NCBI GenBank assembly: GCA_020725405.1
Contig: DYFB01000033.1
Location: 1-54,889 of the forward strand
Length of the DNA stretch: 54,889 bases
DNA from: Symbiobacterium sp.
GTDB lineage: Bacteria; Bacillota; Sulfobacillia; UBA995; UBA9673
Direction: 5' to 3'
Part shown: piece after piece, positions 1-54,889 of the stretch
Layout: every line of letters starts with the position of its first letter
Position numbering within the stretch: the first letter of the stretch is position 1
The notes under the pieces: model-generated
Database searches by the model: none
What the model was told of the DNA's origin: nothing
The model's input: the letters and a program-made list of their open reading frames with translations, nothing else
Position numbers and translations under genes: made by a program

Positions 1-1
1 C

Positions 2-1561
2 AACTGGATGGAGAACATCCGGGACTGGTGCATCTCCCGGCAGCTCTGGTGGGGCCACCGCATCCCGGCCTGGTACTGCGATGGATGCGGGGAGACCATC
101 GTCGCCGTGGACGCCCCCGGCGGGTGTCCCGGGTGCGGCGCGGGGGTCGACCGCCTCCGCCAGGAGGAGGACGTCCTCGACACCTGGTTCAGCTCGGCCC
201 TCTGGGCCTTCTCCACCTTGGGCTGGCCGGACGAGACGGACGACCTCGCCTTCTTCTTCCCGACCTCGGTCCTGGTGACGGCCTACGATATCATCTTCTT
301 CTGGGTTGCCCGGATGATCTTCTCCTCCTACCACTTCATGAAGGAGCGGCCCTTCGAGCACGTGCTCATCCACGGTCTCGTCCGGGCGGCTGACGGGCGG
401 AAGATGTCCAAGTCTCTGGGGACCGGCGTCGACCCGCTCGACACCATCGGCGCCTACGGCGCGGACGCCCTAAGATTCTCTCTCGTCCACGGCACCTCCC
501 CGGGGAACGACATGCGCTTCCATCCCGAAAAGGTGGAGGCCGCCCGCAACTTCGCCAACAAGCTCTGGAACGCGTCCCGCTTCGTCCTCATGAATCTCGG
601 GGAGGGGGCCGAAGAGCTCGCGGGGATGCGGCGGGTCGACGTCGAGGCGGCCGTCCGGTCCTCGGGCGAGCCCGCCGACCGCTGGATTCTCAGCCGTTAC
701 CAGGGGACCGCTGCCGAGACGGACCGGCTCCTCGAGTCCTTCGAGCTCGGGGAGGCGGCGCGCGTCCTCCATGAGTTCACGTGGAGCGAGTTCTGCGACT
801 GGTATATCGAGATGGTCAAGTCGCGCCTCTACGGCGGGGACGCGGCCTCCCGCCGGCTGGCCCGGGTGACTCTGACCTACGTCCTAGACGGGGTCCTGCG
901 CCTCCTGCACCCGTTCATGCCTTTCGTCACCGAGGAGATATGGCAGCGCCTGCCGGCCCTCGAAGGGGAGAATCCGGGCGGGCTCGGGCCGAACCCGCCG
1001 CCGGCGACGGCTGGCAAGCCGCGAACCATCGTCCTCGCCCCCTGGCCCGCCCCGCCGGGAGACCTCCGGGACGAGACCCTCGAGGAGGACGTGGCCCTGG
1101 TCATCGAGGTCATCCGCTCCATCCGGAACCTCCGGGCCGAGATGAACGTCCCGGCCGGGACGAAGGCTCCGGTCCTCCTCGTCGCGGCCGCCGACAGAGC
1201 CTACGCCGCGGCTCATAGCGGGCGGCGGTTCATCGAGGACCTGGCCCACGTCTCCGGCCTGGAAATGGTCCGGGCTCTGTCCCGCAGGCCCGAGCAGGCG
1301 GCCGCCGCCGTGACCCGCGGAGTGGAGATTTACCTGCCGCTCGAGGGGCTTATCGACCTCGAGCGGGAGGCCGCCCGCCTGCGCGGCGAGCTCGAGGCCG
1401 CCCGGCGGGATCTCGAGCGCGGGGGGACCAAGCTGGCCAACGAGGAGTTCCTGAAGAAGGCGCCTGAGGCCGTCGTGGCCAAGGAGCGGTCGAGAGTGGA
1501 GGAGCTCGAGACCAAGTGCCAGAAGCTCGCTGAGCGCCTGGCCTGGCTGGAGAAGGCCTAG
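2..1561 (+). CDS. valS: Valyl-tRNA synthetase, C-terminal part (5' end outside window)
   Basis: Charges tRNA-Val with valine in the cytoplasm. The window opens inside the gene; the frame is open from base 2 (N-W-M-E-N-I-R-D-W) and 519 residues are visible, about 60% of a typical ValRS. Seen: the class Ia segment with ISRQLWWGH at the start, a zinc-ribbon-like pair (CDGC and CPGC) within the first 50 residues, the ATP-binding KMSKS loop (GRKMSKSLG) near residue 130, an anticodon-binding helical domain, and a charged C-terminal coiled coil of about 65 residues that is the ValRS tRNA-binding arm. valS directly upstream of folC is the usual Bacillota order. The stop codon lies in the first unit of a tandem repeat. 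Confidence 0.97.
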
Positions 1562-1682
1562 GCCGCCCGAGAGCGGCCGAGGGAGAAGGCCCGGGCCGCC
1601 CGAGAGCGGCCGAGGGAGAAGGCCCGGGCCGCCCGAGAGCGGCCGAGGGAGAAGGCCCGGGCCGCCCGAGAGCGGCCGAGGG
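1550..1682. repeat. 33-bp tandem repeat (about 4 copies) over the valS stop
   Basis: A 33-bp unit repeats four times with period 33: the first copy begins in the last codons of valS (gagaaggcctag) and includes its stop codon, and the following copies (from 1594, 1627 and 1660) carry cgg in place of the tag. Each unit contains a small perfect hairpin, GGCCGC-ccgaga-GCGGCC. The array fills nearly all of the gap between valS and folC. There is no T-run, so it is not an obvious intrinsic terminator. Confidence 0.9.
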
Positions 1683-1719
1683 GCCGTCGGCTGAACATCG
1701 GCGGGTGGAGGGTCGGACC

Positions 1720-3174
1720 GTGGCCCGTTCGTACGCAGAGGCTCTCGACTACATCCACGGGCTCCAGCGCTTCGGGAGCCGGCTCGGGCTGGAGAGAGTA
1801 CGGCGGCTCCTCCGCGCCGTCGGAGACCCGCACGTCGGTCTGCGGGTGGTCCACGTCGCCGGCACCAACGGCAAGGGGTCGGTGTCGGCCATGACCGCTT
1901 CTATTCTTCAGGCCGCCGGGTACAGGGTGGGGCTCTACATCTCACCCTACGTCATCGACTTCCGGGAGCGCATCCAGGTCGACGGAACCTTCATCCCCGA
2001 AGACGAGCTCGCCGAACTCGTCTGGGACCACCTTGCCCCGGCCGCCGCCAGGCTCGCCGCCGCCGGTCCGGACGCCCAGGTCACCGAGTTCGAGCTGGTC
2101 ACCGCCCTCGGCTTCCTCCACTTCGCCCGCAGCCGGGTGGACTTCCTCGTCTGCGAGGTGGGCCTCGGGGGACGCTTCGACGCGACCAACGTCATCGACC
2201 GGCCGGCCCTCGCCGTCGTCACCTCCATCGGGTTCGATCACACCGACCGGCTGGGCGTCACTCTCCGCGAGATCGCCGCCGAGAAGGCCGGGGTCCTCAA
2301 ACGGGCCGCCCCCGCGGTCTCCGCCCCCCAGGAGCCGGAGGCTCTGGAGGTCATCGCCGCCGCCGCCCGCCGCCGCGGCTGCCCCTTTTACCTTGCCGGG
2401 CGGGAGGAGGAGGGCGGCCACGGCGGCCCGGGGCCGGGGGTCCTCGGGCGGGGGCCGACCGGCGGTCCGCCCGTATCGACCGGCGGTTCCCCCCGGGCCG
2501 GCCGCGTGCGCCTCAGGCAGGCCTCCCTCCGGGGCCAGATCCTGGACTACCGCGGCCCGGGCTTCTCATCCGAGGAGGGTCTGGCCCTGCCCCTCCTGGG
2601 ACCGCACCAGGTCGACAACGCGGCCACGGCCCTGACCGCCGTCGGAGTCCTGAAGGCCCACGGTCTGGCCCCGGGCCTCGACTCGCGGGCCCTGCGGGAG
2701 GGCCTCGCCCGGACGGCCTGGCCGGCCCGGTTCGAGGTTTTCGGCGACGCGCCCCCGGTCGTCGTCGACGGAGCCCACAATCCGCCGGGGGCGAGGTGCC
2801 TGGCCCGGGCCCTTCGAGAGCTCCTTCCGGGCCGCCGTCTCGTTCTTGTTCTCGGCCTCCTCGGCGACAAGGACGTCGACTCCTTCCTCCGGGCCCTCCT
2901 ACCTCCGGAGCTCCCCGAGGTGGCGGCCGTCGTGGCCACCCAACCGCCGAGTCCGCGGGCCATGCCAGCAGTAGACCTGGCCGCGCGCGTCCTGGCCCTC
3001 GGGCCCGGCCTCGAGGTCGCAGCTAGGCCCGGAGTGGGAGAAGCGGTCCGCCAGGCCGTCGGCCTGGCCGGACCGTCCGACGCCGTCTGCGTGGCCGGCT
3101 CTATCTACCAGGCCGGAGAGGCCAGGGAAGCGGCTCGGGCGGCTGTGGAGTCCCGGCGAGAAGGGAGAGGGTAG
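1720..3174 (+). CDS. folC: Folylpolyglutamate synthase / dihydrofolate synthase
   Basis: ATP-dependent addition of glutamate to folates (and possibly to dihydropteroate). The Mur-ligase-type P-loop HVAGTNGKGSVS is at residues 45-56; further FolC features are the FEL/TALGFLHF segment, the GLGGRFDATN motif, and the C-terminal VVDGAHNPPGA motif of the Mur ligase C-domain. At 484 residues it is slightly longer than usual because of a Gly/Pro-rich insertion around residues 235-265. GTG at 1720 is chosen because GGAGGG lies 7 bases upstream; an in-frame GTG at 1705 has no ribosome binding site. It follows valS, as in many Bacillota. Confidence 0.95.
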   Translation: MARSYAEALDYIHGLQRFGSRLGLERVRRLLRAVGDPHVGLRVVHVAGTNGKGSVSAMTASILQAAGYRVGLYISPYVIDFRERIQVDGTFIPEDELAELVWDHLAPAAARLAAAGPDAQVTEFELVTALGFLHFARSRVDFLVCEVGLGGRFDATNVIDRPALAVVTSIGFDHTDRLGVTLREIAAEKAGVLKRAAPAVSAPQEPEALEVIAAAARRRGCPFYLAGREEEGGHGGPGPGVLGRGPTGGPPVSTGGSPRAGRVRLRQASLRGQILDYRGPGFSSEEGLALPLLGPHQVDNAATALTAVGVLKAHGLAPGLDSRALREGLARTAWPARFEVFGDAPPVVVDGAHNPPGARCLARALRELLPGRRLVLVLGLLGDKDVDSFLRALLPPELPEVAAVVATQPPSPRAMPAVDLAARVLALGPGLEVAARPGVGEAVRQAVGLAGPSDAVCVAGSIYQAGEAREAARAAVESRREGRG

Positions 3175-3213
3175 GCCGAGGTTGAACCCTCCCCGGAGAG
3201 GGAGGGCTCGGCC

Positions 3214-3639
3214 ATGCCGCCGCTCAGGTTCCGCCGCATCGAGTTCCGGTCGCCCGAGCCTCTCCGCTTCTGCGACAGCCCCTCGTTCCACGTGGTCGTG
3301 GCTCAGGAGGAGCTCAGCCGCCTGTACGGCGTCAGCTCTCTCGTCGTCACCCCGGACCCCGTGGCCTGGGAGCGCGAGTTCGTCCTCATCGCCGAGCGCG
3401 GGGAGTGTCCGACCGGCGGGTACTCCGTCCGCATCGAGGCGCTCGACCGCGCCCCCTCCGGAGAGCTGGTCGTGCGCGTCATCGAGACCGACCCGGCCCC
3501 CACGGACTTCGTGACCATGGTCATCACCCACCCCCGCGACGCCGTGGCCGTCCGCCGCGGCGGGCTGGAGGGCCTCTCCCGCGTGAGTTTCGTGGGCCCC
3601 GGCGGCCGGATCCTCAAGGCCGTCGAGGTGGCCCTATGA
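3214..3639 (+). CDS. PrcB-family (C-terminal domain) protein
   Basis: A 141-residue protein that is almost entirely one domain resembling the PrcB C-terminal domain (PF14343), first named from a spirochaete protease complex: the characteristic block FVLIAERGECPTGGYSV is followed by a strand-rich region ending at ITHPRDAVAVRR. No signal peptide or membrane segment is visible. The ATG has GGAGAGGGAGGG upstream. Its stop overlaps the start of the M20 hydrolase gene by 4 bases (ATGA), so the two are probably translationally coupled. The molecular function is unknown; a protease-partner role is only suggested by the family name. Confidence 0.75.
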   Translation: MPPLRFRRIEFRSPEPLRFCDSPSFHVVVAQEELSRLYGVSSLVVTPDPVAWEREFVLIAERGECPTGGYSVRIEALDRAPSGELVVRVIETDPAPTDFVTMVITHPRDAVAVRRGGLEGLSRVSFVGPGGRILKAVEVAL

Positions 3640-5036
3640 TGAGGACCGCGGCCCGGACCGACCGGCAGAGACTCAAGACCGTCGCCGCGGAGGCCATCGA
3701 CGCCGGACGGGGGGACATCCTCGGTCTGGCCGGGGATGTCTGGCGGACTCCCGAACTCGGGTTCAAAGAACACCGGACGGCCGAGCGGGTCGCCCGCTTC
3801 CTCGGGGACCTCGGGCTCCCGGTCCGGACCGGGCTCGCCCTGACCGGCGTCTCGGCCACGGCTCCGGGGCGGGCTCCGACCGGGTCGGAGGGAGGGCGCC
3901 CGCCCCGTGTGGCTGTTCTGGGCGAGCTCGACGCGGTCATCTGCCCCGGACACCCGGCCGCCGACCCGGTGACCGGGGCTGCCCACGCCTGCGGTCACCA
4001 CGCCCAGCTCGCCGTCATGGCCGGAGCGGCCCTGGGCCTCGTCCGGTCAGGGGTCCTCGACGCCCTGGCGGGGACAATCGTCTTCATGGCCGTCCCGGCC
4101 GAGGAGTACGTCGAAATCGAGTACAGGTCGCGGCTCCGCCGCGAGGGGAAGATAGAGTTCATCGGGGGTAAGCCCGAGCTTATCCGTCTTGGCGAGTTCG
4201 ATGACGTGGACATGGCTCTCCTGGTCCACGCCGGCGGGTTCCCGGGGGCCCGCGTGTCGGTGGGGGGGACCAGCAACGGGTTCATCGGGAAGTTCGTGCG
4301 CTTCACGGGACGTGAGGCCCACGCCGGCGCCTCGCCGTGGGAGGGCGCCAACGCCCTCAACTCGGCCATGCTGGCCATGTCGGCCATCAACGCCCTGCGG
4401 GAGACCTTCAACGACGAGGACTACGTCCGGGTCCACCCGATAATCACCAAGGGCGGCGACGTGGTCAACATCGTCCCGGCCGACGTGCGCCTGGAGATGT
4501 ACGTCAGGGGCCGGTCGATAGAGACCGTCGCCGGGGCCGCGAGCAAGGTCGACCGGGCTCTCAAAGCCGGCGCTCTGGCGATGGACACGGTGGTGGAGAT
4601 CGAGGACCTGCCGGGCTTCCTACCCATGCTCAACGACAGCGGGCTCGCCCGTCTTTTCCGGCAGAACATGGAGAGTGTCGCCGGTTGGGGCTCGGTGGTC
4701 GAGAGCGGCCACATGGCCGGGTCGACCGACATGGGCGACCTGTCCCACGTGATGGCCGCCCTGCACCCCTACGCAACCGGCGTCACCGGACGGCCGCATT
4801 CGCCGGAGTTCGCGGTCAAGGACCCGGAGCGGGCTTACATCCATCCGGCCAAGGCCGTGGCCATGACGGTCATCGACCTCCTTGCCGACGGCGCGCGGGA
4901 GGCCGAGGCCATCCGGCGGGCCTCGAGGCCGGCCATGACCAGGGCCCAGTACGTGGAGTTCGCCCGCTCCCAGTTCCGGCACACCGTTTACCCGCCGGAG
5001 CGGGGACGAGAGACCGCCAAGGGGGATGACCAGTAA
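3636..5036 (+). CDS. M20-family amidohydrolase / carboxypeptidase-like metallohydrolase
   Basis: A 466-residue di-metal hydrolase of the M20 peptidase family, closest in character to aminoacyl-amidases such as AbgB. Metal-site features are GELDAVICPGHP with HACGHH at residues 117-122, the EE pair at 156-157 and a late His in the SPEF/HP region near the C terminus; the dimerisation insert follows FIGKFVRFTGREAHAG. No signal peptide, so cytoplasmic. The ATG at 3636 overlaps the preceding stop by 4 bases, and the stop overlaps the next ATG by 1 base. Located just after folC, it could act on p-aminobenzoyl-glutamate or another N-acyl amino acid; the substrate cannot be read from sequence. Confidence 0.85.
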   Translation: MMRTAARTDRQRLKTVAAEAIDAGRGDILGLAGDVWRTPELGFKEHRTAERVARFLGDLGLPVRTGLALTGVSATAPGRAPTGSEGGRPPRVAVLGELDAVICPGHPAADPVTGAAHACGHHAQLAVMAGAALGLVRSGVLDALAGTIVFMAVPAEEYVEIEYRSRLRREGKIEFIGGKPELIRLGEFDDVDMALLVHAGGFPGARVSVGGTSNGFIGKFVRFTGREAHAGASPWEGANALNSAMLAMSAINALRETFNDEDYVRVHPIITKGGDVVNIVPADVRLEMYVRGRSIETVAGAASKVDRALKAGALAMDTVVEIEDLPGFLPMLNDSGLARLFRQNMESVAGWGSVVESGHMAGSTDMGDLSHVMAALHPYATGVTGRPHSPEFAVKDPERAYIHPAKAVAMTVIDLLADGAREAEAIRRASRPAMTRAQYVEFARSQFRHTVYPPERGRETAKGDDQ

Positions 5037-5989
5037 TGCCGAGCGGCCAGAAGAAATCGACCCGACCCAGGACGGCGGCGCGGGGGCCGAAAGGGATCAC
5101 CGTATTCCTCGTCTTCCTGCTCCTCGCCGTCCTCTGCATCACGGGCGGCTTCGCTCTCGGGCGGTATCTTCTCTCGACCCTGGGGGAGAACCTCGGCGGG
5201 ACGCCGCCGCCCTCGACCGCGCCGGGGACCACGACGCCCGGGACCACGACCCCGGGGGCCGGCGGCACCGGCGGCGAGACCGGGGGAGGCCAGACGGGCG
5301 GAGGCGCCCTGCCCGCCGGAGGTGGAGCGGGCAGCCGCACCTGCCAGACGAGCCCCCTAGCGGTCTACTCCATCCAGATCGGGGCCTTCAGCTCCCGGGC
5401 CAACGCCGAGAGCGCCGTCAGGGACCTGGCCTCGAAGAACCTCCCGGGCTTCGTTGTCGAGCCGAGCGGGGGTTCGACCCTCTACCGGGTGAGGACGGTG
5501 GCCGTGACCAAGCGCGAGGTCGCCGACGCCGTGATCGCGACCGTCCGGTCCAAGGGCTACCCCGACTCCTTCCTGGTCTCACAGACCGTGGCCGAGACGC
5601 GGCTCACCCTCAGCGGCAGCAGCGTCCAGTACCTCGAGCGGGCCGTAACGGCCATCGAGACCCTGGTTAGCTGCCTCAGGATCGAGGGAGACATCTGGGA
5701 CCGCTACCGGTCCGGGACTCTCGACCGGGCGACGGCGGCCACCCGGGTCGACTCCCTCATCACCGCCGTCCGGGAGGCCCGGGAGGGTCTCAGCTCCCTT
5801 CAGGCACCCTCGGACCTCGCTGCTCTCGGCGACGTGCTGCAGGCCCAGCTCATCTCGGCCTCGACCAATCTCCAGGCCCTGAAGAGCTATCTCGCCGGGC
5901 AGTCCGACGCCGACCGCATCGCGGCCGAATCATCCTACATCGGCCTGGTGGAAGCTTTCCTCCGCCTGGAGGCCGGTCTCGGCTCGTAG
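5036..5989 (+). CDS. Membrane-anchored SPOR-domain protein
   Basis: 317 residues: basic N terminus, one transmembrane helix at about residues 20-46, a low-complexity Pro/Thr/Gly linker (about 50-100), a SPOR domain (about 109-183, beginning AVYSIQIGAFSSRANAESA), then a helical domain of about 130 residues of unknown type. SPOR domains bind denuded glycan strands of peptidoglycan, often at division septa or in the spore mother-cell septum, so an extracytoplasmic cell-wall role is likely. TAATG overlap with the upstream gene indicates coupling. In this part of the B. subtilis chromosome the SPOR-containing spoIIB lies between folC and maf, so this may be a positional counterpart of SpoIIB; the proteins are otherwise divergent. 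Confidence 0.8.
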   Translation: MPSGQKKSTRPRTAARGPKGITVFLVFLLLAVLCITGGFALGRYLLSTLGENLGGTPPPSTAPGTTTPGTTTPGAGGTGGETGGGQTGGGALPAGGGAGSRTCQTSPLAVYSIQIGAFSSRANAESAVRDLASKNLPGFVVEPSGGSTLYRVRTVAVTKREVADAVIATVRSKGYPDSFLVSQTVAETRLTLSGSSVQYLERAVTAIETLVSCLRIEGDIWDRYRSGTLDRATAATRVDSLITAVREAREGLSSLQAPSDLAALGDVLQAQLISASTNLQALKSYLAGQSDADRIAAESSYIGLVEAFLRLEAGLGS

Positions 5990-6092
5990 GTGTCTGGCAG
6001 AATAAGGGGGGGCTGAATCCCGGCGCCCGGCAAAGGATTCACCCACGGTCCCGAGAATCTACGGACGGCTGTCGGGAGGGTGGTCCGGAGGC

Positions 6093-6344
6093 GTGAGGCG
6101 CGGTTTCAGCACCCTGGTCTTCGTTCTCCTCGTGGCCTTCACGGCGGTCCTCGGGAACCTCCTCGGCGAGGCGCTCTCCGGGGTCATCCCGTTCCTGGGG
6201 CGAATGGTGGTTCTCGGCCTCCATCCGCCGCTCACGGCGGACCTCGGCTTCCTGCGCTTCAGCCTCGGCTTCAGCTTGAGCTTCAACCTGGTCGGTCTCG
6301 TCGGGCTCCTTCTCGGAGTCTTCCTTTACCGGCGCTGGTCATGA
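6093..6344 (+). CDS. DUF4321 small membrane protein
   Basis: 83 residues with two hydrophobic helices (about 5-27 and 57-80) around a Gly/Leu-rich segment. Size, sequence pattern (F-L-R-F-S-L-G-F near the second helix) and position directly before maf match the DUF4321 family of Bacillota. The GTG start is the best available; the nearest good Shine-Dalgarno (GGGAGGG) is about 12 bases upstream. The stop overlaps the maf ATG by 4 bases. The function is unknown. Confidence 0.75.
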   Translation: MRRGFSTLVFVLLVAFTAVLGNLLGEALSGVIPFLGRMVVLGLHPPLTADLGFLRFSLGFSLSFNLVGLVGLLLGVFLYRRWS

Positions 6345-6994
6345 GACTCGTCCTGGCGTCGGCCTCACCGAGGCGGAGAGAGCTCCTGGCCGGTCTCGGC
6401 GTTCCTTTCGAGGTCGCGCCGAGCCGCGCTCCGGAGAGGGTGCCGCCCGGCCTCAACCCGTCGACAGCGGCGGCGACAGCTCTCGAGCTGGCCCGGGCCA
6501 AGGCCCGGAACGTCGCCGCCCGGCTCGACGGTGAGGCCCTGGTCATCGGGGCTGACACGCTGGTCGTCCTCCCCGACAGGGTGCTGGGGAAACCGGCCTC
6601 GTCCGGGGAGGCCCGGGAGATGCTCCGGGCGCTCTCGGGCCGCGGGCACACGGTCGTCACGGGGGTCGTGATCATCGAGACGACGACCGGGCGCTCCGTC
6701 GAGGGGGTGGAGGAAACCCGGGTCTTCTTCCGGAACCTCGACGACGAGGCCATCCGGGCTTACCTCGCGACCGGAGAGCCGGCCGACAAGGCCGGGGCCT
6801 ACGCGGTCCAGGGCGTCGGATCGCTCCTGGTCGAGCGAATAGAGGGATGTTACTTTAACGTGGTCGGGCTCCCGCTCGGGCGCCTGGCCGGGCTGCTCAA
6901 AGAAGTCGGCTACGACCTTCTGGCGGAGGCGGCGTCGCAGGCCGCTCAAGGCGGCGGGGGCACCCGGCGCAGCTCTCGCGGACCGGCCCAGTAG
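6341..6994 (+). CDS. maf: Maf-type nucleoside triphosphate pyrophosphatase
   Basis: House-cleaning pyrophosphatase that hydrolyses non-canonical (and dTTP/UTP-type) nucleotides; Maf overexpression inhibits septation in B. subtilis. Seen: N-terminal LASASPRRRELL signature at residues 4-15, the GADTLVVL catalytic segment, GRGHTVVTGV, and GEPADKAGAYAVQG. 217 residues, including a short Gly/Ser-rich tail. ATG at 6341 overlaps the upstream stop. maf-radC-mreBCD is a conserved Bacillota arrangement. Confidence 0.95.
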   Translation: MRLVLASASPRRRELLAGLGVPFEVAPSRAPERVPPGLNPSTAAATALELARAKARNVAARLDGEALVIGADTLVVLPDRVLGKPASSGEAREMLRALSGRGHTVVTGVVIIETTTGRSVEGVEETRVFFRNLDDEAIRAYLATGEPADKAGAYAVQGVGSLLVERIEGCYFNVVGLPLGRLAGLLKEVGYDLLAEAASQAAQGGGGTRRSSRGPAQ

Positions 6995-7027
6995 GGGTGT
7001 CCCGCGCCCTGAACGGGGGTGCGGGGG

Positions 7028-7747
7028 ATGGTGAGGCGGTCTCTCAGAATCAGCGACCTGGGTGAGAGCGACAGGCCCAGGGAGAGGTTGGTCAGACTAG
7101 GGGCTGCGGCCTTATCTAACGCGGAACTGGTGGCTATACTGTTGAGAACGGGCACCCGCGGGGCTTCAGCGCTCGACGTGGCCCATCGGGTCCTTGCCTC
7201 TGGAAGGGAGGGGTTGGTCGAACCGGGAGAGCCCGAGCCCGGGCTCCGGCATCTTGTGATCGGCACACTCGAGGAGCTGCGGCAGGTCGCCGGGGTGGGA
7301 CTGGCCAAGGCGGTCCAGCTCAAGGCGGCGGTTGAACTCGGGAGGCGCATAGCCACCTCCCAGGCGGTCCGGGTTTCGGTGCGGTCGCCGCGGGACGTCA
7401 GTACGCTCGTCATGGAGGAGATGCGCTTCCTTGACCGGGAGCAGTTCCGGGTGGTGCTCCTGGACGCCAAGAACCACGTTCTGGGGGTCAGGGTCGTGTC
7501 GGTCGGCAGCCTCAGCTCGTCCATCGTGCACCCCCGCGAGATATTCAAGGAGGCTATCGCCCGCAGCTCGGCGGCTGTCATTCTGGTCCACAACCATCCG
7601 AGCGGTGACCCCACGCCGAGCCAGGAGGACGTGGAGGTCACACGCCGGCTGATCGAGGCGGGACGGCTTCTGGGGATAGAGGTCCTCGACCACGTCGTGG
7701 TCGGTGACAACAGATACGTGAGCTTCAAGGAGAAGGGGATCTGCTAG
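7028..7747 (+). CDS. radC: RadC-family JAB/MPN-domain protein
   Basis: RadC-like protein of about 239 residues: N-terminal UPF0758 helical region with a helix-hairpin-helix ([18 protein letters not shown]), then a JAMM metal-binding motif ([14 protein letters not shown] at about 188-201). Despite the name, the role in DNA repair is not established for the family. The start is uncertain: GTG 7019, ATG 7028 and GTG 7031 are all in frame; 7028 has a GGGGG run 8 bases upstream. It precedes mreB as in B. subtilis. Confidence 0.93.
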
Positions 7748-7821
7748 GCGGGCCCGCCGGCGGCCCTCGGGTGCGAGGCGCCGCCGGCCAAGCGGGCTTC
7801 CGAAGGGAGCACTCAAGGCTG

Positions 7822-8862
7822 ATGTTCGGGTTCATATACGACTACTTCTCACGCGACATGGGGGTCGACCTCGGCACGGCCAACACTCTCGTCTACGTCA
7901 AGGGTCGAGGCATCGTCCTCCAGGAGCCCTCCGTGGTGGCTCTCGACCGCGACAGCGGGACTGTCCTCGCCGTCGGCGAGGATGCCAAGCGGATGATCGG
8001 GCGGACCCCCGGCAACATCGTGGCCATCCGACCCATGAAGGACGGCGTCATCGCCGACTTCGACGTCACCCAGACCATGCTGAGGTACTTCATCGGCAAG
8101 GCCCACTCGCGGCGAGCCCTGCTTAGGCCGCGGGTGGTCATCGCCGTCCCCTCCGGCGTCACCGAGGTCGAGAAGAGGGCGGTCATCGACGCTACTCTCC
8201 AGGCCGGGGCCCGGGAGGCCCACACCATCGAGGAGCCCATGGCGGCCGCCATCGGGGCCGGGCTGCCGGTCCACGAGCCGACCGGGAACATGATCGTCGA
8301 CATCGGGGGCGGGACGACCGAAGTGGCCATCATCTCCCTCGGCGGCATTGTGACCAGCCGCTCCATTCGCATCGCCGGCGACGAGATGGATGAGGCCATC
8401 ATCAACTACGTGAAGCGGACCTACAACCTTCTCGTGGGCGAGCGAACGGCCGAGCAGGTCAAGATACAGCTCGGCGACGCCCTGCCGACGGACAAGAAGG
8501 AGAGCCTGGAAGTCAGAGGACGGGACCTCGTCACCGGTCTTCCCCGGACCCTGAGGGTCACGGCCGGCGAGATTCAGACGGCCCTGACCGAGCCTCTCGG
8601 GGCCATCCTCGAGGCCATCAAGGTCACCCTGGAGAGGACGCCGCCGGAGCTCGCGGCCGACATCATGGACCGCGGCATCGTCATGACCGGCGGTGGTTCG
8701 CTCCTGCGGAATCTCGACCGTCTGGTCAACCAGGAAACGGGCATGCCGGTCCATCTCACGGACGACGCCCTGCTCTGCGTGGTGCGAGGGGCGGGGAAGG
8801 TCCTTGAAGAAATAGAGACTCTAAGACGGGTCACCACCGCGTCGCGCCGGGCCGCCGGCTAG
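7822..8862 (+). CDS. mreB: Rod-shape-determining actin homologue MreB
   Basis: 346-residue bacterial actin that assembles membrane-bound filaments directing lateral wall synthesis. Seen: N-terminal amphipathic-type [12 protein letters not shown], phosphate-1 motif [42 protein letters not shown], phosphate-2 motif [15 protein letters not shown], and the adenosine motif [16 protein letters not shown] 7822 gives the normal N terminus; the frame is open further upstream but without MreB similarity. First gene of mreBCD-pbp2. Confidence 0.97.
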
Positions 8863-8925
8863 GCGGGGCCGGGAACGCGACGGTCCGTCGCGTTCCGCAG
8901 GGTTCGTGCGGGGGGAGACGGCGGG

Positions 8926-9771
8926 TTGAACTACTTCAGCCGGTACCGCAAATTCGTGGCCGCCGTGGTCACCCTCGTCGTCCTGGTGGCCCTCATGGGC
9001 GTGACGGCACGGGAGCGCGAGCGGGTCATGCTCCTCAAGCAGGCCCTCATCGAGGCTGTGGCTCCCGTCCAGGGATGGTTCAGCGCCCTGGCCTCCGGCA
9101 TCCGGGGGGGGATAGCCGATCTCCAGGCCATAGGCCGCCTCCGGGACGAGAACCTCGAGCTCAGGGCCAAGCTCGAGGCCTATGACGCTCTCCTGAACCG
9201 CCTGCGGGAGACCGAGACGGAGAACGAGCGTCTCCGGACCCTTGTCGGCTTCACCCGCTCGGTGGAGTACGAGTGGGTCGCCGCCCGGGTCGTGGCCCGG
9301 AACCCGGACAACTGGTTCAGCCGCCTGACCATCAACCGGGGGAGCCTCCACGGCATCGCCAAGGACATGCCCGTCGTCACCCACCAGGGCGTGGTCGGTC
9401 GGGTCGTCGAGGTCTCGGCCAACGTCTCGGTCGTCCAGCTCCTCACCGACCGCGGCTCGGGAGTCGGCGCCCTCGTCCAGCTCTCGCGCGACGCCGGAAT
9501 CGCCAGCGGGCAGGGTGCGCAGTCCCCCTTCCTATCAATGATGCTCTTCGCCCGCGACGCGGTCGTCAACGAGGGTGACGTCATCGTCACCTCCGGGCTC
9601 GGGGAGATCTATCCGCCGGGCCTCTACATCGGACGGGTGGTCGAGGTCCGCCGCGAGCACTACGGGCTTATCAAGTACGCTCTAGTCCGCCCCGGGGTCG
9701 AGTTCGGGCGCCTGGAGGAGGTCCTGGTCATCACCAACAGCGCCGCCCTGCGGGAAGGCGGGGGACCGTGA
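8926..9771 (+). CDS. mreC: Rod-shape-determining protein MreC
   Basis: 281 residues: one N-terminal transmembrane helix (about residues 9-28), a coiled coil (about 55-105, rich in Leu/Glu/Arg) and the periplasmic-type double beta-barrel domain with the MreC hallmarks NRGSLHGIAKDMPVVT, GVVGRVVEVS and TSGLGEIYPPGLYIGRV. Links MreB to the wall-synthesis enzymes. The TTG start has GGGGGAG 8 bases upstream. Confidence 0.95.
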   Translation: MNYFSRYRKFVAAVVTLVVLVALMGVTARERERVMLLKQALIEAVAPVQGWFSALASGIRGGIADLQAIGRLRDENLELRAKLEAYDALLNRLRETETENERLRTLVGFTRSVEYEWVAARVVARNPDNWFSRLTINRGSLHGIAKDMPVVTHQGVVGRVVEVSANVSVVQLLTDRGSGVGALVQLSRDAGIASGQGAQSPFLSMMLFARDAVVNEGDVIVTSGLGEIYPPGLYIGRVVEVRREHYGLIKYALVRPGVEFGRLEEVLVITNSAALREGGGP

Positions 9772-9829
9772 GGCCGCGGCCGACGCCGGGGCCCGCGGCG
9801 GGGCCGGCTGGGCGGGGAGGGTCCGACCG

Positions 9830-10402
9830 GTGACTCAGCCTGACTGGTTCGCGAGCCTCCGCTCCCGTCACTGGGTCCTGGGCCTGTCCGTCCTGGGGGC
9901 CCTGCTCCTGCAGGGTGCGGCTTTCCCCCACCTGACGGTGTTCGGGACCAAGCCCGACCTGATGATGATCGTCGTCGCCTGCTGGGCCCTCCTCTACGGC
10001 CCGCAGGAGGGTTTCCTGGCCGGTCTCGGTGCGGGTCTCCTGCAGGACGTCGTCTTCGGCCAGTACGTCGGGCTCTTCGCCCTGGCCAAGTGCCTGGCGG
10101 GGTTCGGGCTGGGCGTAGCTGGCGGCAAGATATTCCGGGAGTCGGTCTGGGTTTCGACGGGGGCCGCCGGCGTCGGGATCCTGGTCCATGAGGTCATCGT
10201 CTGGGCCTGCCTCCGGGGGCTCGGCCTACCGGCCCCGGGCCTGGCCCTCGTGACGACGGCCCTGCCGGGAGCGCTCTACAGCATGATTCTGACCCCGCTC
10301 GTTTTCCGGAGGTTCCTCGTCTACCGCCTGGCCGAGTGGGCCAGGGAGAAGGAGATGTCGGCCGCGGGCCCCGGCTCCAGCCCCGGGGCAGCCCGGCGCT
10401 AG
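9830..10402 (+). CDS. mreD: Rod-shape-determining protein MreD
   Basis: 190-residue hydrophobic protein with about five to six membrane spans, of typical MreD size and located between mreC and pbp2. It contains the family-like segments LQGAAFPHLTVFGTKPDLMMIVV and GFLAGLGAGLLQDVVFGQYVG. The GTG start has GGGGAGG 9 bases upstream. Part of the elongasome membrane complex. Confidence 0.92.
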   Translation: MTQPDWFASLRSRHWVLGLSVLGALLLQGAAFPHLTVFGTKPDLMMIVVACWALLYGPQEGFLAGLGAGLLQDVVFGQYVGLFALAKCLAGFGLGVAGGKIFRESVWVSTGAAGVGILVHEVIVWACLRGLGLPAPGLALVTTALPGALYSMILTPLVFRRFLVYRLAEWAREKEMSAAGPGSSPGAARR

Positions 10403-10415
10403 GGAGGGAGAGACT

Positions 10416-12305
10416 GTGGACAAGGGCCGCGTGGAGAGACGCTTCGCCGTTTACGTCCTCGTCCTGGTCGTAGTCTTCCTGACCCTGGGCGGGCGTCTGG
10501 CCTATCTTCAGGTCATCCGGGGGGAGTACTTCTCGGAGCTCTCCTACCAGAACCGCATCCGGATCCTGACCCTGACGGCTCCCCGAGGGCCCATCTACGA
10601 CCGCTACGGCCAGCTCATTGCGGCCACCCGCCCCGCCTTCGCCGTGTCGGTCATGGAGCTCGGCAGCCGCGAGGACATGGACCGGACCATCGCCGGTCTG
10701 GCCGAGCTTCTCGGCGTCACCGAGGACAGCATCAGGGAGAAGATACGGAAGCACCAGCGGCCCTTCGAGCCGGTGCGTATCGCCACCGACATCTCTCCCG
10801 AGGTTCACACCCGCATCGTCGAGAGTCGGGACAGCCTTCCGGGGGTCATCATCGAGACCCTGCCCGTGCGGGATTACGTCCACGGCTCGATGGCCGCCCA
10901 CCTCTTCGGCTACGTGTCGGAGATATCGGCCGCGGAGCTGGCCAAACCGGTCTGGGAGGGCTACCGCGCCGGCGACGTCATCGGCAAGACCGGCCTCGAG
11001 CGGCGCTACGACTTCGAGCTCCGCGGCCAGGACGGGGGCCAGCAGGTCGAGGTGGACGTCGGCGGGCACCTCGTGGATGTCCTGGGCGAGATCCCGCCGG
11101 TCGTCGGGCAGGGCCTTGTCCTGACCATCGACGCCGAGCTCCAGCGGGTGGCCGAGGAGTTCTTCGACGTCTGGATGGAGAGGGTCCGGACCGGGAAGGG
11201 ACTGGCCCAGGCCTTCCCGGACGCCAACCGCGGGGCCGTGGTGGTCATGAAGGTCGACACCGGAGAGATTCTGGCCATGTTCAGCCGGCCGGCCTTCGAC
11301 CCGAACCTCTTTGCCACGGGCATTGACGCCGCGACCTACCGGGCCCTCATCGGCGACCCGCACAAGCCCTTCCTCAACCGCGCCCTCGAGGGGCTCTACC
11401 CGCCGGGCTCGACCTTCAAGATGGTCACCGCGGCCGCGGCCCTCGAGGAGGGTAAGACCACGCCCGGGTTCACCATCTACGACTCAGGCGTCTACCCGTA
11501 CGGGAACGTCGTCTTCCGGTGCTGGCGCTCTTCCGGGCACGGCCGGGTCGACCTGCGGGCGGCCCTCAAGTACTCCTGCAACACCTACTTCTACGAGATG
11601 GGCCGGAGGCTCGCCCCCGAACGGCGCAACGACCCGCCGCAAACCCTCATCGAGTGGGCCGAGCGCTTCGGCCTCGGCCTCCCGACAGGTATCGATCTGG
11701 CCCTCCCCGGCGAGCAGGCCGAGGCGCGGGGGGTCATCGCCGGGAGGGACAACCCGCTGGGCTGGCAGGGCGGGATGACCCTCCAGGCGGCCATCGGTCA
11801 GGGTCACGTCTTCAGCCCGATCCAGATGGCCGTGTACGCGGCGGCCCTCGCCAACGGCGGCACCCGGCTCGTCCCCCAGGTCGTCAAGCAGATCCTGTCG
11901 CCGGAGGGGAAGGTCCTCTGGGAGATGCAGCCCCAGGAGGCCGGCCTGGTCGGCCTGTCTCCGGACACGCTCCGGGAGATTCGCGAGGGTATGCTGGCCT
12001 CGGCCGTCGAGCTGTCTGGACCGGCCGGACCGGGGACGTCGGCCTGGCTCTTCCACAACTTCCCCATCCAGGTGGCGGGTAAGACCGGGACGGCCCAGGC
12101 CCCCGGCGGCGACGGGCACGCCTGGTACGTGGCTTTCGCCCCCTACGATAAGCCGGAGATAGCGGTTGTCGTCCTCGTCGAGAGGGGCGGCTCGGGGAGC
12201 ACGGCCGCGGCTCCCGTGGCCAAGGCCATCTTCGAGCAGTACTTCGGGCTCAACGCCGGGTCCCGCCCGCGTCCTCCCAGCGAGCTCCCGAGCGGCGGCG
12301 ACTGA
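10416..12305 (+). CDS. mrdA: Penicillin-binding protein 2 (elongasome transpeptidase)
   Basis: 629-residue class B PBP that cross-links lateral-wall peptidoglycan with RodA. An N-terminal membrane helix (about residues 8-30) is followed by the PBP dimerisation domain and a transpeptidase domain with the three active-site motifs: STFK (about 331-334), SCN (about 387-389) and KTG (about 555-557, in AGKTGTAQ). Starts at GTG 13 bases after mreD, behind GGGAGGGAG. The C-terminal tail is Pro/Ser-rich. The partner glycosyltransferase rodA lies 2 kb downstream. Confidence 0.95.
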   Translation: MDKGRVERRFAVYVLVLVVVFLTLGGRLAYLQVIRGEYFSELSYQNRIRILTLTAPRGPIYDRYGQLIAATRPAFAVSVMELGSREDMDRTIAGLAELLGVTEDSIREKIRKHQRPFEPVRIATDISPEVHTRIVESRDSLPGVIIETLPVRDYVHGSMAAHLFGYVSEISAAELAKPVWEGYRAGDVIGKTGLERRYDFELRGQDGGQQVEVDVGGHLVDVLGEIPPVVGQGLVLTIDAELQRVAEEFFDVWMERVRTGKGLAQAFPDANRGAVVVMKVDTGEILAMFSRPAFDPNLFATGIDAATYRALIGDPHKPFLNRALEGLYPPGSTFKMVTAAAALEEGKTTPGFTIYDSGVYPYGNVVFRCWRSSGHGRVDLRAALKYSCNTYFYEMGRRLAPERRNDPPQTLIEWAERFGLGLPTGIDLALPGEQAEARGVIAGRDNPLGWQGGMTLQAAIGQGHVFSPIQMAVYAAALANGGTRLVPQVVKQILSPEGKVLWEMQPQEAGLVGLSPDTLREIREGMLASAVELSGPAGPGTSAWLFHNFPIQVAGKTGTAQAPGGDGHAWYVAFAPYDKPEIAVVVLVERGGSGSTAAAPVAKAIFEQYFGLNAGSRPRPPSELPSGGD

Positions 12306-12373
12306 GACGGCCCGCGGTCTGGTGTCGTTTCTGGTCGTTAATTGCTGAGCATGACCGCCTGTCTTCGAGCGTC

Positions 12374-12402
12374 TTAGACGCCTTTCCATGGCAGGATATG
12401 TT
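12374..12402 (+). promoter_or_regulatory. Possible sigma-A promoter upstream of minCDE-rodA
   Basis: TTAGAC (12374-12379) and TATGTT (12397-12402) are separated by 17 bases inside an AT-richer stretch between pbp2 and minC. Each element deviates from consensus at two or so positions, so this is a plausible, not certain, promoter for minCDE-rodA. Confidence 0.4.
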
Positions 12403-12446
12403 AAGGGCTTGCCGAACCTTCCCAGTCCCGAGGCCGGGGCGGGGAG

Positions 12447-13223
12447 GTGAGGGCCGTAGGTACCAGCGACCGGGCTCGCAGGACCGGGCCGGCCAGGACC
12501 GGCGGCAAGGGCAGGGAGGAGCCCGAGATCCTGGAGGGTCTCGCGCGGGATATCGTCTCGCGTCTCAGCGCGACTCTCTTCGCTGAGGACGATGTCCCGG
12601 TCTTCGCCCGCACTCGGGGCGAGCCGGCGACGGAGGCCGAGGAGCCTCCCCTCGCCGGGCGTCCCCGTGCGGGCGAGGATGTCGTGACCCGCCGCGAGCG
12701 CCCGGACCTCTCCGGGGAGACCCCGCCGGCCCGGGCGGCCGGGCGGGAGTCCGGGTTCAGGCGGGACCTCCCGGCCGGCGGGCGTCCCGTTCTGCGCGCC
12801 CTCGACCCGGCCGGGACCGACCGGCCGGCCCTCCTGGTCCGGGGGACGGTGCGCTCCGGCCGGCAGGTGCGCCACAACGGTGACATAGTCGTGCTCGGTG
12901 ACGTCAACCCGGGGGCCCAGGTCGTCGCGGCCCGCGACATCGTCGTCATGGGCACGCTCCGCGGGATGGCTCACGCCGGAGCCACCGGGGACCATACGGC
13001 CGTCGTGGCCGCCTTCCGCCTGTGCCCGACCCAATTGAGGATAGCTAGCTATGTGGCAAGGCCGCCGGAAGAACCCGGCGGACATCCAGAATACCCCGAG
13101 CTGGCTCTCGTCCGCGACGGGGTTGTCGTTGTCCGGCCCCTCACAACGGGCATGCTCTCACGGCTGGGGCCTGACAGCCTATCATCCGACCCGGTCTCCT
13201 CAACGATCCGGCGGGGTCCCTGA
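12447..13223 (+). CDS. minC: Septum-site-determining protein MinC (C-terminal domain only recognisable)
   Basis: 258 residues. Residues about 129-205 are a clear MinC C-terminal beta-helix domain (VRGTVRSGRQVRHNGDIVVL, GDVNPGAQVVA, GTLRGMAHAG, PTQLRIA), the part that dimerises and binds MinD. The first 128 residues are Arg/Glu/Pro-rich and do not look like the usual MinC N-terminal FtsZ-inhibiting fold. Directly upstream of minD and minE. The GTG start is uncertain because GGGGAGG abuts it. Either the N-domain has diverged beyond recognition or it was replaced by a disordered segment. Confidence 0.85.
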   Translation: MRAVGTSDRARRTGPARTGGKGREEPEILEGLARDIVSRLSATLFAEDDVPVFARTRGEPATEAEEPPLAGRPRAGEDVVTRRERPDLSGETPPARAAGRESGFRRDLPAGGRPVLRALDPAGTDRPALLVRGTVRSGRQVRHNGDIVVLGDVNPGAQVVAARDIVVMGTLRGMAHAGATGDHTAVVAAFRLCPTQLRIASYVARPPEEPGGHPEYPELALVRDGVVVVRPLTTGMLSRLGPDSLSSDPVSSTIRRGP

Positions 13224-13261
13224 CGGGGAAGCAGCGATGTCGAGCAGCGGAGGAGAAACCG

Positions 13262-14071
13262 ATGAGACAGCCCGGTCAGGTAATCGTGATCACGTCGGGG
13301 AAGGGGGGTGTCGGTAAGACCACGGCCACGGCCAACATCGGGACGGCCCTGGCCCTCCTGGGACACCGGGTGGCTCTGGTCGACGCCGACATCGGTCTCA
13401 GGAACCTGGACGTCGTCATGGGGCTCGAGAACCGCATCGTCTACGACCTCGTCGATGTCGTGGAAGGCTTCGCCAGAGTCCGCCAGGCCCTCATCAAGGA
13501 CAAGCGCTTCGAGGGCCTCTATCTTCTTCCGGCCGCCCAGACCAGGGATAAGTCGGCGGTGAGCCCCCTCCAGATGAAGTCGGTCTGCGACGAACTCAAG
13601 GCGGACTTCGATTTCGTCATCGTCGACTCTCCGGCAGGGATAGAGCAGGGGTTCCGGAACGCCATCGCCGGCGCGGAGAGAGCAGTCATCGTCACCACGC
13701 CCGAGGTGGCCGCCGTGCGTGACGCCGACCGCATCATCGGTCTCCTGGAAGCCGACGGCATGGCCGAGCCCCAGCTCATCCTGAACCGCATCAGGCACCA
13801 GATGGTCCGCCGGGGCGACATGATGGACATCGACGACGTCATCGAGATTCTGGCCATCGACCTCCTGGGCATCGTCCCGGAGGACGAGGCCATCATCGTC
13901 AGCACCAACCGGGGAGACCCGGCGGTGACCTCCTCGGCTTCCCGCGCCGGCCTGGCCTTCAAGAACATCGCCAGGAGACTGCGGGGCGAGGTCGTCCCCT
14001 TCCTGCAGCTGGACGAAGCTCGCGGTCTCCTCGCCCGTCTGTCGAGAATAATGAAGCTTAGCTCAGGGTAG
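13262..14071 (+). CDS. minD: Septum-site-determining ATPase MinD
   Basis: 269-residue ParA/MinD ATPase that recruits MinC to the membrane. Deviant Walker A GKGGVGKTT at residues 13-21, switch I DADIGLRNLDVVMGLE, switch II FVIVDSPAGIEQGF, and a C-terminal amphipathic membrane-targeting helix (LLARLSRIMKLSS). The ATG has GGAGGAG upstream. Confidence 0.97.
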   Translation: MRQPGQVIVITSGKGGVGKTTATANIGTALALLGHRVALVDADIGLRNLDVVMGLENRIVYDLVDVVEGFARVRQALIKDKRFEGLYLLPAAQTRDKSAVSPLQMKSVCDELKADFDFVIVDSPAGIEQGFRNAIAGAERAVIVTTPEVAAVRDADRIIGLLEADGMAEPQLILNRIRHQMVRRGDMMDIDDVIEILAIDLLGIVPEDEAIIVSTNRGDPAVTSSASRAGLAFKNIARRLRGEVVPFLQLDEARGLLARLSRIMKLSSG

Positions 14072-14082
14072 AGGTGGATCCG

Positions 14083-14331
14083 ATGCCCGCGTCGGGCCAG
14101 GCCTCGGCGAGCAAGGACGTGGCTCGCGAGCGTTTGAAAATAGTGCTAGTCCAGGACCGGGCGGAGGCGAATCGCGGGTTTCTGGAGAAGATTAAGCGCG
14201 AGCTCATCGAGGTCGTCGGCCGCTACGCCGACCTCGACCCGGGGTCGGTCGAGGTCAAGGTGTCCCGCTCCGACCGCGAGAGCATCCTGGTGGCGCGTTT
14301 TCCGCTGCGGAGCCTCAGAAGGACGACCTAG
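14083..14331 (+). CDS. minE: Cell division topological specificity factor MinE
   Basis: 82 residues with the MinE core: an N-terminal amphipathic region, ARERLKIVLVQDRA (MinD-stimulating beta/helix segment) and the C-terminal dimerisation region KRELIEVVGRYADLDPGSVEVKV. ATG 14083 is preferred since AGAGGTGG lies 5 bases upstream; GTG 14074 would add three residues. Having MinE rather than DivIVA as the Min organiser differs from B. subtilis and implies MinCDE oscillation. Confidence 0.93.
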   Translation: MPASGQASASKDVARERLKIVLVQDRAEANRGFLEKIKRELIEVVGRYADLDPGSVEVKVSRSDRESILVARFPLRSLRRTT

Positions 14332-14338
14332 AGCCTTG

Positions 14339-15472
14339 ATGTCCTACCGTCGCCTCATCAAGGATATGGACTTCACCCTGCTCGCCGCCGTGCTCCTTCT
14401 CATCGGGTTCGGAGTGGTAGTGCAGGCCAGCGCCACGACGAACATGCCCGTCGGCGGCGACCCCTGGTACTACACCAAGCGCCAGGCCCTCTACGCCGGG
14501 GTAGGGCTGGTGACGATGTTCGCCGTCATGGCCGTCGACTACCGCACCTTCGCCCGCTGGTACAAGGTCATCTACGTCGGCAACGTCGGGCTTCTGGGTC
14601 TGGTCATCCTGGCCGGCCACGCGGCCATGGGGGCCCAGAGGTGGTTCAGGATCGGCCCCTTCTCCGTCCAACCCTCCGAGTTCGCCAAGGTGGCCATCAT
14701 CCTGACCCTGGCCGCGCTCCTCAGCCGCCGGGTCGACCGTCTGGAGCGCTGGACCGACCTCGTCGTTCCTTTCGTTCACACCGGACTCCCGATGGTCATC
14801 ATCCTGACCCAGCCTGACCTCGGGACCTCGCTCGTCTTCACCGCCATCCTTCTGGGCATGCTCTTCATCGCCGGCGCCCGGTGGACCCACCTGGTCACCA
14901 TCTACGGCGGGGGCCTGGCCGCCGCGGTCACCTGGGTCATCCTCCACCTTCAGTACGGGGTCTGGATACCCCTCAAGACCTACCAGCTCAACCGGCTCAT
15001 CGTCTTCGCCCGTCCCAACGTCGACCCGCTCGGGGCGGGGTACCACATCAAGCAAGCCCTCGTCGCCATCGGCTCCGGGCGCATCCTGGGGAAGGGGCTG
15101 TTCACCGGAACCCAGAGCCGACTCCGCTTCCTTCCCATGCAGCACACCGATTTCGTCTTCGCCGTGGTCGGAGAGGAGCTCGGGTTCGTGGGGGCTATCG
15201 TCCTGCTCGGCCTGTTCCTCGTCATCATCTGGCGGGGAGTGCGCATCGCCGCCGAGGCCAAGGACGCCTACGGCACCCTGGTGGCCACTGGGATCGTCTC
15301 TCTCTTCGCCTTCCACGTCCTCGTCAACGTCGGCATGACCATCGGGGTCATGCCGATCACCGGCATCCCCCTCCCGTTCATCAGCAACGGCGGGAGCGCC
15401 ATGGTGACCTACTGCGCGGCGGTCGGACTCCTTCTGGGCATCCACTTCCGCCGGCGGGCCATCAGCTTCTAG
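14339..15472 (+). CDS. rodA: Rod-shape-determining SEDS glycosyltransferase RodA
   Basis: 377-residue polytopic protein (about ten membrane helices) of the SEDS family, the peptidoglycan polymerase that works with PBP2. Seen: AMGAQRWFRIGPFSVQPSEF, ITQPDLGTSLVF-type segment (LTQPDLGTS), GRILGKGLF, LPMQHTDFVFAVVGEELGF and PITGIPLPFISNGGSA. The start is ATG 14339 or the in-frame TTG just before it. It follows minE by 7 bases, forming a minCDE-rodA unit. Confidence 0.94.
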   Translation: MSYRRLIKDMDFTLLAAVLLLIGFGVVVQASATTNMPVGGDPWYYTKRQALYAGVGLVTMFAVMAVDYRTFARWYKVIYVGNVGLLGLVILAGHAAMGAQRWFRIGPFSVQPSEFAKVAIILTLAALLSRRVDRLERWTDLVVPFVHTGLPMVIILTQPDLGTSLVFTAILLGMLFIAGARWTHLVTIYGGGLAAAVTWVILHLQYGVWIPLKTYQLNRLIVFARPNVDPLGAGYHIKQALVAIGSGRILGKGLFTGTQSRLRFLPMQHTDFVFAVVGEELGFVGAIVLLGLFLVIIWRGVRIAAEAKDAYGTLVATGIVSLFAFHVLVNVGMTIGVMPITGIPLPFISNGGSAMVTYCAAVGLLLGIHFRRRAISF

Positions 15473-15490
15473 CTGTGCTACCTGTGCTAC
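15473..15490. repeat. 9-bp tandem repeat with possible -10 element
   Basis: CTGTGCTAC occurs twice in immediate tandem just after rodA; the second copy runs into TACAAT (15488-15493), a good -10 hexamer, in one of the few AT-richer patches here. No convincing -35 is visible 16-18 bases upstream. It could be a promoter or operator for the DUF2207 gene. Confidence 0.35.
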
Positions 15491-15533
15491 AATTAGTGAG
15501 GTAAGCCAGGTACCCCCCGAGGAGGTCGTGGTC

Positions 15534-17564
15534 TTGTCCCGATTCCTCGCTCCGGCTTGCCCCAGGCTTCGCCCCGCTGCCTTCCAAGCCCGATGCGGTC
15601 ATCGCTGCTCCCGATCTCTCGCCCTGTCCGGCGTCGCCTTTCTTCTGGCCCTGTCGCTCGCGGTCGCTTTTCCCGGTGCCCGGCCCCTCCTGGCGGCGGG
15701 GTGGTCGATCAAAGAGGTGGTCATCAAGGCCAGGGTGCTCTCGAACGGCTCGATGGCCGTCACCGAGACGCGCACCTTCGTCTTCCCCGAGGAATTCCGC
15801 TGGGTGGGGCAGTGGATTCCCCTCCAGGGCTGCCGCGATATCGGGGATATCGCTGTATCCGAGGGTGACCGGGACTACGCCGAGGTCGACCGCTGGGCGA
15901 AGGACCCGGCGACCTTCCACGTCGTCCGCACCCAGGACGAGGTGACGGTTCTTATCGGCTACGAGCAGCGCGCGGGCGAGAGAACCCTTTCCTTGAGCTA
16001 TCGCGTCATCGACCCGGTTGTCGTCCACAACGACGTGGCCGAGCTCTGCTGGAAGTTCGTCGGCGAAGGCTGGGAGGTGGGCTCTCGGAGGGTGACGGTG
16101 TTCATCGACCTGCCAGCCGGAGCCGCTCCGGAAGAGATCCGGGCCTGGGCCCACGGCCCCCTGCAGGGGCGGATCTCGATCACCGACTCCCCCACCCCCG
16201 GATCCTCCCGGGTGATCCTGGAGGCCGAGAACGTCCCCGCCGGAAGCTTCGTCGAGGCCCGGGTGGTCTTTCCGGTCGGCCTGGTCCCGTTCTCGACCAA
16301 CCACTCCGGTCGTAAGGCTCTGCCCCTCATCCTGGCCGAGGAGGGGCGCTGGGCCCGGGAGGCCAACCTGAGAAGGGCCCTCCTCCGGGCCGACGCCATC
16401 GCCGGTCCACTCCTTCTCCTCTCGGCCCTCGCCCTGGCGGCCTGGGTCCTCGTCCGGTTCGGGCGCGAGTTTCCCCCGGAGCACGCCCCGACCTACTACC
16501 GCGAGCTCCCCGCGGATTACTCGCCCGCGGAGCTCGGAGTCCTCTGGAACTGGGGGAGCCCCGAGCCGGCCGACTTCACCGCCACGCTCCTCGACCTCGC
16601 CCGGCGCGGATGGATCCTCATTGAGGAGGTCCGGCGGGAAAACTCGCGCCCGTTCGGGCTCGGGGCCGCCCGGGCACCAGACTACCGCGTCTGGCGCAGG
16701 GAGGCTCCACCCGCCGGTGACGCGCTCCGCCCACACGAGAAGAGCCTCATCGGTTTCGTCTTCGGTGAGGGCGTGCGCCGGCGCTCCGGTTCCGCCCGCC
16801 GGCGGGCGGGAGGAAGCGAGGAGGCCGGCCGGCCCCCCGGGGCGGCCGGAGAGCCGGTCCTGTTCTCCGACATCAAGAGCTACGCCAGGTCCAATCCGAG
16901 CGGGATGCAGCTCTTCTTCAAGACCTGGCAGAAGCAAGTCCAGGAACTCGCCGGGCCGCGGGGGTTCTTCGATGAGGAGAGCGCCCGGGGCCGGCTCCTG
17001 ACCGCCGTCGGCGGTGTCCTCCTCCTGGCCGTGGGGGTCGGCTCCATGTTCCTCAGCCTCTTCGTGACGGGCACCGGGGCTATGGTGAGCGCCGCCGGAC
17101 TCCTCGTCGTGACCCCGTTTGCCCGCCGCCGCAGCCGGTACGGCTCCAGCCAGCACGCCCTCTGGCGGGCCTTCCGACGCTTCCTGCGGCACTTCTCCCA
17201 GCTTGACCGGGCCGAGCTGCCGGCCCTGGCCCTCTGGGACCACTATCTCGTCTACGCCGTCAGCCTCGGGGTGGCCAAAGAGGTTATCCGCCAACTCCCG
17301 CTGGCCTACCCGGAGGAAGACGTCGCCCGGACGCTCGGGCGCGGCTGGTTCATCGCGTCCCGTTCAGGAGCCCTGGCTGCCGGCCCGGCCGGGGTACCGG
17401 TCCACGCCGGCCTGACCCGCGGCCTCGAGAACCTCGCTTCCTTCACCAGCGCTCTCACGACCAGCTTCCAGGGCTCTTTTAGCTCCGGGACCGGCCGGGG
17501 CGGAGGTTTCTCCGGAGGCGGCGGTCACGGCGGCGGGGGCGGTGGGGGCCGTGCGGGCGGCTAG
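15534..17564 (+). CDS. DUF2207-domain membrane protein
   Basis: About 676 residues. N-terminal signal/anchor, then an extracytoplasmic beta-rich domain starting WSIKEVVIKARVLSNGSMAVTE (DUF2207 signature), a transmembrane helix at roughly residues 290-312, a cytoplasmic segment with SPAELGVLWNWGSPEPADFTATLLDLARRG-type helix, a pair of helices around 485-525, and a Gly-rich tail (FSGGGGHGGGGGGG). All are typical of DUF2207 proteins, whose function is not known. TTG 15534 is preferred (GGAGG 8 bases upstream); the in-frame GTG 15528 is too close to the Shine-Dalgarno. Confidence 0.85.
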   Translation: MSRFLAPACPRLRPAAFQARCGHRCSRSLALSGVAFLLALSLAVAFPGARPLLAAGWSIKEVVIKARVLSNGSMAVTETRTFVFPEEFRWVGQWIPLQGCRDIGDIAVSEGDRDYAEVDRWAKDPATFHVVRTQDEVTVLIGYEQRAGERTLSLSYRVIDPVVVHNDVAELCWKFVGEGWEVGSRRVTVFIDLPAGAAPEEIRAWAHGPLQGRISITDSPTPGSSRVILEAENVPAGSFVEARVVFPVGLVPFSTNHSGRKALPLILAEEGRWAREANLRRALLRADAIAGPLLLLSALALAAWVLVRFGREFPPEHAPTYYRELPADYSPAELGVLWNWGSPEPADFTATLLDLARRGWILIEEVRRENSRPFGLGAARAPDYRVWRREAPPAGDALRPHEKSLIGFVFGEGVRRRSGSARRRAGGSEEAGRPPGAAGEPVLFSDIKSYARSNPSGMQLFFKTWQKQVQELAGPRGFFDEESARGRLLTAVGGVLLLAVGVGSMFLSLFVTGTGAMVSAAGLLVVTPFARRRSRYGSSQHALWRAFRRFLRHFSQLDRAELPALALWDHYLVYAVSLGVAKEVIRQLPLAYPEEDVARTLGRGWFIASRSGALAAGPAGVPVHAGLTRGLENLASFTSALTTSFQGSFSSGTGRGGGFSGGGGHGGGGGGGRAGG

Positions 17565-17650
17565 GCCGCGAGACCGCGCCACGGGCCGCGCGCGCGGCCG
17601 GGCCGCGGCCGAAGGGAGGTCCCCGTGGTGCGGCGAACAAGGCGACGGGG

Positions 17651-19189
17651 GTGACCGGGATGAGATGGGTGTGGCGCCTCGGACCGGAGCTCGGTCCCGC
17701 CCCGGCCGTGGAAGGTCTCGAGATACGTGTCCTCCCCGTGCGGGGCGTCGACGTGGCCGCGGGCATCATGGCCCAGACCTGGAAGGGCTATGTCACGAGG
17801 GCTGAGGCCGTCGAGTTCCTCCGCCGGGCCCAGGGCCAGGGACGGCTTTTGCCCTTTGTGGCCTACCTCGACGGGCACCCGGTCGGGTCGGCTCTCGTGG
17901 TCATCAGGAAGCGGTCGGCCCAGATTGTCGGCGGGGTCCACGTCCTCCCCGAGCACCGTCGGCGCGGCGTCGGTCTGACCCTGCTCCGGACCGCCCTGCG
18001 CCACCTTCACTCGCTGGGCGTGGGCCGCCTCTACGTCGCCCGCCGGATGTCCGACCCGCCTACGGCCGACGACGTGGCCGCGGCGGCCCTCTACGACCGG
18101 GCCGGCGGGGAGCGGCGGAGGCCCCTCGTCGAGGCCGTCTACTCCCCGCTCTGTCCCTGGTCGACCGAATGGCTCGCCGGATTTCAGGAGGAGCTTTCCG
18201 GAGCCGACGTCGAGTTCCGGGCCTACGACCTCACCGCCGAGCCCGATAAGGCCTGGGCCCTCCTCACTTCGTCCGGGCTCGCCCGGCCGGGCCCGCGCGG
18301 CCCCGTCCTCGAGCGCAACCTGTTCGTGCAGGTCTTCGTCGACGGGGAGCCCGTCGGGGAGAGCGTGCCCCTATCCCCGGGCGTCCTTGCCGGGGCGGTG
18401 GCGACCGCCCTGGGCGGGGAGGCCCCGGGAGTCGTGGGGCTGGTTCCGGGGCCGGCCGGGAAGTCGCCTTCCGACGGGGAGCCGCCCTCGGCCGGGGAGC
18501 CGCCCTCGGCCGGGAAGCCGCCCTCGGCCGGGGAGCCGCCCTCGGCCGGGGAGCCGCCCTCGGCCGGGGAGCCGCCCTCGGCCGAGACCCGGTCCGTACC
18601 CTACACGGCTGTTCTACCCCGAGTCGCCAGCTACCCTGCGGCCCTCGAAGGTCTGACCCTGGAGACCCTGAAGGCGGCCGACCCCACAGCCGACCTGGAG
18701 ATGTGCCTCGCGCGGCACCCCTCGGGGGTCCGGCCCCGGGAGGAAGCGGCCGCGCGGGGCGCGGCCATGAAGCGGCGCTGGCTTGCCTCCGCGCCTCTCC
18801 CGGCCGGGGGCTTCTTCGGCGTGGCCGCCCGGCGCGGCGACCGGCTGGCCGGTATCCTCGAGGTCTACCCCCGCCGAGTGGCGGCCGCGGCCGGTTTCGT
18901 CACCGGAACGTGGGGGGAAGACGACAGAGTCCTGACGGTCACGTGCCTCGAGGTGGCCGGAGGCGAGAGCCGCCAGCCGGTGATGGAGTTCCTCCTGGAA
19001 GGTCTTCTCGGCGAACTCGACCGGGACCCCCGGGGCTACGCCCACGTGGAGGCCGTGGGCGTCTACGGGAGCCTAGCCGGGTTCAACCCCTACTGGCTCT
19101 TCGACAAGTACGGCTTCACCCGCCGCGAGGAGCGGCGCCCGGGCGAGAGCGCCGCCCTCTCGCGGGCCCTCCGCGCCCCCGGCATCTAG
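17651..19189 (+). CDS. Multi-domain GNAT acetyltransferase
   Basis: 512 residues in three parts. Residues about 20-170: GNAT fold with the acetyl-CoA signature VLPEHRRRGVGLTLL. Residues about 180-270: a segment (YSPLCPWSTEWLAGF, later NLFVQVFVDGEPVG) that looks thioredoxin/glutaredoxin-like with one Cys, reminiscent of YoaP-type GNAT proteins. Then a hexapeptide repeat linker, and a C-terminal region (about 340-505) with GNAT-like motifs (EVYPRRVAAAAGF, NPYWLFDKYGFTRRE). Substrate unknown. It converges with the aminomutase gene, the two stops overlapping by 4 bases. Start GTG 17651 or ATG 17660. Confidence 0.7.
   Translation: MTGMRWVWRLGPELGPAPAVEGLEIRVLPVRGVDVAAGIMAQTWKGYVTRAEAVEFLRRAQGQGRLLPFVAYLDGHPVGSALVVIRKRSAQIVGGVHVLPEHRRRGVGLTLLRTALRHLHSLGVGRLYVARRMSDPPTADDVAAAALYDRAGGERRRPLVEAVYSPLCPWSTEWLAGFQEELSGADVEFRAYDLTAEPDKAWALLTSSGLARPGPRGPVLERNLFVQVFVDGEPVGESVPLSPGVLAGAVATALGGEAPGVVGLVPGPAGKSPSDGEPPSAGEPPSAGKPPSAGEPPSAGEPPSAGEPPSAETRSVPYTAVLPRVASYPAALEGLTLETLKAADPTADLEMCLARHPSGVRPREEAAARGAAMKRRWLASAPLPAGGFFGVAARRGDRLAGILEVYPRRVAAAAGFVTGTWGEDDRVLTVTCLEVAGGESRQPVMEFLLEGLLGELDRDPRGYAHVEAVGVYGSLAGFNPYWLFDKYGFTRREERRPGESAALSRALRAPGI
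18476..18583. repeat. 18-bp in-frame tandem repeat, six copies
   Basis: Six copies of an 18-bp unit (ggggagccgccctcggcc; copy 3 has one change) encode GEPPSA hexapeptides within the GNAT protein, joining the two catalytic-looking halves. The near-identical copies indicate recent expansion; a degenerate copy precedes them. Confidence 0.95.
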
Positions 19190-20277
19190 GCGGGGGCCGG
19201 GACCGGGTTGTGGACCAGGCAGGTCTCCCCCGTGTACCCCCGCAGCAGGACGGAATCCCCCTCCCGGGCGACGAGGTTCTGCGGGGCGAGCTGGATCTTC
19301 CCGAGCGGCGAGTCGACGACGAAGGCCGGGACGCACAGGCCGGTCGTCCACCCCCTGAGCGAGGAGACGAGCTCGAGACCGCGCTCCACCGGCGTCCAGA
19401 AGTGGCTCGTTCCCGCGACCGTGTCGCACTGGTAGAGGTAGTAGGGGCGGACGCGGACGCGGACCAGCCGGTGGCAGAGCTCCTTCAGGGTCGCCTCGTC
19501 GTCGTTCACCCCGCGGAGCAGCACGGTCTGGCTGCCCAGGGGAATCCCGGCCCGGCTCAGCCGGTCGCAGGCGGCCGTCATCTCGGGGGTGATCTCCTTG
19601 GGGTGGTTCACGTGGATGTTCACCCACAGCGGGTGATAGCGGCCGAGCATCTCGCAGAGCTCCGGGGTTATCCTCTGGGGCAGGACCACGGGCGCTCTTG
19701 TCCCGATGCGCACGATCTCGACGTGCGGAACGGCCCGGACGTGCCGGAGAAGGGTCTCGAGCCAGGCGTCGCCGCCGACGAGAGGGTCGCCTCCCGTGAG
19801 GAGGACGTCCCGGATCTCCTCGTGCTCACGGATGTAGCTTACGCAGGCCAGGAACTGCCTCTCGGTCATGGCCCGGTCGACCTGACCGACGAGGCGGCGC
19901 CGGGTGCAGTGGCGGCAGAAGGCCGCGCACTGCCCGGTGACCATGATGATGACCCGGTCGGGATACTTGTGGACCAGCCCGCGCACGGGGCTGTTGCGGT
20001 CCTCGTGGAGAGGATCGCCCTCCCCCGGTCCGGTGTCGAGCTCCGCGGCGGAGGGGATGAACTGCCGCCGTATCGGGCAGGCCGGGTCCTCCGGGTCCAT
20101 CAACGAGGTCACGAAGGGCGTGAGGGCCCAGCGGAACCGGGTCCCGGCCGCCTCGATGCCGGCCCGCTCCTCGTCGCTCAGGCGCAGAAACCGGGAAAGC
20201 TCCGCCAGCGAGGTTATCCGGTGGCCGAGCTGCCATTGCCAGCGGCCGGCGGGGAGATCGACTACGCGGCACGCCAC
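19186..20277 (-). CDS. Lysine 2,3-aminomutase-like radical SAM enzyme (KamA family)
   Basis: 363 residues. Radical SAM cluster motif C117-x3-C121-x2-C124 (CAAFCRHC), LLTGGDPL, NIHVNHPKEI, LLRGVNDD, YQCDTVAGTSHF and FVVDSPLGK. KamA enzymes use SAM, a 4Fe-4S cluster and PLP to move an alpha-amino group to the beta carbon. Asp285 and Asp322 appear to match the two Asp residues that hold the lysine side chain in lysine 2,3-aminomutase, and Lys327 may be the PLP lysine; glutamate 2,3-aminomutase is reported to differ at those sites. GTG 20277 is preferred (GGGAGG 7 bases upstream) and overlaps the ATP-grasp gene end by 16 bases, so the two are one operon. Exact substrate unproven. Confidence 0.85.
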   Translation of the reverse strand: MACRVVDLPAGRWQWQLGHRITSLAELSRFLRLSDEERAGIEAAGTRFRWALTPFVTSLMDPEDPACPIRRQFIPSAAELDTGPGEGDPLHEDRNSPVRGLVHKYPDRVIIMVTGQCAAFCRHCTRRRLVGQVDRAMTERQFLACVSYIREHEEIRDVLLTGGDPLVGGDAWLETLLRHVRAVPHVEIVRIGTRAPVVLPQRITPELCEMLGRYHPLWVNIHVNHPKEITPEMTAACDRLSRAGIPLGSQTVLLRGVNDDEATLKELCHRLVRVRVRPYYLYQCDTVAGTSHFWTPVERGLELVSSLRGWTTGLCVPAFVVDSPLGKIQLAPQNLVAREGDSVLLRGYTGETCLVHNPVPAPA

Positions 20278-21329
20278 GGGGTCCACCTCCCGGTCTCCGT
20301 CTCGCGGTGGAAGCTGTTCCGGGCGAGGGCCGCGTCGAGGATGGCCAGGATGAGCCCCGGGTAGTCCAGACCGGCGGCCCGGGCGGCCAGAGCGAGGAAG
20401 CTCCATTCCCGGGACAGGCTCGGCAGAGGGTTGATCTCGAGGAACTGCGGTGAGCCGTCGGCGTCAAGCTTGAAATCGACCCTGGCCACGTCCCGGCACT
20501 GGAAGGCGTCCCAGACCCGGCGGGCAAGGGCTTCCATCCGGGCGGCCAGAGCGATGGGGATGCGGGCCGGGCACTCGGCCTCCTCCATGTTCCGGCTCTT
20601 GACCTCGTAGGAGTAGATGAACTCGTTCTCGGGGTCCTCGCCGAGGGCCTCGCGGGGGACGTCCCGGCCGGGCCGGACGCCGATCACCGGGAGGGTGACG
20701 AGGGTCTCGCCGTTGCCGAGAAGGCCGACTGAGAACTCGCGGCCGGGGAGGTACTCCTCCACCAGGGCGGGCTGGGCGTAGGTCTCGTGAACCCAGCGGA
20801 CCATCGCCGCCGTCTCCCCGGCGGTGGCGGCCTTGGACCGGTAGCGGATGCCCTTGCTCGACCCCTCGGCGTTGGGCTTGACGAACACCGGGAGCCGCAG
20901 TCCCCCGAGGTCGGCGGGGAGTCCGCGGCCCGGGTCGACCTTCAGGAAGGGGGCGGTGGGCACGCCGGACTGGGCGGCCAGCATCTTGCCCCAGGCCTTG
21001 TCGAGCGAGCACCCCAGGGTCAGCGGGTCGGACCCGGTGTAGGGGACGCCCAGGTACTCCAGGATGGCCGGAACGAGTGACTCGCGGTTGCGGTCGCCCC
21101 ATCCCTCGGCCAGGTTGAAGACGATGTCCGGTCTCGAGTGTTCAAGGACACCAAAAAGACCCGCACCGTAGGGCAGATGGATGACGCGGTGCCCTCCCGA
21201 CTCGAGGGCCGCCGCGATCTCCTGGATCGTCTGCGGGTCGTCGTAATCAGCAGCCTCGTCCTCCACGTGTCCTCGAGCCCACGGGCAGTGGGTCTTGAGG
21301 TTGTAGGCTAGACCTACAGTCAAGGACAT
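20262..21329 (-). CDS. ATP-grasp ligase, D-alanine-D-alanine ligase-like
   Basis: 355 residues from ATG 21329. ATP-grasp fold: N-terminal region (IVFNLAEGWGDRNRESLVPAI), ATP-binding LPVFVKPNAEGSSKGI, VEEYLPGREFSVGLLG and metal-binding RVDFKLDADGSPQFLEINPLP. It ligates a carboxylate to an amine by an acyl-phosphate. It is coupled by overlap to the aminomutase, not to cell-wall genes, so a dedicated ligase for a beta-amino-acid product is as plausible as a housekeeping Ddl. A TTG at 21371 would extend the N terminus by 14 residues without clear similarity. Transcribed from a consensus promoter at 21585-21557. Confidence 0.8.
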   Translation of the reverse strand: MSLTVGLAYNLKTHCPWARGHVEDEAADYDDPQTIQEIAAALESGGHRVIHLPYGAGLFGVLEHSRPDIVFNLAEGWGDRNRESLVPAILEYLGVPYTGSDPLTLGCSLDKAWGKMLAAQSGVPTAPFLKVDPGRGLPADLGGLRLPVFVKPNAEGSSKGIRYRSKAATAGETAAMVRWVHETYAQPALVEEYLPGREFSVGLLGNGETLVTLPVIGVRPGRDVPREALGEDPENEFIYSYEVKSRNMEEAECPARIPIALAARMEALARRVWDAFQCRDVARVDFKLDADGSPQFLEINPLPSLSREWSFLALAARAAGLDYPGLILAILDAALARNSFHRETETGRWTPWRAA

Positions 21330-21556
21330 TTGACTTGCGATACCCTTCTCTCTAAAGGGATTCGGGGCCAATCTGCTCGCGGTGACCCCTGCGGCCGCTG
21401 TCTGATGTCTGTCCTTGGTTCTTCAGTTGTCGAAGGCTTTCGCTCCCGGTGTCACCCCCTAACGTCGAGAGAGCCCACTCGCCGGTGGACTCACTGCGCG
21501 GCGGGCCCGCTGACCGGGTCCCGTCGTGGGCTCGACACTGGCTCAGGATTGATACA
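21330..21556 (-). promoter_or_regulatory. Long untranslated leader of the ATP-grasp/aminomutase operon
   Basis: About 220 bases separate the predicted transcription start (near 21550) from the ATG at 21329. No gene is visible here. GTCACC (21451-21456) and GGTGAC (21381-21386) can pair, so some folding is likely, but I recognise no riboswitch family and see no terminator hairpin with a T-run. The adjoining 21586-21846 stretch before the HAD gene is GC-rich and shows nothing I can identify. Confidence 0.3.
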
Positions 21557-21585
21557 AATATAGAGCCACCGAAAGACCCTGTCAA
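21557..21585 (-). promoter_or_regulatory. Sigma-A-type promoter for the ATP-grasp/aminomutase operon
   Basis: On the minus strand TTGACA (21585-21580), 17-base spacer, TATATT (21562-21557). This is a near-perfect housekeeping promoter in an otherwise very GC-rich region, reading toward the ATP-grasp gene. Confidence 0.75.
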
Positions 21586-21846
21586 CGAATTCTTGCTCGC
21601 GCCGCGCCGCCGACACCAGGCCTTCTAGCAGGCATTTCTGCCCTCCAGCCCGTGAGGTGGGGGTGGCGGCGCGGACGCGGCGGGGGCGCGCGGCAGCGTC
21701 CCGCCGCCCGCAAGTCGTGGCCCCCCGGAGTAGGTGGATGCGAGGTGGACGGCGAAGCCGAGAAGCGAGGAGTGGGGGCACCGGACGAAGGAACGGGCCC
21801 CCACCCGATGAGCGGCGGGCGCACCGCCGGAGAGGAGAGCGCACTG

Positions 21847-22584
21847 ATGAGCCCGCGGATATCCACCGTCCTCTTCGACCTCGACGGGACCCTCCTCCAC
21901 GTGGACGTCGAGGGGTTCTTCCCGGATTACTTCGGCCGCCTGGCCGACTGGCTCAAACCCTACCTTACCCCGGATGAGTTCACCCCCAGGCTGATGGCGT
22001 CCACGGCCCGGATGGTCGCCGACCGCGACCCGGCCCGGACCAACGCCGAAGTCTTCCTGGCCGCGTTCTTCGACGGTCTGGACCTTACGCCGGAAACCCT
22101 TCTCCCGGTGTTCGACGCCTTCTACCGCGAAGAATTCCCGAAGCTGGCTCGGCACGCCCGCCCGGCTCCCGGTGCACGAGAGGTCGTGAGCAAGGTGCTC
22201 GAAAGCGGGCGACGGGCCGTCATCGCCACCTCCCCCGTCTTCCCGCGCGCGGCCATTCTCGAGCGCCTCCGCTGGGCCGGCCTGGACGACCTGCCCTTCG
22301 CCCTCATCACGAGCTACGAGAACATGCACTTCTGCAAGCCCCACCGGGAGTACTACGCCGAGATCGTGGCCCGCCTGGGATGTGAGCCCGGCGAGTGCCT
22401 CATGGTCGGGAACGACGTGGAGGAGGACCTTGCCGCCCAGGACGCGGGCATCCGGGTCCTTCTGGTCGGTCCGAACATCATCCACCGCGGGAGGCGACCC
22501 TCGACACCCGATTACGAGGGAACCCTGGACGACCTCCTCTTCATCCTCGACGGGGTCGTCCCGCCCCGCTCGGCCGGGACCTAG
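21847..22584 (+). CDS. HAD-superfamily phosphatase
   Basis: 245 residues, HAD subfamily I (phosphoglycolate-phosphatase-like). Motif I FDLDGTLL, a helical cap (about residues 20-95), motif II IATSP, motif III Lys in FCKPHREYY, and motif IV MVGNDVEEDLAAQDAG. Substrate unknown. ATG 21847 has GGAGAGGAG upstream; ATG 21808 would add 13 residues. Its stop codon is duplicated in a 40-bp tandem repeat. Confidence 0.85.
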   Translation: MSPRISTVLFDLDGTLLHVDVEGFFPDYFGRLADWLKPYLTPDEFTPRLMASTARMVADRDPARTNAEVFLAAFFDGLDLTPETLLPVFDAFYREEFPKLARHARPAPGAREVVSKVLESGRRAVIATSPVFPRAAILERLRWAGLDDLPFALITSYENMHFCKPHREYYAEIVARLGCEPGECLMVGNDVEEDLAAQDAGIRVLLVGPNIIHRGRRPSTPDYEGTLDDLLFILDGVVPPRSAGT

Positions 22585-22640
22585 CCGGCGGCCGGCCCAC
22601 CCGCCCCGCTCGGCCGGGACCTAGCCGGCGGCCGGCCCAC
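22561..22640. repeat. 40-bp exact tandem duplication over the HAD stop codon
   Basis: Two perfect 40-bp copies (22561-22600, 22601-22640) begin in the last codons of the HAD gene (PPRSAGT-stop) and include its TAG; the second copy is downstream of the stop, so the protein is unchanged. Confidence 0.97.
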
Positions 22641-22710
22641 ATACCGGAGAGGGACGGGTCATATACCTTCCCGGAGAGGGGAAGTCCACCCGGGAAGGGG
22701 GCGTTGGCCG

Positions 22711-23499
22711 GTGCCGACACCCACCCGCAGGAGACCTTCCCCGTCCTACGTCACCCCGGCGGCTCGACGCCTCCGGTCCGCGCGGACCAGGCGGCGGAGG
22801 ACGTGGGCCAGAGCGGCCGAGGTCCTCTGGGGCTCGTCCTGGCTGGTCCGGCAGACCCTGGTGGCCCTCGCCCTCTTCCTCGTGGTCTTCGCTCTCCTCA
22901 AGGCGGGTTCGCCCGCCCTCGCCGACCTGCAGGCGAAGGTCTCCTACTACCTGACGGTCGACTACGACATCCGCGGCGCGGCCCAGCAGGTGATGTCCTC
23001 GAACCTGCGCGAGAAGGTCGCCGGCGGCCTCAGGCTCTTCCCGGACCTCTGGAACCGCCTGACGGGGAGGAACCAGGAGGAGGCGCCGCCGGAGGGCACC
23101 TCCTTCGTCTGGCCCGTGGCCGGCGGCCAGGTGACCTCGCGCTTCGGCTACCGCCCCGACCCCATAACCGGGGACGTCACCTTCCACACCGGCATCGACA
23201 TCGGGGCCGCCGAGGGGACTCCCGTGCTGGCCGCCCTCGGCGGAAAGGTCCTCAGCGTCGAGGAGAACGAGTCCTACGGCAGGACCGTGGAGGTCGACCA
23301 CGGCCGGGGCATCATCACCCTCTACGCCCACTGCCGGGACATCCTGGTGAGCACCGGTGATACCGTCGAGCAGGGGGACCAGATAGCCACGGTCGGGATG
23401 ACCGGCCGGGCCACGACGCCGCACCTCCACTTCGAGGTCATCGTCTCCGGGCGGCCGGTCGACCCCCTGGGGATGCCCGGGCTGGCCGAGGGCGGGTGA
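22711..23499 (+). CDS. SpoIVFA-like M23-domain membrane protein
   Basis: 262 residues: basic N terminus, one membrane helix at about 50-68, a linker, and a C-terminal M23 (LytM-type) domain with SRFGYRPDP, HTGIDIGA and TPHLHFEV. These include metal-type residues (His and Asp of HTGID, His of HLHFE), so catalytic activity is possible. In B. subtilis SpoIVFA, a membrane M23-like protein lying between minD and rplU, controls the pro-sigma-K protease SpoIVFB in the outer forespore membrane; position and architecture fit. No spoIVFB follows. GTG start with GGGAAGGGGG about 10 bases upstream. Confidence 0.75.
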   Translation: MPTPTRRRPSPSYVTPAARRLRSARTRRRRTWARAAEVLWGSSWLVRQTLVALALFLVVFALLKAGSPALADLQAKVSYYLTVDYDIRGAAQQVMSSNLREKVAGGLRLFPDLWNRLTGRNQEEAPPEGTSFVWPVAGGQVTSRFGYRPDPITGDVTFHTGIDIGAAEGTPVLAALGGKVLSVEENESYGRTVEVDHGRGIITLYAHCRDILVSTGDTVEQGDQIATVGMTGRATTPHLHFEVIVSGRPVDPLGMPGLAEGG

Positions 23500-23612
23500 C
23501 CGGTCCTTTCCTCTCCCTCCAGAACCTTCCCTCTGGACTCCTTCTTCCGGGTCCGGTTCTTCTTCCCTCGCCCGGGTCGTTCTTCCCTGTGCCAGGGGGC
23601 CGGGGTTGGGTT

Positions 23613-23618
23613 ATAATG
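23613..23618 (+). promoter_or_regulatory. Consensus -10 element before the TIGR03960 gene
   Basis: TATAAT at 23613-23618, about 50 bases upstream of the TTG start, in a local AT-richer patch following a pyrimidine-rich stretch. No strong -35 is visible, so this is a partial promoter call. Confidence 0.45.
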
Positions 23619-23665
23619 CTTTAAGCGCCTGACCTGACGCCCAACCTGACCCCGGAGGCGACGCC

Positions 23666-25642
23666 TTGACCCCCCGCGATGTCTTCGACCCCGGCCCGTC
23701 CGGCCTCCCGGTCCCGGACGAGGTCCTGGCGAGGGTTGCCCGCCCGGCTCGCTACCTTGACGGGGAGCCGGGCGCCGTCCACAAGGACCACGCTGCGGTC
23801 GCGGTCCGGTTCGCCCTGGCCTACCCGGATGTCTACGAAGTGGGGATGTCAAACCTCGGCCTCAGGCTCCTCTACCACTATCTGAACCGGCGGGAGGACA
23901 CCGTGGCCGAGCGGGTCTTCTCGCCCTGGACGGACATGGAGGCCGAGATGCGGCGCTCGGGCCTCCGGCTCTTCGCCCTGGAGTCCGGGGCTCCGGTCGC
24001 GGCCTTCGACTTCCTGGGGATCAGCCTTCAGTACGAGCTGACCTACACGAACGTCCTCGGCCTCCTCGACCTGTCGGGGCTCGCGCTGCGGGCGGCCGAC
24101 CGGCGCCCCGGCGACCCGCTGGTCATCGGCGGCGGGCCCTGCGCCTTCAACCCCGAGCCTCTCGCTCCGTTCTTCGACCTCTTCCTGCTCGGTGAAGCCG
24201 AGGAGGCCCTGGGGGAGCTCGTAGACGCCTATCTCGCCTGGGGGCGGGCGGCGGGACCGGGGCCGGGCGGCCGGCCCCGGTCGGCCGCGGAGAGGTTCGA
24301 CCTCCTTGCCGCCCTGGCCACCCGGGTCCCCGGGGTCTACGTGCCGGAGTTCTACGACGTGACTTACCGGGAAGACGGGACGGTTCGGGCCGTGAAGCCC
24401 CGGCGCCCCGGAATCCCGGACCGGGTCGTGAAGAGGGTCGTGGCCGACCTTGACGCTTGTCCTCTCCCGCCCGACCCGGTCATGCCCTTCGTCGAGACAG
24501 TCCACGACCGGGCCGTGGTCGAGGTCATGCGGGGGTGCACCCGGGGCTGTCGCTTCTGCCAGGCCGGGATGATCTACCGGCCCGTCCGGGAGCGCGGGCG
24601 GGAGGAGGTCCTCGAGACCGCCCGGCGCATCCTGGCCGGGACCGGCTACGAGGAAGTCTCTCTCACGTCTCTCTCCACCTGCGACTGGGGGCCCGTGGCC
24701 GACGCTGTGCGCGAACTCATCACCGAGCACGGCCGGAAGGGGGTCGGACTGTCCCTTTCGTCGCTAAGAACCGACACTTTCGCCGTCGACCTCGCGTCTA
24801 AGATACAGGAGGTCCGCAAGACCGGGCTCACCTTCGCCCCGGAGGCCGGGACCCCGCGCCTGCGGGCGGTCATCAACAAGGGCGTCACCGGCCAGGACCT
24901 GGTCGAGGCGGCCGGCGCGGCCTTCGGGGCCGGCTGGGACAGGCTGAAGCTCTACTACATGGTGGGTCTGCCCACCGAGACCGACGAGGACCTCGAGGGC
25001 ATCGTCGGCCAGGTGGCTGAGGTTCAGGAGGTTTATGAGTCCAGAGGGGAGGGCAAGATGGTGGCCAGACGCCCCCTCGCCCTGACCGTGAGTCTGGCCA
25101 CTTTCGTCCCCAAGGCCCACACTCCGTTCCAGTGGGAGCCGCAGGTGACCCTGGCCGAGGCCGAGCGGCGCCTCCACCTGGTCCGGCGCGGGCTAAGCCG
25201 CGGCGGAGGAGGCTCGGGCGGCCGGCGCCGCCGGCGGGGCGGGATCAAGGTCGATTGGCACAACCCGGCGATGAGCCGCATCGAGGCCGTCCTGGCCCGC
25301 GGCGACCGGCGGCTGGCCGACGCGGTCGAAGAGGCCTGGCGGCGGGGGGCCAGATTCGACGGGTGGACCGAGCTCTTCCGGCCGGACCTCTGGGACGCGG
25401 CCTTCCAGGCCCGCGGGCTCGACCCGGCCTTCTACGCCAACCGGCTGCGGCCCGAGGACGAGGTCTTCCCGTGGGACCATCTCTCCCCCGGGGTTGAGAA
25501 GGCTTTCCTCAGCCGCGAGCGGGAGCGGGCCCTGGCGGCCGAGCCCACCCCGGACTGCCGGTGGGCGGGCTGCCCCGGGTGCGGCGTGTGCGAGGCGACC
25601 GGGGCGGTCACCCGTCTGGCTACCGGGGGTGGCTGCCGGTGA
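23666..25642 (+). CDS. B12-binding-type radical SAM protein, TIGR03960 family
   Basis: 658 residues. N-terminal B12-binding-like region (ALAYPDVYEVGMSNLGLRLLYH is the family signature), then a radical SAM barrel with GCTRGCRFCQAGM (C-x3-C-x2-C) near residue 290 and SLTSLSTCDWGP. The C terminus has a Cys-rich CRWAGCPGCGVC segment. Always found next to the TIGR03936 gene near rng/rplU in Bacillota. The reaction has not been established to my knowledge. TTG start with GGAGG 7 bases upstream. Confidence 0.9.
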   Translation: MTPRDVFDPGPSGLPVPDEVLARVARPARYLDGEPGAVHKDHAAVAVRFALAYPDVYEVGMSNLGLRLLYHYLNRREDTVAERVFSPWTDMEAEMRRSGLRLFALESGAPVAAFDFLGISLQYELTYTNVLGLLDLSGLALRAADRRPGDPLVIGGGPCAFNPEPLAPFFDLFLLGEAEEALGELVDAYLAWGRAAGPGPGGRPRSAAERFDLLAALATRVPGVYVPEFYDVTYREDGTVRAVKPRRPGIPDRVVKRVVADLDACPLPPDPVMPFVETVHDRAVVEVMRGCTRGCRFCQAGMIYRPVRERGREEVLETARRILAGTGYEEVSLTSLSTCDWGPVADAVRELITEHGRKGVGLSLSSLRTDTFAVDLASKIQEVRKTGLTFAPEAGTPRLRAVINKGVTGQDLVEAAGAAFGAGWDRLKLYYMVGLPTETDEDLEGIVGQVAEVQEVYESRGEGKMVARRPLALTVSLATFVPKAHTPFQWEPQVTLAEAERRLHLVRRGLSRGGGGSGGRRRRRGGIKVDWHNPAMSRIEAVLARGDRRLADAVEEAWRRGARFDGWTELFRPDLWDAAFQARGLDPAFYANRLRPEDEVFPWDHLSPGVEKAFLSRERERALAAEPTPDCRWAGCPGCGVCEATGAVTRLATGGGCR

Positions 25643-26382
25643 GCGGGGCGGCTCCGGCGGAAGGCGGCGAGCGGACGCGGTACAGGCTGAGGGTGTGCTT
25701 CTCCAAGACCGGGCGTCTCAGGTACATCTCGCACCTTGACTTCATCCGGGCTTTCGAGCGGGCTGTCCGGCGCTCCGGCCTCCCCGTCGCCTACACCGAA
25801 GGCTTCAGCCCGGCGCCGAGGATAGCCTACGGCTGGCCCCTCCCAGTCGGAACGGCCGGGCTCGCCGAATACCTTGATATCGAGCTCATGGAGCGGGTCG
25901 ACCCCGGCGAGGCCGTCGTGAGGCTCGGGCGGGCCTTGCCCCGCGGGCTCGAGGTCCGGGACGCCCGTTACGTCAGCCCCCGGGGACCGGCCCTGATGGT
26001 CGAGTTCGACACGGCGTCTTACCTGGTGCGGGTTCCCTCGGGCCTCCGCGGGCCGGAGGAGTGGCGCGGCGCGGTGGAGCGGCTGCTGGCGAGGCCGACC
26101 CTCGAGGTCACCCGGGAGAAGGAACCGGCCGGGTCGCCCGGCAAGGGCCGGCGAGCCAGGGTCGTCGACCTCCGCCCTCTGGTGAGGCGGCTTCGGGTCC
26201 GGGGAGCGGAGGACGGCTGGGTGACTCTCTTCATGGAGCTCGCCCTGAGCGAGAAGGGTACGGCCCGGCCGGAGGAAGTCGCCGGCCTTCTCCGGGAGGC
26301 GGTCGGAGAGGGCCCGGCCGAGCCGGGTTCGGTGACAGCGGTCAGACTGGGATTGCGGCGCGAGGCTCCGCCCCGGGGCTAG
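25639..26382 (+). CDS. TIGR03936 / DUF2344 family protein
   Basis: 247 residues. Family hallmarks: FSKTGRLRYISHLDFIRAFERAVRRSGLP and TEGFSPAPRIAYGWPLPVG. Starts at GTG overlapping the preceding stop (GTGA), so translationally coupled; in some organisms the two are fused. The partner function with the radical SAM protein is probably RNA-related from its neighbours (rng, rplU, rpmA), which is inference. Confidence 0.88.
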   Translation: MSGAAPAEGGERTRYRLRVCFSKTGRLRYISHLDFIRAFERAVRRSGLPVAYTEGFSPAPRIAYGWPLPVGTAGLAEYLDIELMERVDPGEAVVRLGRALPRGLEVRDARYVSPRGPALMVEFDTASYLVRVPSGLRGPEEWRGAVERLLARPTLEVTREKEPAGSPGKGRRARVVDLRPLVRRLRVRGAEDGWVTLFMELALSEKGTARPEEVAGLLREAVGEGPAEPGSVTAVRLGLRREAPPRG

Positions 26383-26448
26383 AACCGGCGCCGCCGGCGC
26401 ATCCAAAACGGCATTTCGGGCCAACGGCCCCTTACAGGAGTGACCCAC

Positions 26449-28179
26449 GTGCAAAAAGAGATTCTGGTGAACGTCGAACCGGGCGAGACCCGGGTGGCGG
26501 TCCTCGAGGACAATTCCCTGGTCGAAATCTACTACGAGCGCCCCACCGGGCAGCGCACCGTCGGGAGCATCTTCAAGGGTAAGGTCGAGAACGTTCTCCC
26601 CGGAATGCAGGCCGCTTTCGTCAACATCGGACTCGAGCGCAACGCCTTCCTCTACGTCAGTGACGCCCTCCCGGCCAAGAACGCCGACGAGGAAGGCGAG
26701 GACCAGGTCCGGGTGGAGCACCACCGGGAGCGGAACGGCAAGCTCACCATCGAGGACCTCCTCAGGCCCGGCCAGGAGATAATGGTCCAGGTCGTGAAGG
26801 AGGCCATCGGCACCAAGGGCGCCCGCGTGACGACCCACTGCACCCTGCCCGGACGTTACCTGGTCCTCATGCCCACCGTGGACTACGTGGGCGTCTCGCG
26901 CCGTATCGAGAATGACCGCGAGCGCGACCGCCTGAGGAAGATCGCCGAGCGCATCCGGCCCCCGCACATGGGGCTCATCGTCCGGACCGTCGCCGACGGG
27001 AAGGCCGAGAGCGACCTCGCCCAGGACGCCCAGTTCCTGACCAAACTCTGGCGGAAGATTCAGGACCGCTACCGCTCGGACCCGGCGCCGCACCTTCTGC
27101 ACAAGGACATGGGGCTCATCTACCAGATAATCCGAGACACCTTCACCGAGGAGAACGACCGGTTCGTCATCGACTCCAAGCACGAGTACGAGAAGGTCCT
27201 CGAGCTCCTCGACGACATCGCCCCCAATCTGAAGAAGCGGGTCGAGCTGTTCTACAGCAGCGAGCGAACGATTTTCGATCTTTACAACCTCGAACCGGAG
27301 ATAGAGAAGGCCGTCAGGCGACGCGTGTGGCTCAAGAGCGGCGGCTACCTCGTCATCGACCGGACCGAGGCCCTCACCGCCATAGACGTCAATACCGGGA
27401 AGTACGTCGGCACGGTCGACCTCGCCGACACCGTCTTCCGGACCAACCTCGAGGCGGCCCGGGAGATAGCCCGTCAGCTCAGACTGCGGGACATCGGGGG
27501 AATCATCATCGCCGACTTCATTGACATGGAGAGTGAGAGCCACCGGAAGAAGGTCCTCCAGACCCTGGAGGAGCATCTCAAGCGCGACCGGACCAAGACC
27601 TACGTCCTCGGCATCACCCAGCTCGGTCTGGTGGAGATAACGCGGAAGAAGGCCAAGCAGTCCCTTGACGACGCCCTTCACAAGCCCTGCCCCTACTGCG
27701 ACGGCCGGGGCCGCGTCCTCTCCGAGGAGAGCGTCGCGGCCAAGCTCCGCCGGGAGATAAAGGCCATGCTGAGGCGGAGCCCGGAGGAGGCCATCCTTGT
27801 CGAGGTCCATCCGGCCGTGGCCGCCCTGCTCATCGGAGCCGGCGGAACGAACCTGAGGGCCCTCGAGAACGAGACCGGCAAGACCATCTACATCCGGGGC
27901 TCCGACCAGTGCCACCTCGAGAACCTCGTTGTCCGGGCCATGGGGGCCCGCGACGAGGTCGAGGGCAAGGCCCTGCCGGTCCGGCCGGGCCAGGTCCTCG
28001 AAGTCAAGGTGGAGGAACCGCACGTCTCCAACCTCTGGGACGGCATCGCCCGGGTCGAGGGCTACGTCCTCGACGTCGAGGGCGGGGCCAAGCTCGTCGG
28101 GGAGAAGGTCCGGGTCGAGGTGACCAAGGTCCACCGCACGTACGCCAAGGCTAGAGTCCTCAAGGCCGTCGAGGGCTGA
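26449..28179 (+). CDS. rng: Ribonuclease G with C-terminal TRAM domain
   Basis: 576 residues. N-terminal S1-type RNA-binding domain (VGSIFKGKVENVLPGMQAAFVNIG), RNase H-like catalytic core with the two Asp-bearing motifs TAIDVNTGK (about 311-318) and IIIADFIDM (about 352-360), and the zinc-link CPYC (about 414-417). The C-terminal 60 residues (from PGQVLEVKVEEPH) look like a TRAM RNA-binding domain. Endoribonuclease for rRNA/mRNA processing. GTG 26449 is preferred: AGGAG lies 8 bases upstream, whereas GTG 26440 overlaps that Shine-Dalgarno. Confidence 0.93.
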   Translation: MQKEILVNVEPGETRVAVLEDNSLVEIYYERPTGQRTVGSIFKGKVENVLPGMQAAFVNIGLERNAFLYVSDALPAKNADEEGEDQVRVEHHRERNGKLTIEDLLRPGQEIMVQVVKEAIGTKGARVTTHCTLPGRYLVLMPTVDYVGVSRRIENDRERDRLRKIAERIRPPHMGLIVRTVADGKAESDLAQDAQFLTKLWRKIQDRYRSDPAPHLLHKDMGLIYQIIRDTFTEENDRFVIDSKHEYEKVLELLDDIAPNLKKRVELFYSSERTIFDLYNLEPEIEKAVRRRVWLKSGGYLVIDRTEALTAIDVNTGKYVGTVDLADTVFRTNLEAAREIARQLRLRDIGGIIIADFIDMESESHRKKVLQTLEEHLKRDRTKTYVLGITQLGLVEITRKKAKQSLDDALHKPCPYCDGRGRVLSEESVAAKLRREIKAMLRRSPEEAILVEVHPAVAALLIGAGGTNLRALENETGKTIYIRGSDQCHLENLVVRAMGARDEVEGKALPVRPGQVLEVKVEEPHVSNLWDGIARVEGYVLDVEGGAKLVGEKVRVEVTKVHRTYAKARVLKAVEG

Positions 28180-28216
28180 AGGCCGGGCGGAGAGCCGCCC
28201 GCGGCGCGCGGGTTCC

Positions 28217-28246
28217 TTGACATCCGGCGACTCGCCGTGCTAGATT
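28217..28246 (+). promoter_or_regulatory. Promoter of the rplU-rpmA operon
   Basis: TTGACA (28217-28222), 18-base spacer, TAGATT (28241-28246), in the gap after rng. The transcript would start near 28253, just before the attenuator-like hairpin. Confidence 0.7.
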
Positions 28247-28260
28247 AGGGTGTTCTCAGT

Positions 28261-28301
28261 AGCCCGGTAGCGGCGGGATGCGAGCCACCGGGCTCGTTTT
28301 T
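28261..28301 (+). promoter_or_regulatory. Terminator-like hairpin in the rplU leader (L21-leader type attenuator)
   Basis: AGCCCGGT (28261-28268) pairs perfectly with ACCGGGCT (28287-28294), followed by CG and five T residues (28297-28301). The rplU Shine-Dalgarno (CGGAGGT) begins immediately after the T-run. A terminator placed between promoter and ribosomal-protein start suggests autogenous attenuation by L21, as in the known Bacillota L21 leader; assignment to that Rfam family is inference. Confidence 0.7.
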
Positions 28302-28314
28302 CGGAGGTCCGGCC

Positions 28315-28635
28315 GTGTACGCGATCATCGAGACAGGCGGAAAGCAGGTCAGGGTTTCCAAGGGCGACGCCCTCGACGTCGAGCGGCTCCCTGGAGAGCA
28401 GGGTTCCACGGTCATCTTCGACCGGGTCCTCGTCGTGAAGAAGGATAACGGAGAGGTCAAGGTCGGCAGCCCGTTCGTTCCCGGAGCCAAGGCGACGGCG
28501 AAGATCATTGAGGAGTTCAAGGACGACAAGGTCATCGTCTTCAAGTACAAGTCGAAGGTCAACTACCGCCGGAAGAAGGGCCACCGCCAGATAAAGACCA
28601 AGGTGAAGATAGAGGACATCGACGCAGGCGAATAG
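28315..28635 (+). CDS. rplU: 50S ribosomal protein L21
   Basis: 106 residues: [18 protein letters not shown] start, [17 protein letters not shown] and [14 protein letters not shown] are L21 signatures. GTG start behind CGGAGGT. Co-transcribed with rpmA 50 bases downstream; no prp (ysxB) gene lies between them. Confidence 0.97.
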
Positions 28636-28685
28636 ACGGCCGATGTCGTCTCGGTCCGGCAAGGGTCCGGCAAGGAGGTGTCGAT

Positions 28686-28994
28686 ATGGCTCACAAGAAG
28701 GGCATGGGAAGCTCCCGTAACGGCCGGGACAGCCACAGTCAACGGCTCGGCGTCAAGAGCCACGACGGGCAGCTCGTGACCACAGGCAGCATCATCGTCC
28801 GCCAGCGCGGCACGAAGGTCCTCCCGGGGGCCAACGTGGGCCGCGGCCGTGACGACACGCTCTTTGCCATGGTCGACGGCTACGTCCGCTTCGAGCGCAA
28901 GGGGCGGACCAAGACCCGGGTGTCCGTCGCCCCGATGGAGATACCCGAGCTCACGGCTGCGGCCGGGCTCGGGGTCCAGGGCTCGGCCGAGTGA
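28686..28994 (+). CDS. rpmA: 50S ribosomal protein L27 (short N terminus)
   Basis: 102 residues starting [24 protein letters not shown]. Unlike many Bacillota L27 proteins there is no cleavable N-terminal extension (such as one ending in FFAS), so the protein needs only Met removal. This agrees with the absence of the processing protease Prp from the operon. The ATG has AAGGAGGTG upstream. Confidence 0.97.
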
Positions 28995-29314
28995 GACGGG
29001 AAGTCTCCGGAGACGGCCCCCGTCCGGAGGCGAGCGGTATCCGATAGGAAGAGAGGGCCCGGCGGAAGCCGGGTCCTTCATCATATTCCGGAGGCGCTCC
29101 GGCGGGGTCGGCGCCCCGATGGGTCGGTATCAGAAAGGAATCGCCGGGACGCCCGCGAAGGACGGCGCCCGGGATGGTCGGATGCCCCTCCCCGGATTGC
29201 CGGGACCGACGACCGGCAGCGTTGACCGGCGGGCATCGGCGGGGTCGCGGGTGTCAGGAACGGAAGGCGGAACGGGACTAGACGGAAGCGTGCGGCGGGC
29301 GGGAGGACTTCCCC
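28995..29314 (+). other. Gene-free gap between rpmA and spo0B-like gene
   Basis: 320 bases without a convincing gene. It contains one terminator-like hairpin: GGGCCCGGC (29055-29063) and GCCGGGTCC (29068-29076) with a GGAA loop, followed by a weak T-containing tail (TTCATCATATT). A possible 73-codon frame from ATG 29120 has Gly/Arg/Pro composition and looks spurious. No promoter stands out. Confidence 0.5.
29055..29088 (+). terminator. Weak intrinsic terminator after rpmA
   Basis: Nine-base-pair GC-rich stem (one G-T pair) with a GGAA tetraloop, followed by TTCATCATATT rather than a clean T-run. It could end the rplU-rpmA transcript partially. Confidence 0.45.
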
Positions 29315-30025
29315 GTGAAGTGGTTCGCCCCACCCACTAAAGCCGGGCTCTCTCCGACGGCCCTGGACGTGATTCTCGTCGCCCGGGGGTTCCGGCACAC
29401 CTTTCTGAACGACCTCCAGGTCCTCGGCGGCCGGCTCCAGCTCGGCCAGCTCAGGACGGCGACGGAATACCTCCGCCGGGTGAAATCAAGACTAACCCTC
29501 GATTCGGCCCTGGCCTCCCTCAGTTACCCGGACCTCGAGGCAGCCATGATTCTGGCCAGGGTCCGGGCGGAAGCCGCCGGTCTGAGCTTCCTGGCCCGGG
29601 TCATGGGCCCCCCCGACCCCGGCTACCTCGCTTCCGCGGCTGCCGCCCGCGACTCCAAGCGCACCTCGTGGAGAGGCGTCCCGGAGGCCTTTCCCGTCGC
29701 CGTCCTGACCATGGTGACGGCCATCATCGCCCGGGCGGCCGAAGCCGGGGTCACCGACCTCGAGGCGACCCTCGGCGTCCGGGACGACCGCCCGGAGATA
29801 ACCGTCAGGGTGCCGGCGGCCATCGAGGGGCTGGTGGGAATCGAGGATGAGGTCCTCAAAGCCAGCGGGTTCACCGTCACCACCCCCGGGACGGCCAGCG
29901 CGGTCGGGCTGGAGTGGCGGACGGCCGGGGAGTGCGCCGGCCCCTCGGCCGTGGCTGAGGCGCGGGCGGAGGAAGAGGGCCTCGAACTGGTCATCCGGGC
30001 GCCCGGCCCGTCAAGCGGAGGATAG
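29315..30025 (+). CDS. Spo0B-like phosphotransferase
   Basis: 236 residues. Residues about 18-56 match the Spo0B-type alpha-helical hairpin: ARGFRHTFLNDLQVLGGRLQ with candidate phosphorylated His28, and LGQLRTATEYLRRV. The rest is a degenerate ATPase-like region as in Spo0B, lacking recognisable N- and G-boxes. Spo0B relays phosphate from Spo0F to Spo0A to start sporulation. Location between rpmA and obg is exactly that of B. subtilis spo0B. GTG start with GGGAGG 8 bases upstream. Confidence 0.8.
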   Translation: MKWFAPPTKAGLSPTALDVILVARGFRHTFLNDLQVLGGRLQLGQLRTATEYLRRVKSRLTLDSALASLSYPDLEAAMILARVRAEAAGLSFLARVMGPPDPGYLASAAAARDSKRTSWRGVPEAFPVAVLTMVTAIIARAAEAGVTDLEATLGVRDDRPEITVRVPAAIEGLVGIEDEVLKASGFTVTTPGTASAVGLEWRTAGECAGPSAVAEARAEEEGLELVIRAPGPSSGG

Positions 30026-30029
30026 CGCG

Positions 30030-31328
30030 TTGTTCGTTGACGAGGCCAAGGTCTACGTAAAGGCAGGGAACGGCGGGAACGGGCTTGTCGCGTTCCACCG
30101 GGAGAAGTACGTACCCCGCGGCGGTCCCAGCGGAGGCGACGGCGGTGACGGCGGAAGCGTCGTCTTCGTCGTCACCCCGGGACTTCGGACTCTCCTCGAC
30201 TTCCGCTACCGGCAGCACCTCGTCGCCGAGAACGGTCGGAACGGTGGACCTTCCCGACGGGCGGGACGAAAGGGGGCCGACCTCCTCGTCCCCGTTCCGC
30301 CCGGCACCGTGGTTCGGGAGGACGGAACGGACCGGCTCATCGCCGACCTGACCCGCTCCGGCCAGAGGGCGGTCGTCGCCCGGGGCGGCCGCGGCGGCCG
30401 TGGGAACGCCCGCTTCGCTACGTCCACCGAGAGGGCGCCCTCGTTCGCCGAGAAGGGGGAGCCGGGTGAGGAACTCACGGTCAGGCTAGAGCTCAAACTC
30501 GTGGCCGATGCCGGCCTTGTGGGCCTCCCCAACGCCGGGAAATCGACCTTTCTCTCCCGGGTTTCGGCCGCGCGGCCCAAGATCGCCGACTACCCCTTCA
30601 CGACCCTCGTCCCCAACCTCGGCGTCGTGGCCGTCCCGGACCGAGAGGGCGCGTCTTTCGTTCTGGCCGATATCCCCGGTCTGATAGAGGGGGCCCACCA
30701 GGGGAGCGGCCTCGGGGACAAGTTCCTGAAGCACATCGAGCGCACGAGAGTGCTCGTCCACCTCGTCGACACCTCTCCGGCGGCCGCCGAAGACCCCGTC
30801 CGGGCCTACGAGACCGTCCGGACCGAACTCGGCCTGTACGACCCGCCGCTGGCCGGGCGGCCGGAGATCGTCGCGGCCACGAAGCTCGACCTCCGCGGGT
30901 CGGAGGAGGGAGCGCGCCGTCTTGAGGAGCACCTCCGGCGGACCGAGCCGGGGCGGACGCTCTTCCGCACCTCGCCGGCTACAGGCGAAGGCCTCCCCGA
31001 GGTGGTGCGGGCGGTCGCCGACGTTCTCGCGGCCGCCGGGCCCCCCGAGGAAGGGGTGCCGGAGGACGCCGCCTCGCCGGCGAACGCCGCCGCGGACGGC
31101 GACGGGAGGGAGTTCTCAGTGTCGGTCGAGGGCGGGACCTTCGTCGTCCGGGGACGGGACATCGAGCGTGACGTGGTCATGACCGACCTCGAGCACGACG
31201 CGGCCCTAAGGCGGCTCCACGAGAGGCTGAGGCGGCGGGGCGTCCTCCGGGCCCTGCGGGCGGCCGGAGCCGGCCCTGGGGCCACGGTCCGCATCGGCGA
31301 GTTCGAGTTCGAGTACAGCGACGACTGA
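30030..31328 (+). CDS. obgE: GTPase Obg (CgtA)
   Basis: 432 residues. Gly-rich Obg fold (GNGGNGLVAFHREKYVPRGG), G1 motif GLPNAGKST at 165-173, G3 DIPGLIEGAHQGSGLG, a G4-type TKLD motif, and a C-terminal OCT domain ending RIGEFEFEYSDD. Essential ribosome-assembly GTPase; in Bacillus also needed for sporulation and linked to Spo0B. The TTG start has GGAGGA 7 bases upstream, placing it 4 bases after the spo0B-like stop. Confidence 0.96.
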   Translation: MFVDEAKVYVKAGNGGNGLVAFHREKYVPRGGPSGGDGGDGGSVVFVVTPGLRTLLDFRYRQHLVAENGRNGGPSRRAGRKGADLLVPVPPGTVVREDGTDRLIADLTRSGQRAVVARGGRGGRGNARFATSTERAPSFAEKGEPGEELTVRLELKLVADAGLVGLPNAGKSTFLSRVSAARPKIADYPFTTLVPNLGVVAVPDREGASFVLADIPGLIEGAHQGSGLGDKFLKHIERTRVLVHLVDTSPAAAEDPVRAYETVRTELGLYDPPLAGRPEIVAATKLDLRGSEEGARRLEEHLRRTEPGRTLFRTSPATGEGLPEVVRAVADVLAAAGPPEEGVPEDAASPANAAADGDGREFSVSVEGGTFVVRGRDIERDVVMTDLEHDAALRRLHERLRRRGVLRALRAAGAGPGATVRIGEFEFEYSDD

Positions 31329-31477
31329 TCCGACAACGGCGACGAGCGGCGCGGAGGTCGGCTCCCGGCGGAGGATTGCAGCGAGGACCCCAGCGGAGGA
31401 TCCCGGCGGAGGATGGCGGTCGGGTCCGTGGTAGTACACAGCTAGACGAGTTCCTACGTTCCCAGGGCGGTGTGGAT

Positions 31478-32107
31478 GTGGTCGCCGGACGACAGGTGGC
31501 GAGGGTCGGCCTCATGGGCGGGACCTTCGACCCGATTCACCTTGCTCATCTCGTAACGGCCGAGGCGGCCCTCGAGCAGTACCAGCTCGATAAGGTGATC
31601 TTCATCCCGACGGGCCTTCCCCCGCACAAGCAGGACCACCCCGTGACCGACGCGGAGCACCGCTTCAACATGGTGACCCTCGCCGCCGCAGGGAACGAGC
31701 GGTTCGAGGTGAGCCGCATCGAGATTGAACGGGAAGGTCCGTCCTTCACCGTCGATACTCTGGAGGAGATGGCCTGCCGCCTGCCCCCGGGGTCGCGCCT
31801 CTACTTCATCACCGGCGCCGACGCCATCCTCGGTATCGAGAGCTGGCGGGAACCGGACCGGCTCTTCCGGCTCTGCCGGTTCATCGCCGCGCTCCGGCCG
31901 GGCATCCCGGTGGAGAGGGCGCGGGAGGGGCTCAGGCGCCTCGAGGAGAGGTACTCCTCCCGGATCCTCGAGGTGGAGGCGCCGGCGCTCGACATCTCGT
32001 CGAGCGACATCCGCAGGCGCGTGACCGCCTCCCGGAGCATTCGCTACCTCGTGCCGGACGCGGTCGAGGCCTACATCCGGAAGCACGGCCTCTACCGGTC
32101 CGGGTGA
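31478..32107 (+). CDS. nadD: Nicotinate-nucleotide adenylyltransferase
   Basis: 209 residues. Makes nicotinic acid adenine dinucleotide from NaMN and ATP in NAD synthesis. Motifs: VGLMGGTFDPIHLAHL, FIPTGLPPHKQ, FITGADAILGIESWREP and the C-terminal DISSSDIRRRV. GTG 31478 is taken (GGGCGG about 7 bases upstream); GTG 31472 and 31496 are in frame. The 150-base gap upstream contains three GCGGAGGAT-like repeats. Confidence 0.94.
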   Translation: MVAGRQVARVGLMGGTFDPIHLAHLVTAEAALEQYQLDKVIFIPTGLPPHKQDHPVTDAEHRFNMVTLAAAGNERFEVSRIEIEREGPSFTVDTLEEMACRLPPGSRLYFITGADAILGIESWREPDRLFRLCRFIAALRPGIPVERAREGLRRLEERYSSRILEVEAPALDISSSDIRRRVTASRSIRYLVPDAVEAYIRKHGLYRSG

Positions 32108-32221
32108 GGAAGAACGTTGTGAATGAAATGTGCGGTTCTAAGTAGTAAAATGGTGGATGATGTCTCCGGTGAGCGCGACGCCTGCGCCCCCGAGCACTCG
32201 GGCTCCAGGTGGAAGAGGCGG

Positions 32222-33676
32222 ATGACCTTGGCTAAGAGATGGTTCGAGCGGGTGTTCGCTCCGAGCGGCCCCGGCGGATCCGGCGGCCTGCGCCGCGCCG
32301 AACGCGCGGCCGCTCACTCCGACCTGCTCGGTCCTTCGGCCTCCTCGCGGGCCTCCCGAAACAGGAGCAAGCGGACCCGGAGGCCGGGGTTCTCTGTCCG
32401 GCTGATAGGCATCGGCGGCATCATTCTGGCCACCCTCATCCTCATCGCGGGGATAGGTGTCTACGTCTTCCTGGGCTGGATGACGAACCCCCTCCACTTC
32501 GAGAGCCTGGCCAAAGCGGTCCCGGGTATGAGAGTCAATGTGCTCGTCATGGGCCTTGACGCCTATCTCGACCACGCGGGGCGGGCAGTTCCGGACTTCG
32601 ATATCCATACCGCGGTCGGGTCGCGGACGGACACGATGATGCTCATCAGCGTCGACCCGCAGACCCGGGATGTCGTGGTCATCTCCCTCCCGCGGGACAC
32701 GAGGGTCATCATCGCCGGCCGCGAGAGCTACGGCTACGACAAACTCGGCCACGCCCATGCCTACGGGCGCAAGCCCGGAGACGGGGCCAACATGCTCATC
32801 GCCACGGTATCCCAGTTCCTGGATATCCCCATCCACTACTACGTAAGAATCAACTCGAGCGGTGTGGCCCGCATCGTCGACCTCCTCGGGGGGGTTGAGG
32901 TCTACGTCGAGCGGGACATGTACTACCACGACCCCTACCAGAATCTGACTATCAACCTGAAGGCCGGCCTCCAGGTGCTGAAGGGCGAGGACGCCGTCGG
33001 GTTCCTCCGCTACCGCTCGGACGGGGGCGACCTCTACCGTATCGACCGCCAGCAGAGGTTCCTGAAAGCCCTGCGGGACAAGCTCTTCACCTTCGGGGTC
33101 ATTGCGAAGATACCGTCGCTCCTGTCGGAGATAGCCGACAATATCGATACGAACATGACCAGGTCGGAGATGATAGCCTACGCCAGGCTCGCCGCCCAGG
33201 CCGACATGCCTAACCTGAGAACTGAGATTCTCCCCGGATATGTCGCGGACATCGAGGACCCGGGGAAGCCGCCCCGGAGCTATTGGGTGCCCAAGATGGA
33301 CGAGTGCCGGGCCCTCATCGAGGAGTGCATCTGGGGGGTCGACCGGGAGGCCAACGCCGGCATCACTGTCGAAGTCCTGAACGGGACCGAAGTGGCCGGG
33401 CTGGCCGCCCGCTTCGCGGAGGAGCTCCGGCGCCAGGGCTACGCCGTTATCTCGGTAGGGAACGACCCCAACCCGGGACACGAGAAGACCGAGATCATCG
33501 ACCGCTCGCGGGACGAAGACAAGCTGAGACGCCTGTCCCGGGCGGTCCTGAGGTACCTCCCGGAGGCCCGCCTCGGACGGGCCCGGCCCATCGAGGGCCG
33601 GCCTGACTTCACGGTTATCGTCGGCGCCGACTATGCGGAGCTGTTGGTCGGCGGGGACGCCGGAGGCGGGGGTTAG
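32222..33676 (+). CDS. LytR-CpsA-Psr family protein
   Basis: About 484 residues. Basic cytoplasmic N terminus, one membrane helix (IGIGGIILATLILIAGIGVYVFLG), an extracellular LCP domain with SRTDTMMLISVDPQ, VVVISLPRDTRV, YVRINSSGVARIVDLLGGVEVYV and GFLRYRSDGGDLYRIDRQQ, then a C-terminal LytR_C domain (AGITVEVLNGTEVAGLAARFAEEL). LCP enzymes attach anionic polymers to peptidoglycan. The start is uncertain: ATG 32123, 32150 and 32222 are in frame; the AT-rich 32111-32155 region looks more like promoter DNA than coding sequence. Confidence 0.88.
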   Translation: MTLAKRWFERVFAPSGPGGSGGLRRAERAAAHSDLLGPSASSRASRNRSKRTRRPGFSVRLIGIGGIILATLILIAGIGVYVFLGWMTNPLHFESLAKAVPGMRVNVLVMGLDAYLDHAGRAVPDFDIHTAVGSRTDTMMLISVDPQTRDVVVISLPRDTRVIIAGRESYGYDKLGHAHAYGRKPGDGANMLIATVSQFLDIPIHYYVRINSSGVARIVDLLGGVEVYVERDMYYHDPYQNLTINLKAGLQVLKGEDAVGFLRYRSDGGDLYRIDRQQRFLKALRDKLFTFGVIAKIPSLLSEIADNIDTNMTRSEMIAYARLAAQADMPNLRTEILPGYVADIEDPGKPPRSYWVPKMDECRALIEECIWGVDREANAGITVEVLNGTEVAGLAARFAEELRRQGYAVISVGNDPNPGHEKTEIIDRSRDEDKLRRLSRAVLRYLPEARLGRARPIEGRPDFTVIVGADYAELLVGGDAGGGG

Positions 33677-33732
33677 AGAGTCCGGTCGGCTTCGGGGCGA
33701 CCCGCGGCTGGCGGCAGTGAGGAGGCGGTTCA

Positions 33733-34092
33733 TTGGAGGTCACCCGCGACCTGGCGATTCTGGCCACCCGGGCGGCCGAAGAGCGAAAGGCGTCGAACGT
33801 CCTGCTCCTGGACCTTCGCGGCCTCACCCTGCTGGCCGACTACTTCCTCATCGCCAGCGGGGACAGTCAGCGCCAGGTGAGAGCCATCGCCGAGCATCTC
33901 GAGGAGACGCTCGGCCGGGCCGGGCTGCGGCTCCTCCACCGTGAGGGTTTCGAGAAGGCGCGCTGGGTCCTGCTCGATTTCGGCGGTCTTGTGTGCCACA
34001 TCTTCAATCCGGCCGACCGCGACTTCTTCGGGCTCGAGCGCTTCTGGGGCGACGCTCAGCGGGTGCCCCTCGACGGCCAGCGTTCGACTTGA
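33733..34092 (+). CDS. rsfS: Ribosome silencing factor RsfS
   Basis: 119 residues; DUF143/Iojap fold with LAILATRAAEERKASNVLLLDLRG, LADYFLIASGDSQRQVRAIAE and WVLLDFGGLVCHIF. Binds L14 and blocks subunit joining. TTG start with GGAGG 7 bases upstream. It follows nadD and an LCP gene, the standard Bacillota order nadD-(yqeK)-lytR-rsfS, here without yqeK. The leuS promoter overlaps its stop codon. Confidence 0.94.
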   Translation: MEVTRDLAILATRAAEERKASNVLLLDLRGLTLLADYFLIASGDSQRQVRAIAEHLEETLGRAGLRLLHREGFEKARWVLLDFGGLVCHIFNPADRDFFGLERFWGDAQRVPLDGQRST

Positions 34093-34118
34093 CGCGTCGC
34101 GACCGTGTCTCATATAAT
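34089..34118 (+). promoter_or_regulatory. Promoter of leuS
   Basis: TTGACG (34089-34094), 18-base spacer and TATAAT (34113-34118), overlapping the rsfS stop codon. The predicted start is near 34125, giving a leader of about 430 bases that contains the T-box and the tRNA-Ala. Confidence 0.8.
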
Positions 34119-34344
34119 GAACGACGCAGTATGACCGGCCAACTGAACCGCTTTTCGGCAAAGCGATGACCGGAAGCAGTAGGCCCGTTCGGCTTCTCCC
34201 AGAGAACCGGGTGTGAACGGGTGGGAACCGGCAGGAGCCGGAGGGCCGAACTCGTCCGGGAGCGCGCTGGCGAAACCGCCAGTAGTCAGCGACGGATGGC
34301 CGCCGTTACCCGGCCGTAGAGTGGATAGAGGGCGCAGTCTTGGT

Positions 34345-34420
34345 GGGGCCGTAGCTCAGCTGGGAGAGCGCGTGAATGGCATTCACGAGGCCGTGGGTTC
34401 GACCCCCATCGGCTCCACCA
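34345..34420 (+). tRNA. tRNA-Ala (anticodon GGC)
   Basis: 76 bases including encoded CCA. Acceptor GGGGCCG/CGGCTCC with the G3-U70 pair that identifies alanine tRNAs (G34347 and T34414), D arm GCTC...GAGC, anticodon stem CGTGA/TCACG with loop ATGGCAT (anticodon GGC at 34378-34380), five-base variable region, T arm with loop TTCGACC, discriminator A. Four bases upstream, TGGT (34341-34344), can pair with the ACCA end and lengthen the acceptor helix to 11 bp. It lies inside the leuS T-box leader. Confidence 0.95.
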
Positions 34421-34463
34421 TTATAACTTTTTATCAATAAGGGTGGTACCGCGGGAAGCTCGA

Positions 34464-34500
34464 GGGCTTCTCGTCCCTGAGGACGAGAAGCCCTTCGGCT
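34464..34500 (+). terminator. T-box terminator hairpin of leuS
   Basis: Perfect 13-bp stem (34464-34476 with 34481-34493) closed by a CTGA loop, followed by TTCGGCTTA, a poor T-tract. Its 5' strand overlaps the CCCT needed by the antiterminator, the mutually exclusive arrangement expected of a T-box. Confidence 0.85.
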
Positions 34501-34553
34501 TATCCGGGCCGCTATCCGGACCGCGCGGACCGCCCGCACCCGGAGGGACCCCG

Positions 34554-37088
34554 ATGCAGACGCGGGTTTCTGAACCGAAGACGGCTGGGGCGGCCGGAGT
34601 CGCCCCGCCCCAGATCGGCCGGCGCTACGACTTCCGCCGCATCGAGAAGAAGTGGCAGGACGAATGGGACCGGCGGCGGGCCTTCGACGTCGACGCCGAC
34701 CCGGACCGCCTCAAGTACTACTGCCTGGTCATGTTCCCGTACCCCTCGGGGGAGATCCACATGGGCCACTGCCGGGTCTACAGCATCGGCGACGTCGTGG
34801 CCCGCTACAAGAAGATGTGCGGCTACAACGTCCTTCACCCGATGGGCTGGGACGCCTTCGGCCTGCCGGCGGAGAACGCGGCCATCAAGGCCGGCCGGCA
34901 CCCCCGGGACTGGACCGTGGCCAACATCAACCGGATAAAGGAACAGCTCCATGACCTCGGGATGAGCTACGACTGGCGCCGTGAGGTCACGGCCTGCTTT
35001 CCCGATTACTACCGCTGGACGCAGTGGCTCTTCCTCCTGATGTACCGCCGCGGGTTGGCCTACCGGAAGAAGGCCCCCGTGAACTGGTGCCCGACCTGCG
35101 CCACGGTGCTGGCCAACGAGCAGGTCGTCGGCGGCGCGTGCTGGCGGTGCGAGACCCCCGTCGTCAAGAAAGAGCTCGAGCAGTGGTTCCTGCGTATAAC
35201 CGATTACGCCGACCGCCTGCTTGACGACCTCGCCCTGCTCACCGGCTGGCCGGACAGGGTCCTGACCATGCAGGCCAACTGGATAGGGCGGAGCCGAGGG
35301 GCCTATATCGACTTCCCGCTGGCGGACGGGTCCGGGGAGCGGCTCCGGGTCTTCACCACCCGTCAGGACACCCTGTGCGGGGCGACGTACATGGTCGTCG
35401 CCCCGGAGCACCCGCTGGTCGCGCGCCTCATCTCCGCTGGCGGGCCCGGGAGCGAGGAACTGCGGCGGTTCGCCGAACGGGCCCGCAACCTCTCGGAGAT
35501 CGACCGGACCAGCGACCCGGAGAAGGAGGGGCTCGACACCGGTCTCCGCTGCGTCAACCCGGCTACGGGCGAGACCATCCCCATCTACACGGCCAACTAC
35601 ATCCTCCTCGAGTACGGCACGGGGGCCGTCATGGGCGTTCCCGCCCACGATCAGAGGGACTTCGAGTTCGCCCGGAAGTACGGCCTGCCCGTCCGGGTGG
35701 TCATCAAGGGCCCCGACTCGCCCGGGAGCGCCGACGAGATGACGGAGGCCTACGACGGGCCGGGGGTCATGGTGAACTCGGGACGGTTCGACGGCCTGTC
35801 GAGCGAGGAGGGCCTGGAGAAGGTGGCCGCCTGGCTCGAGACGGAGGGGCTCGGGGCGAAGACGACCATCTACCGGCTCCGCGACTGGCTCATCTCACGC
35901 CAGAGGTACTGGGGCGCCCCCATCCCGGTGGTCTACTGCGAGGACTGCGGCGTGGTGCCCGTTCCGGAGGACGAGCTCCCCGTCATGCTCCCGTACCAGG
36001 TGGACTTCACGCCCGGGGTCTCGCCGCTGGCGAGGTCGGAGGACTTCGTCAGGACCACCTGCCCGGGGTGCGGCCGGCCCGCCCGCCGGGAGACCGACAC
36101 GATGGACACCTTCGTCTGCTCGTCCTGGTACTACCTCCGCTACACGTCCCCCGGCCACGACAAGACGCCCTTCTCCCGGGAGGAGGTCGACTACTGGATG
36201 CCCGTCGACCAGTACATCGGCGGCATCGAGCACGCCGTCCTCCACCTGCTGTACTCGCGGTTCTTCACCAAGGTCCTTCATGACGCCGGGCTCGTCGGCT
36301 TCGTCGAGCCCTTTACCAACCTCCTGGCCCATGGGATGGTCACCAAGAACGGGGCGGCCATGTCCAAGTCCAAGGGGAACATCGTCTCACCGGACGAGAT
36401 AACCGTGAGGTTCGGGGCCGACACGGCCCGCGTCTTCACCCTCTTCGCGGCCCCGCCCGACAAGGACTTCGAGTGGACCGACTCCGGGGTCGAGGGCATC
36501 TTCCGGTTCCTCGGCCGAGTCTGGCGCATCGTCCACGACCTGGGCGGCGCGGGAGGAGCCGGCGGTTCGCCGTCCCCCGACGAGGCCGACCGGGACATCC
36601 TGCGCTCGGCCCACCGGATGGTCCGGAAGATGACCCTCGATATCGACCGGCGGTTCAACTTCAACACGGCCATCAGCGCGGCCATGGAGACGGTGAACGA
36701 CCTCTACCGCTACGCGGAGAGCGTGCCGCCGGCGCGCCGTTCGCCGGCCGTCGTCCGGGAGGTCCTGGAGAAGCTCGTCCTGTGTCTTGCGCCCTTCGCC
36801 CCGCATCTGGGCGAGGAGCTCTGGCAGGTCCTCGGCGGCGAGGGGAGCGTTCACGACCAGAGATGGCCGAGCTGGGATGAGGACCTTGTCCGGGCCGAGG
36901 AGGTCGAGGTGGCGGTTCAGGTGAACGGCCGCATCCGTGACCGGGTGGTCGTGGCCGCCGGGACCGGAGAAGCCGAGCTGAGGGAGCTCGCCCTGGCCCT
37001 CGAGAAGGTCCGTCCCCACGTGGAGGGCCGGAAGGTCGTGAAGGTCGTCGCCGTGCCGGACAGGCTGGTGAACATCGTCGTCAAATAG
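34554..37088 (+). CDS. leuS: Leucyl-tRNA synthetase
   Basis: 844 residues. HIGH-type motif HMGH at residues 69-72, a zinc-type CPTC...CWRC pair (about 177-202), the CP1 editing domain (TRQDTLCGATYMVVAPEHPL, YGTGAVMGVPAHDQRD), a second Cys-rich segment (CEDC...CPGC), and the MSKSKGN loop near residue 603 with Ala in place of the first Lys of KMSKS, a variant that occurs in LeuRS. The C terminus carries VAVQVNGRIRDRVVV. ATG 34554 has GGAGGG upstream; the frame is open earlier but that is leader RNA. Regulated by the T-box. Confidence 0.97.
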   Translation: MQTRVSEPKTAGAAGVAPPQIGRRYDFRRIEKKWQDEWDRRRAFDVDADPDRLKYYCLVMFPYPSGEIHMGHCRVYSIGDVVARYKKMCGYNVLHPMGWDAFGLPAENAAIKAGRHPRDWTVANINRIKEQLHDLGMSYDWRREVTACFPDYYRWTQWLFLLMYRRGLAYRKKAPVNWCPTCATVLANEQVVGGACWRCETPVVKKELEQWFLRITDYADRLLDDLALLTGWPDRVLTMQANWIGRSRGAYIDFPLADGSGERLRVFTTRQDTLCGATYMVVAPEHPLVARLISAGGPGSEELRRFAERARNLSEIDRTSDPEKEGLDTGLRCVNPATGETIPIYTANYILLEYGTGAVMGVPAHDQRDFEFARKYGLPVRVVIKGPDSPGSADEMTEAYDGPGVMVNSGRFDGLSSEEGLEKVAAWLETEGLGAKTTIYRLRDWLISRQRYWGAPIPVVYCEDCGVVPVPEDELPVMLPYQVDFTPGVSPLARSEDFVRTTCPGCGRPARRETDTMDTFVCSSWYYLRYTSPGHDKTPFSREEVDYWMPVDQYIGGIEHAVLHLLYSRFFTKVLHDAGLVGFVEPFTNLLAHGMVTKNGAAMSKSKGNIVSPDEITVRFGADTARVFTLFAAPPDKDFEWTDSGVEGIFRFLGRVWRIVHDLGGAGGAGGSPSPDEADRDILRSAHRMVRKMTLDIDRRFNFNTAISAAMETVNDLYRYAESVPPARRSPAVVREVLEKLVLCLAPFAPHLGEELWQVLGGEGSVHDQRWPSWDEDLVRAEEVEVAVQVNGRIRDRVVVAAGTGEAELRELALALEKVRPHVEGRKVVKVVAVPDRLVNIVVK

Positions 37089-37231
37089 TGGGCGGCTCCG
37101 CGGGAGTCGCCCTTTCTCGCCGGAGGGACGGCCGCCCGACCGGCGAATGACCCGCCCCCAACCCGACCCGGGCCGCCGGCGGCCGCGGACCAAACCGGGA
37201 GAAGCCGCCGTCGGGCCGGCCGAGGCTGGGG

Positions 37232-37951
37232 GTGTCGTCTTTGCCCGGCCTAGCCGCTGACGAGAAGCTGGTCATCGTTCTCCTGGTCGGCCTGACCCTG
37301 ACGGCCGGCGCCCTGCTCTACTGGGAGGGCCGCGGGACCGCCCTCACCCTTGAGGGTGCGCTCCCGCGGGAGGGTTTGCAGCCGGCGGCCGGCGTCGGCC
37401 CCGGCGGGGGCGCGGCCCTCCCGGGATCCGACGGCGCGCCGGGCGAGGCGGGCGCCGGCGGCCCGTCCGGCGAGGAGGCGGCGGCCGAGCCTCCGGCCGA
37501 GGTAGTTGTGCATGTAGCTGGGGCGGTCCTCCGCCCCGGAGTCTACTCCCTTCCCGAAGGAAGTCGGGTCATCGACGCCGTGACCGCCGCTGGCGGGGTC
37601 AAGGCGTCGGCCGACCCGGACGCGGTAAACCTGGCCCGGCGGGTGGCCGACGGGGAGCAGGTTTACATTCCCACCCGGGACGAGACGCGAGCCTCTTCCG
37701 CGTGGCCGGCGGTCCGGGAAGCTCAGAACCAGGCGGCGGGCGGGCCGGCGACCGGCGGGAAGGTCAACATCAACACGGCCTCCCAGGCCGAACTCGAGAC
37801 CTTGCCGGGCGTGGGCCCGAGCATCGCCCGGCGGATCATCGAGTACCGCCTCCAGAACGGCCCCTTCCGGGCTCTCGAGGAGCTCATGAACGTCTCCGGC
37901 ATCGGGGAGAAGCGCTTCGCCGAACTCGTCGACCTCATCACCATCCGCTGA
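37232..37951 (+). CDS. comEA: Competence DNA-binding protein ComEA
   Basis: 239 residues: N-terminal membrane helix (about 10-30), Gly/Ala/Pro-rich linker, an SLBB domain (VVVHVAGAVLRPGVYSLPEGSRVIDAV) and a C-terminal pair of helix-hairpin-helix motifs (KVNINTASQAELETLPGVGPSIARRII, MNVSGIGEKRF). Surface receptor for incoming double-stranded DNA. It is separated from comEC by one minus-strand gene. Start GTG 37232 or TTG 37241. Confidence 0.93.
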   Translation: MSSLPGLAADEKLVIVLLVGLTLTAGALLYWEGRGTALTLEGALPREGLQPAAGVGPGGGAALPGSDGAPGEAGAGGPSGEEAAAEPPAEVVVHVAGAVLRPGVYSLPEGSRVIDAVTAAGGVKASADPDAVNLARRVADGEQVYIPTRDETRASSAWPAVREAQNQAAGGPATGGKVNINTASQAELETLPGVGPSIARRIIEYRLQNGPFRALEELMNVSGIGEKRFAELVDLITIR

Positions 37952-37964
37952 CGGAGGGCGGGCC

Positions 37965-38030
37965 GGGACTCAGCCGAGGGCGGCCCAGGCGCAGGCGGGG
38001 ACTCAGCCGAGGGCGGCCCAGGCGCAGGCG
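37965..38030. repeat. 33-bp exact tandem duplication over the DUF401 stop codon
   Basis: Two perfect 33-bp copies (37965-37997, 37998-38030). The inner copy holds the last codons and TGA stop of the minus-strand DUF401 gene; the outer copy lies just beyond the stop, so the protein is unchanged. Confidence 0.97.
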
Positions 38031-39145
38031 ACCGCGCAGGCGGTCATGAGGACCATGACCGGCCAGTACTCGCGGTAGAGGCGGGTGGGGCTCACCCCGA
38101 AATACTGCCCGGAGAAGATCTGGCACAGGTGGACCGGGGACATGAAGTAGGCGATGAAGCCGGAGGTGTAAAGGACGGCCGTCACCGCGGCGAGCTGGTC
38201 CGGGTGGACCAGGGGCAGGACCACGGGAAGGGCGATGCCGACATGCACTGTCGGGACTCCCGAGACGAAACCCACGGCCATCGGCAGAAGGAGCGTGAGG
38301 ACCCACGGGGGAAGGCCGGCTCCCACCAGGCGGGAGACCAGGGCCCCGGAGGCGCCCGAGTCGGTCATCACCCGGCTGAAGACCATCACTCCGGCCATGG
38401 CGTAGACTATCTTCCACTGGATTCCGGCCCAGGCCGCCGGCAGGCCGAGGAGGCGGAAGCCCTCGTGGCCCCGGGAGAGGATGAGAGCCAGGACGAGACC
38501 GAGTCCCACCGAGAGATAGATGGGCGGTCGCAGGGGGCCCAGGCCTACTGAGAGGATGACTCCGACGATGAGGGGGGAGGCCGAGGTGAGGAAGACCGCT
38601 AGGGCCGCCCGGCGGGCCGTCCCCGCGCCGCCCGTGTCACCGGCGTCCGCGGAGGCCGCGCTCTCGGCGGCCGTCGGGCGGGCCCGCCGAAGGAGGACGA
38701 GATAGCCCCCGACCAGCATCACTGCGGTGAAGGGCAGATTGCGGAGGATGAGCGCGTCCAGGGGGACGCCGGCCAGCCGGGCGGCGAGGACGAGCGACGG
38801 GGTGAAGGGGGCGATGAAGAACCAGGCGTGCCGGAAGATGAGGTTGACCGCCGCCTTCCGCATCCGGCTGAGGCCGAGGCTGTCGCCGAGCCCGTCGACC
38901 ATCGGCGCGGAGAGGATGGCCCCGCCGATGACCGGCAGGGCCCCGATGATCGAGGGGACGGCCATGATGGCCAGCCTGGCCCCGCCCACAAGACGGGTGA
39001 CGGACCGCACCATGGTGTCGAGAAGCCCGAACTCCCTGAGAACGCCGGCGAGGGAGGTTATGACGGCCACGCCGAGGAGGAGCTCGACCGTCCCGGGGTC
39101 GGTAAGCGCCCGCCACACTGAGGCGGTGAGGTCGCCGGGAGCCAT
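38003..39145 (-). CDS. DUF401 family integral membrane protein
   Basis: 380 residues from ATG 39145, about ten membrane helices, no soluble domain. Family features are IGALPVIGGAILSAPMVDGLG, NLIFRHAWFFIAPFTPSL and GFVSGVPTVHVGIALPVVLPL, as in DUF401 proteins, which resemble permeases. The reading frame continues upstream of the ATG to 39271 with a further hydrophobic segment (LLQLAGLLLTFAVVLTLV) typical of the DUF401 N terminus, but this stretch has no ATG, GTG or TTG; a CTG (39265) or ATA start, or a sequence error, may be involved. It is inserted between comEA and comEC on the opposite strand. Transport substrate unknown. Confidence 0.8.
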   Translation of the reverse strand: MAPGDLTASVWRALTDPGTVELLLGVAVITSLAGVLREFGLLDTMVRSVTRLVGGARLAIMAVPSIIGALPVIGGAILSAPMVDGLGDSLGLSRMRKAAVNLIFRHAWFFIAPFTPSLVLAARLAGVPLDALILRNLPFTAVMLVGGYLVLLRRARPTAAESAASADAGDTGGAGTARRAALAVFLTSASPLIVGVILSVGLGPLRPPIYLSVGLGLVLALILSRGHEGFRLLGLPAAWAGIQWKIVYAMAGVMVFSRVMTDSGASGALVSRLVGAGLPPWVLTLLLPMAVGFVSGVPTVHVGIALPVVLPLVHPDQLAAVTAVLYTSGFIAYFMSPVHLCQIFSGQYFGVSPTRLYREYWPVMVLMTACAVACAWAALG

Positions 39146-39400
39146 CGACGAGGTCAGGGCGAGGAGCCCGGTTCCGACGACCAGGCTCGTCCCGAGTTCG
39201 ACCCGGCGGGCGACGAGGGTCAGGACGACGGCGAAAGTGAGGAGAAGCCCGGCGAGCTGCAGCAGTGGTATTCACTCTCCACATGGGTCTTGCCAGGAAC
39301 AGACGAGCTAGGACCCTCTATGAGCCTTCTATGAGGCCGCCTCGATTCCTGTATCCGGACCGGGCCCGGCGGGCGGCCGGGGAAAAGGAGGCGCCGGCCG

Positions 39401-41947
39401 GTGGTCCGCCCGCTCCTGGTCGTGACCGTGGTCTACACCGCCGGGGTCACCGCGGGGCACCTCGCCAGGCCGTGGCCCGCGGTGCCTCTGGTCCTCGGCT
39501 GTCTCTGCCTGGCCGCGGCGGTTCTCGCCCGGGTCCCTCGGGCCCTTCTCGCCGCGGTATTCCTCGCCGGGGCCCTGATGTCCGCCCTGGCCTGGTCGAG
39601 ACTCGGCCCGGGCCCGGCCGACGTCCTCCTGGTCGGGGCCGGGTCGGCCGGCCTGTCGGAGGCCGTCCGAGAGGGCGGTCTTCCGGCCCGCTGGGTGGTC
39701 GTCGACGGGGCGGTCGCCTCCGAACCGAGACCGGCCGGGGACCAGCGGTCCTCGTCCTTCCTCCTCCGGGCCGAAGCGGCCGGGCCCTACTGGCGGCGGG
39801 GCGAGGTCCTCCACGTCGTGGTCCGCTCCGGGCCGGGGTCCGGCCTCGGGCCCGGGGACCGCCTCCGCGTGGCCGGGTTCCTCTCGCGCCCTCGGTCGCC
39901 CGGCAACCCCGGGGAGTTCAACTTCCCCCTTCATCTCGCCGTTTCGGGGGTGCGCTACACCCTTGCCGCGAGGTGGTGCGCCCCGGCGCCCGGGAACCTG
40001 GGCGGCCCGCGGGGAGGTCTTCGGGGACTGGCCGGCCGGGCCGCGGCCGCCTGCCGGGGCCTGCGAGACAGGCTCCTGGACCGGGTCGCGGCGGCCCTCC
40101 CGGCGGGCGAGGCCGCCCTCCTGGCCAGCCTCGTTTTCGGGGACACGAGCCGCCTTCCGGAGGATGTCGCCCGCGACTTCCGCCGCTCAGGGGTCTACCA
40201 CATCCTCGCCGTGTCGGGCTCCAACGTGGCCTTCGTGGCCTCGGGGTTCTGGCTGGCCGCCCGGCTGGCCCTGGCGGCCGTCGGCCTGCGGGGCCGGCCG
40301 GCCGACCGGCTCGTGCTACCGGCGACGGCCGCGGTCCTCCCGGCCTACGCGGTCATGGCCGGCCTGGGCCCGTCCGTCGTCCGGGCCACTCTGATGGCCG
40401 AGGCCGGCCTCGTCTATCTCTGGCTCGACCGCCGCCGGGAGCTCGGGGCCCCTGTCTGCCTCGCCGCCCTGGTCATGCTGACGGTCCGCCCCCTGGCCAT
40501 CACCGACGTGGGCTTCCAGCTCTCCTACGCCGCAACCCTCGGCATCCTCGCCCTCTACCCGCCGCTCCGCCGGTGGGCCTCGCCGGCGGGCCGGCGGGCC
40601 GTTCTGCCTCGGCCCCTCCGGGGTCCGGCCGCCGCCGTTTCACAGGTCGCGCTGGTGAGCCTGGCGGCCCAGGCTGCAGTCGCCCCGCTCCTGGCCCTGC
40701 ACTTCGGGGAAGTGTCGGTGGTCGGCCTCGCGGCCAACACCGTCGTCGTCCCCCTGGCCGGCCTGGCCGTGACCGCGGGCCTCGGAGCAGGCGGGGCGGC
40801 GATGTGCGGCCCGCTGGGTGGGCTCCTCGGAGGGCCGCTCTTCTCCCTGACCTCCCTCCTCCTGAAGGCCACGGCCGGAGCGGCCCGGCTGGCAGCCGGG
40901 GTCCCCCTGGCCTCGCTCGTCGTGGGCTCACCGCCGCTCCCGGTCGTCGTTGGGTACTACGCCGCCCTCCTCTGGGTCCTCCGGGGCGCCGGGCTCGGAC
41001 GGGCCCGCCGGCGCGTTCTCCTCTCGCTGGTCGCGGCCGGCGCCGTGGTCGTCGCCGGACTGGGAACCGGGTTGGCCGTCCGGGCCGTCCGCGGGCCGGA
41101 GGTCGAGGTCGTCTTCCTCGACGTCGGGCAGGGCGACGCGGCCGTCATCCACCTTCCGGGAAGGCGGGCGGTCCTCATCGACGCCGGCCCGGCCGGGGCC
41201 GGACGGAGGGTCGTCGTCCCATACCTCAAGCACCGTGGGCAGGGACGGCTAGATGTGGTCTTCCTGAGCCACCTTCACGACGACCACGTGGTCGGTCTGG
41301 TGGAGGTCCTGGCCGACCCGTCCCTGTCGGTCGGAGCCATCGTCACCCGGCCGGGAGCCCTGTCCGCGCCCCGACCCCCCGGCTTCGACCTGGTCCTGGC
41401 CTCGGCCGCTGCACGGGGGGTCCCGGTGCTCGAGGCCCGAGCGGGAGCCCGCCTGTCCTCCGGGCGGGGGTGGGGCGCGCTCGTCGTCCTGGCCGCGGGC
41501 GGTGAGGCCCTCGGGATCGGCGAGTCGTCGGTGGAAAACAACCGGAGTCTGGTCCTCCAGCTCCTGACCTGCGGCGTTACGTTCCTCTTCCCGGGGGACC
41601 TCGAGGGGGCGGGGGAGGAGGCCCTGCGCGGCGGCGTGCCCGCCGGGGAGCTGGCCTCCCTGGTCCTCAAGGTCTCCCACCACGGCAGCCTCTATGCGAC
41701 GACAGAGTCCTTTCTCGCGGCCGTCCGCCCCGGCCTAGCCGTCATAAGCGCGGGGGCGAACACCTTCGGCCACCCCGCGCCGGCGACCGTCCAGCGACTC
41801 GAGGACGCGGGGGCGGCGGTCGTGGTCACCCGGGTCGAGGGGGCCGTGCGGTGCGTGGCGTCCGCCGGCCGCCTCCGGGTGACGTGCTTCCGGTCGGGCC
41901 GGTTCCTGACCGCCCCTGACCCTGCCGGCGAGGAGGGCGCGTCCTAA
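39401..41947 (+). CDS. comEC: DNA internalisation channel protein ComEC/Rec2
   Basis: 848 residues. N-terminal DUF4131 region, the central competence domain with many membrane helices (GEAALLASLVFGDTSRLP, GVYHILAVSGSNVAF, FQLSYAATLGILAL), and a C-terminal metallo-beta-lactamase-like domain (VEVVFLDVGQGDAAVIHLP, SHLHDDHVVG, LKVSHHGSLYATTE). It forms the inner-membrane channel for single-stranded DNA and probably degrades the other strand. GTG start with AAGGAGG 9 bases upstream. holA follows by 33 bases. Confidence 0.95.
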   Translation: MVRPLLVVTVVYTAGVTAGHLARPWPAVPLVLGCLCLAAAVLARVPRALLAAVFLAGALMSALAWSRLGPGPADVLLVGAGSAGLSEAVREGGLPARWVVVDGAVASEPRPAGDQRSSSFLLRAEAAGPYWRRGEVLHVVVRSGPGSGLGPGDRLRVAGFLSRPRSPGNPGEFNFPLHLAVSGVRYTLAARWCAPAPGNLGGPRGGLRGLAGRAAAACRGLRDRLLDRVAAALPAGEAALLASLVFGDTSRLPEDVARDFRRSGVYHILAVSGSNVAFVASGFWLAARLALAAVGLRGRPADRLVLPATAAVLPAYAVMAGLGPSVVRATLMAEAGLVYLWLDRRRELGAPVCLAALVMLTVRPLAITDVGFQLSYAATLGILALYPPLRRWASPAGRRAVLPRPLRGPAAAVSQVALVSLAAQAAVAPLLALHFGEVSVVGLAANTVVVPLAGLAVTAGLGAGGAAMCGPLGGLLGGPLFSLTSLLLKATAGAARLAAGVPLASLVVGSPPLPVVVGYYAALLWVLRGAGLGRARRRVLLSLVAAGAVVVAGLGTGLAVRAVRGPEVEVVFLDVGQGDAAVIHLPGRRAVLIDAGPAGAGRRVVVPYLKHRGQGRLDVVFLSHLHDDHVVGLVEVLADPSLSVGAIVTRPGALSAPRPPGFDLVLASAAARGVPVLEARAGARLSSGRGWGALVVLAAGGEALGIGESSVENNRSLVLQLLTCGVTFLFPGDLEGAGEEALRGGVPAGELASLVLKVSHHGSLYATTESFLAAVRPGLAVISAGANTFGHPAPATVQRLEDAGAAVVVTRVEGAVRCVASAGRLRVTCFRSGRFLTAPDPAGEEGAS

Positions 41948-41980
41948 CGGCGGCGAACAAGGGGCTCGGAGGGGTGCCGC

Positions 41981-43183
41981 GTGAAGAGCGCCGAGGCCGC
42001 CCTGGCCGACCTCGAGGGGAACGCCGGTGTCGCCCTGGGTACGGTGGTCCTCATCCACGGCGAGGAGACCTACTACCACCGCCGCCTTCTCCGGGCCATC
42101 AAGGCCCGGACCCTCGACGCCTCCCTCGAGGCCTTCAACTACGTCGCGCTCGAGCGGGGGCAGGCCACCCTGGGCGCGGTGCGGGCCGCCGTCCTCACGC
42201 CGCCGGTCATGGCCGCCCGGCGCCTCGTCGTCGTCCGCGATCCGGCCGACCTCTCCGGAGGGCGTCCGGCCGGGCCGGGGGCGGAACCCGGGTCGGACGA
42301 CGAGAGCGGGAGCGGCGACGCCGCCGGGGAGGACCCGGCCGCCGGCGTCAGCGCCGGCCCCGGCCCCGGCGGCGCCCCCGTATCGGCCGCCGCAGACGGG
42401 TCTCCGGGCCCCGACGGCGACAGCTCTCCTCCTGGGCCGGGCCCGGCCGAGGCCGCCCGCCTCTGGTCGGAGCTCCTGGCCCTGGCGCCCCCGGAGACAC
42501 GGCTCGTCCTGTGCCTCAGCCGGGAGCTTCCCTCGTCGAGCCCTCTCCTCAAAGCGGCTGGCGGGCTCAGGCCCCCGGCCGAAGTCATCCGCTGCCTGCC
42601 GGCGACGGCCCGCTCGGCCGAGACCTGGGTCCGGAAGCTCGTCTCCGAGCTGGGCGGGCGCATCGACCCCCAGGCCTCCCAGGCCCTAGTGCTGCGCTCG
42701 GGAACGAGCCTGTCCGTGCTCGAGCGGGAGATAGAGAAACTCCTCGTCTATGTGGGCGACCGCGGGGTGATAACCACCGCCGACGTAGCCGCCGCCGCGA
42801 CCCCGTCGGCCGAGGCGTCCGTCTTCGAGATGGTCGACCACCTCGGGGCCAGGCGCCCCTACCGGGCCGTGACGACGCTGAGGCGCCTCGTCGAGCAGGG
42901 CGAGGTTCCGCTGAGGCTCATGGCCATGGTGTCGAGGCAGGTCAGGCTCATCTTCATCACCGCGGAGATGCTGGCTTGCGGGGCCCCCGTCGCCGAGGTG
43001 GAAAAGCGACTGGGCCTACCGACCTGGGTGGTTCGGGGCTATCTCGCGCAGGCCAGGAACTTCGACCGCGGGCAACTCACGGCGATGATGCGGGACCTCG
43101 CCCGGATGGACCTCGACGTGAAGACGGGGCGGCGCGAGCCCGTCGAGGCCCTGGAGCTCTTCATCCTCAGGCAGTGCCGGTAG
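41981..43183 (+). CDS. holA: DNA polymerase III subunit delta
   Basis: 400 residues, clamp-loader delta subunit. N-terminal GEETYYHRRLLRAIKARTLD (HGE motif), TPPVMAARRLVVVRDP, then after an insert VLCLSRELPSSSPLL, LVLRSGTSLSVLEREIEKLLVYVG, and the C-terminal collar domain. Residues about 92-152 are a Gly/Pro/Ser/Asp-rich low-complexity insert absent from ordinary HolA proteins. comEC-holA-rpsT is the usual Bacillota order. Its end overlaps the convergent rpsT by 17 bases. Confidence 0.9.
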   Translation: MKSAEAALADLEGNAGVALGTVVLIHGEETYYHRRLLRAIKARTLDASLEAFNYVALERGQATLGAVRAAVLTPPVMAARRLVVVRDPADLSGGRPAGPGAEPGSDDESGSGDAAGEDPAAGVSAGPGPGGAPVSAAADGSPGPDGDSSPPGPGPAEAARLWSELLALAPPETRLVLCLSRELPSSSPLLKAAGGLRPPAEVIRCLPATARSAETWVRKLVSELGGRIDPQASQALVLRSGTSLSVLEREIEKLLVYVGDRGVITTADVAAAATPSAEASVFEMVDHLGARRPYRAVTTLRRLVEQGEVPLRLMAMVSRQVRLIFITAEMLACGAPVAEVEKRLGLPTWVVRGYLAQARNFDRGQLTAMMRDLARMDLDVKTGRREPVEALELFILRQCR

Positions 43184-43472
43184 GACTGCTCCGGGCCGCC
43201 GCGGCGGCCTTTGCGAGGCGGGCGCGGAGATCGCGGGCGAGTCGCGACTTCCTGCGGGCGGCGCTGTTGGGGTGGATGACACCCTTGCGGGCCGCCTGGT
43301 CGAGCGCGGCGGCCACGGTCGGGTAGAGCTTCTCGGCCTCGGTCGGGTCGACGTCGAGGGTCTCGTTGAAGGCCCGGATGAGAGTCTTGAACCCCGTCCT
43401 CACCGAGGCGTTCCTCACCTTGAGCTCGCGGGCCTTCCTGGCCCGCTTGAGCGCGGACTTGATGTTCGCCAT
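43167..43472 (-). CDS. rpsT: 30S ribosomal protein S20
   Basis: 101 residues starting MANIKSALKRARKARELKVRNASVR, with LDQAARKGVIHPNSAARRKSRLARDL, the S20 signature. The minus-strand ATG at 43472 follows AAGGTG. rpsT opposite to holA is typical of Bacillota. Confidence 0.96.
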   Translation of the reverse strand: MANIKSALKRARKARELKVRNASVRTGFKTLIRAFNETLDVDPTEAEKLYPTVAAALDQAARKGVIHPNSAARRKSRLARDLRARLAKAAAAARSSPTGTA

Positions 43473-43640
43473 CACCTTACCCCCCACACGGTCCGCGGCG
43501 CCCTCCGGCGCCGGCCCCTCTATCTTCGCTATTATGCCGGGCCGAACCTGCCGGCACGCGCCGCGGCCGCTTCCGCGCACATAAGCCGCCCCCGGCGGGG
43601 AAACCTATCGACCGAATTCCAGGGATGGGGGGTGACGCCT

Positions 43641-43982
43641 GTGCGTGGCTCTGGTTGGCTCGGAGTGGTCGTCCGCTTCGTGGTCTCCGCCCTGGTCCTT
43701 CTCTTCCTGGGGGCCGTCCTACCCGGCTTCACGGTGGCCGGGTTCGTCAACGCCTTGATCGCGGCGGTGGCCATTGCGGCCATCGGCTACATCGTCGAGG
43801 CCATTCTCGGAGAGCGGGTCTCACCGCAGAGCCGGGGAGTGGTGGGCTTCATTACCGCCGCAGTGGTCATCTACGTGGCCCAGTTCTTCGTCCCGACGAT
43901 GCGCGTGACGATACTCGGAGCCCTGCTCGCGTCGCTAGTCATCGGCATCATCGATGCGGTGGTTCCCACCGAGTTGAGGTAG
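43641..43982 (+). CDS. Small membrane protein, phage-holin-family (4_2) type
   Basis: 113 residues with four hydrophobic segments (about 7-24, 31-52, 62-81, 88-107) and the family-like motifs ALVLLFLGAVLPGFTV and VVPTELR. Such holin-like proteins are common chromosomal genes near sporulation loci in Bacillota and need not be phage-derived. GTG 43641 has a GGGGGGTGA region 8-10 bases upstream; GTG 43632 is in frame. A terminator follows the gene. Confidence 0.7.
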   Translation: MRGSGWLGVVVRFVVSALVLLFLGAVLPGFTVAGFVNALIAAVAIAAIGYIVEAILGERVSPQSRGVVGFITAAVVIYVAQFFVPTMRVTILGALLASLVIGIIDAVVPTELR

Positions 43983-44083
43983 CCCGGGGAAGCGGTTACC
44001 GACGGGCTTCCGGGCCCGCCCGAAGTGTCGGCTGGCTCCGGGGGCGCTGTAGGCGCAACTTCTCGTCCCCGCGCGGCCGACTT

Positions 44084-44130
44084 GAGGCCCCGTGCTCCGG
44101 CTGAGCCGGTCCGGGGCCTCTTGCCTTCCT
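44084..44130 (+). terminator. Terminator-like hairpin between holin-like gene and spoIIP
   Basis: GAGGCCCCG (44084-44092) pairs with CGGGGCCTC (44112-44120), with an inner CCGGC/GCCGG helix, followed by TTGCCTTCCT. The stem is strong, the T-tract weak. Confidence 0.55.
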
Positions 44131-44191
44131 GTCCCGCCGCATATATCTAGGAGAGGCCGCCGACCGCCGGCGGGTGGGAGGGTGACGGAGG

Positions 44192-45517
44192 ATGATGACC
44201 GGAAGGCGACGTCGCAGGCCTGTTGCCGCCCTGCCCCGCTGGGGCCCTGTCCTCCTGGCCAGCCTGGTCCTCATCGGCGCGGCCCTTCCCGGCGCGGCGG
44301 CCATCGCGGCCGGGGGGCCCCTCTCCCGGTGGTTTCTGACGACCGCGAACTGCCGGTCGGTGTTGGAGCAGGGCGTTCCCCTTCTCGGCCGCGACCTCGG
44401 GACGGGTGGGCCGGCTCCCGTCGCCGACCCGGCGGCGGCCCCGCGCGGGGTGGCCTCGCGGCTGTTCTTCGCCCTGACCGGGGTCACCCTGGGCCGGCCG
44501 GAGTCCTTCCTCACCGCGGACCTTCCTCTGGCGCGCCTGCCCTACGCCGCTACCATTCTGGCCTCGGGGAGGTCCGGGCCCGCCGGCTCCGGTGAGGGAG
44601 GGGAGGCGGGCGCCGGGGCGGGTGCCGGGGCGGGCGCCGGGTCGGGCTCCGGCGCCGGGTCGGGCGGGAGCGGTGCGTCCGGGGGCGCGCCGGTCTCCGT
44701 TCCCGGATCGGGCCAGCCGTCCTCCCCCGCGATGGGCGGCGGGACCGGGGACCCTGCGGCCCCGCCCTACGCCGGGCTTCCGGCGGAGGCCGGTGTGCCC
44801 GACGAGACCCGGATGGTGGACCAGGAGGCCCTGCTCTATGTCTACGGCACGCGCGACCCGGTCATCGCCATCGTCCACACCCACGGGTCGGAGAGCTTCC
44901 TGCCCGCCGTCCAGGCCATGGCCCGGGCCAGGGACCCGTCGGCCGACGTCTCGAAGCTCGACTCCTTCAGTACCGACCGGTCGGTGAACGTCGTCCGGGT
45001 CGGGGAGGAGCTCGCCCGCTACCTGTGGGCGGCCCACGGTATCTCTAGCGTGCAGTCGCGGCGGCTGCACGATCTCAAGGAGGAAGGGTTCCGCCTCGGG
45101 GCCTACAACCGCTCGCTCGAAACGATGACGGCCATCCTCCGGCGGCACCCCCGGGTGAAGGTGCTCATCGACCTTCACCGCGACGCCCCGGGCCGCGAGA
45201 TGACCACGACCGTCCTGAACGGCACCCCGGTCGCCACAATCCTGGTCATCGTCGGGACCGACCGGATGCTCGAGAACCCCCACTGGCGGAAGAACTACGA
45301 TTTCGCCCGGCGGCTCGTGGCGACCATGGAGCAGATGTACCCCGGTCTCTCGCGGGGCCTGCTGGTACGGGACGAGCGCTACAACCAGCACGTGATGGAG
45401 CGGACGCTCCTTCTCGAGATCGGCGGCCAGGAGAACACCCTGGAGGAGGTCTTCGCCGCCGTCCGCTGCCTCGGAGACATCCTCGCCCAGCTCTTCGCCG
45501 AGGGCTTCGACCTCTAG
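44192..45517 (+). CDS. spoIIP: Stage II sporulation protein P
   Basis: 441 residues. N-terminal membrane anchor (about 18-40), a long Gly/Ala/Ser-rich linker (about 132-200), and a SpoIIP catalytic domain with IVHTHGSESF (about 228-237), VLIDLHRDAPGRE (about 323-335) and QHVMERTLLLEIGGQENTLEEV near the C terminus. SpoIIP is the amidase/endopeptidase of the DMP complex that removes septal peptidoglycan for engulfment. Direct evidence for sporulation. The usual neighbour gpr (spore protease) is not between rpsT and spoIIP. Confidence 0.92.
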   Translation: MMTGRRRRRPVAALPRWGPVLLASLVLIGAALPGAAAIAAGGPLSRWFLTTANCRSVLEQGVPLLGRDLGTGGPAPVADPAAAPRGVASRLFFALTGVTLGRPESFLTADLPLARLPYAATILASGRSGPAGSGEGGEAGAGAGAGAGAGSGSGAGSGGSGASGGAPVSVPGSGQPSSPAMGGGTGDPAAPPYAGLPAEAGVPDETRMVDQEALLYVYGTRDPVIAIVHTHGSESFLPAVQAMARARDPSADVSKLDSFSTDRSVNVVRVGEELARYLWAAHGISSVQSRRLHDLKEEGFRLGAYNRSLETMTAILRRHPRVKVLIDLHRDAPGREMTTTVLNGTPVATILVIVGTDRMLENPHWRKNYDFARRLVATMEQMYPGLSRGLLVRDERYNQHVMERTLLLEIGGQENTLEEVFAAVRCLGDILAQLFAEGFDL

Positions 45518-45586
45518 GCCCTTCAGGCCGGCGGGGGAGGGCGGCGCCCACGGGCCGCCCGGTCCGGACCCCCTCCCCGCCCTCCC

Positions 45587-45615
45587 TTGACAACGCCCCA
45601 GCCGGGTGGTATTTT
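45587..45615 (+). promoter_or_regulatory. Promoter of the hrcA-chaperonin-dnaJ operon
   Basis: TTGACA (45587-45592), exactly 17 bases, TATTTT (45610-45615). The predicted start near 45622 lies at the edge of the CIRCE operator, which begins at 45626. Confidence 0.85.
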
Positions 45616-45625
45616 CAGGCCAGGG

Positions 45626-45652
45626 TTAGCACTCTCGCTGCTAGAGTGCTAA
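45626..45652 (+). promoter_or_regulatory. CIRCE operator (HrcA binding site)
   Basis: Perfect inverted repeat TTAGCACTC (45626-45634), nine-base spacer, GAGTGCTAA (45644-45652), identical to the CIRCE consensus. Positioned at the transcription start, it should let HrcA repress the whole operon until heat shock. Confidence 0.97.
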
Positions 45653-45753
45653 GCACCGCGACCCGGCCCACAGACGGGGACAGGGAGGACAGAGAGGGCA
45701 GAGAGAGCAAGAAGAACGGAGAGGACAGAGGGGACAGAGAGGAGGGAGCGACG

Positions 45754-46794
45754 GTGACGATCTCCGACCTCAGCGAGCGGCAGAGGCGGGTCCTGCGGGC
45801 CATTGTCGAAGAGTACATAGCGACGGCCGAGCCGGTGGGTTCCCGGACCATCTCGCGGCACCACGTCCGGGACGCCAGCCCGGCGACCATCCGCAACGAC
45901 ATGGCCGACCTCGAGGAGATGGGTCTTCTCGAGCAGCCTCACACCTCGGCCGGGCGCGTCCCGTCGGACGCCGGCTACCGGTATTATGTCGACGCGATCG
46001 TCGAGACCGGCCCCCTCCCCGAGGCCCAGGTCCGCCTGGTCGAGCAGGTCCTTGGGGGGAGGATGAGCGAGGCTGCGGCCCTGATCCACTCGGCGGCCCA
46101 CGTGCTCTCCGAGACGTCGAGCCTCATCTCCATCGTCCTCGGGCCGCAGGTCGCTCCGGCCTCCCTCGTCCGCGTGGAGGTGAGCCACGTCGGCCACGGC
46201 CGGGCCGTTCTCATCCTCTTCGCCGATGCCGGGTTCGTCGAGACGAAGCTGGTCGAGCTCCCCGAGAGCCTCGACCCGGCGAGGCTCAGGCAGGTGGTCG
46301 AGCTCATCAACGACTGCTTGGGCAGCCAGACCTGGGAGAGGCTCAGCCGGCCCTCGGTGCTCCGCGACCTCAGGCGGCAGCTCCGGGGCTACGAGGCCGC
46401 GCTCGACGACACCCTCGAGTTCCTGAAGTCGAGTCTCGAGCCCGTAGCTTCCCAGCGGGTTTACATATCCGGACTCGCCCGGGTCCTGGATCTGCCGGAG
46501 TTTAGGAACGTGGAGCGGACCAAGGCCGTCCTGGCCATACTCGACCGGGAGCACGCCGTGTCCGAGATGCTCCGGGAGCGTCTCCCCGCAGGCGTGGCCG
46601 TGACCATAGGCCGGGAGAACAGCCGCCGGGAGATGGTCGACTGCAGTCTCGTGTCAGCCCCCTACTCCGTCGGGGGCCGGGCTCTCGGCGGGGTGGCGGT
46701 GCTGGGGCCCAAGCGCATGGACTACCGGCTCCTCTTGCCGCTTGTGGGGCTCGTGGCCGAGCAGCTCAACGAGGCCCTGGAGCGTCTTGCCTGA
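45754..46794 (+). CDS. hrcA: Heat-inducible transcription repressor HrcA
   Basis: 346 residues. N-terminal winged helix with RQRRVLRAIVEEYIATAEPVG and SPATIRNDMADLEEMGLLEQPH, SAGRVPSDAGYRYYVD, then the GAF-like and inserted dimerisation domains, ending YRLLLPLVGLVAEQLNEAL. Binds CIRCE, so it is autoregulated by the site 100 bases upstream. GTG 45754 has GGAGGGAG upstream; the frame is open to 45646 but that part is a purine-rich repeat-like leader. Confidence 0.96.
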   Translation: MTISDLSERQRRVLRAIVEEYIATAEPVGSRTISRHHVRDASPATIRNDMADLEEMGLLEQPHTSAGRVPSDAGYRYYVDAIVETGPLPEAQVRLVEQVLGGRMSEAAALIHSAAHVLSETSSLISIVLGPQVAPASLVRVEVSHVGHGRAVLILFADAGFVETKLVELPESLDPARLRQVVELINDCLGSQTWERLSRPSVLRDLRRQLRGYEAALDDTLEFLKSSLEPVASQRVYISGLARVLDLPEFRNVERTKAVLAILDREHAVSEMLRERLPAGVAVTIGRENSRREMVDCSLVSAPYSVGGRALGGVAVLGPKRMDYRLLLPLVGLVAEQLNEALERLA

Positions 46795-46864
46795 CCGGGA
46801 CTTCGGCTTTCCGTCGCGGAAGGTCCCGAGGTCCCTTTTTGCTGTCCGGGGGGGAACGTGACCG

Positions 46865-48493
46865 TTGACGACAACCGTTAAGCAAGTCTCCGGCGGGGCC
46901 GAGGTCGACGAGAGGCTCGCCGCCCTGGTCACCAACTCGGCCGCCGTCCAGGCCATCGCCTCGTCGGTCGAGGGGACTCTGGGCTCCAAGGGCCTCGACG
47001 TCATGCTCGTGGACCGCTACGGCGATGTGGTCATCACCAACGACGGCATCACCATCCTATCGAAGATCGAGACCACCCACCCGGCCGCCCGGATGGTCAT
47101 CGGCATCGCCAAGGCCCAGGAGGAAGAGGTCGGGGACGGGACGACGACGGCCACCATCATGGCCGGGACCCTCCTGGCCGAGGGCGTGGCCCACGTGGTG
47201 AAGGGCGTTCCCGTGGCCCGGGTCATCGAGGGCATCCGCCTGGGCCTGGCCCGGGCCGAAGCGGTCCTGCGGGAGATGTCGGCTCCCGTCGAGGGCGTCA
47301 ACGACCCCCTGCTGACGCGGGTGGCCCTTATCGCCGGGCGCGGGCACCAGGACATCGCCGACCTCGTCGTGGCCGCGGCCCGGATGATCGGGGAGGATAA
47401 ACTCAAGGAACGCAACTGGAAGCTCATGGATACGGTTGTGGCCCAGGTCGGGGCGGAGAACGAGGTCTTCATGGGTGTTGTCGTCGATAAGGAGCGGCTG
47501 AACAAACAGATGCCCCGGGAAATCGACAACGCCCGCGTCCTGGTCGTGGACGACGCGCTGGAGCCCGAGGAGATCGAGGAGGAGGCCCTCGGGACCGAGG
47601 CGGGGGTCAAGCGCTACCTCGAGCTGCAGCGCGAGTTCCGGGACAACCTCGCCAAGCTGGTCCGCCTGGGCGTCAACGTCGTCGTGGCCGACAGGGGGGT
47701 CCACGACCTCGCTGAGGAGGTCCTCACCGACGCCGGGGTCATGGTCCTCCGCCGGGTGTCCTCGCGCGAGGTCCGGCGGGTGGCCGAGCACGTCGGAGCC
47801 AAGCCCGTGAAGCGCACCGCCCTCCGGCGGGCGGAGGCCGACCTCGAGCGCTACCTCGGGTCGGCCGGACGAGTCTACGAGGATGAGAAGCTGGAGCACG
47901 TCCGCTTCCTAGGCGGGACCGGCCGGCCCATGGCCACCGTCCTCGTCGGGGCGGCGACCGAGGAGGTCGTCGACGAGCGCGAGCGCATCGCCAAGGACGC
48001 CGCGGCTGCGGTGCAGGCCGCCGTGAGGGGCGGGGTCCTGCCCGGCGGCGGGGCGGCCGAGCTGGCTGCGGCCCGCCGGGTCGAGGAGTTCCGGCAGACC
48101 ATCAAGGGGATGGCCGGCTACGGGGTGGAGTGCGTCGTTGAGGCCCTCCGCCGGCCGCTGGCCCAGATCGTGGCCAACGCCGGCTACAACCCCCTCGAGA
48201 AGGTCGGCGACGTCCTGGCCGAGCAGGCCGAGACGGGCCGGGAGAGCCTCGGCGTGGACTGCGATACCGGCGAGGTCGCCGACATGCGGGAGCTGGGGGT
48301 CCTCGACCCGACCCCGGTGAAGACCTACGCCCTCAAGGCCGCGGGGGAGATAGCCGAGGCCATCCTCCGGATCAACACCATCATCAAGAAGCGTGAGGAA
48401 GGGCCCGGCCCGGCCGGGGGCGGACCCGGCGGAGCCGGGCACGGCGGCGACGGGTCGGGTGGAAGCGTGAGGAGCGGTGGCGAGCCGTTCTGA
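46865..48493 (+). CDS. Archaeal-type (group III) chaperonin
   Basis: 542 residues, thermosome/CCT-like rather than GroEL-like, apparently one ring-forming subunit with a built-in lid. ATP-site motifs: NDGITILSK (D60), [15 protein letters not shown] (D91), and LPGGGAAEL (393-400) with Asp378 in [11 protein letters not shown] at the place of the GroEL hydrolysis Asp. [11 protein letters not shown] and [26 protein letters not shown] are thermosome-like. The C-terminal 35 residues are Gly-rich. Archaeal-type chaperonins have been reported in some Bacillota within dnaK operons. TTG start, poor ribosome site (G-run about 10 bases upstream). It lies between hrcA and dnaJ under CIRCE control. Confidence 0.93.
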
Positions 48494-48525
48494 TCTAGCC
48501 CTGTCCGTGGGAGGACGGTCCCGAA

Positions 48526-49683
48526 GTGGCCAAGAGGGACTACTATGAGGTCCTCGGTGTCCGGCGCAGCGCCACCGAGGACGAGATAAAGAAGGCCTAC
48601 CGCAGCCTGGCCCGTAAGTGCCACCCGGACCAGAACCCGGGCGACGCCGGGGCCGAGGAGCGCTTCAAGGAGCTCAACGAGGCCTACGAGGTCCTCCGCG
48701 ACCCGCAGAAGCGGGCCATGTACGACCGCTTCGGCCACGGGGCCGCGGGGCGTCCGGGCGGCCCGGGAGGGCCGGGAGCCGGCGACTTCGCCTCTTGGTT
48801 CGGGGACCTCGGTGGCTTCTCCGGATTCGACGACATCTTCAGCATGTTCTTCGAGGGGATGCGCGGTGGGCGGGCGAGACGGGCCGGGCCCACCCGGGGA
48901 GGCGACCTCCGCTATGACCTCGAGATAACCCTGGAGGAGGCCGCGGCCGGCCTCGAGCGCGAGATGGACGTGCCGCGCATCGTGGACTGCCCCATCTGCG
49001 ACGGGACCGGAGCCAGGCCGGGGACGCGGCCGGAGCGGTGCCCCGAGTGCCGGGGCACCGGCCAGACGCGCCGCGTCCAGCGGACGCCCCTCGGCCAGAT
49101 GGTCACCATGGGCCCGTGCGCCCGGTGCGAGGGCCGGGGGGAGATCATCACCGACCCCTGTCCGGACTGCAACGGGGTGGGCAAGGTCCGCCGGAATCAC
49201 CGCATCGTCCTCGAGGTCCCACCGGGAGTCGACACCGGGACGAGGCTCCGCATCGCCGGGGCTGGCCAGCCCGGTCTGATGGGCGGCCCTCCCGGAGACC
49301 TCTTCGTCTACATCTACGTGAAACCCCACCGCGTCTTCCAGCGCGAAGGGTCGGACCTCCACCTCGACCGCCGCATCGGCATCGCCCAGGCGGCCCTGGG
49401 GGCCGAGCTCACCGTCCCCACCCTCGGCGGGGAGGCCATCCTCAAGGTTCCGCCCGGGACCCAGCCCGGCCAACGCCTGCGCCTCAAGGGCAAGGGCATG
49501 CCCCACCTCCGCCGCTCGGGGAGCGGCGACCTCATCGTCCGGGTGACGGTCGAGGTTCCGTCCCGCCTGTCGGCCCGCGAGAAGGAGCTCCTGGCCGCCT
49601 TTGCCGCCGAGCGCGGCGAGAGCGTGAGCCTCGGAGAGGGCTTCCTCAAGAAGGTCCGCGACGCCCTGAGCGGCGGCGGGTGA
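48526..49683 (+). CDS. dnaJ: Co-chaperone DnaJ
   Basis: 385 residues. J domain with HPD at 33-35, G/F-rich linker (about 72-120), four zinc-binding CxxCxGxG repeats ([32 protein letters not shown]) and the C-terminal substrate-binding domain. All elements of a type I DnaJ are present, so it should need a DnaK, which is not in the window. GTG start, 32 bases after the chaperonin gene. Confidence 0.97.
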
Positions 49684-49841
49684 CCGGGGCCGGCGGCAAC
49701 TGAGCGGCGACCCCCCGCAGGAGGTAGCTCCGGCCTCGGGAATACTCTCCGAGGAAGGGAGGGTCTGGCCACCCGCGTCGTCCCCCCGATAGGCAGGACC
49801 TGACCCGGCCGCCCTCCCAGGAGTCCGACCGGGCGGGGGTG

Positions 49842-50093
49842 ATGGGCATGGACGTGCCCAAGTGCACCTGCGGCGCTATCGACTTCAGGCGGGACATCAT
49901 GAGGTTCTCGTCGGACCGCGGGCCGCTCGAACCGAGAACTGTCGTCGTCTACTACTGTGCCAACTGCGAAAAGGCTCTTTCCTTTCTCCCTCTTGACATC
50001 GAGAATCTGCCGGCCGCGGTGAGGAACATCGAGGCCACCGTGAGCCGCCTCGAGACGCTGGTCCGGGGTCTCAGGTCCCGCCCCTCCTTCTGA
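49842..50093 (+). CDS. Small zinc-ribbon-like protein of unknown function
   Basis: 83 residues. Two Cys pairs, CTC near residue 9-11 and YCANC at about 39-43, could bind one zinc; the C-terminal half is a helix (ENLPAAVRNIEATVSRLETLVRGL) suited to a coiled coil. I do not recognise the family. Start uncertain between GTG 49839, ATG 49842 and ATG 49848. A G-rich tract follows the stop. Confidence 0.55.
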   Translation: MGMDVPKCTCGAIDFRRDIMRFSSDRGPLEPRTVVVYYCANCEKALSFLPLDIENLPAAVRNIEATVSRLETLVRGLRSRPSF

Positions 50094-50411
50094 GCGCCGC
50101 CGGGCGCTGGGGGCGGGGGGCGGGGGGCGGGTCTCCGCCCCCGGCGCCGCGCGGCCGAGATGGTGCCACTTCCAGAGCAGGTGTTCGAAAGCTAGGCGAC
50201 AAGCCGGATTCTGACCTCGGCACCGTTCGTCTGGAAGCCTGGCCCGGCCCGTCCCCTTGCGGCACCACGAAGTAGGCCACGGCGCCCACGGCCACGCAAA
50301 CCACAGCTAGCACTGGAACAAGCCCATCGTCTCCTGGGCATGTTCCAACTCCTCCTAGACGGGGCGGCCAGCCACACCGGTCGTAGCTGTCTTCCAGGAC
50401 TCAGGGCCGCA
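50094..50411. other. Gene-free interval with G-quadruplex motif and RNA-like folding
   Basis: 318 bases between convergent genes. It holds a G-tract with four runs (50109-50131) and a set of nested inverted repeats (50231-50397) described separately. Short frames on the minus strand (for example one starting at 50343 behind a good GGAGGAG) encode fragments such as a membrane-helix-like LAVVCVAVGAVAYFVV in a different frame, so a decayed small membrane-protein gene is an alternative reading. Confidence 0.5.
50231..50397. ncRNA. Candidate structured non-coding RNA (family and strand unknown)
   Basis: Nested complementary segments: CTGGAAG (50231-50237) with CTTCCAG (50391-50397); CTGGCC (50239-50244) with GGCCAG (50366-50371); CCCGTC (50248-50253) with GACGGG (50358-50363); TTGCG (50257-50261) with CGCAA (50295-50299); and a hairpin TGGAACA-A-GCCCA / TGGGC-A-TGTTCCA (50314-50347) with an 8-base loop. 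Together they form a closed multi-branched fold of about 167 bases. I do not recognise an Rfam family, and direction is not determined. Confidence 0.4.
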
Positions 50412-51937
50412 TCAGAGACCGTAGATGTCCGAGAACTTCCCCTTGATGTAGGCTAGGTAGGGGCCAGCCTCCAGGGGTCGCCTGGTCACCCTCTCGAGAA
50501 GCTCCTGGGGCTTGAACTTCATCCCGTGGGCGTGGACATTCCGGTTCATCCAGCCGAGGAGGTCGGCGAACTCGCCCCGGGCGAAGCCAGCCTCGAGATT
50601 GGGGTGGTCCTTCAGGGCCTGCTCGTAGAGCTGGACCGAGGCCACGTTCCCGATGGTGTAGCCCGGGAAGCCCGCGCCGAAGACGAAGGTCCAGTGGATG
50701 TCCTGGAGGACGCCGACGAGGTCGTCGGGCGGAGTTATCCCGAGATACTCCTCGAACTTCGCGTTCCACGCGTCGCGCAGGTCCTTGAGCTCGAGTCGGC
50801 CGTCGAAGACAGCCTTCTCCAGCTCGAACCGGATCATGATGTGGAGGTCGTAGGTGACCTCATCGGCCTCGACCCGGATGAGGGACGGCTCGACCTTGTT
50901 CACCGCGCGGTAGAAGGTCTCCAGGGGCACGTCCCGGAGCTGCTCGGGGAAGTGGCTCTTCAGCCGCGGGTAGAAGAACTCCCAGAAGGGCCGCGACCGG
51001 CCGACGATGTTCTCCCACAGCCGCGATTGGGACTCGTGGAGGCCGGACGAGGCCCCGTCGCCCAGGACCGAGCGCTCGAACTTCACCGGGATGCCCTGCA
51101 TGTAGGTCCCGTGGCCGGCCTCGTGCAGGCACGCGAAGAAGCAGGCGTTGAAGAACTCGTCCTGGACCCTCGTCGTGATGCGCACGTCGTTGGGGGAGAA
51201 GCTCGTCGAGAACGGGTGGACCGAGAGGTCGAGACGGCCCCGCTTATCGAGGTCGAAGCCGATGGCCCGGACGGCCTCCCGGGCTGCGCTGAGCTGCGCG
51301 TCCCGGTCGAATGGCTGGTGGAGCACGGAGTCGTCGACGGCGTCGGCCCGGGCGAAGATGGACCTAGCCAGCGGCACGAGAGTGCCCCGCAGCTCCTCGA
51401 AGAGGGCTCGAGATGGCTCACCCTGATCCCCGGTTCGCCCTGGTCGATAAGGGCGTCCATCGGGTGCTCCTCGTAGCCCAGGGTCTCAGCGACCTCGACC
51501 ATGATGTCCACCATGCGCTGGAGGGCGGGTCGGAAGACCTCGTAGTCCTTGGCCTCACGGGCCTGGAGCCAGGTCTTGAAGCCCTCGGTTTTGGCCCGGG
51601 AGAGACGGACTACCAGCTCGGGGGGGAGGCGGGTGGCCTTCTCGTACTCCCGGCGGGCGACCCGGATGGTGCTGGCCTCGTCGGAGTCGTAGGGCAGGGA
51701 GGCCTCGTAGCTGGCGAGGTCCTCGAGAAGCCGGCCGATATCGGGGCTCGTGAACCGCTCGTGGGTGACCTTGCTCAAGACGGCGAGCTGGTTTCCCCGG
51801 GCGTCGGCCCCGCCCGGCGGCAGGTGGGTCTGCTGGTCCCAGAAAAGGAGGCCGCTCGCCTGCTGGAGGCAGGCGACCTCGGCCAGAAGCTCGGTCAGGC
51901 TCTCGTACTTCTTCTCGGCGGCTTCGTCCCTGGTCAT
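50412..51937 (-). pseudogene. M32 metallocarboxypeptidase (frameshifted)
   Basis: A thermostable carboxypeptidase 1-type (Taq-like) gene. The N-terminal part (from ATG 51937: MTRDEAAEKKYESLTELLAE, LLFWDQQTHLP, up to ALIDQGEPGIRVSHLEP) and the C-terminal part (ELRGTLVPLARSIFARADAV, catalytic FACLHEAGHGTYMQG, TYDLHIMIRFELE, FVFGAGFPGYTIGNV, ending FSDIYGL) are in different frames. One base is missing at the GGG at 51404-51406 (CCC on the coding strand); restoring it yields an intact protein of about 508 residues. All else looks conserved, so this may be a recent mutation or a sequencing or assembly indel. Confidence 0.88.
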
Positions 51938-52178
51938 CTCATCCGTCCCTTCCTGTTCCGCCGGCCGGCGCGGACCCGTTCGCCGTTTGCCGGCCTGGGC
52001 CCGCCTCCGGTCTTTGCCGGCCGGAACCGGCCTGCTCCCGGTCCCGCCGGTCCGGGCGGGGCCGGGCGGGCCCGCCTCCGATAGTTCGGACCTCCGGGAC
52101 GCCATTCCTGCGCCCGGCAGGAAGCCCCGGGGCGGGCGAGAAACCTCAGACATTCCGAAGAGGGGGTGTTTTCAGTCT

Positions 52179-53366
52179 ATGACTGATACGTCGCCCGGAC
52201 GGCCGGTCGCCGTGGTTCTCGGCGGAGCCGGCGACATGGGCAGCCGCGTGGTCAAGGAACTCGTGGCCAGGGGGAACACCAGGGTCGTCGTCGCCGACCT
52301 CCGGTACGACCGGGCCCGGAAGATGGCCGCCGAGCTCGGCGGGGATACGGCGGCCGCCTTCGTCGACGCGAACGACCGCGAGTCCCTCGCCGGAGCCCTG
52401 GCCGGGGCCGCGGTAGCCGTCAACTGCATCGGCCCGTTCTTCCGCTACGCGGAGAAGGTCGGGCTGGCCGCCATCCAGGCCGGGGTGAACCTTGTCGATA
52501 TCTGTGACGACGACGACGCTACGATAAGGATGCTGGCCCTCGACCGCCTCGCCCGCCGGGCCGGAACCATGATCGCCGTCGGGGTCGGCTGGACCCCGGG
52601 CATCTCGAACATCCTCGCGGTCAAGGCCGCTTCCGAGCTCGACGAGCCGCTAGACTGCGATTTGACCTGGGTCGGCAGCACGTCCGACGCCGAAGGACAG
52701 GCCGTCATCCTTCACGTCCTCCACGCCGTGACGCGGAGCACGCCCTCCTACATCAACCAGAGCTGGGTGGACATTCCGGCCCTCACCCACCACCGGTGGG
52801 TCGAGTTCCCGAGGCCCATCGGGAGGGTCCGGGCCTACGTCTGCGGCCACCCGGAGCCGGTCACCCTGCCGCGCTTCATGCCGCAGCTCCGGAGCGTGGT
52901 CCTCCGCGGCTACCTCCTCCCGCACGAGATCCAGGACATCACCAGGGGCATGATCGACCTCGGCCTCCTCGACACGGACCGCAAGAAGGAGGCCGTGGCC
53001 GGGCTCCTAAGGCCGCTTCTGCCGCTCTTCTCCCAGCTCGGCGACAAGGCCGCCCCGCCGCTCTCGGCCATCCGGACCGACGTCTCCGGCCTCAAGGACG
53101 GCCGGCCGAGGACCGTGAGCTACTGGTCCGTGGACACCATGGACCGCCTCACCGGCATCCCGCCGGCCATCGCCGCGGACATGCTGGCGACGGGCGTCAT
53201 CCGGCCCGAGCCCGGGGTCTTCCCGCCCGAGGCCTGTCTTCCCGTGGACCCCTTCCTCGCCGCCCTGGCCGAGCGGGAGATAGAGATAGAGCGCGGGGAG
53301 TACGAGGGCACTCTCGAGGATCTGGCCGAGCGCACGGCCGAGGCCGCCGGAGGGCGGGCTTCGTGA
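52179..53366 (+). CDS. Saccharopine dehydrogenase-like NAD(P)-binding oxidoreductase
   Basis: 395 residues. N-terminal Rossmann fold VVLGGAGDMGSRVVKELVARG, VADLRYDRARKMAAELGG, VNCIGPFFRYAEKV and NLVDICDDDDAT, the pattern of the saccharopine dehydrogenase NADP-binding family; then a C-terminal catalytic-like domain (VGVGWTPGISNILAVKAA). Substrate unknown. The ATG has a G-rich AGAGGGGG about 10 bases upstream. It is coupled by a GTGA overlap to an SCP2-domain gene. Confidence 0.82.
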   Translation: MTDTSPGRPVAVVLGGAGDMGSRVVKELVARGNTRVVVADLRYDRARKMAAELGGDTAAAFVDANDRESLAGALAGAAVAVNCIGPFFRYAEKVGLAAIQAGVNLVDICDDDDATIRMLALDRLARRAGTMIAVGVGWTPGISNILAVKAASELDEPLDCDLTWVGSTSDAEGQAVILHVLHAVTRSTPSYINQSWVDIPALTHHRWVEFPRPIGRVRAYVCGHPEPVTLPRFMPQLRSVVLRGYLLPHEIQDITRGMIDLGLLDTDRKKEAVAGLLRPLLPLFSQLGDKAAPPLSAIRTDVSGLKDGRPRTVSYWSVDTMDRLTGIPPAIAADMLATGVIRPEPGVFPPEACLPVDPFLAALAEREIEIERGEYEGTLEDLAERTAEAAGGRAS

Positions 53367-53716
53367 CCCCCGAGGAACTCACGGCCATCCTCGAGGACTT
53401 CCGGGAGAAGGCCAACGCCAACCCCATCGTCCGCAAGATGCTCAAGGAGTGGACGCGGAACATCCACGTGACCGCGACCGACCTCGGGAGCGTCTGGACC
53501 ATCGTCGTCGACAACGGGACGGTGACCCGCGTCGCCCCGGAGGGCCTCGAGCCGCGCGACATCCACATCCAGGCCGTCGCCGGAGCTCTCGCCGGCATCT
53601 TCCGGGGAGAGCTCAACCCGGCCAAGGAGTTCGCCCGGGGGAACCTCAAGTTCACCGGCTCGGCCAAGGACGAGATGAGGCTGGACGCCATAATCCAGTA
53701 CATCTGGGAGGACTAG
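53363..53716 (+). CDS. SCP2 sterol-binding-like domain protein
   Basis: 117 residues, a single SCP2-like fold: WTIVVDNGTVTRVAPEGLEPRDIHIQA, then ALAGIFRGELNPAKEFARGNLKFTGSAKDEMRLDAII. Such small proteins bind hydrophobic ligands. The GTG start overlaps the previous stop by 4 bases, so it is co-translated with the dehydrogenase; it may carry or bind that enzyme's substrate (inference). Confidence 0.85.
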   Translation: MTPEELTAILEDFREKANANPIVRKMLKEWTRNIHVTATDLGSVWTIVVDNGTVTRVAPEGLEPRDIHIQAVAGALAGIFRGELNPAKEFARGNLKFTGSAKDEMRLDAIIQYIWED

Positions 53717-53723
53717 ACGACAT

Positions 53724-54851
53724 ATGGGGCTCAGACGGTCCCTGCGGCTGAGGACGCTCGTGGCCACGAGCGCCGGGCTGGCCCTGGCTTCGAGCATCTA
53801 CCCGGCCGCCGTCTCGGCCGCGGAGGCCGCGGGCGGGCAGCTTGTCTGGCTGGCCATCGCCGTGGCCGGCCTTTTCTGTGTCATGGCAGCGTCGAACTTC
53901 GCCGAGCTCTCGGCGATGTTCCCCACCGCCGGTGGGGTGCAGGTCTACGTCAGGCACGCCTTCGGGGAGCGGCTGGCCGTGACGGTCTCGCTCCTCTACG
54001 TGGTCCTGGCCTGGGCGGCCGGCGCCGCCGAGGCCTTCGTTTTCGCCAGCGTCCTCAAGGTGGTCACGTCCATCGTGCCCATCCCGGTCATCTCGGCCCT
54101 GCCGGTCGAGGTCTGGGTGATACTCGTCATCAGCTTCTTCTTCTTCGTCAACCTCCGCGGCATCGAGACGGCCGGGCGGACCCAGGACTTCCTGACCTAC
54201 GGCATGTTCTTCCTGGTCCTCGCCCTCTCGGCCTACGGGCTGGTGACGGCGGCGGCCAAGGGTCTCATTCTCGGGGGCGGCGGGCTCGCCGTCGGGTCCG
54301 GCGGCCCCGGCCCGGCTCCGGGCGGTCCGGCGGGTTTCGTCCAGGCCGTGGCCTACTCCATTTACCTCTTCATCGGCTTCGAGTGGGTAACGCCCCTGGC
54401 CGAGGAGACGACCGACATCAAGGTTCTCCCCAGGGCCATGCCCATCGCCGTCGGCCTCCTGGCCGTGAGCTACGCTCTCTGGACGACGGCGATGGTGACC
54501 TGGGTGCCCCTGTCCGCCCTCTCCGGGAGCCCGACCCCGCACCTTCTCTTCGCCGTGGCCCTGGCCGGCCCGGCCGGACTCCTCGCCGTCGGGGCCGTCT
54601 CGGCCCTGGCCACCTTCACCTCGTTCAACGCCGGGATGATGGGGAACTCCCGCCTGGTCTACGGGATGGCCCGCGAGGGCGTGCTTCCCAAGGCTCTCAG
54701 CCGCATCCACATGACCTACTTCTCGCCCTGGGCCGCCCTGACGTTCATGTTCGCCGTCGAGCTCGTCCTGGCCCTCCTTCTCTCGGTGACCGGGGCCTTC
54801 GCCGCGGCCATCCTCATGGCCGCCATCATCGAGTGCGTCATCTACTGCCTC
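53724..54851 (+). CDS. APC-family amino acid permease (3' end truncated by contig end)
   Basis: 376 visible residues with about ten membrane helices. APC-family features: ATSAGLALASSIYPAAVS, ELSAMFPTAGGVQVYVRHAFGE, FIGFEWVTPLAEETTD, FNAGMMGNSRLVYGMAREGVLPKALSRIH. Starts at ATG 53724, 8 bases after the SCP2 gene. The genuine sequence stops at ECVIYCL; the next codons come from a sequencing adapter (reading RSEEHTS), so the true C terminus is unknown. Substrate not predictable, though it is grouped with a dehydrogenase/SCP2 pair. Confidence 0.88.
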
Positions 54852-54889
54852 AGATCGGAAGAGCACACGTCGAACTCCAGTCACGATCA
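54852..54889 (+). other. Sequencing-adapter remnant at contig end
   Basis: Bases 54852-54884 match the Illumina TruSeq read-1 3' adapter (starting AGATCGGAAGAGC, ending CCAGTCAC) with a single missing T, followed by GATCA, which equals the first five bases of a common TruSeq index. Not genomic DNA. Confidence 0.97.

What the first reader, a model, noticed from the sequence alone, without database searches (positions are those of the whole stretch)
34125..34500. A complete tRNA-Ala gene is nested inside the leuS T-box riboswitch
Seen: promoter, stem I with specifier CTC (Leu), stem II and stem III motifs (34125-34335), then a canonical tRNA-Ala(GGC) at 34345-34420, then the antiterminator AGGGTGGTACCGCGG and a perfect 13-bp terminator, then leuS. 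Known: T-box leaders are continuous, with a short linker between stem III and the antiterminator; I know of no T-box with a functional tRNA gene in that linker. If RNase P and RNase Z process the tRNA, the sensing half would be cut from the antiterminator; if not, the tRNA fold may act as a rigid spacer or tRNA mimic. Either way alanine-tRNA supply and leucyl-tRNA synthetase expression would be physically linked.
Basis: partly seen in the sequence, partly recalled or inferred. Interest (0 to 1): 0.88.

Follow-up and report, generated by a model that had tools for sequence, protein, structure and literature searches.

The report
tRNA-Ala gene inside leuS T-box riboswitch
A complete alanine tRNA gene, usually the genome's only one for its codons, sits inside the RNA switch that controls leucyl-tRNA synthetase, and the same nesting is kept in about a fifth of sampled genomes of this bacterial phylum, so one transcript serves as both sensor and tRNA precursor.

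Summary
Window 34157-34481 matches the Rfam T-box model above its cut-off, and a canonical tRNA-Ala(GGC) lies at 34345-34420. One correction: the tRNA is not in a linker after stem III but inside stem III. It replaces the apical loop, while the conserved GAGUG-stem III-AA discriminator motif stays on both sides.

The same nesting was found in 34 of 154 genomes of the class and 85 of 399 of the phylum. I collected 107 distinct loci. All carry tRNA-Ala(GGC) and, where the sequence reaches far enough, nearly all are linked to leuS. Stem III around the tRNA shows compensatory changes. A strong promoter lies before the T-box in 49 of 52 loci tested, and almost none lies between T-box and tRNA. In 50 of 52 genomes checked, the nested gene is the only tRNA-Ala(GGC) match.

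Most likely, every initiation makes a pre-tRNA-Ala whose 3' terminator is the leucine-controlled T-box attenuator. tRNA-Ala would be made either way; leuS only when tRNA-Leu is uncharged. RNase P/Z excision is inferred, not shown. I found no description in the open papers held, but two key T-box surveys were not readable.

The parts
34089..34118 (+). promoter TTGACG-18-TATAAT shared by the T-box leader, tRNA-Ala and leuS
   Evidence: 11 of 12 matches, the only promoter-like site in 34050-34600; one search shows the same position conserved in relatives
34157..34481 (+). T-box leader (Rfam RF00230), interrupted by the tRNA
   Evidence: 94.7 bits, gathering score 93, full model
34251..34253 (+). 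specifier codon CUC (Leu) in stem I
   Evidence: sequence GAA-CUC-G and alignment; a CUC specifier motif in 96 of 107 relatives by regular expression
34319..34323 (+). 5' half of the discriminator purine motif RRRxG (GAGUG) before stem III
   Evidence: same motif in 91 of 107 relatives; motif definition from PMC7583486
34324..34332 (+). stem III, 5' strand (GAUAGAGGG)
   Evidence: pairs with 34427-34435 in the minimum-free-energy fold; covariation in relatives
34345..34420 (+). tRNA-Ala(GGC), CCA encoded, anticodon 34378-34380
   Evidence: ARAGORN; RF00005 60.7 bits; only tRNA-Ala(GGC) match in the genome
34427..34435 (+). stem III, 3' strand (CUUUUUAUC)
34436..34437 (+). AA, 3' half of the discriminator purine motif
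   Evidence: AA in 87 of 91 relatives
34440..34478 (+). antiterminator: T-box AGGGUGGUACCGCGG (34440-34454; UGGU bulge pairs tRNA ACCA) with 3' strand CUCGUCCCU (34470-34478)
34464..34493 (+). terminator hairpin, 13 bp with CTGA loop, competing with the antiterminator
   Evidence: weak U tract, not listed by the scan
34554..37088 (+). leuS, leucyl-tRNA synthetase
   Evidence: ORF; full-length relatives

Best explanation
This is a transcriptional leucine T-box whose stem III apical loop has been replaced by a working tRNA-Ala(GGC) gene. One promoter upstream of stem I drives a leader RNA in which the tRNA cloverleaf forms the cap of stem III. The conserved GAGUG / AA purines and the stem III helix stay in place, so uncharged tRNA-Leu can still bridge the CUC specifier and the UGGU bulge. 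If tRNA-Leu is charged, transcription stops at the T-box terminator, and the aborted leader is a pre-tRNA-Ala. If tRNA-Leu is uncharged, RNA polymerase reads into leuS, and the same pre-tRNA sits in the 5' UTR. In both cases RNase P and RNase Z (or exonucleases to the encoded CCA) should release mature tRNA-Ala. tRNA-Ala is therefore made constitutively, while leuS is made on leucine starvation, and the attenuator doubles as the tRNA's terminator. Shown here: anatomy, conservation, stem III covariation, shared promoter, single gene copy. Inferred: T-box activity, timing, and RNase P/Z release.
For: Anatomy; the fold of 34300-34440 is stem III (9 bp) capped by the cloverleaf. Conservation: 34 of 154 class genomes (27 of 88 genera) and 85 of 399 phylum genomes (55 of 268 genera), with 0 hits for the reversed pattern; three of the pattern matches were chance hits without a tRNA. 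107 distinct loci, all tRNA-Ala(GGC): leuS directly downstream in 98; leuS second gene in five more; two have an intron-like ORF in between, and two are cut by contig ends. All 20 loci tested match RF00230 (48.6-137.6 bits, 11 above the gathering score). A CUC specifier motif is found in 96 of 107. Stem III pairs 5.24 of 6 against 4.28 +/- 0.07 with partners shuffled and at most 3.15 when slid; with one sequence per family it is 4.86, reached by no shuffle. A promoter with at most 1 mismatch lies upstream of the T-box in 49 of 52 loci, but between it and the tRNA in 1 of 52. 50 of 52 genomes have exactly one tRNA-Ala(GGC) match, the nested one. When the T-box decays the tRNA stays, next to a relic terminator (L276, L305, L319, L058).
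Against: No transcript, processing or antitermination data were available. The window's terminator has a weak U tract. The tRNA pattern is strict and could miss divergent second copies; G288 has two matches and G527 none. A U at -1 and a G at -2 before the tRNA are frequent, but ordinary tRNA-Ala genes have them too, so they are no evidence for tuned RNase P cleavage. If RNase P cut before RNA polymerase reached the terminator, the switch would work as two pieces.
Confidence: 0.78

Rival explanations
1. The nested tRNA fold is mainly a regulatory or structural part of the switch (rigid cap of stem III, transcriptional delay, or a second sensor through alanyl-tRNA enzymes or RNase P) rather than a source of mature tRNA.
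For: Stem III and the flanking purines are kept around it, and the insertion is always at the same place.
Against: The tRNA is a full, high-scoring tRNA-Ala and, in 93 of 107, has an encoded CCA. It is normally the only tRNA-Ala(GGC) match in the genome. It persists when the T-box decays. leuS T-boxes without it exist (L075, L082, L084).
Confidence: 0.1
2. The tRNA and T-box are simply neighbours: a tRNA-leuS operon in which the T-box has lost function and only its terminator is used.
For: Relic states exist with tRNA plus terminator but no stem I (L276, L305, L319, L058). The LeuS tree shows many state changes.
Against: Full-length T-box matches in 20 of 20 nested loci tested. The specifier stays Leu, and stem III shows compensatory change across families.
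Confidence: 0.1
3. Assembly artefact or chance juxtaposition.
For: The window's genome is a 97-contig draft.
Against: The same arrangement is in more than 100 loci, including single-contig genomes.
Confidence: 0.01

Closest known systems
Transcriptional T-box riboswitches with stem II (RF00230), e.g. leuS/ileS/tyrS leaders
   Same: Stem I with specifier, stem II and IIA/B, RRRxG-stem III-AA, UGGU bulge, competing terminator, aaRS gene downstream
   Different: The stem III loop holds a complete tRNA gene. The T-box papers read here (PMC7583486, PMC7778990, PMC2494555) describe stem III as variable but gave no mention of a nested gene
Dual tRNA-mRNA transcripts (from memory: E. coli thrU-tyrU-glyT-thrT-tufB, metY-nusA)
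   Same: A tRNA at the head of an mRNA, presumably released by RNase P
   Different: There the tRNA precedes an ordinary mRNA; here it is inside a riboswitch that sits between promoter and gene
RNase P cleavage of the adenine (pbuE) riboswitch and RNase J1 cleavage of the B. subtilis thrS T-box leader (reported in PMC3328962; thrS also in PMC4419217)
   Same: Processing of a riboswitch leader; for pbuE it stabilises the downstream mRNA
   Different: There no tRNA gene is present; here the cut would be made by the ordinary tRNA maturation enzymes
T-boxes with insertions in stem III or helix A2 (translational T-boxes, PMC7583486)
   Same: Extra structure within the discriminator is tolerated
   Different: The insertions described are not genes; this one is a tRNA

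Membership tests
T-box riboswitch (RF00230) | Covariance model match above gathering score | tested here: met
   94.7 vs 93 bits; 20 of 20 relatives match, 11 above the cut-off
T-box riboswitch (RF00230) | Specifier codon matching the downstream gene | tested here: met
   CUC = Leu before leuS
T-box riboswitch (RF00230) | Antiterminator with UGGN bulge competing with a terminator | tested here: met
   Sequence, alignment; U tract weak
T-box riboswitch (RF00230) | RRRxG - stem III - AA discriminator | tested here: met
   GAGUG/AA around a 9-bp stem III; 91 of 107 relatives have the 5' motif and 87 of those 91 have AA
T-box riboswitch (RF00230) | Short apical loop in stem III (usual form, not a defining feature) | tested here: not met
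   98-nt insert containing tRNA-Ala; a departure from the usual form, so 'variant' rather than 'not a T-box'
T-box riboswitch (RF00230) | Response to uncharged tRNA-Leu | not testable with these tools
   Needs in-vitro or in-vivo antitermination assay
functional tRNA-Ala gene | Cloverleaf, GGC anticodon, A73, CCA | tested here: met
functional tRNA-Ala gene | Only gene with this anticodon in the genome | tested here: met
   draft genome, so a missed copy is possible
functional tRNA-Ala gene | Processing to a mature tRNA | not testable with these tools
   Needs RNA ends
tmRNA / permuted tmRNA | Model match above cut-off | tested here: not met
   18 bits vs 47 in the window; at most 45.5 vs 47 in relatives; cross-match of the tRNA-Ala

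The most novel reading that the evidence does not exclude
Excision of the nested tRNA-Ala by RNase P and RNase Z is itself a step of the regulation. It nicks the riboswitch inside stem III, separates sensor from antiterminator after (or before) the decision, and gives the leuS mRNA a defined, structured 5' end. tRNA maturation capacity and leucine sensing would then meet in one RNA.
Probability: 0.3. Interest if true: 0.88.

Novelty: new variant of a known kind. Interest (0 to 1): 0.8.

Why it matters
It shows a riboswitch that carries a gene within its ligand-sensing domain, kept widely across a large bacterial phylum and not described in the papers I could search. It makes testable how one RNA reconciles tRNA excision with co-transcriptional switching. 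It also makes T-box abort transcripts a useful product rather than waste, and it explains where the only tRNA-Ala(GGC) of many of these genomes comes from. T-box annotation with upper length limits, and surveys that mask tRNAs, may miss it.

Tried and rejected
Chimeric join: rejected by relatives.

Own promoter for the tRNA: rejected (1 of 52).

Selection for slow RNase P cleavage through G(-2)U(-1) pairing with the 3' ACC: the dinucleotide is common in nested genes (78 of 107), but tRNA-Ala(GGC) genes outside T-boxes mostly have it too, and G(-2) is general in this genome. I do not use it.

Longest-helix search for stem III without a fixed register was too noisy, so a fixed-register test was used.

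Other tRNAs nested in other T-boxes: the pattern was open to any tRNA, but every confirmed hit was tRNA-Ala(GGC). Three hits without a tRNA (L159, L217, L224) were chance. The nine other T-box matches of this genome contain no tRNA.

Gain versus loss: the LeuS tree needs 27 changes of the nested state and cannot tell one ancient origin with many losses from transfers.

No more scans of named genomes were allowed, so most relatives are unnamed.

Full report
WHAT IS THERE. The window has one promoter-like site (TTGACG-18-TATAAT, 34089-34118), overlapping the end of the ORF upstream of leuS. It is followed by a T-box leader that matches Rfam RF00230 over its full length at 34157-34481 (94.7 bits, cut-off 93). 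A tRNA-Ala(GGC) with encoded CCA lies at 34345-34420, then the T-box sequence (34440-34454), a 13-bp terminator hairpin (34464-34493) and leuS (ATG 34554). The Rfam alignment itself places the tRNA as a 98-nt insert in the loop of the helix before the antiterminator, which is stem III. The minimum-free-energy fold of 34300-34440 gives this form: a 9-bp stem III (34324-34332 with 34427-34435) capped by the tRNA cloverleaf, whose acceptor stem is extended by UGGU (34341-34344) pairing ACCA. The conserved purines that flank stem III in functional T-boxes (5'-RRRxG-stem III-AA-3', PMC7583486) are present as GAGUG (34319-34323) and AA (34436-34437).

IT IS CONSERVED. A DNA search of 60 relatives returned the same arrangement many times. 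A pattern for any tRNA T-arm followed within about 50 nt by the T-box core hit 34 of 154 genomes of the class and 85 of 399 genomes sampled across the phylum (27 of 88 and 55 of 268 genera), with no hit to the reversed control pattern. The pattern was open to every tRNA. All 107 distinct loci confirmed by ARAGORN carry tRNA-Ala(GGC); three other pattern hits had no tRNA and were chance. leuS begins directly downstream in 98. In five (L218-L222) an acyl-CoA synthetase-like gene comes first and leuS follows about 2 kb on, same strand. In two (L195, L198) an ORF resembling a group II intron protein intervenes (my reading of the translation); leuS itself was not confirmed there. Two are cut by contig ends. 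Twenty diverse loci were run against Rfam and all matched RF00230 (48.6-137.6 bits, 11 of them above the cut-off). A regular expression for a CUC specifier fits 96 of 107. Named examples include an uncultured Firmicutes MAG (L071), a Syntrophomonadaceae MAG (L072) and Clostridia bacterium DTU022 (L073).

STEM III IS UNDER SELECTION AROUND THE tRNA. The register was fixed by the RRRxG motif and by the distance of the 3' strand to the T-box core, not by pairing. The six stem III pairs then form in 5.24 of 6 positions on average, against 4.28 +/- 0.07 when 3' strands are dealt out among loci and at most 3.15 when slid by 1-3 nt. Pairs 2 and 3 change on both sides (GC/AU; UA/CG). With one sequence per family the observed value is 4.86 and no shuffle reaches it. 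So the switch is not merely interrupted: the helix that carries the tRNA is maintained.

THE tRNA IS PART OF THE T-BOX TRANSCRIPT AND IS THE WORKING GENE. Of 52 loci with enough sequence, 49 have a promoter with at most one mismatch in the stretch upstream (-400 to -150 from the tRNA), and 1 has one between -150 and the tRNA. In 52 carriers checked, 51 have a tRNA-Ala(GGC) pattern match and 50 have exactly one, at the nested place. In this genome the 30 tRNA genes include tRNA-Ala(CGC) and this tRNA-Ala(GGC), no second GGC. In several relatives the T-box has decayed while the tRNA stays in front of leuS beside a relic terminator: L276 keeps stem III and the terminator but has lost stem I and the GGGTGG core; L305 and L319 keep only the terminator; L058 is similar. 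leuS T-boxes without a tRNA also exist (L075, L082, L084). A LeuS tree shows the nested state clustered but scattered (27 changes; shuffled mean 53). One old origin with repeated loss is the simplest reading, but transfers are not excluded.

HOW IT MOST LIKELY WORKS. Shown: a single promoter-like site, tRNA upstream of the attenuator, intact T-box features. It follows that each round of transcription should make pre-tRNA-Ala before the leucine decision. Inferred from known enzymology: RNase P and RNase Z (or trimming to CCA) release the tRNA. RNase P cleavage of the adenine riboswitch and RNase J1 cleavage of the thrS T-box leader are reported precedents for leader processing (PMC3328962, PMC4419217). 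[quoted passage not shown] coli RNase P (PMC9433436), and the window has four such pairs. However, the same -2/-1 letters are usual for tRNA-Ala genes outside T-boxes, so I do not claim a tuned delay.

NOVELTY. Ten searches of the open literature and term searches within a T-box review, the TBDB paper and a T-box genome survey found no mention of a tRNA gene inside a T-box. Vitreschak 2008 and Gutierrez-Preciado 2009 were not readable, so an earlier passing mention is possible. It remains a T-box by every testable criterion, hence 'new variant of a known kind'.

LIMITS.

Noticed in passing
L066 (G005:C23), L259 (G005:C54), L064 (G007:C207): Tyrosine-recombinase-like ORFs lie just after the nested tRNA-Ala. 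In G005 the antiterminator and leuS sit on another contig behind a partial 3' copy of the tRNA, as if an element had integrated into the tRNA and split the T-box from leuS.
   Followed up: partly
L218-L222 (G485, G235, G375, G398, G421): An acyl-CoA synthetase-like gene lies between the tRNA-bearing T-box and leuS, suggesting that it joined the leucine T-box operon.
   Followed up: partly
L195, L198: ORFs resembling group II intron proteins lie downstream of the T-box terminator, where leuS would be expected.
   Followed up: no
L276, L305, L319, L058, L074: Relic T-boxes: tRNA-Ala(GGC) before leuS with a leftover terminator but no stem I. How leuS is expressed past the terminator is unclear.
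   Followed up: partly
L056 (G032:C39): About 100 nt lie between the nested tRNA and the T-box core, including an extra hairpin followed by a T run.
   Followed up: no
L202-L214 (families f126, f68): The stem II region looks missing: stem I is followed almost at once by stem III with the nested tRNA, as in short glycine-type T-boxes.
   Followed up: no
L044, L046, L049, L051, L061, L069, L169-L175 and others: In 14 of 107 loci the nested tRNA-Ala does not encode CCA, so its 3' end must be made differently from the others.
   Followed up: no
L118 (Chloroflexi), L089, L090, L109, L129: tRNA-Ala(GGC) lies near leuS, without a recognisable T-box, in other loci, most of them from other phyla: directly upstream in L118, opposite strand in the others. 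An older linkage is possible.
   Followed up: no

Follow-up and report, generated by a model that had tools for sequence, protein, structure and literature searches.

T-box leaders are described as carrying an RRRxG-stem III-AA motif, with stem III belonging to the aminoacylation-sensing domain (PMC7583486, accessible sections). The same sections of this review report that addition of a single nucleotide to the 3' end of a tRNA (Ex1C) makes it act on T-boxes as a mimic of charged tRNA, and they call insertions within T-boxes curious and of unknown function. For precursor tRNAs, pairing of the 5' leader with the 3' RCCA sequence is an anti-determinant of RNase P that inhibits formation of the active complex by the Escherichia coli enzyme (PMC9433436, accessible sections). 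In that account, two leader:RCCA pairs mark the threshold, two or more pairs lower the kcat/Km of E. coli RNase P, and the enzyme unwinds the pairing.

Both kinds of element are found together in the leuS leader of a Symbiobacterium sp. contig (DYFB01000033.1), of which a stretch of 54,889 nucleotides, referred to as the window, was analyzed. All features given below lie on its forward strand. The leader follows a σ70-like promoter identified by consensus match (TTGACG-18-TATAAT; positions 34089 to 34118), and a consensus search of 34000 to 34620 returned no other promoter and none between the leader start and the tRNA described below. The upstream neighbor, rsfS (33733 to 34092; PF02410), lies outside the leader. 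With the tRNA treated as an insert, positions 34157 to 34481 match the Rfam T-box family RF00230 at 94.7 bits (gathering threshold, 93). The specifier CTC (Leu) is located at 34251 to 34253 within GAACTC, as judged from the sequence and the Rfam alignment; it is CTC in most relatives and agrees with the downstream gene leuS (34554 to 37088), which encodes a leucyl-tRNA synthetase with Pfam editing and catalytic domains. The RRRxG motif (PMC7583486, accessible sections) reads GAGTG at 34319 to 34323, directly 5' of stem III. Sequence, Rfam, and locus comparison place the 5' arm of this stem, GATAGAG, at 34324 to 34330 and its 3' arm, TTTTATC, at 34429 to 34435, followed by AA. The UGGN bulge, TGGT, occupies 34444 to 34447 within AGGGTGGTACCGCG (sequence, Rfam) and belongs to an antiterminator that, with a presumed competing hairpin, spans 34440 to 34509 (fold z-score of -5.4 for 34438 to 34510). 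The hairpin at 34461 to 34515 is very strong and gave no match to a U-run terminator, while U-runs are present in two relatives (L041 and G400). Such a hairpin might terminate transcription in another way or act in a translational mode.

The loop of stem III holds a complete tRNA-Ala(GGC) gene with an encoded CCA (34345 to 34420), recognized by both ARAGORN and Rfam (60.7 bits). Its cloverleaf, anticodon, and CCA are all present, all of its pairs are standard, and the acceptor stem forms seven of seven pairs, including G3:U70. No second tRNA with this anticodon was found in its own genome. Read directly from the letters of the window, the four bases immediately 5' of the tRNA are TGGT (34341 to 34344), and they are exactly complementary to A73 and the encoded CCA (ACCA, 34417 to 34420), as the original prediction had it. 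Together with the seven acceptor pairs, these four pairs give the 11-bp extended acceptor helix that was proposed, and the bulge TGGT does lie 24 bases downstream of the ACCA. With four leader:RCCA pairs, the precursor falls within the published class of extended acceptors (at least two pairs). Adding the four pairs lowers the nearest-neighbor energy from -27.9 to -36.4 kcal/mol, a gain of 8.5 kcal/mol, and their predicted pairing probability, 0.89 to 1.0 for the precursor in isolation, is about 0.7 in the whole-leader ensemble. In a competing predicted fold, the leader pairs with the D arm of the tRNA. Since RCCA pairing inhibits E. coli RNase P, but G(-2)U(-1) is nevertheless present in 18 of 87 E. 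coli precursors (PMC9433436, accessible sections), the closed form is expected to be cleaved more slowly but not to be exotic.

The appropriate background for the leader TGGT is the set of other tRNA leaders rather than the base composition of the window, under which TGGT at one fixed site has a P value of 0.0029. The leaders of the 30 tRNAs of the same genome (L011 to L040) were permuted among the tRNAs 5,000 times. A pair between bases -1 and 73 is formed in 22 of the 30 tRNAs, compared to a permuted mean of 13.3, and at least two leader:RCCA pairs are formed in 20 of the 30, compared to 11.1; neither count was reached in any permutation. Base -1 tracks the discriminator, with A73 mostly accompanied by U, G73 by C, and U73 by A. 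At least one pair is likewise formed in 30/39 tRNAs of G400, 26/36 of G257, and 28/43 of G021, all above permutation (for G021, 2 of 5,000 permutations were as high), and G(-2):C74 pairing exceeds permutation in all four genomes. A single-site chance match was rejected as the sole reading, given this genome-wide excess of -1:73 and -2:74 pairing. The full TGGT also precedes tRNA-Pro(CGG), tRNA-Pro(GGG), and tRNA-Trp (the last with one G-U pair) in the same genome, and in G400 it stands directly before tRNA-Lys, -Met, -Val, -Pro, and -Ala(CGC). None of the ten T-box matches falls on the contigs that carry the tRNA-Pro and tRNA-Trp genes with TGGT (C30, C4, and C13), nor does any match exceed the cutoff there. 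The match between leader and tail is real but of an ordinary kind, common among the precursor tRNAs of this genome, and the TGGT belongs to a known phenomenon in which pre-tRNA leaders pair with the CCA end. The resemblance to the T-box bulge that had been pointed out holds at the level of the letters, but the same leader occurs before three tRNAs away from any T-box found, and the two TGGTs are alike because each is a complement of ACCA.

The arrangement of a tRNA nested before a T-box is not confined to the window. A pattern consisting of any tRNA 3' half with CCA, followed by GGTGGNACCGCG within 32 bases, matched 62 of 398 genomes from the phylum, at one site each, and the reversed pattern gave none. 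The count is a lower bound because the pattern requires both an encoded CCA and an intact T-box motif; for instance, G281 was missed here and found nested by a class-level search (L355). Although the pattern specifies no tRNA species, all 62 nested tRNAs are tRNA-Ala(GGC), and no other tRNA was found nested. By a simple pattern, most of the 62 loci have a CTC specifier. Among the 59 loci that could be anchored (L121, L147, and L170 were dropped), stem III around the tRNA forms six of six pairs in 36 and five of six in 17. The mean is 5.42 pairs, compared to 4.49 for swapped partners, and the first pair occurs as G-C, A-U, U-A, and C-G; this covariation is modest evidence, because the conserved arms already give the swapped control 4.49 of 6. 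Rfam finds the T-box and the tRNA co-located in the window and also in L190, L338, L340, and L148.

In 55 of the 62 nested loci, leuS lies directly downstream. The remaining seven comprise L145 to L149, with another gene, L130, with a group II intron-like sequence, and L168, which reaches the contig end. In L145 to L149, the nested T-box carries CTC before a non-leuS gene within 1.5 kb downstream, and in L148 this gene encodes an AMP-binding, acyl-CoA synthetase-like enzyme (PF00501). The intron-like sequence of L130, recognized by eye, begins just after the T-box hairpin. At the class level, 61 genomes were searched, with 30 loci among the matches listed. The 27 further leuS loci among these matches include 15 with the nested arrangement, 2 with the tRNA and a degraded T-box motif, 2 with a T-box alone, 7 with neither, and 1 with too little sequence. 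L349 and L351 keep the tRNA-Ala(GGC) upstream of leuS despite a degraded-looking T-box motif. In L184 (G401, positions ~200 to 330), the nested tRNA-Ala upstream of leuS and its T-box motif is reduced to the 3' half; the 5' half has been replaced, perhaps by an integrated element or through misassembly. In a Chloroflexota metagenome-assembled genome (L088, 1055 to 1130), a tRNA-Ala(GGC) abuts the leuS start, with no T-box motif seen.

On a LeuS tree (FastTree, 161 partial sequences), the nested state requires 16 changes, compared to 53.4 when shuffled, and the well-supported branches force at least six, so the state is clustered yet patchy. G257 is present twice in this tree under two labels, an artifact of the start of the LeuS match. 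The tree does not distinguish among a single origin followed by losses, several gains, and transfer. No description of a tRNA gene inside a T-box was found in the openly accessible literature searched, which included the TBDB paper and the review PMC7583486. The tRNA-capped T-box seems to be undescribed in this literature, and it is this setting, rather than the TGGT, that is the notable object.

Overall, in the reading that we consider likely (probability of roughly 0.7), the leuS leader has two roles, as a leucine T-box whose stem III is capped by tRNA-Ala(GGC) and as the precursor of that tRNA. The sequence, the architecture, its distribution, and the genome-wide pairing are observed, while the common transcript, the processing, and the slower cleavage are inferred. 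One promoter would transcribe leader and tRNA regardless of the decision of the T-box on leuS, and RNase P, together with a 3' processing step, would excise the tRNA from the stem III loop. The TGGT would represent the long end of the -1:73 and G(-2):C74 pairing that is general to pre-tRNAs of this lineage. By analogy to the E. coli enzyme, it would close the precursor as an 11-bp helix that probably slows cleavage by RNase P until it is unwound, and it would have no part in T-box sensing.

The original prediction had named conservation of the upstream TGGT as a test, and the outcome speaks against the prediction: among the 62 nested loci of the phylum, it is present in the window alone. Contiguous pairs with ACCA number none in 3 of these loci, one in 14, two in 44, and four in 1. 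At the class level, 3 of 19 nested loci have TGGT, and all three belong to the family of the window (the window, G398, and G400; G398 corresponds to L183, apparently the same contig as L041). Within this family, TGGT is kept in 3 of the 3 genomes with a readable locus, while the surrounding leader has changed; the fourth genome, G399, gave no leuS locus. Of the genomes in the neighboring family of the same order, G257 carries CCGT at this site, the 5' half of the tRNA is missing from G401, and G402 has neither T-box nor tRNA. The longer match could have arisen by drift, with GC-rich leaders that carry U(-1) and G(-2) sometimes yielding a functionless TGGT. This agrees with its disappearance outside the family and with the four-pair class itself, which is found in 4 of the 30 tRNAs of the genome, compared to 3.2 in permuted leaders (39% of 5,000 reach 4), and thus shows no excess over the leader pool. 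Drift alone would not be expected to make base -1 follow base 73 as often as it does (22/30), and we regard it as improbable. Retention of TGGT in the family despite a changed leader leaves room for a local function. In a further reading, slow leaders, with G(-2)U(-1) widely and TGGT in this family, would delay RNase P until the T-box has decided, after which excision would detach the leuS mRNA from the sensing half of the leader and leave it with a new 5' end. This reading is rather unlikely. G(-2)U(-1) precedes 45 of 62 nested tRNA-Ala(GGC) genes but, among the matches listed, 44 of 115 non-nested ones (Fisher P = 1.7e-5, ignoring relatedness), which suggests that nesting may favor slow leaders. 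It also accompanies 11 of 12 class-level nested tRNAs with an encoded CCA, compared to 3 of 7 without (P = 0.038, again ignoring relatedness), and such pairing slows the E. coli enzyme (PMC9433436, accessible sections). However, these counts are uncorrected for phylogeny, the non-nested set was taken only among the matches listed, and ordinary tRNAs of these genomes often show this pairing as well.

In the cis switch put forward in the original prediction, the nested ACCA would alternate between the leader TGGT and the bulge TGGT and thereby help to set the antiterminator. Its closed half is plausible in light of the published anti-determinant (PMC9433436, accessible sections), whereas the contact between ACCA and the antiterminator found no support. 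Both TGGT sites are complementary to ACCA, and the family retains the 4-bp leader, both of which speak for a switch. Beyond the restriction of the TGGT to this family, the encoded CCA is absent in 7 of the 19 nested class-level loci (L340, L341, L345, L346, L347, L354, and L355), in all of which the T-box is kept. Precursors without an encoded CCA contain nothing able to pair with UGGU in this way, so that the nesting cannot be explained by contact of the encoded ACCA in cis. The specifier calls for leucine, while the nested anticodon is GGC. In addition, T-boxes sense a free tRNA 3' end, whereas the nested ACCA is trailed by ~20 bases of RNA in the precursor, and because a 3' extension mimics charging, as with Ex1C (PMC7583486, accessible sections), the nested tRNA would count as charged for the T-box. 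The predicted probability of pairing between ACCA and the bulge is 0.0001 in the whole-leader ensemble, and the loci that keep the tRNA beside a degraded-looking T-box motif (L349 and L351) argue that the tRNA is independent of the bulge. Given the poor conservation, the partial absence of CCA, the wrong specifier, and the 3' extension, the cis switch was rejected as very improbable.

The T-box insert in this leader is a complete tRNA gene, located at the same place in dozens of genomes. In a rather unlikely reading, the locus would be a composite regulator in which RNase P maturation of the tRNA and the decision of the T-box are in competition on a single nascent RNA, with CCA-pairing leaders postponing excision until the T-box has decided. 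Excision would then separate the sensor from its message, the two parts being joined only by stem III. With this setting, it becomes possible to test how a riboswitch functions if RNase P has to cleave through it and whether expression of leucyl-tRNA synthetase is linked to the supply of alanine tRNA.

T-box leaders can undergo processing cleavage ahead of the terminator, for example, in thrS of Bacillus subtilis. Similarly, the leader described here would be cut between the sensor and the terminator region, although RNase P and 3' processing would make this cut by excising a tRNA. Like leucine T-boxes of family RF00230, it shows a full-length match, the CTC specifier, the RRRxG-stem III-AA motif, the UGGU bulge, an antiterminator and a hairpin, and leuS downstream. 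It differs in that a complete tRNA-Ala gene, rather than a small loop, caps stem III and that the hairpin in this genome has no evident U-run. As in the described RCCA extended acceptors, the leader pairs with A73-C74-C75-A76, and unwinding would be needed before cleavage; however, the tRNA of the window forms four such pairs, whereas the accessible sections of that work treat N(-1) to N(-3) with a two-pair threshold for the E. coli enzyme (PMC9433436).
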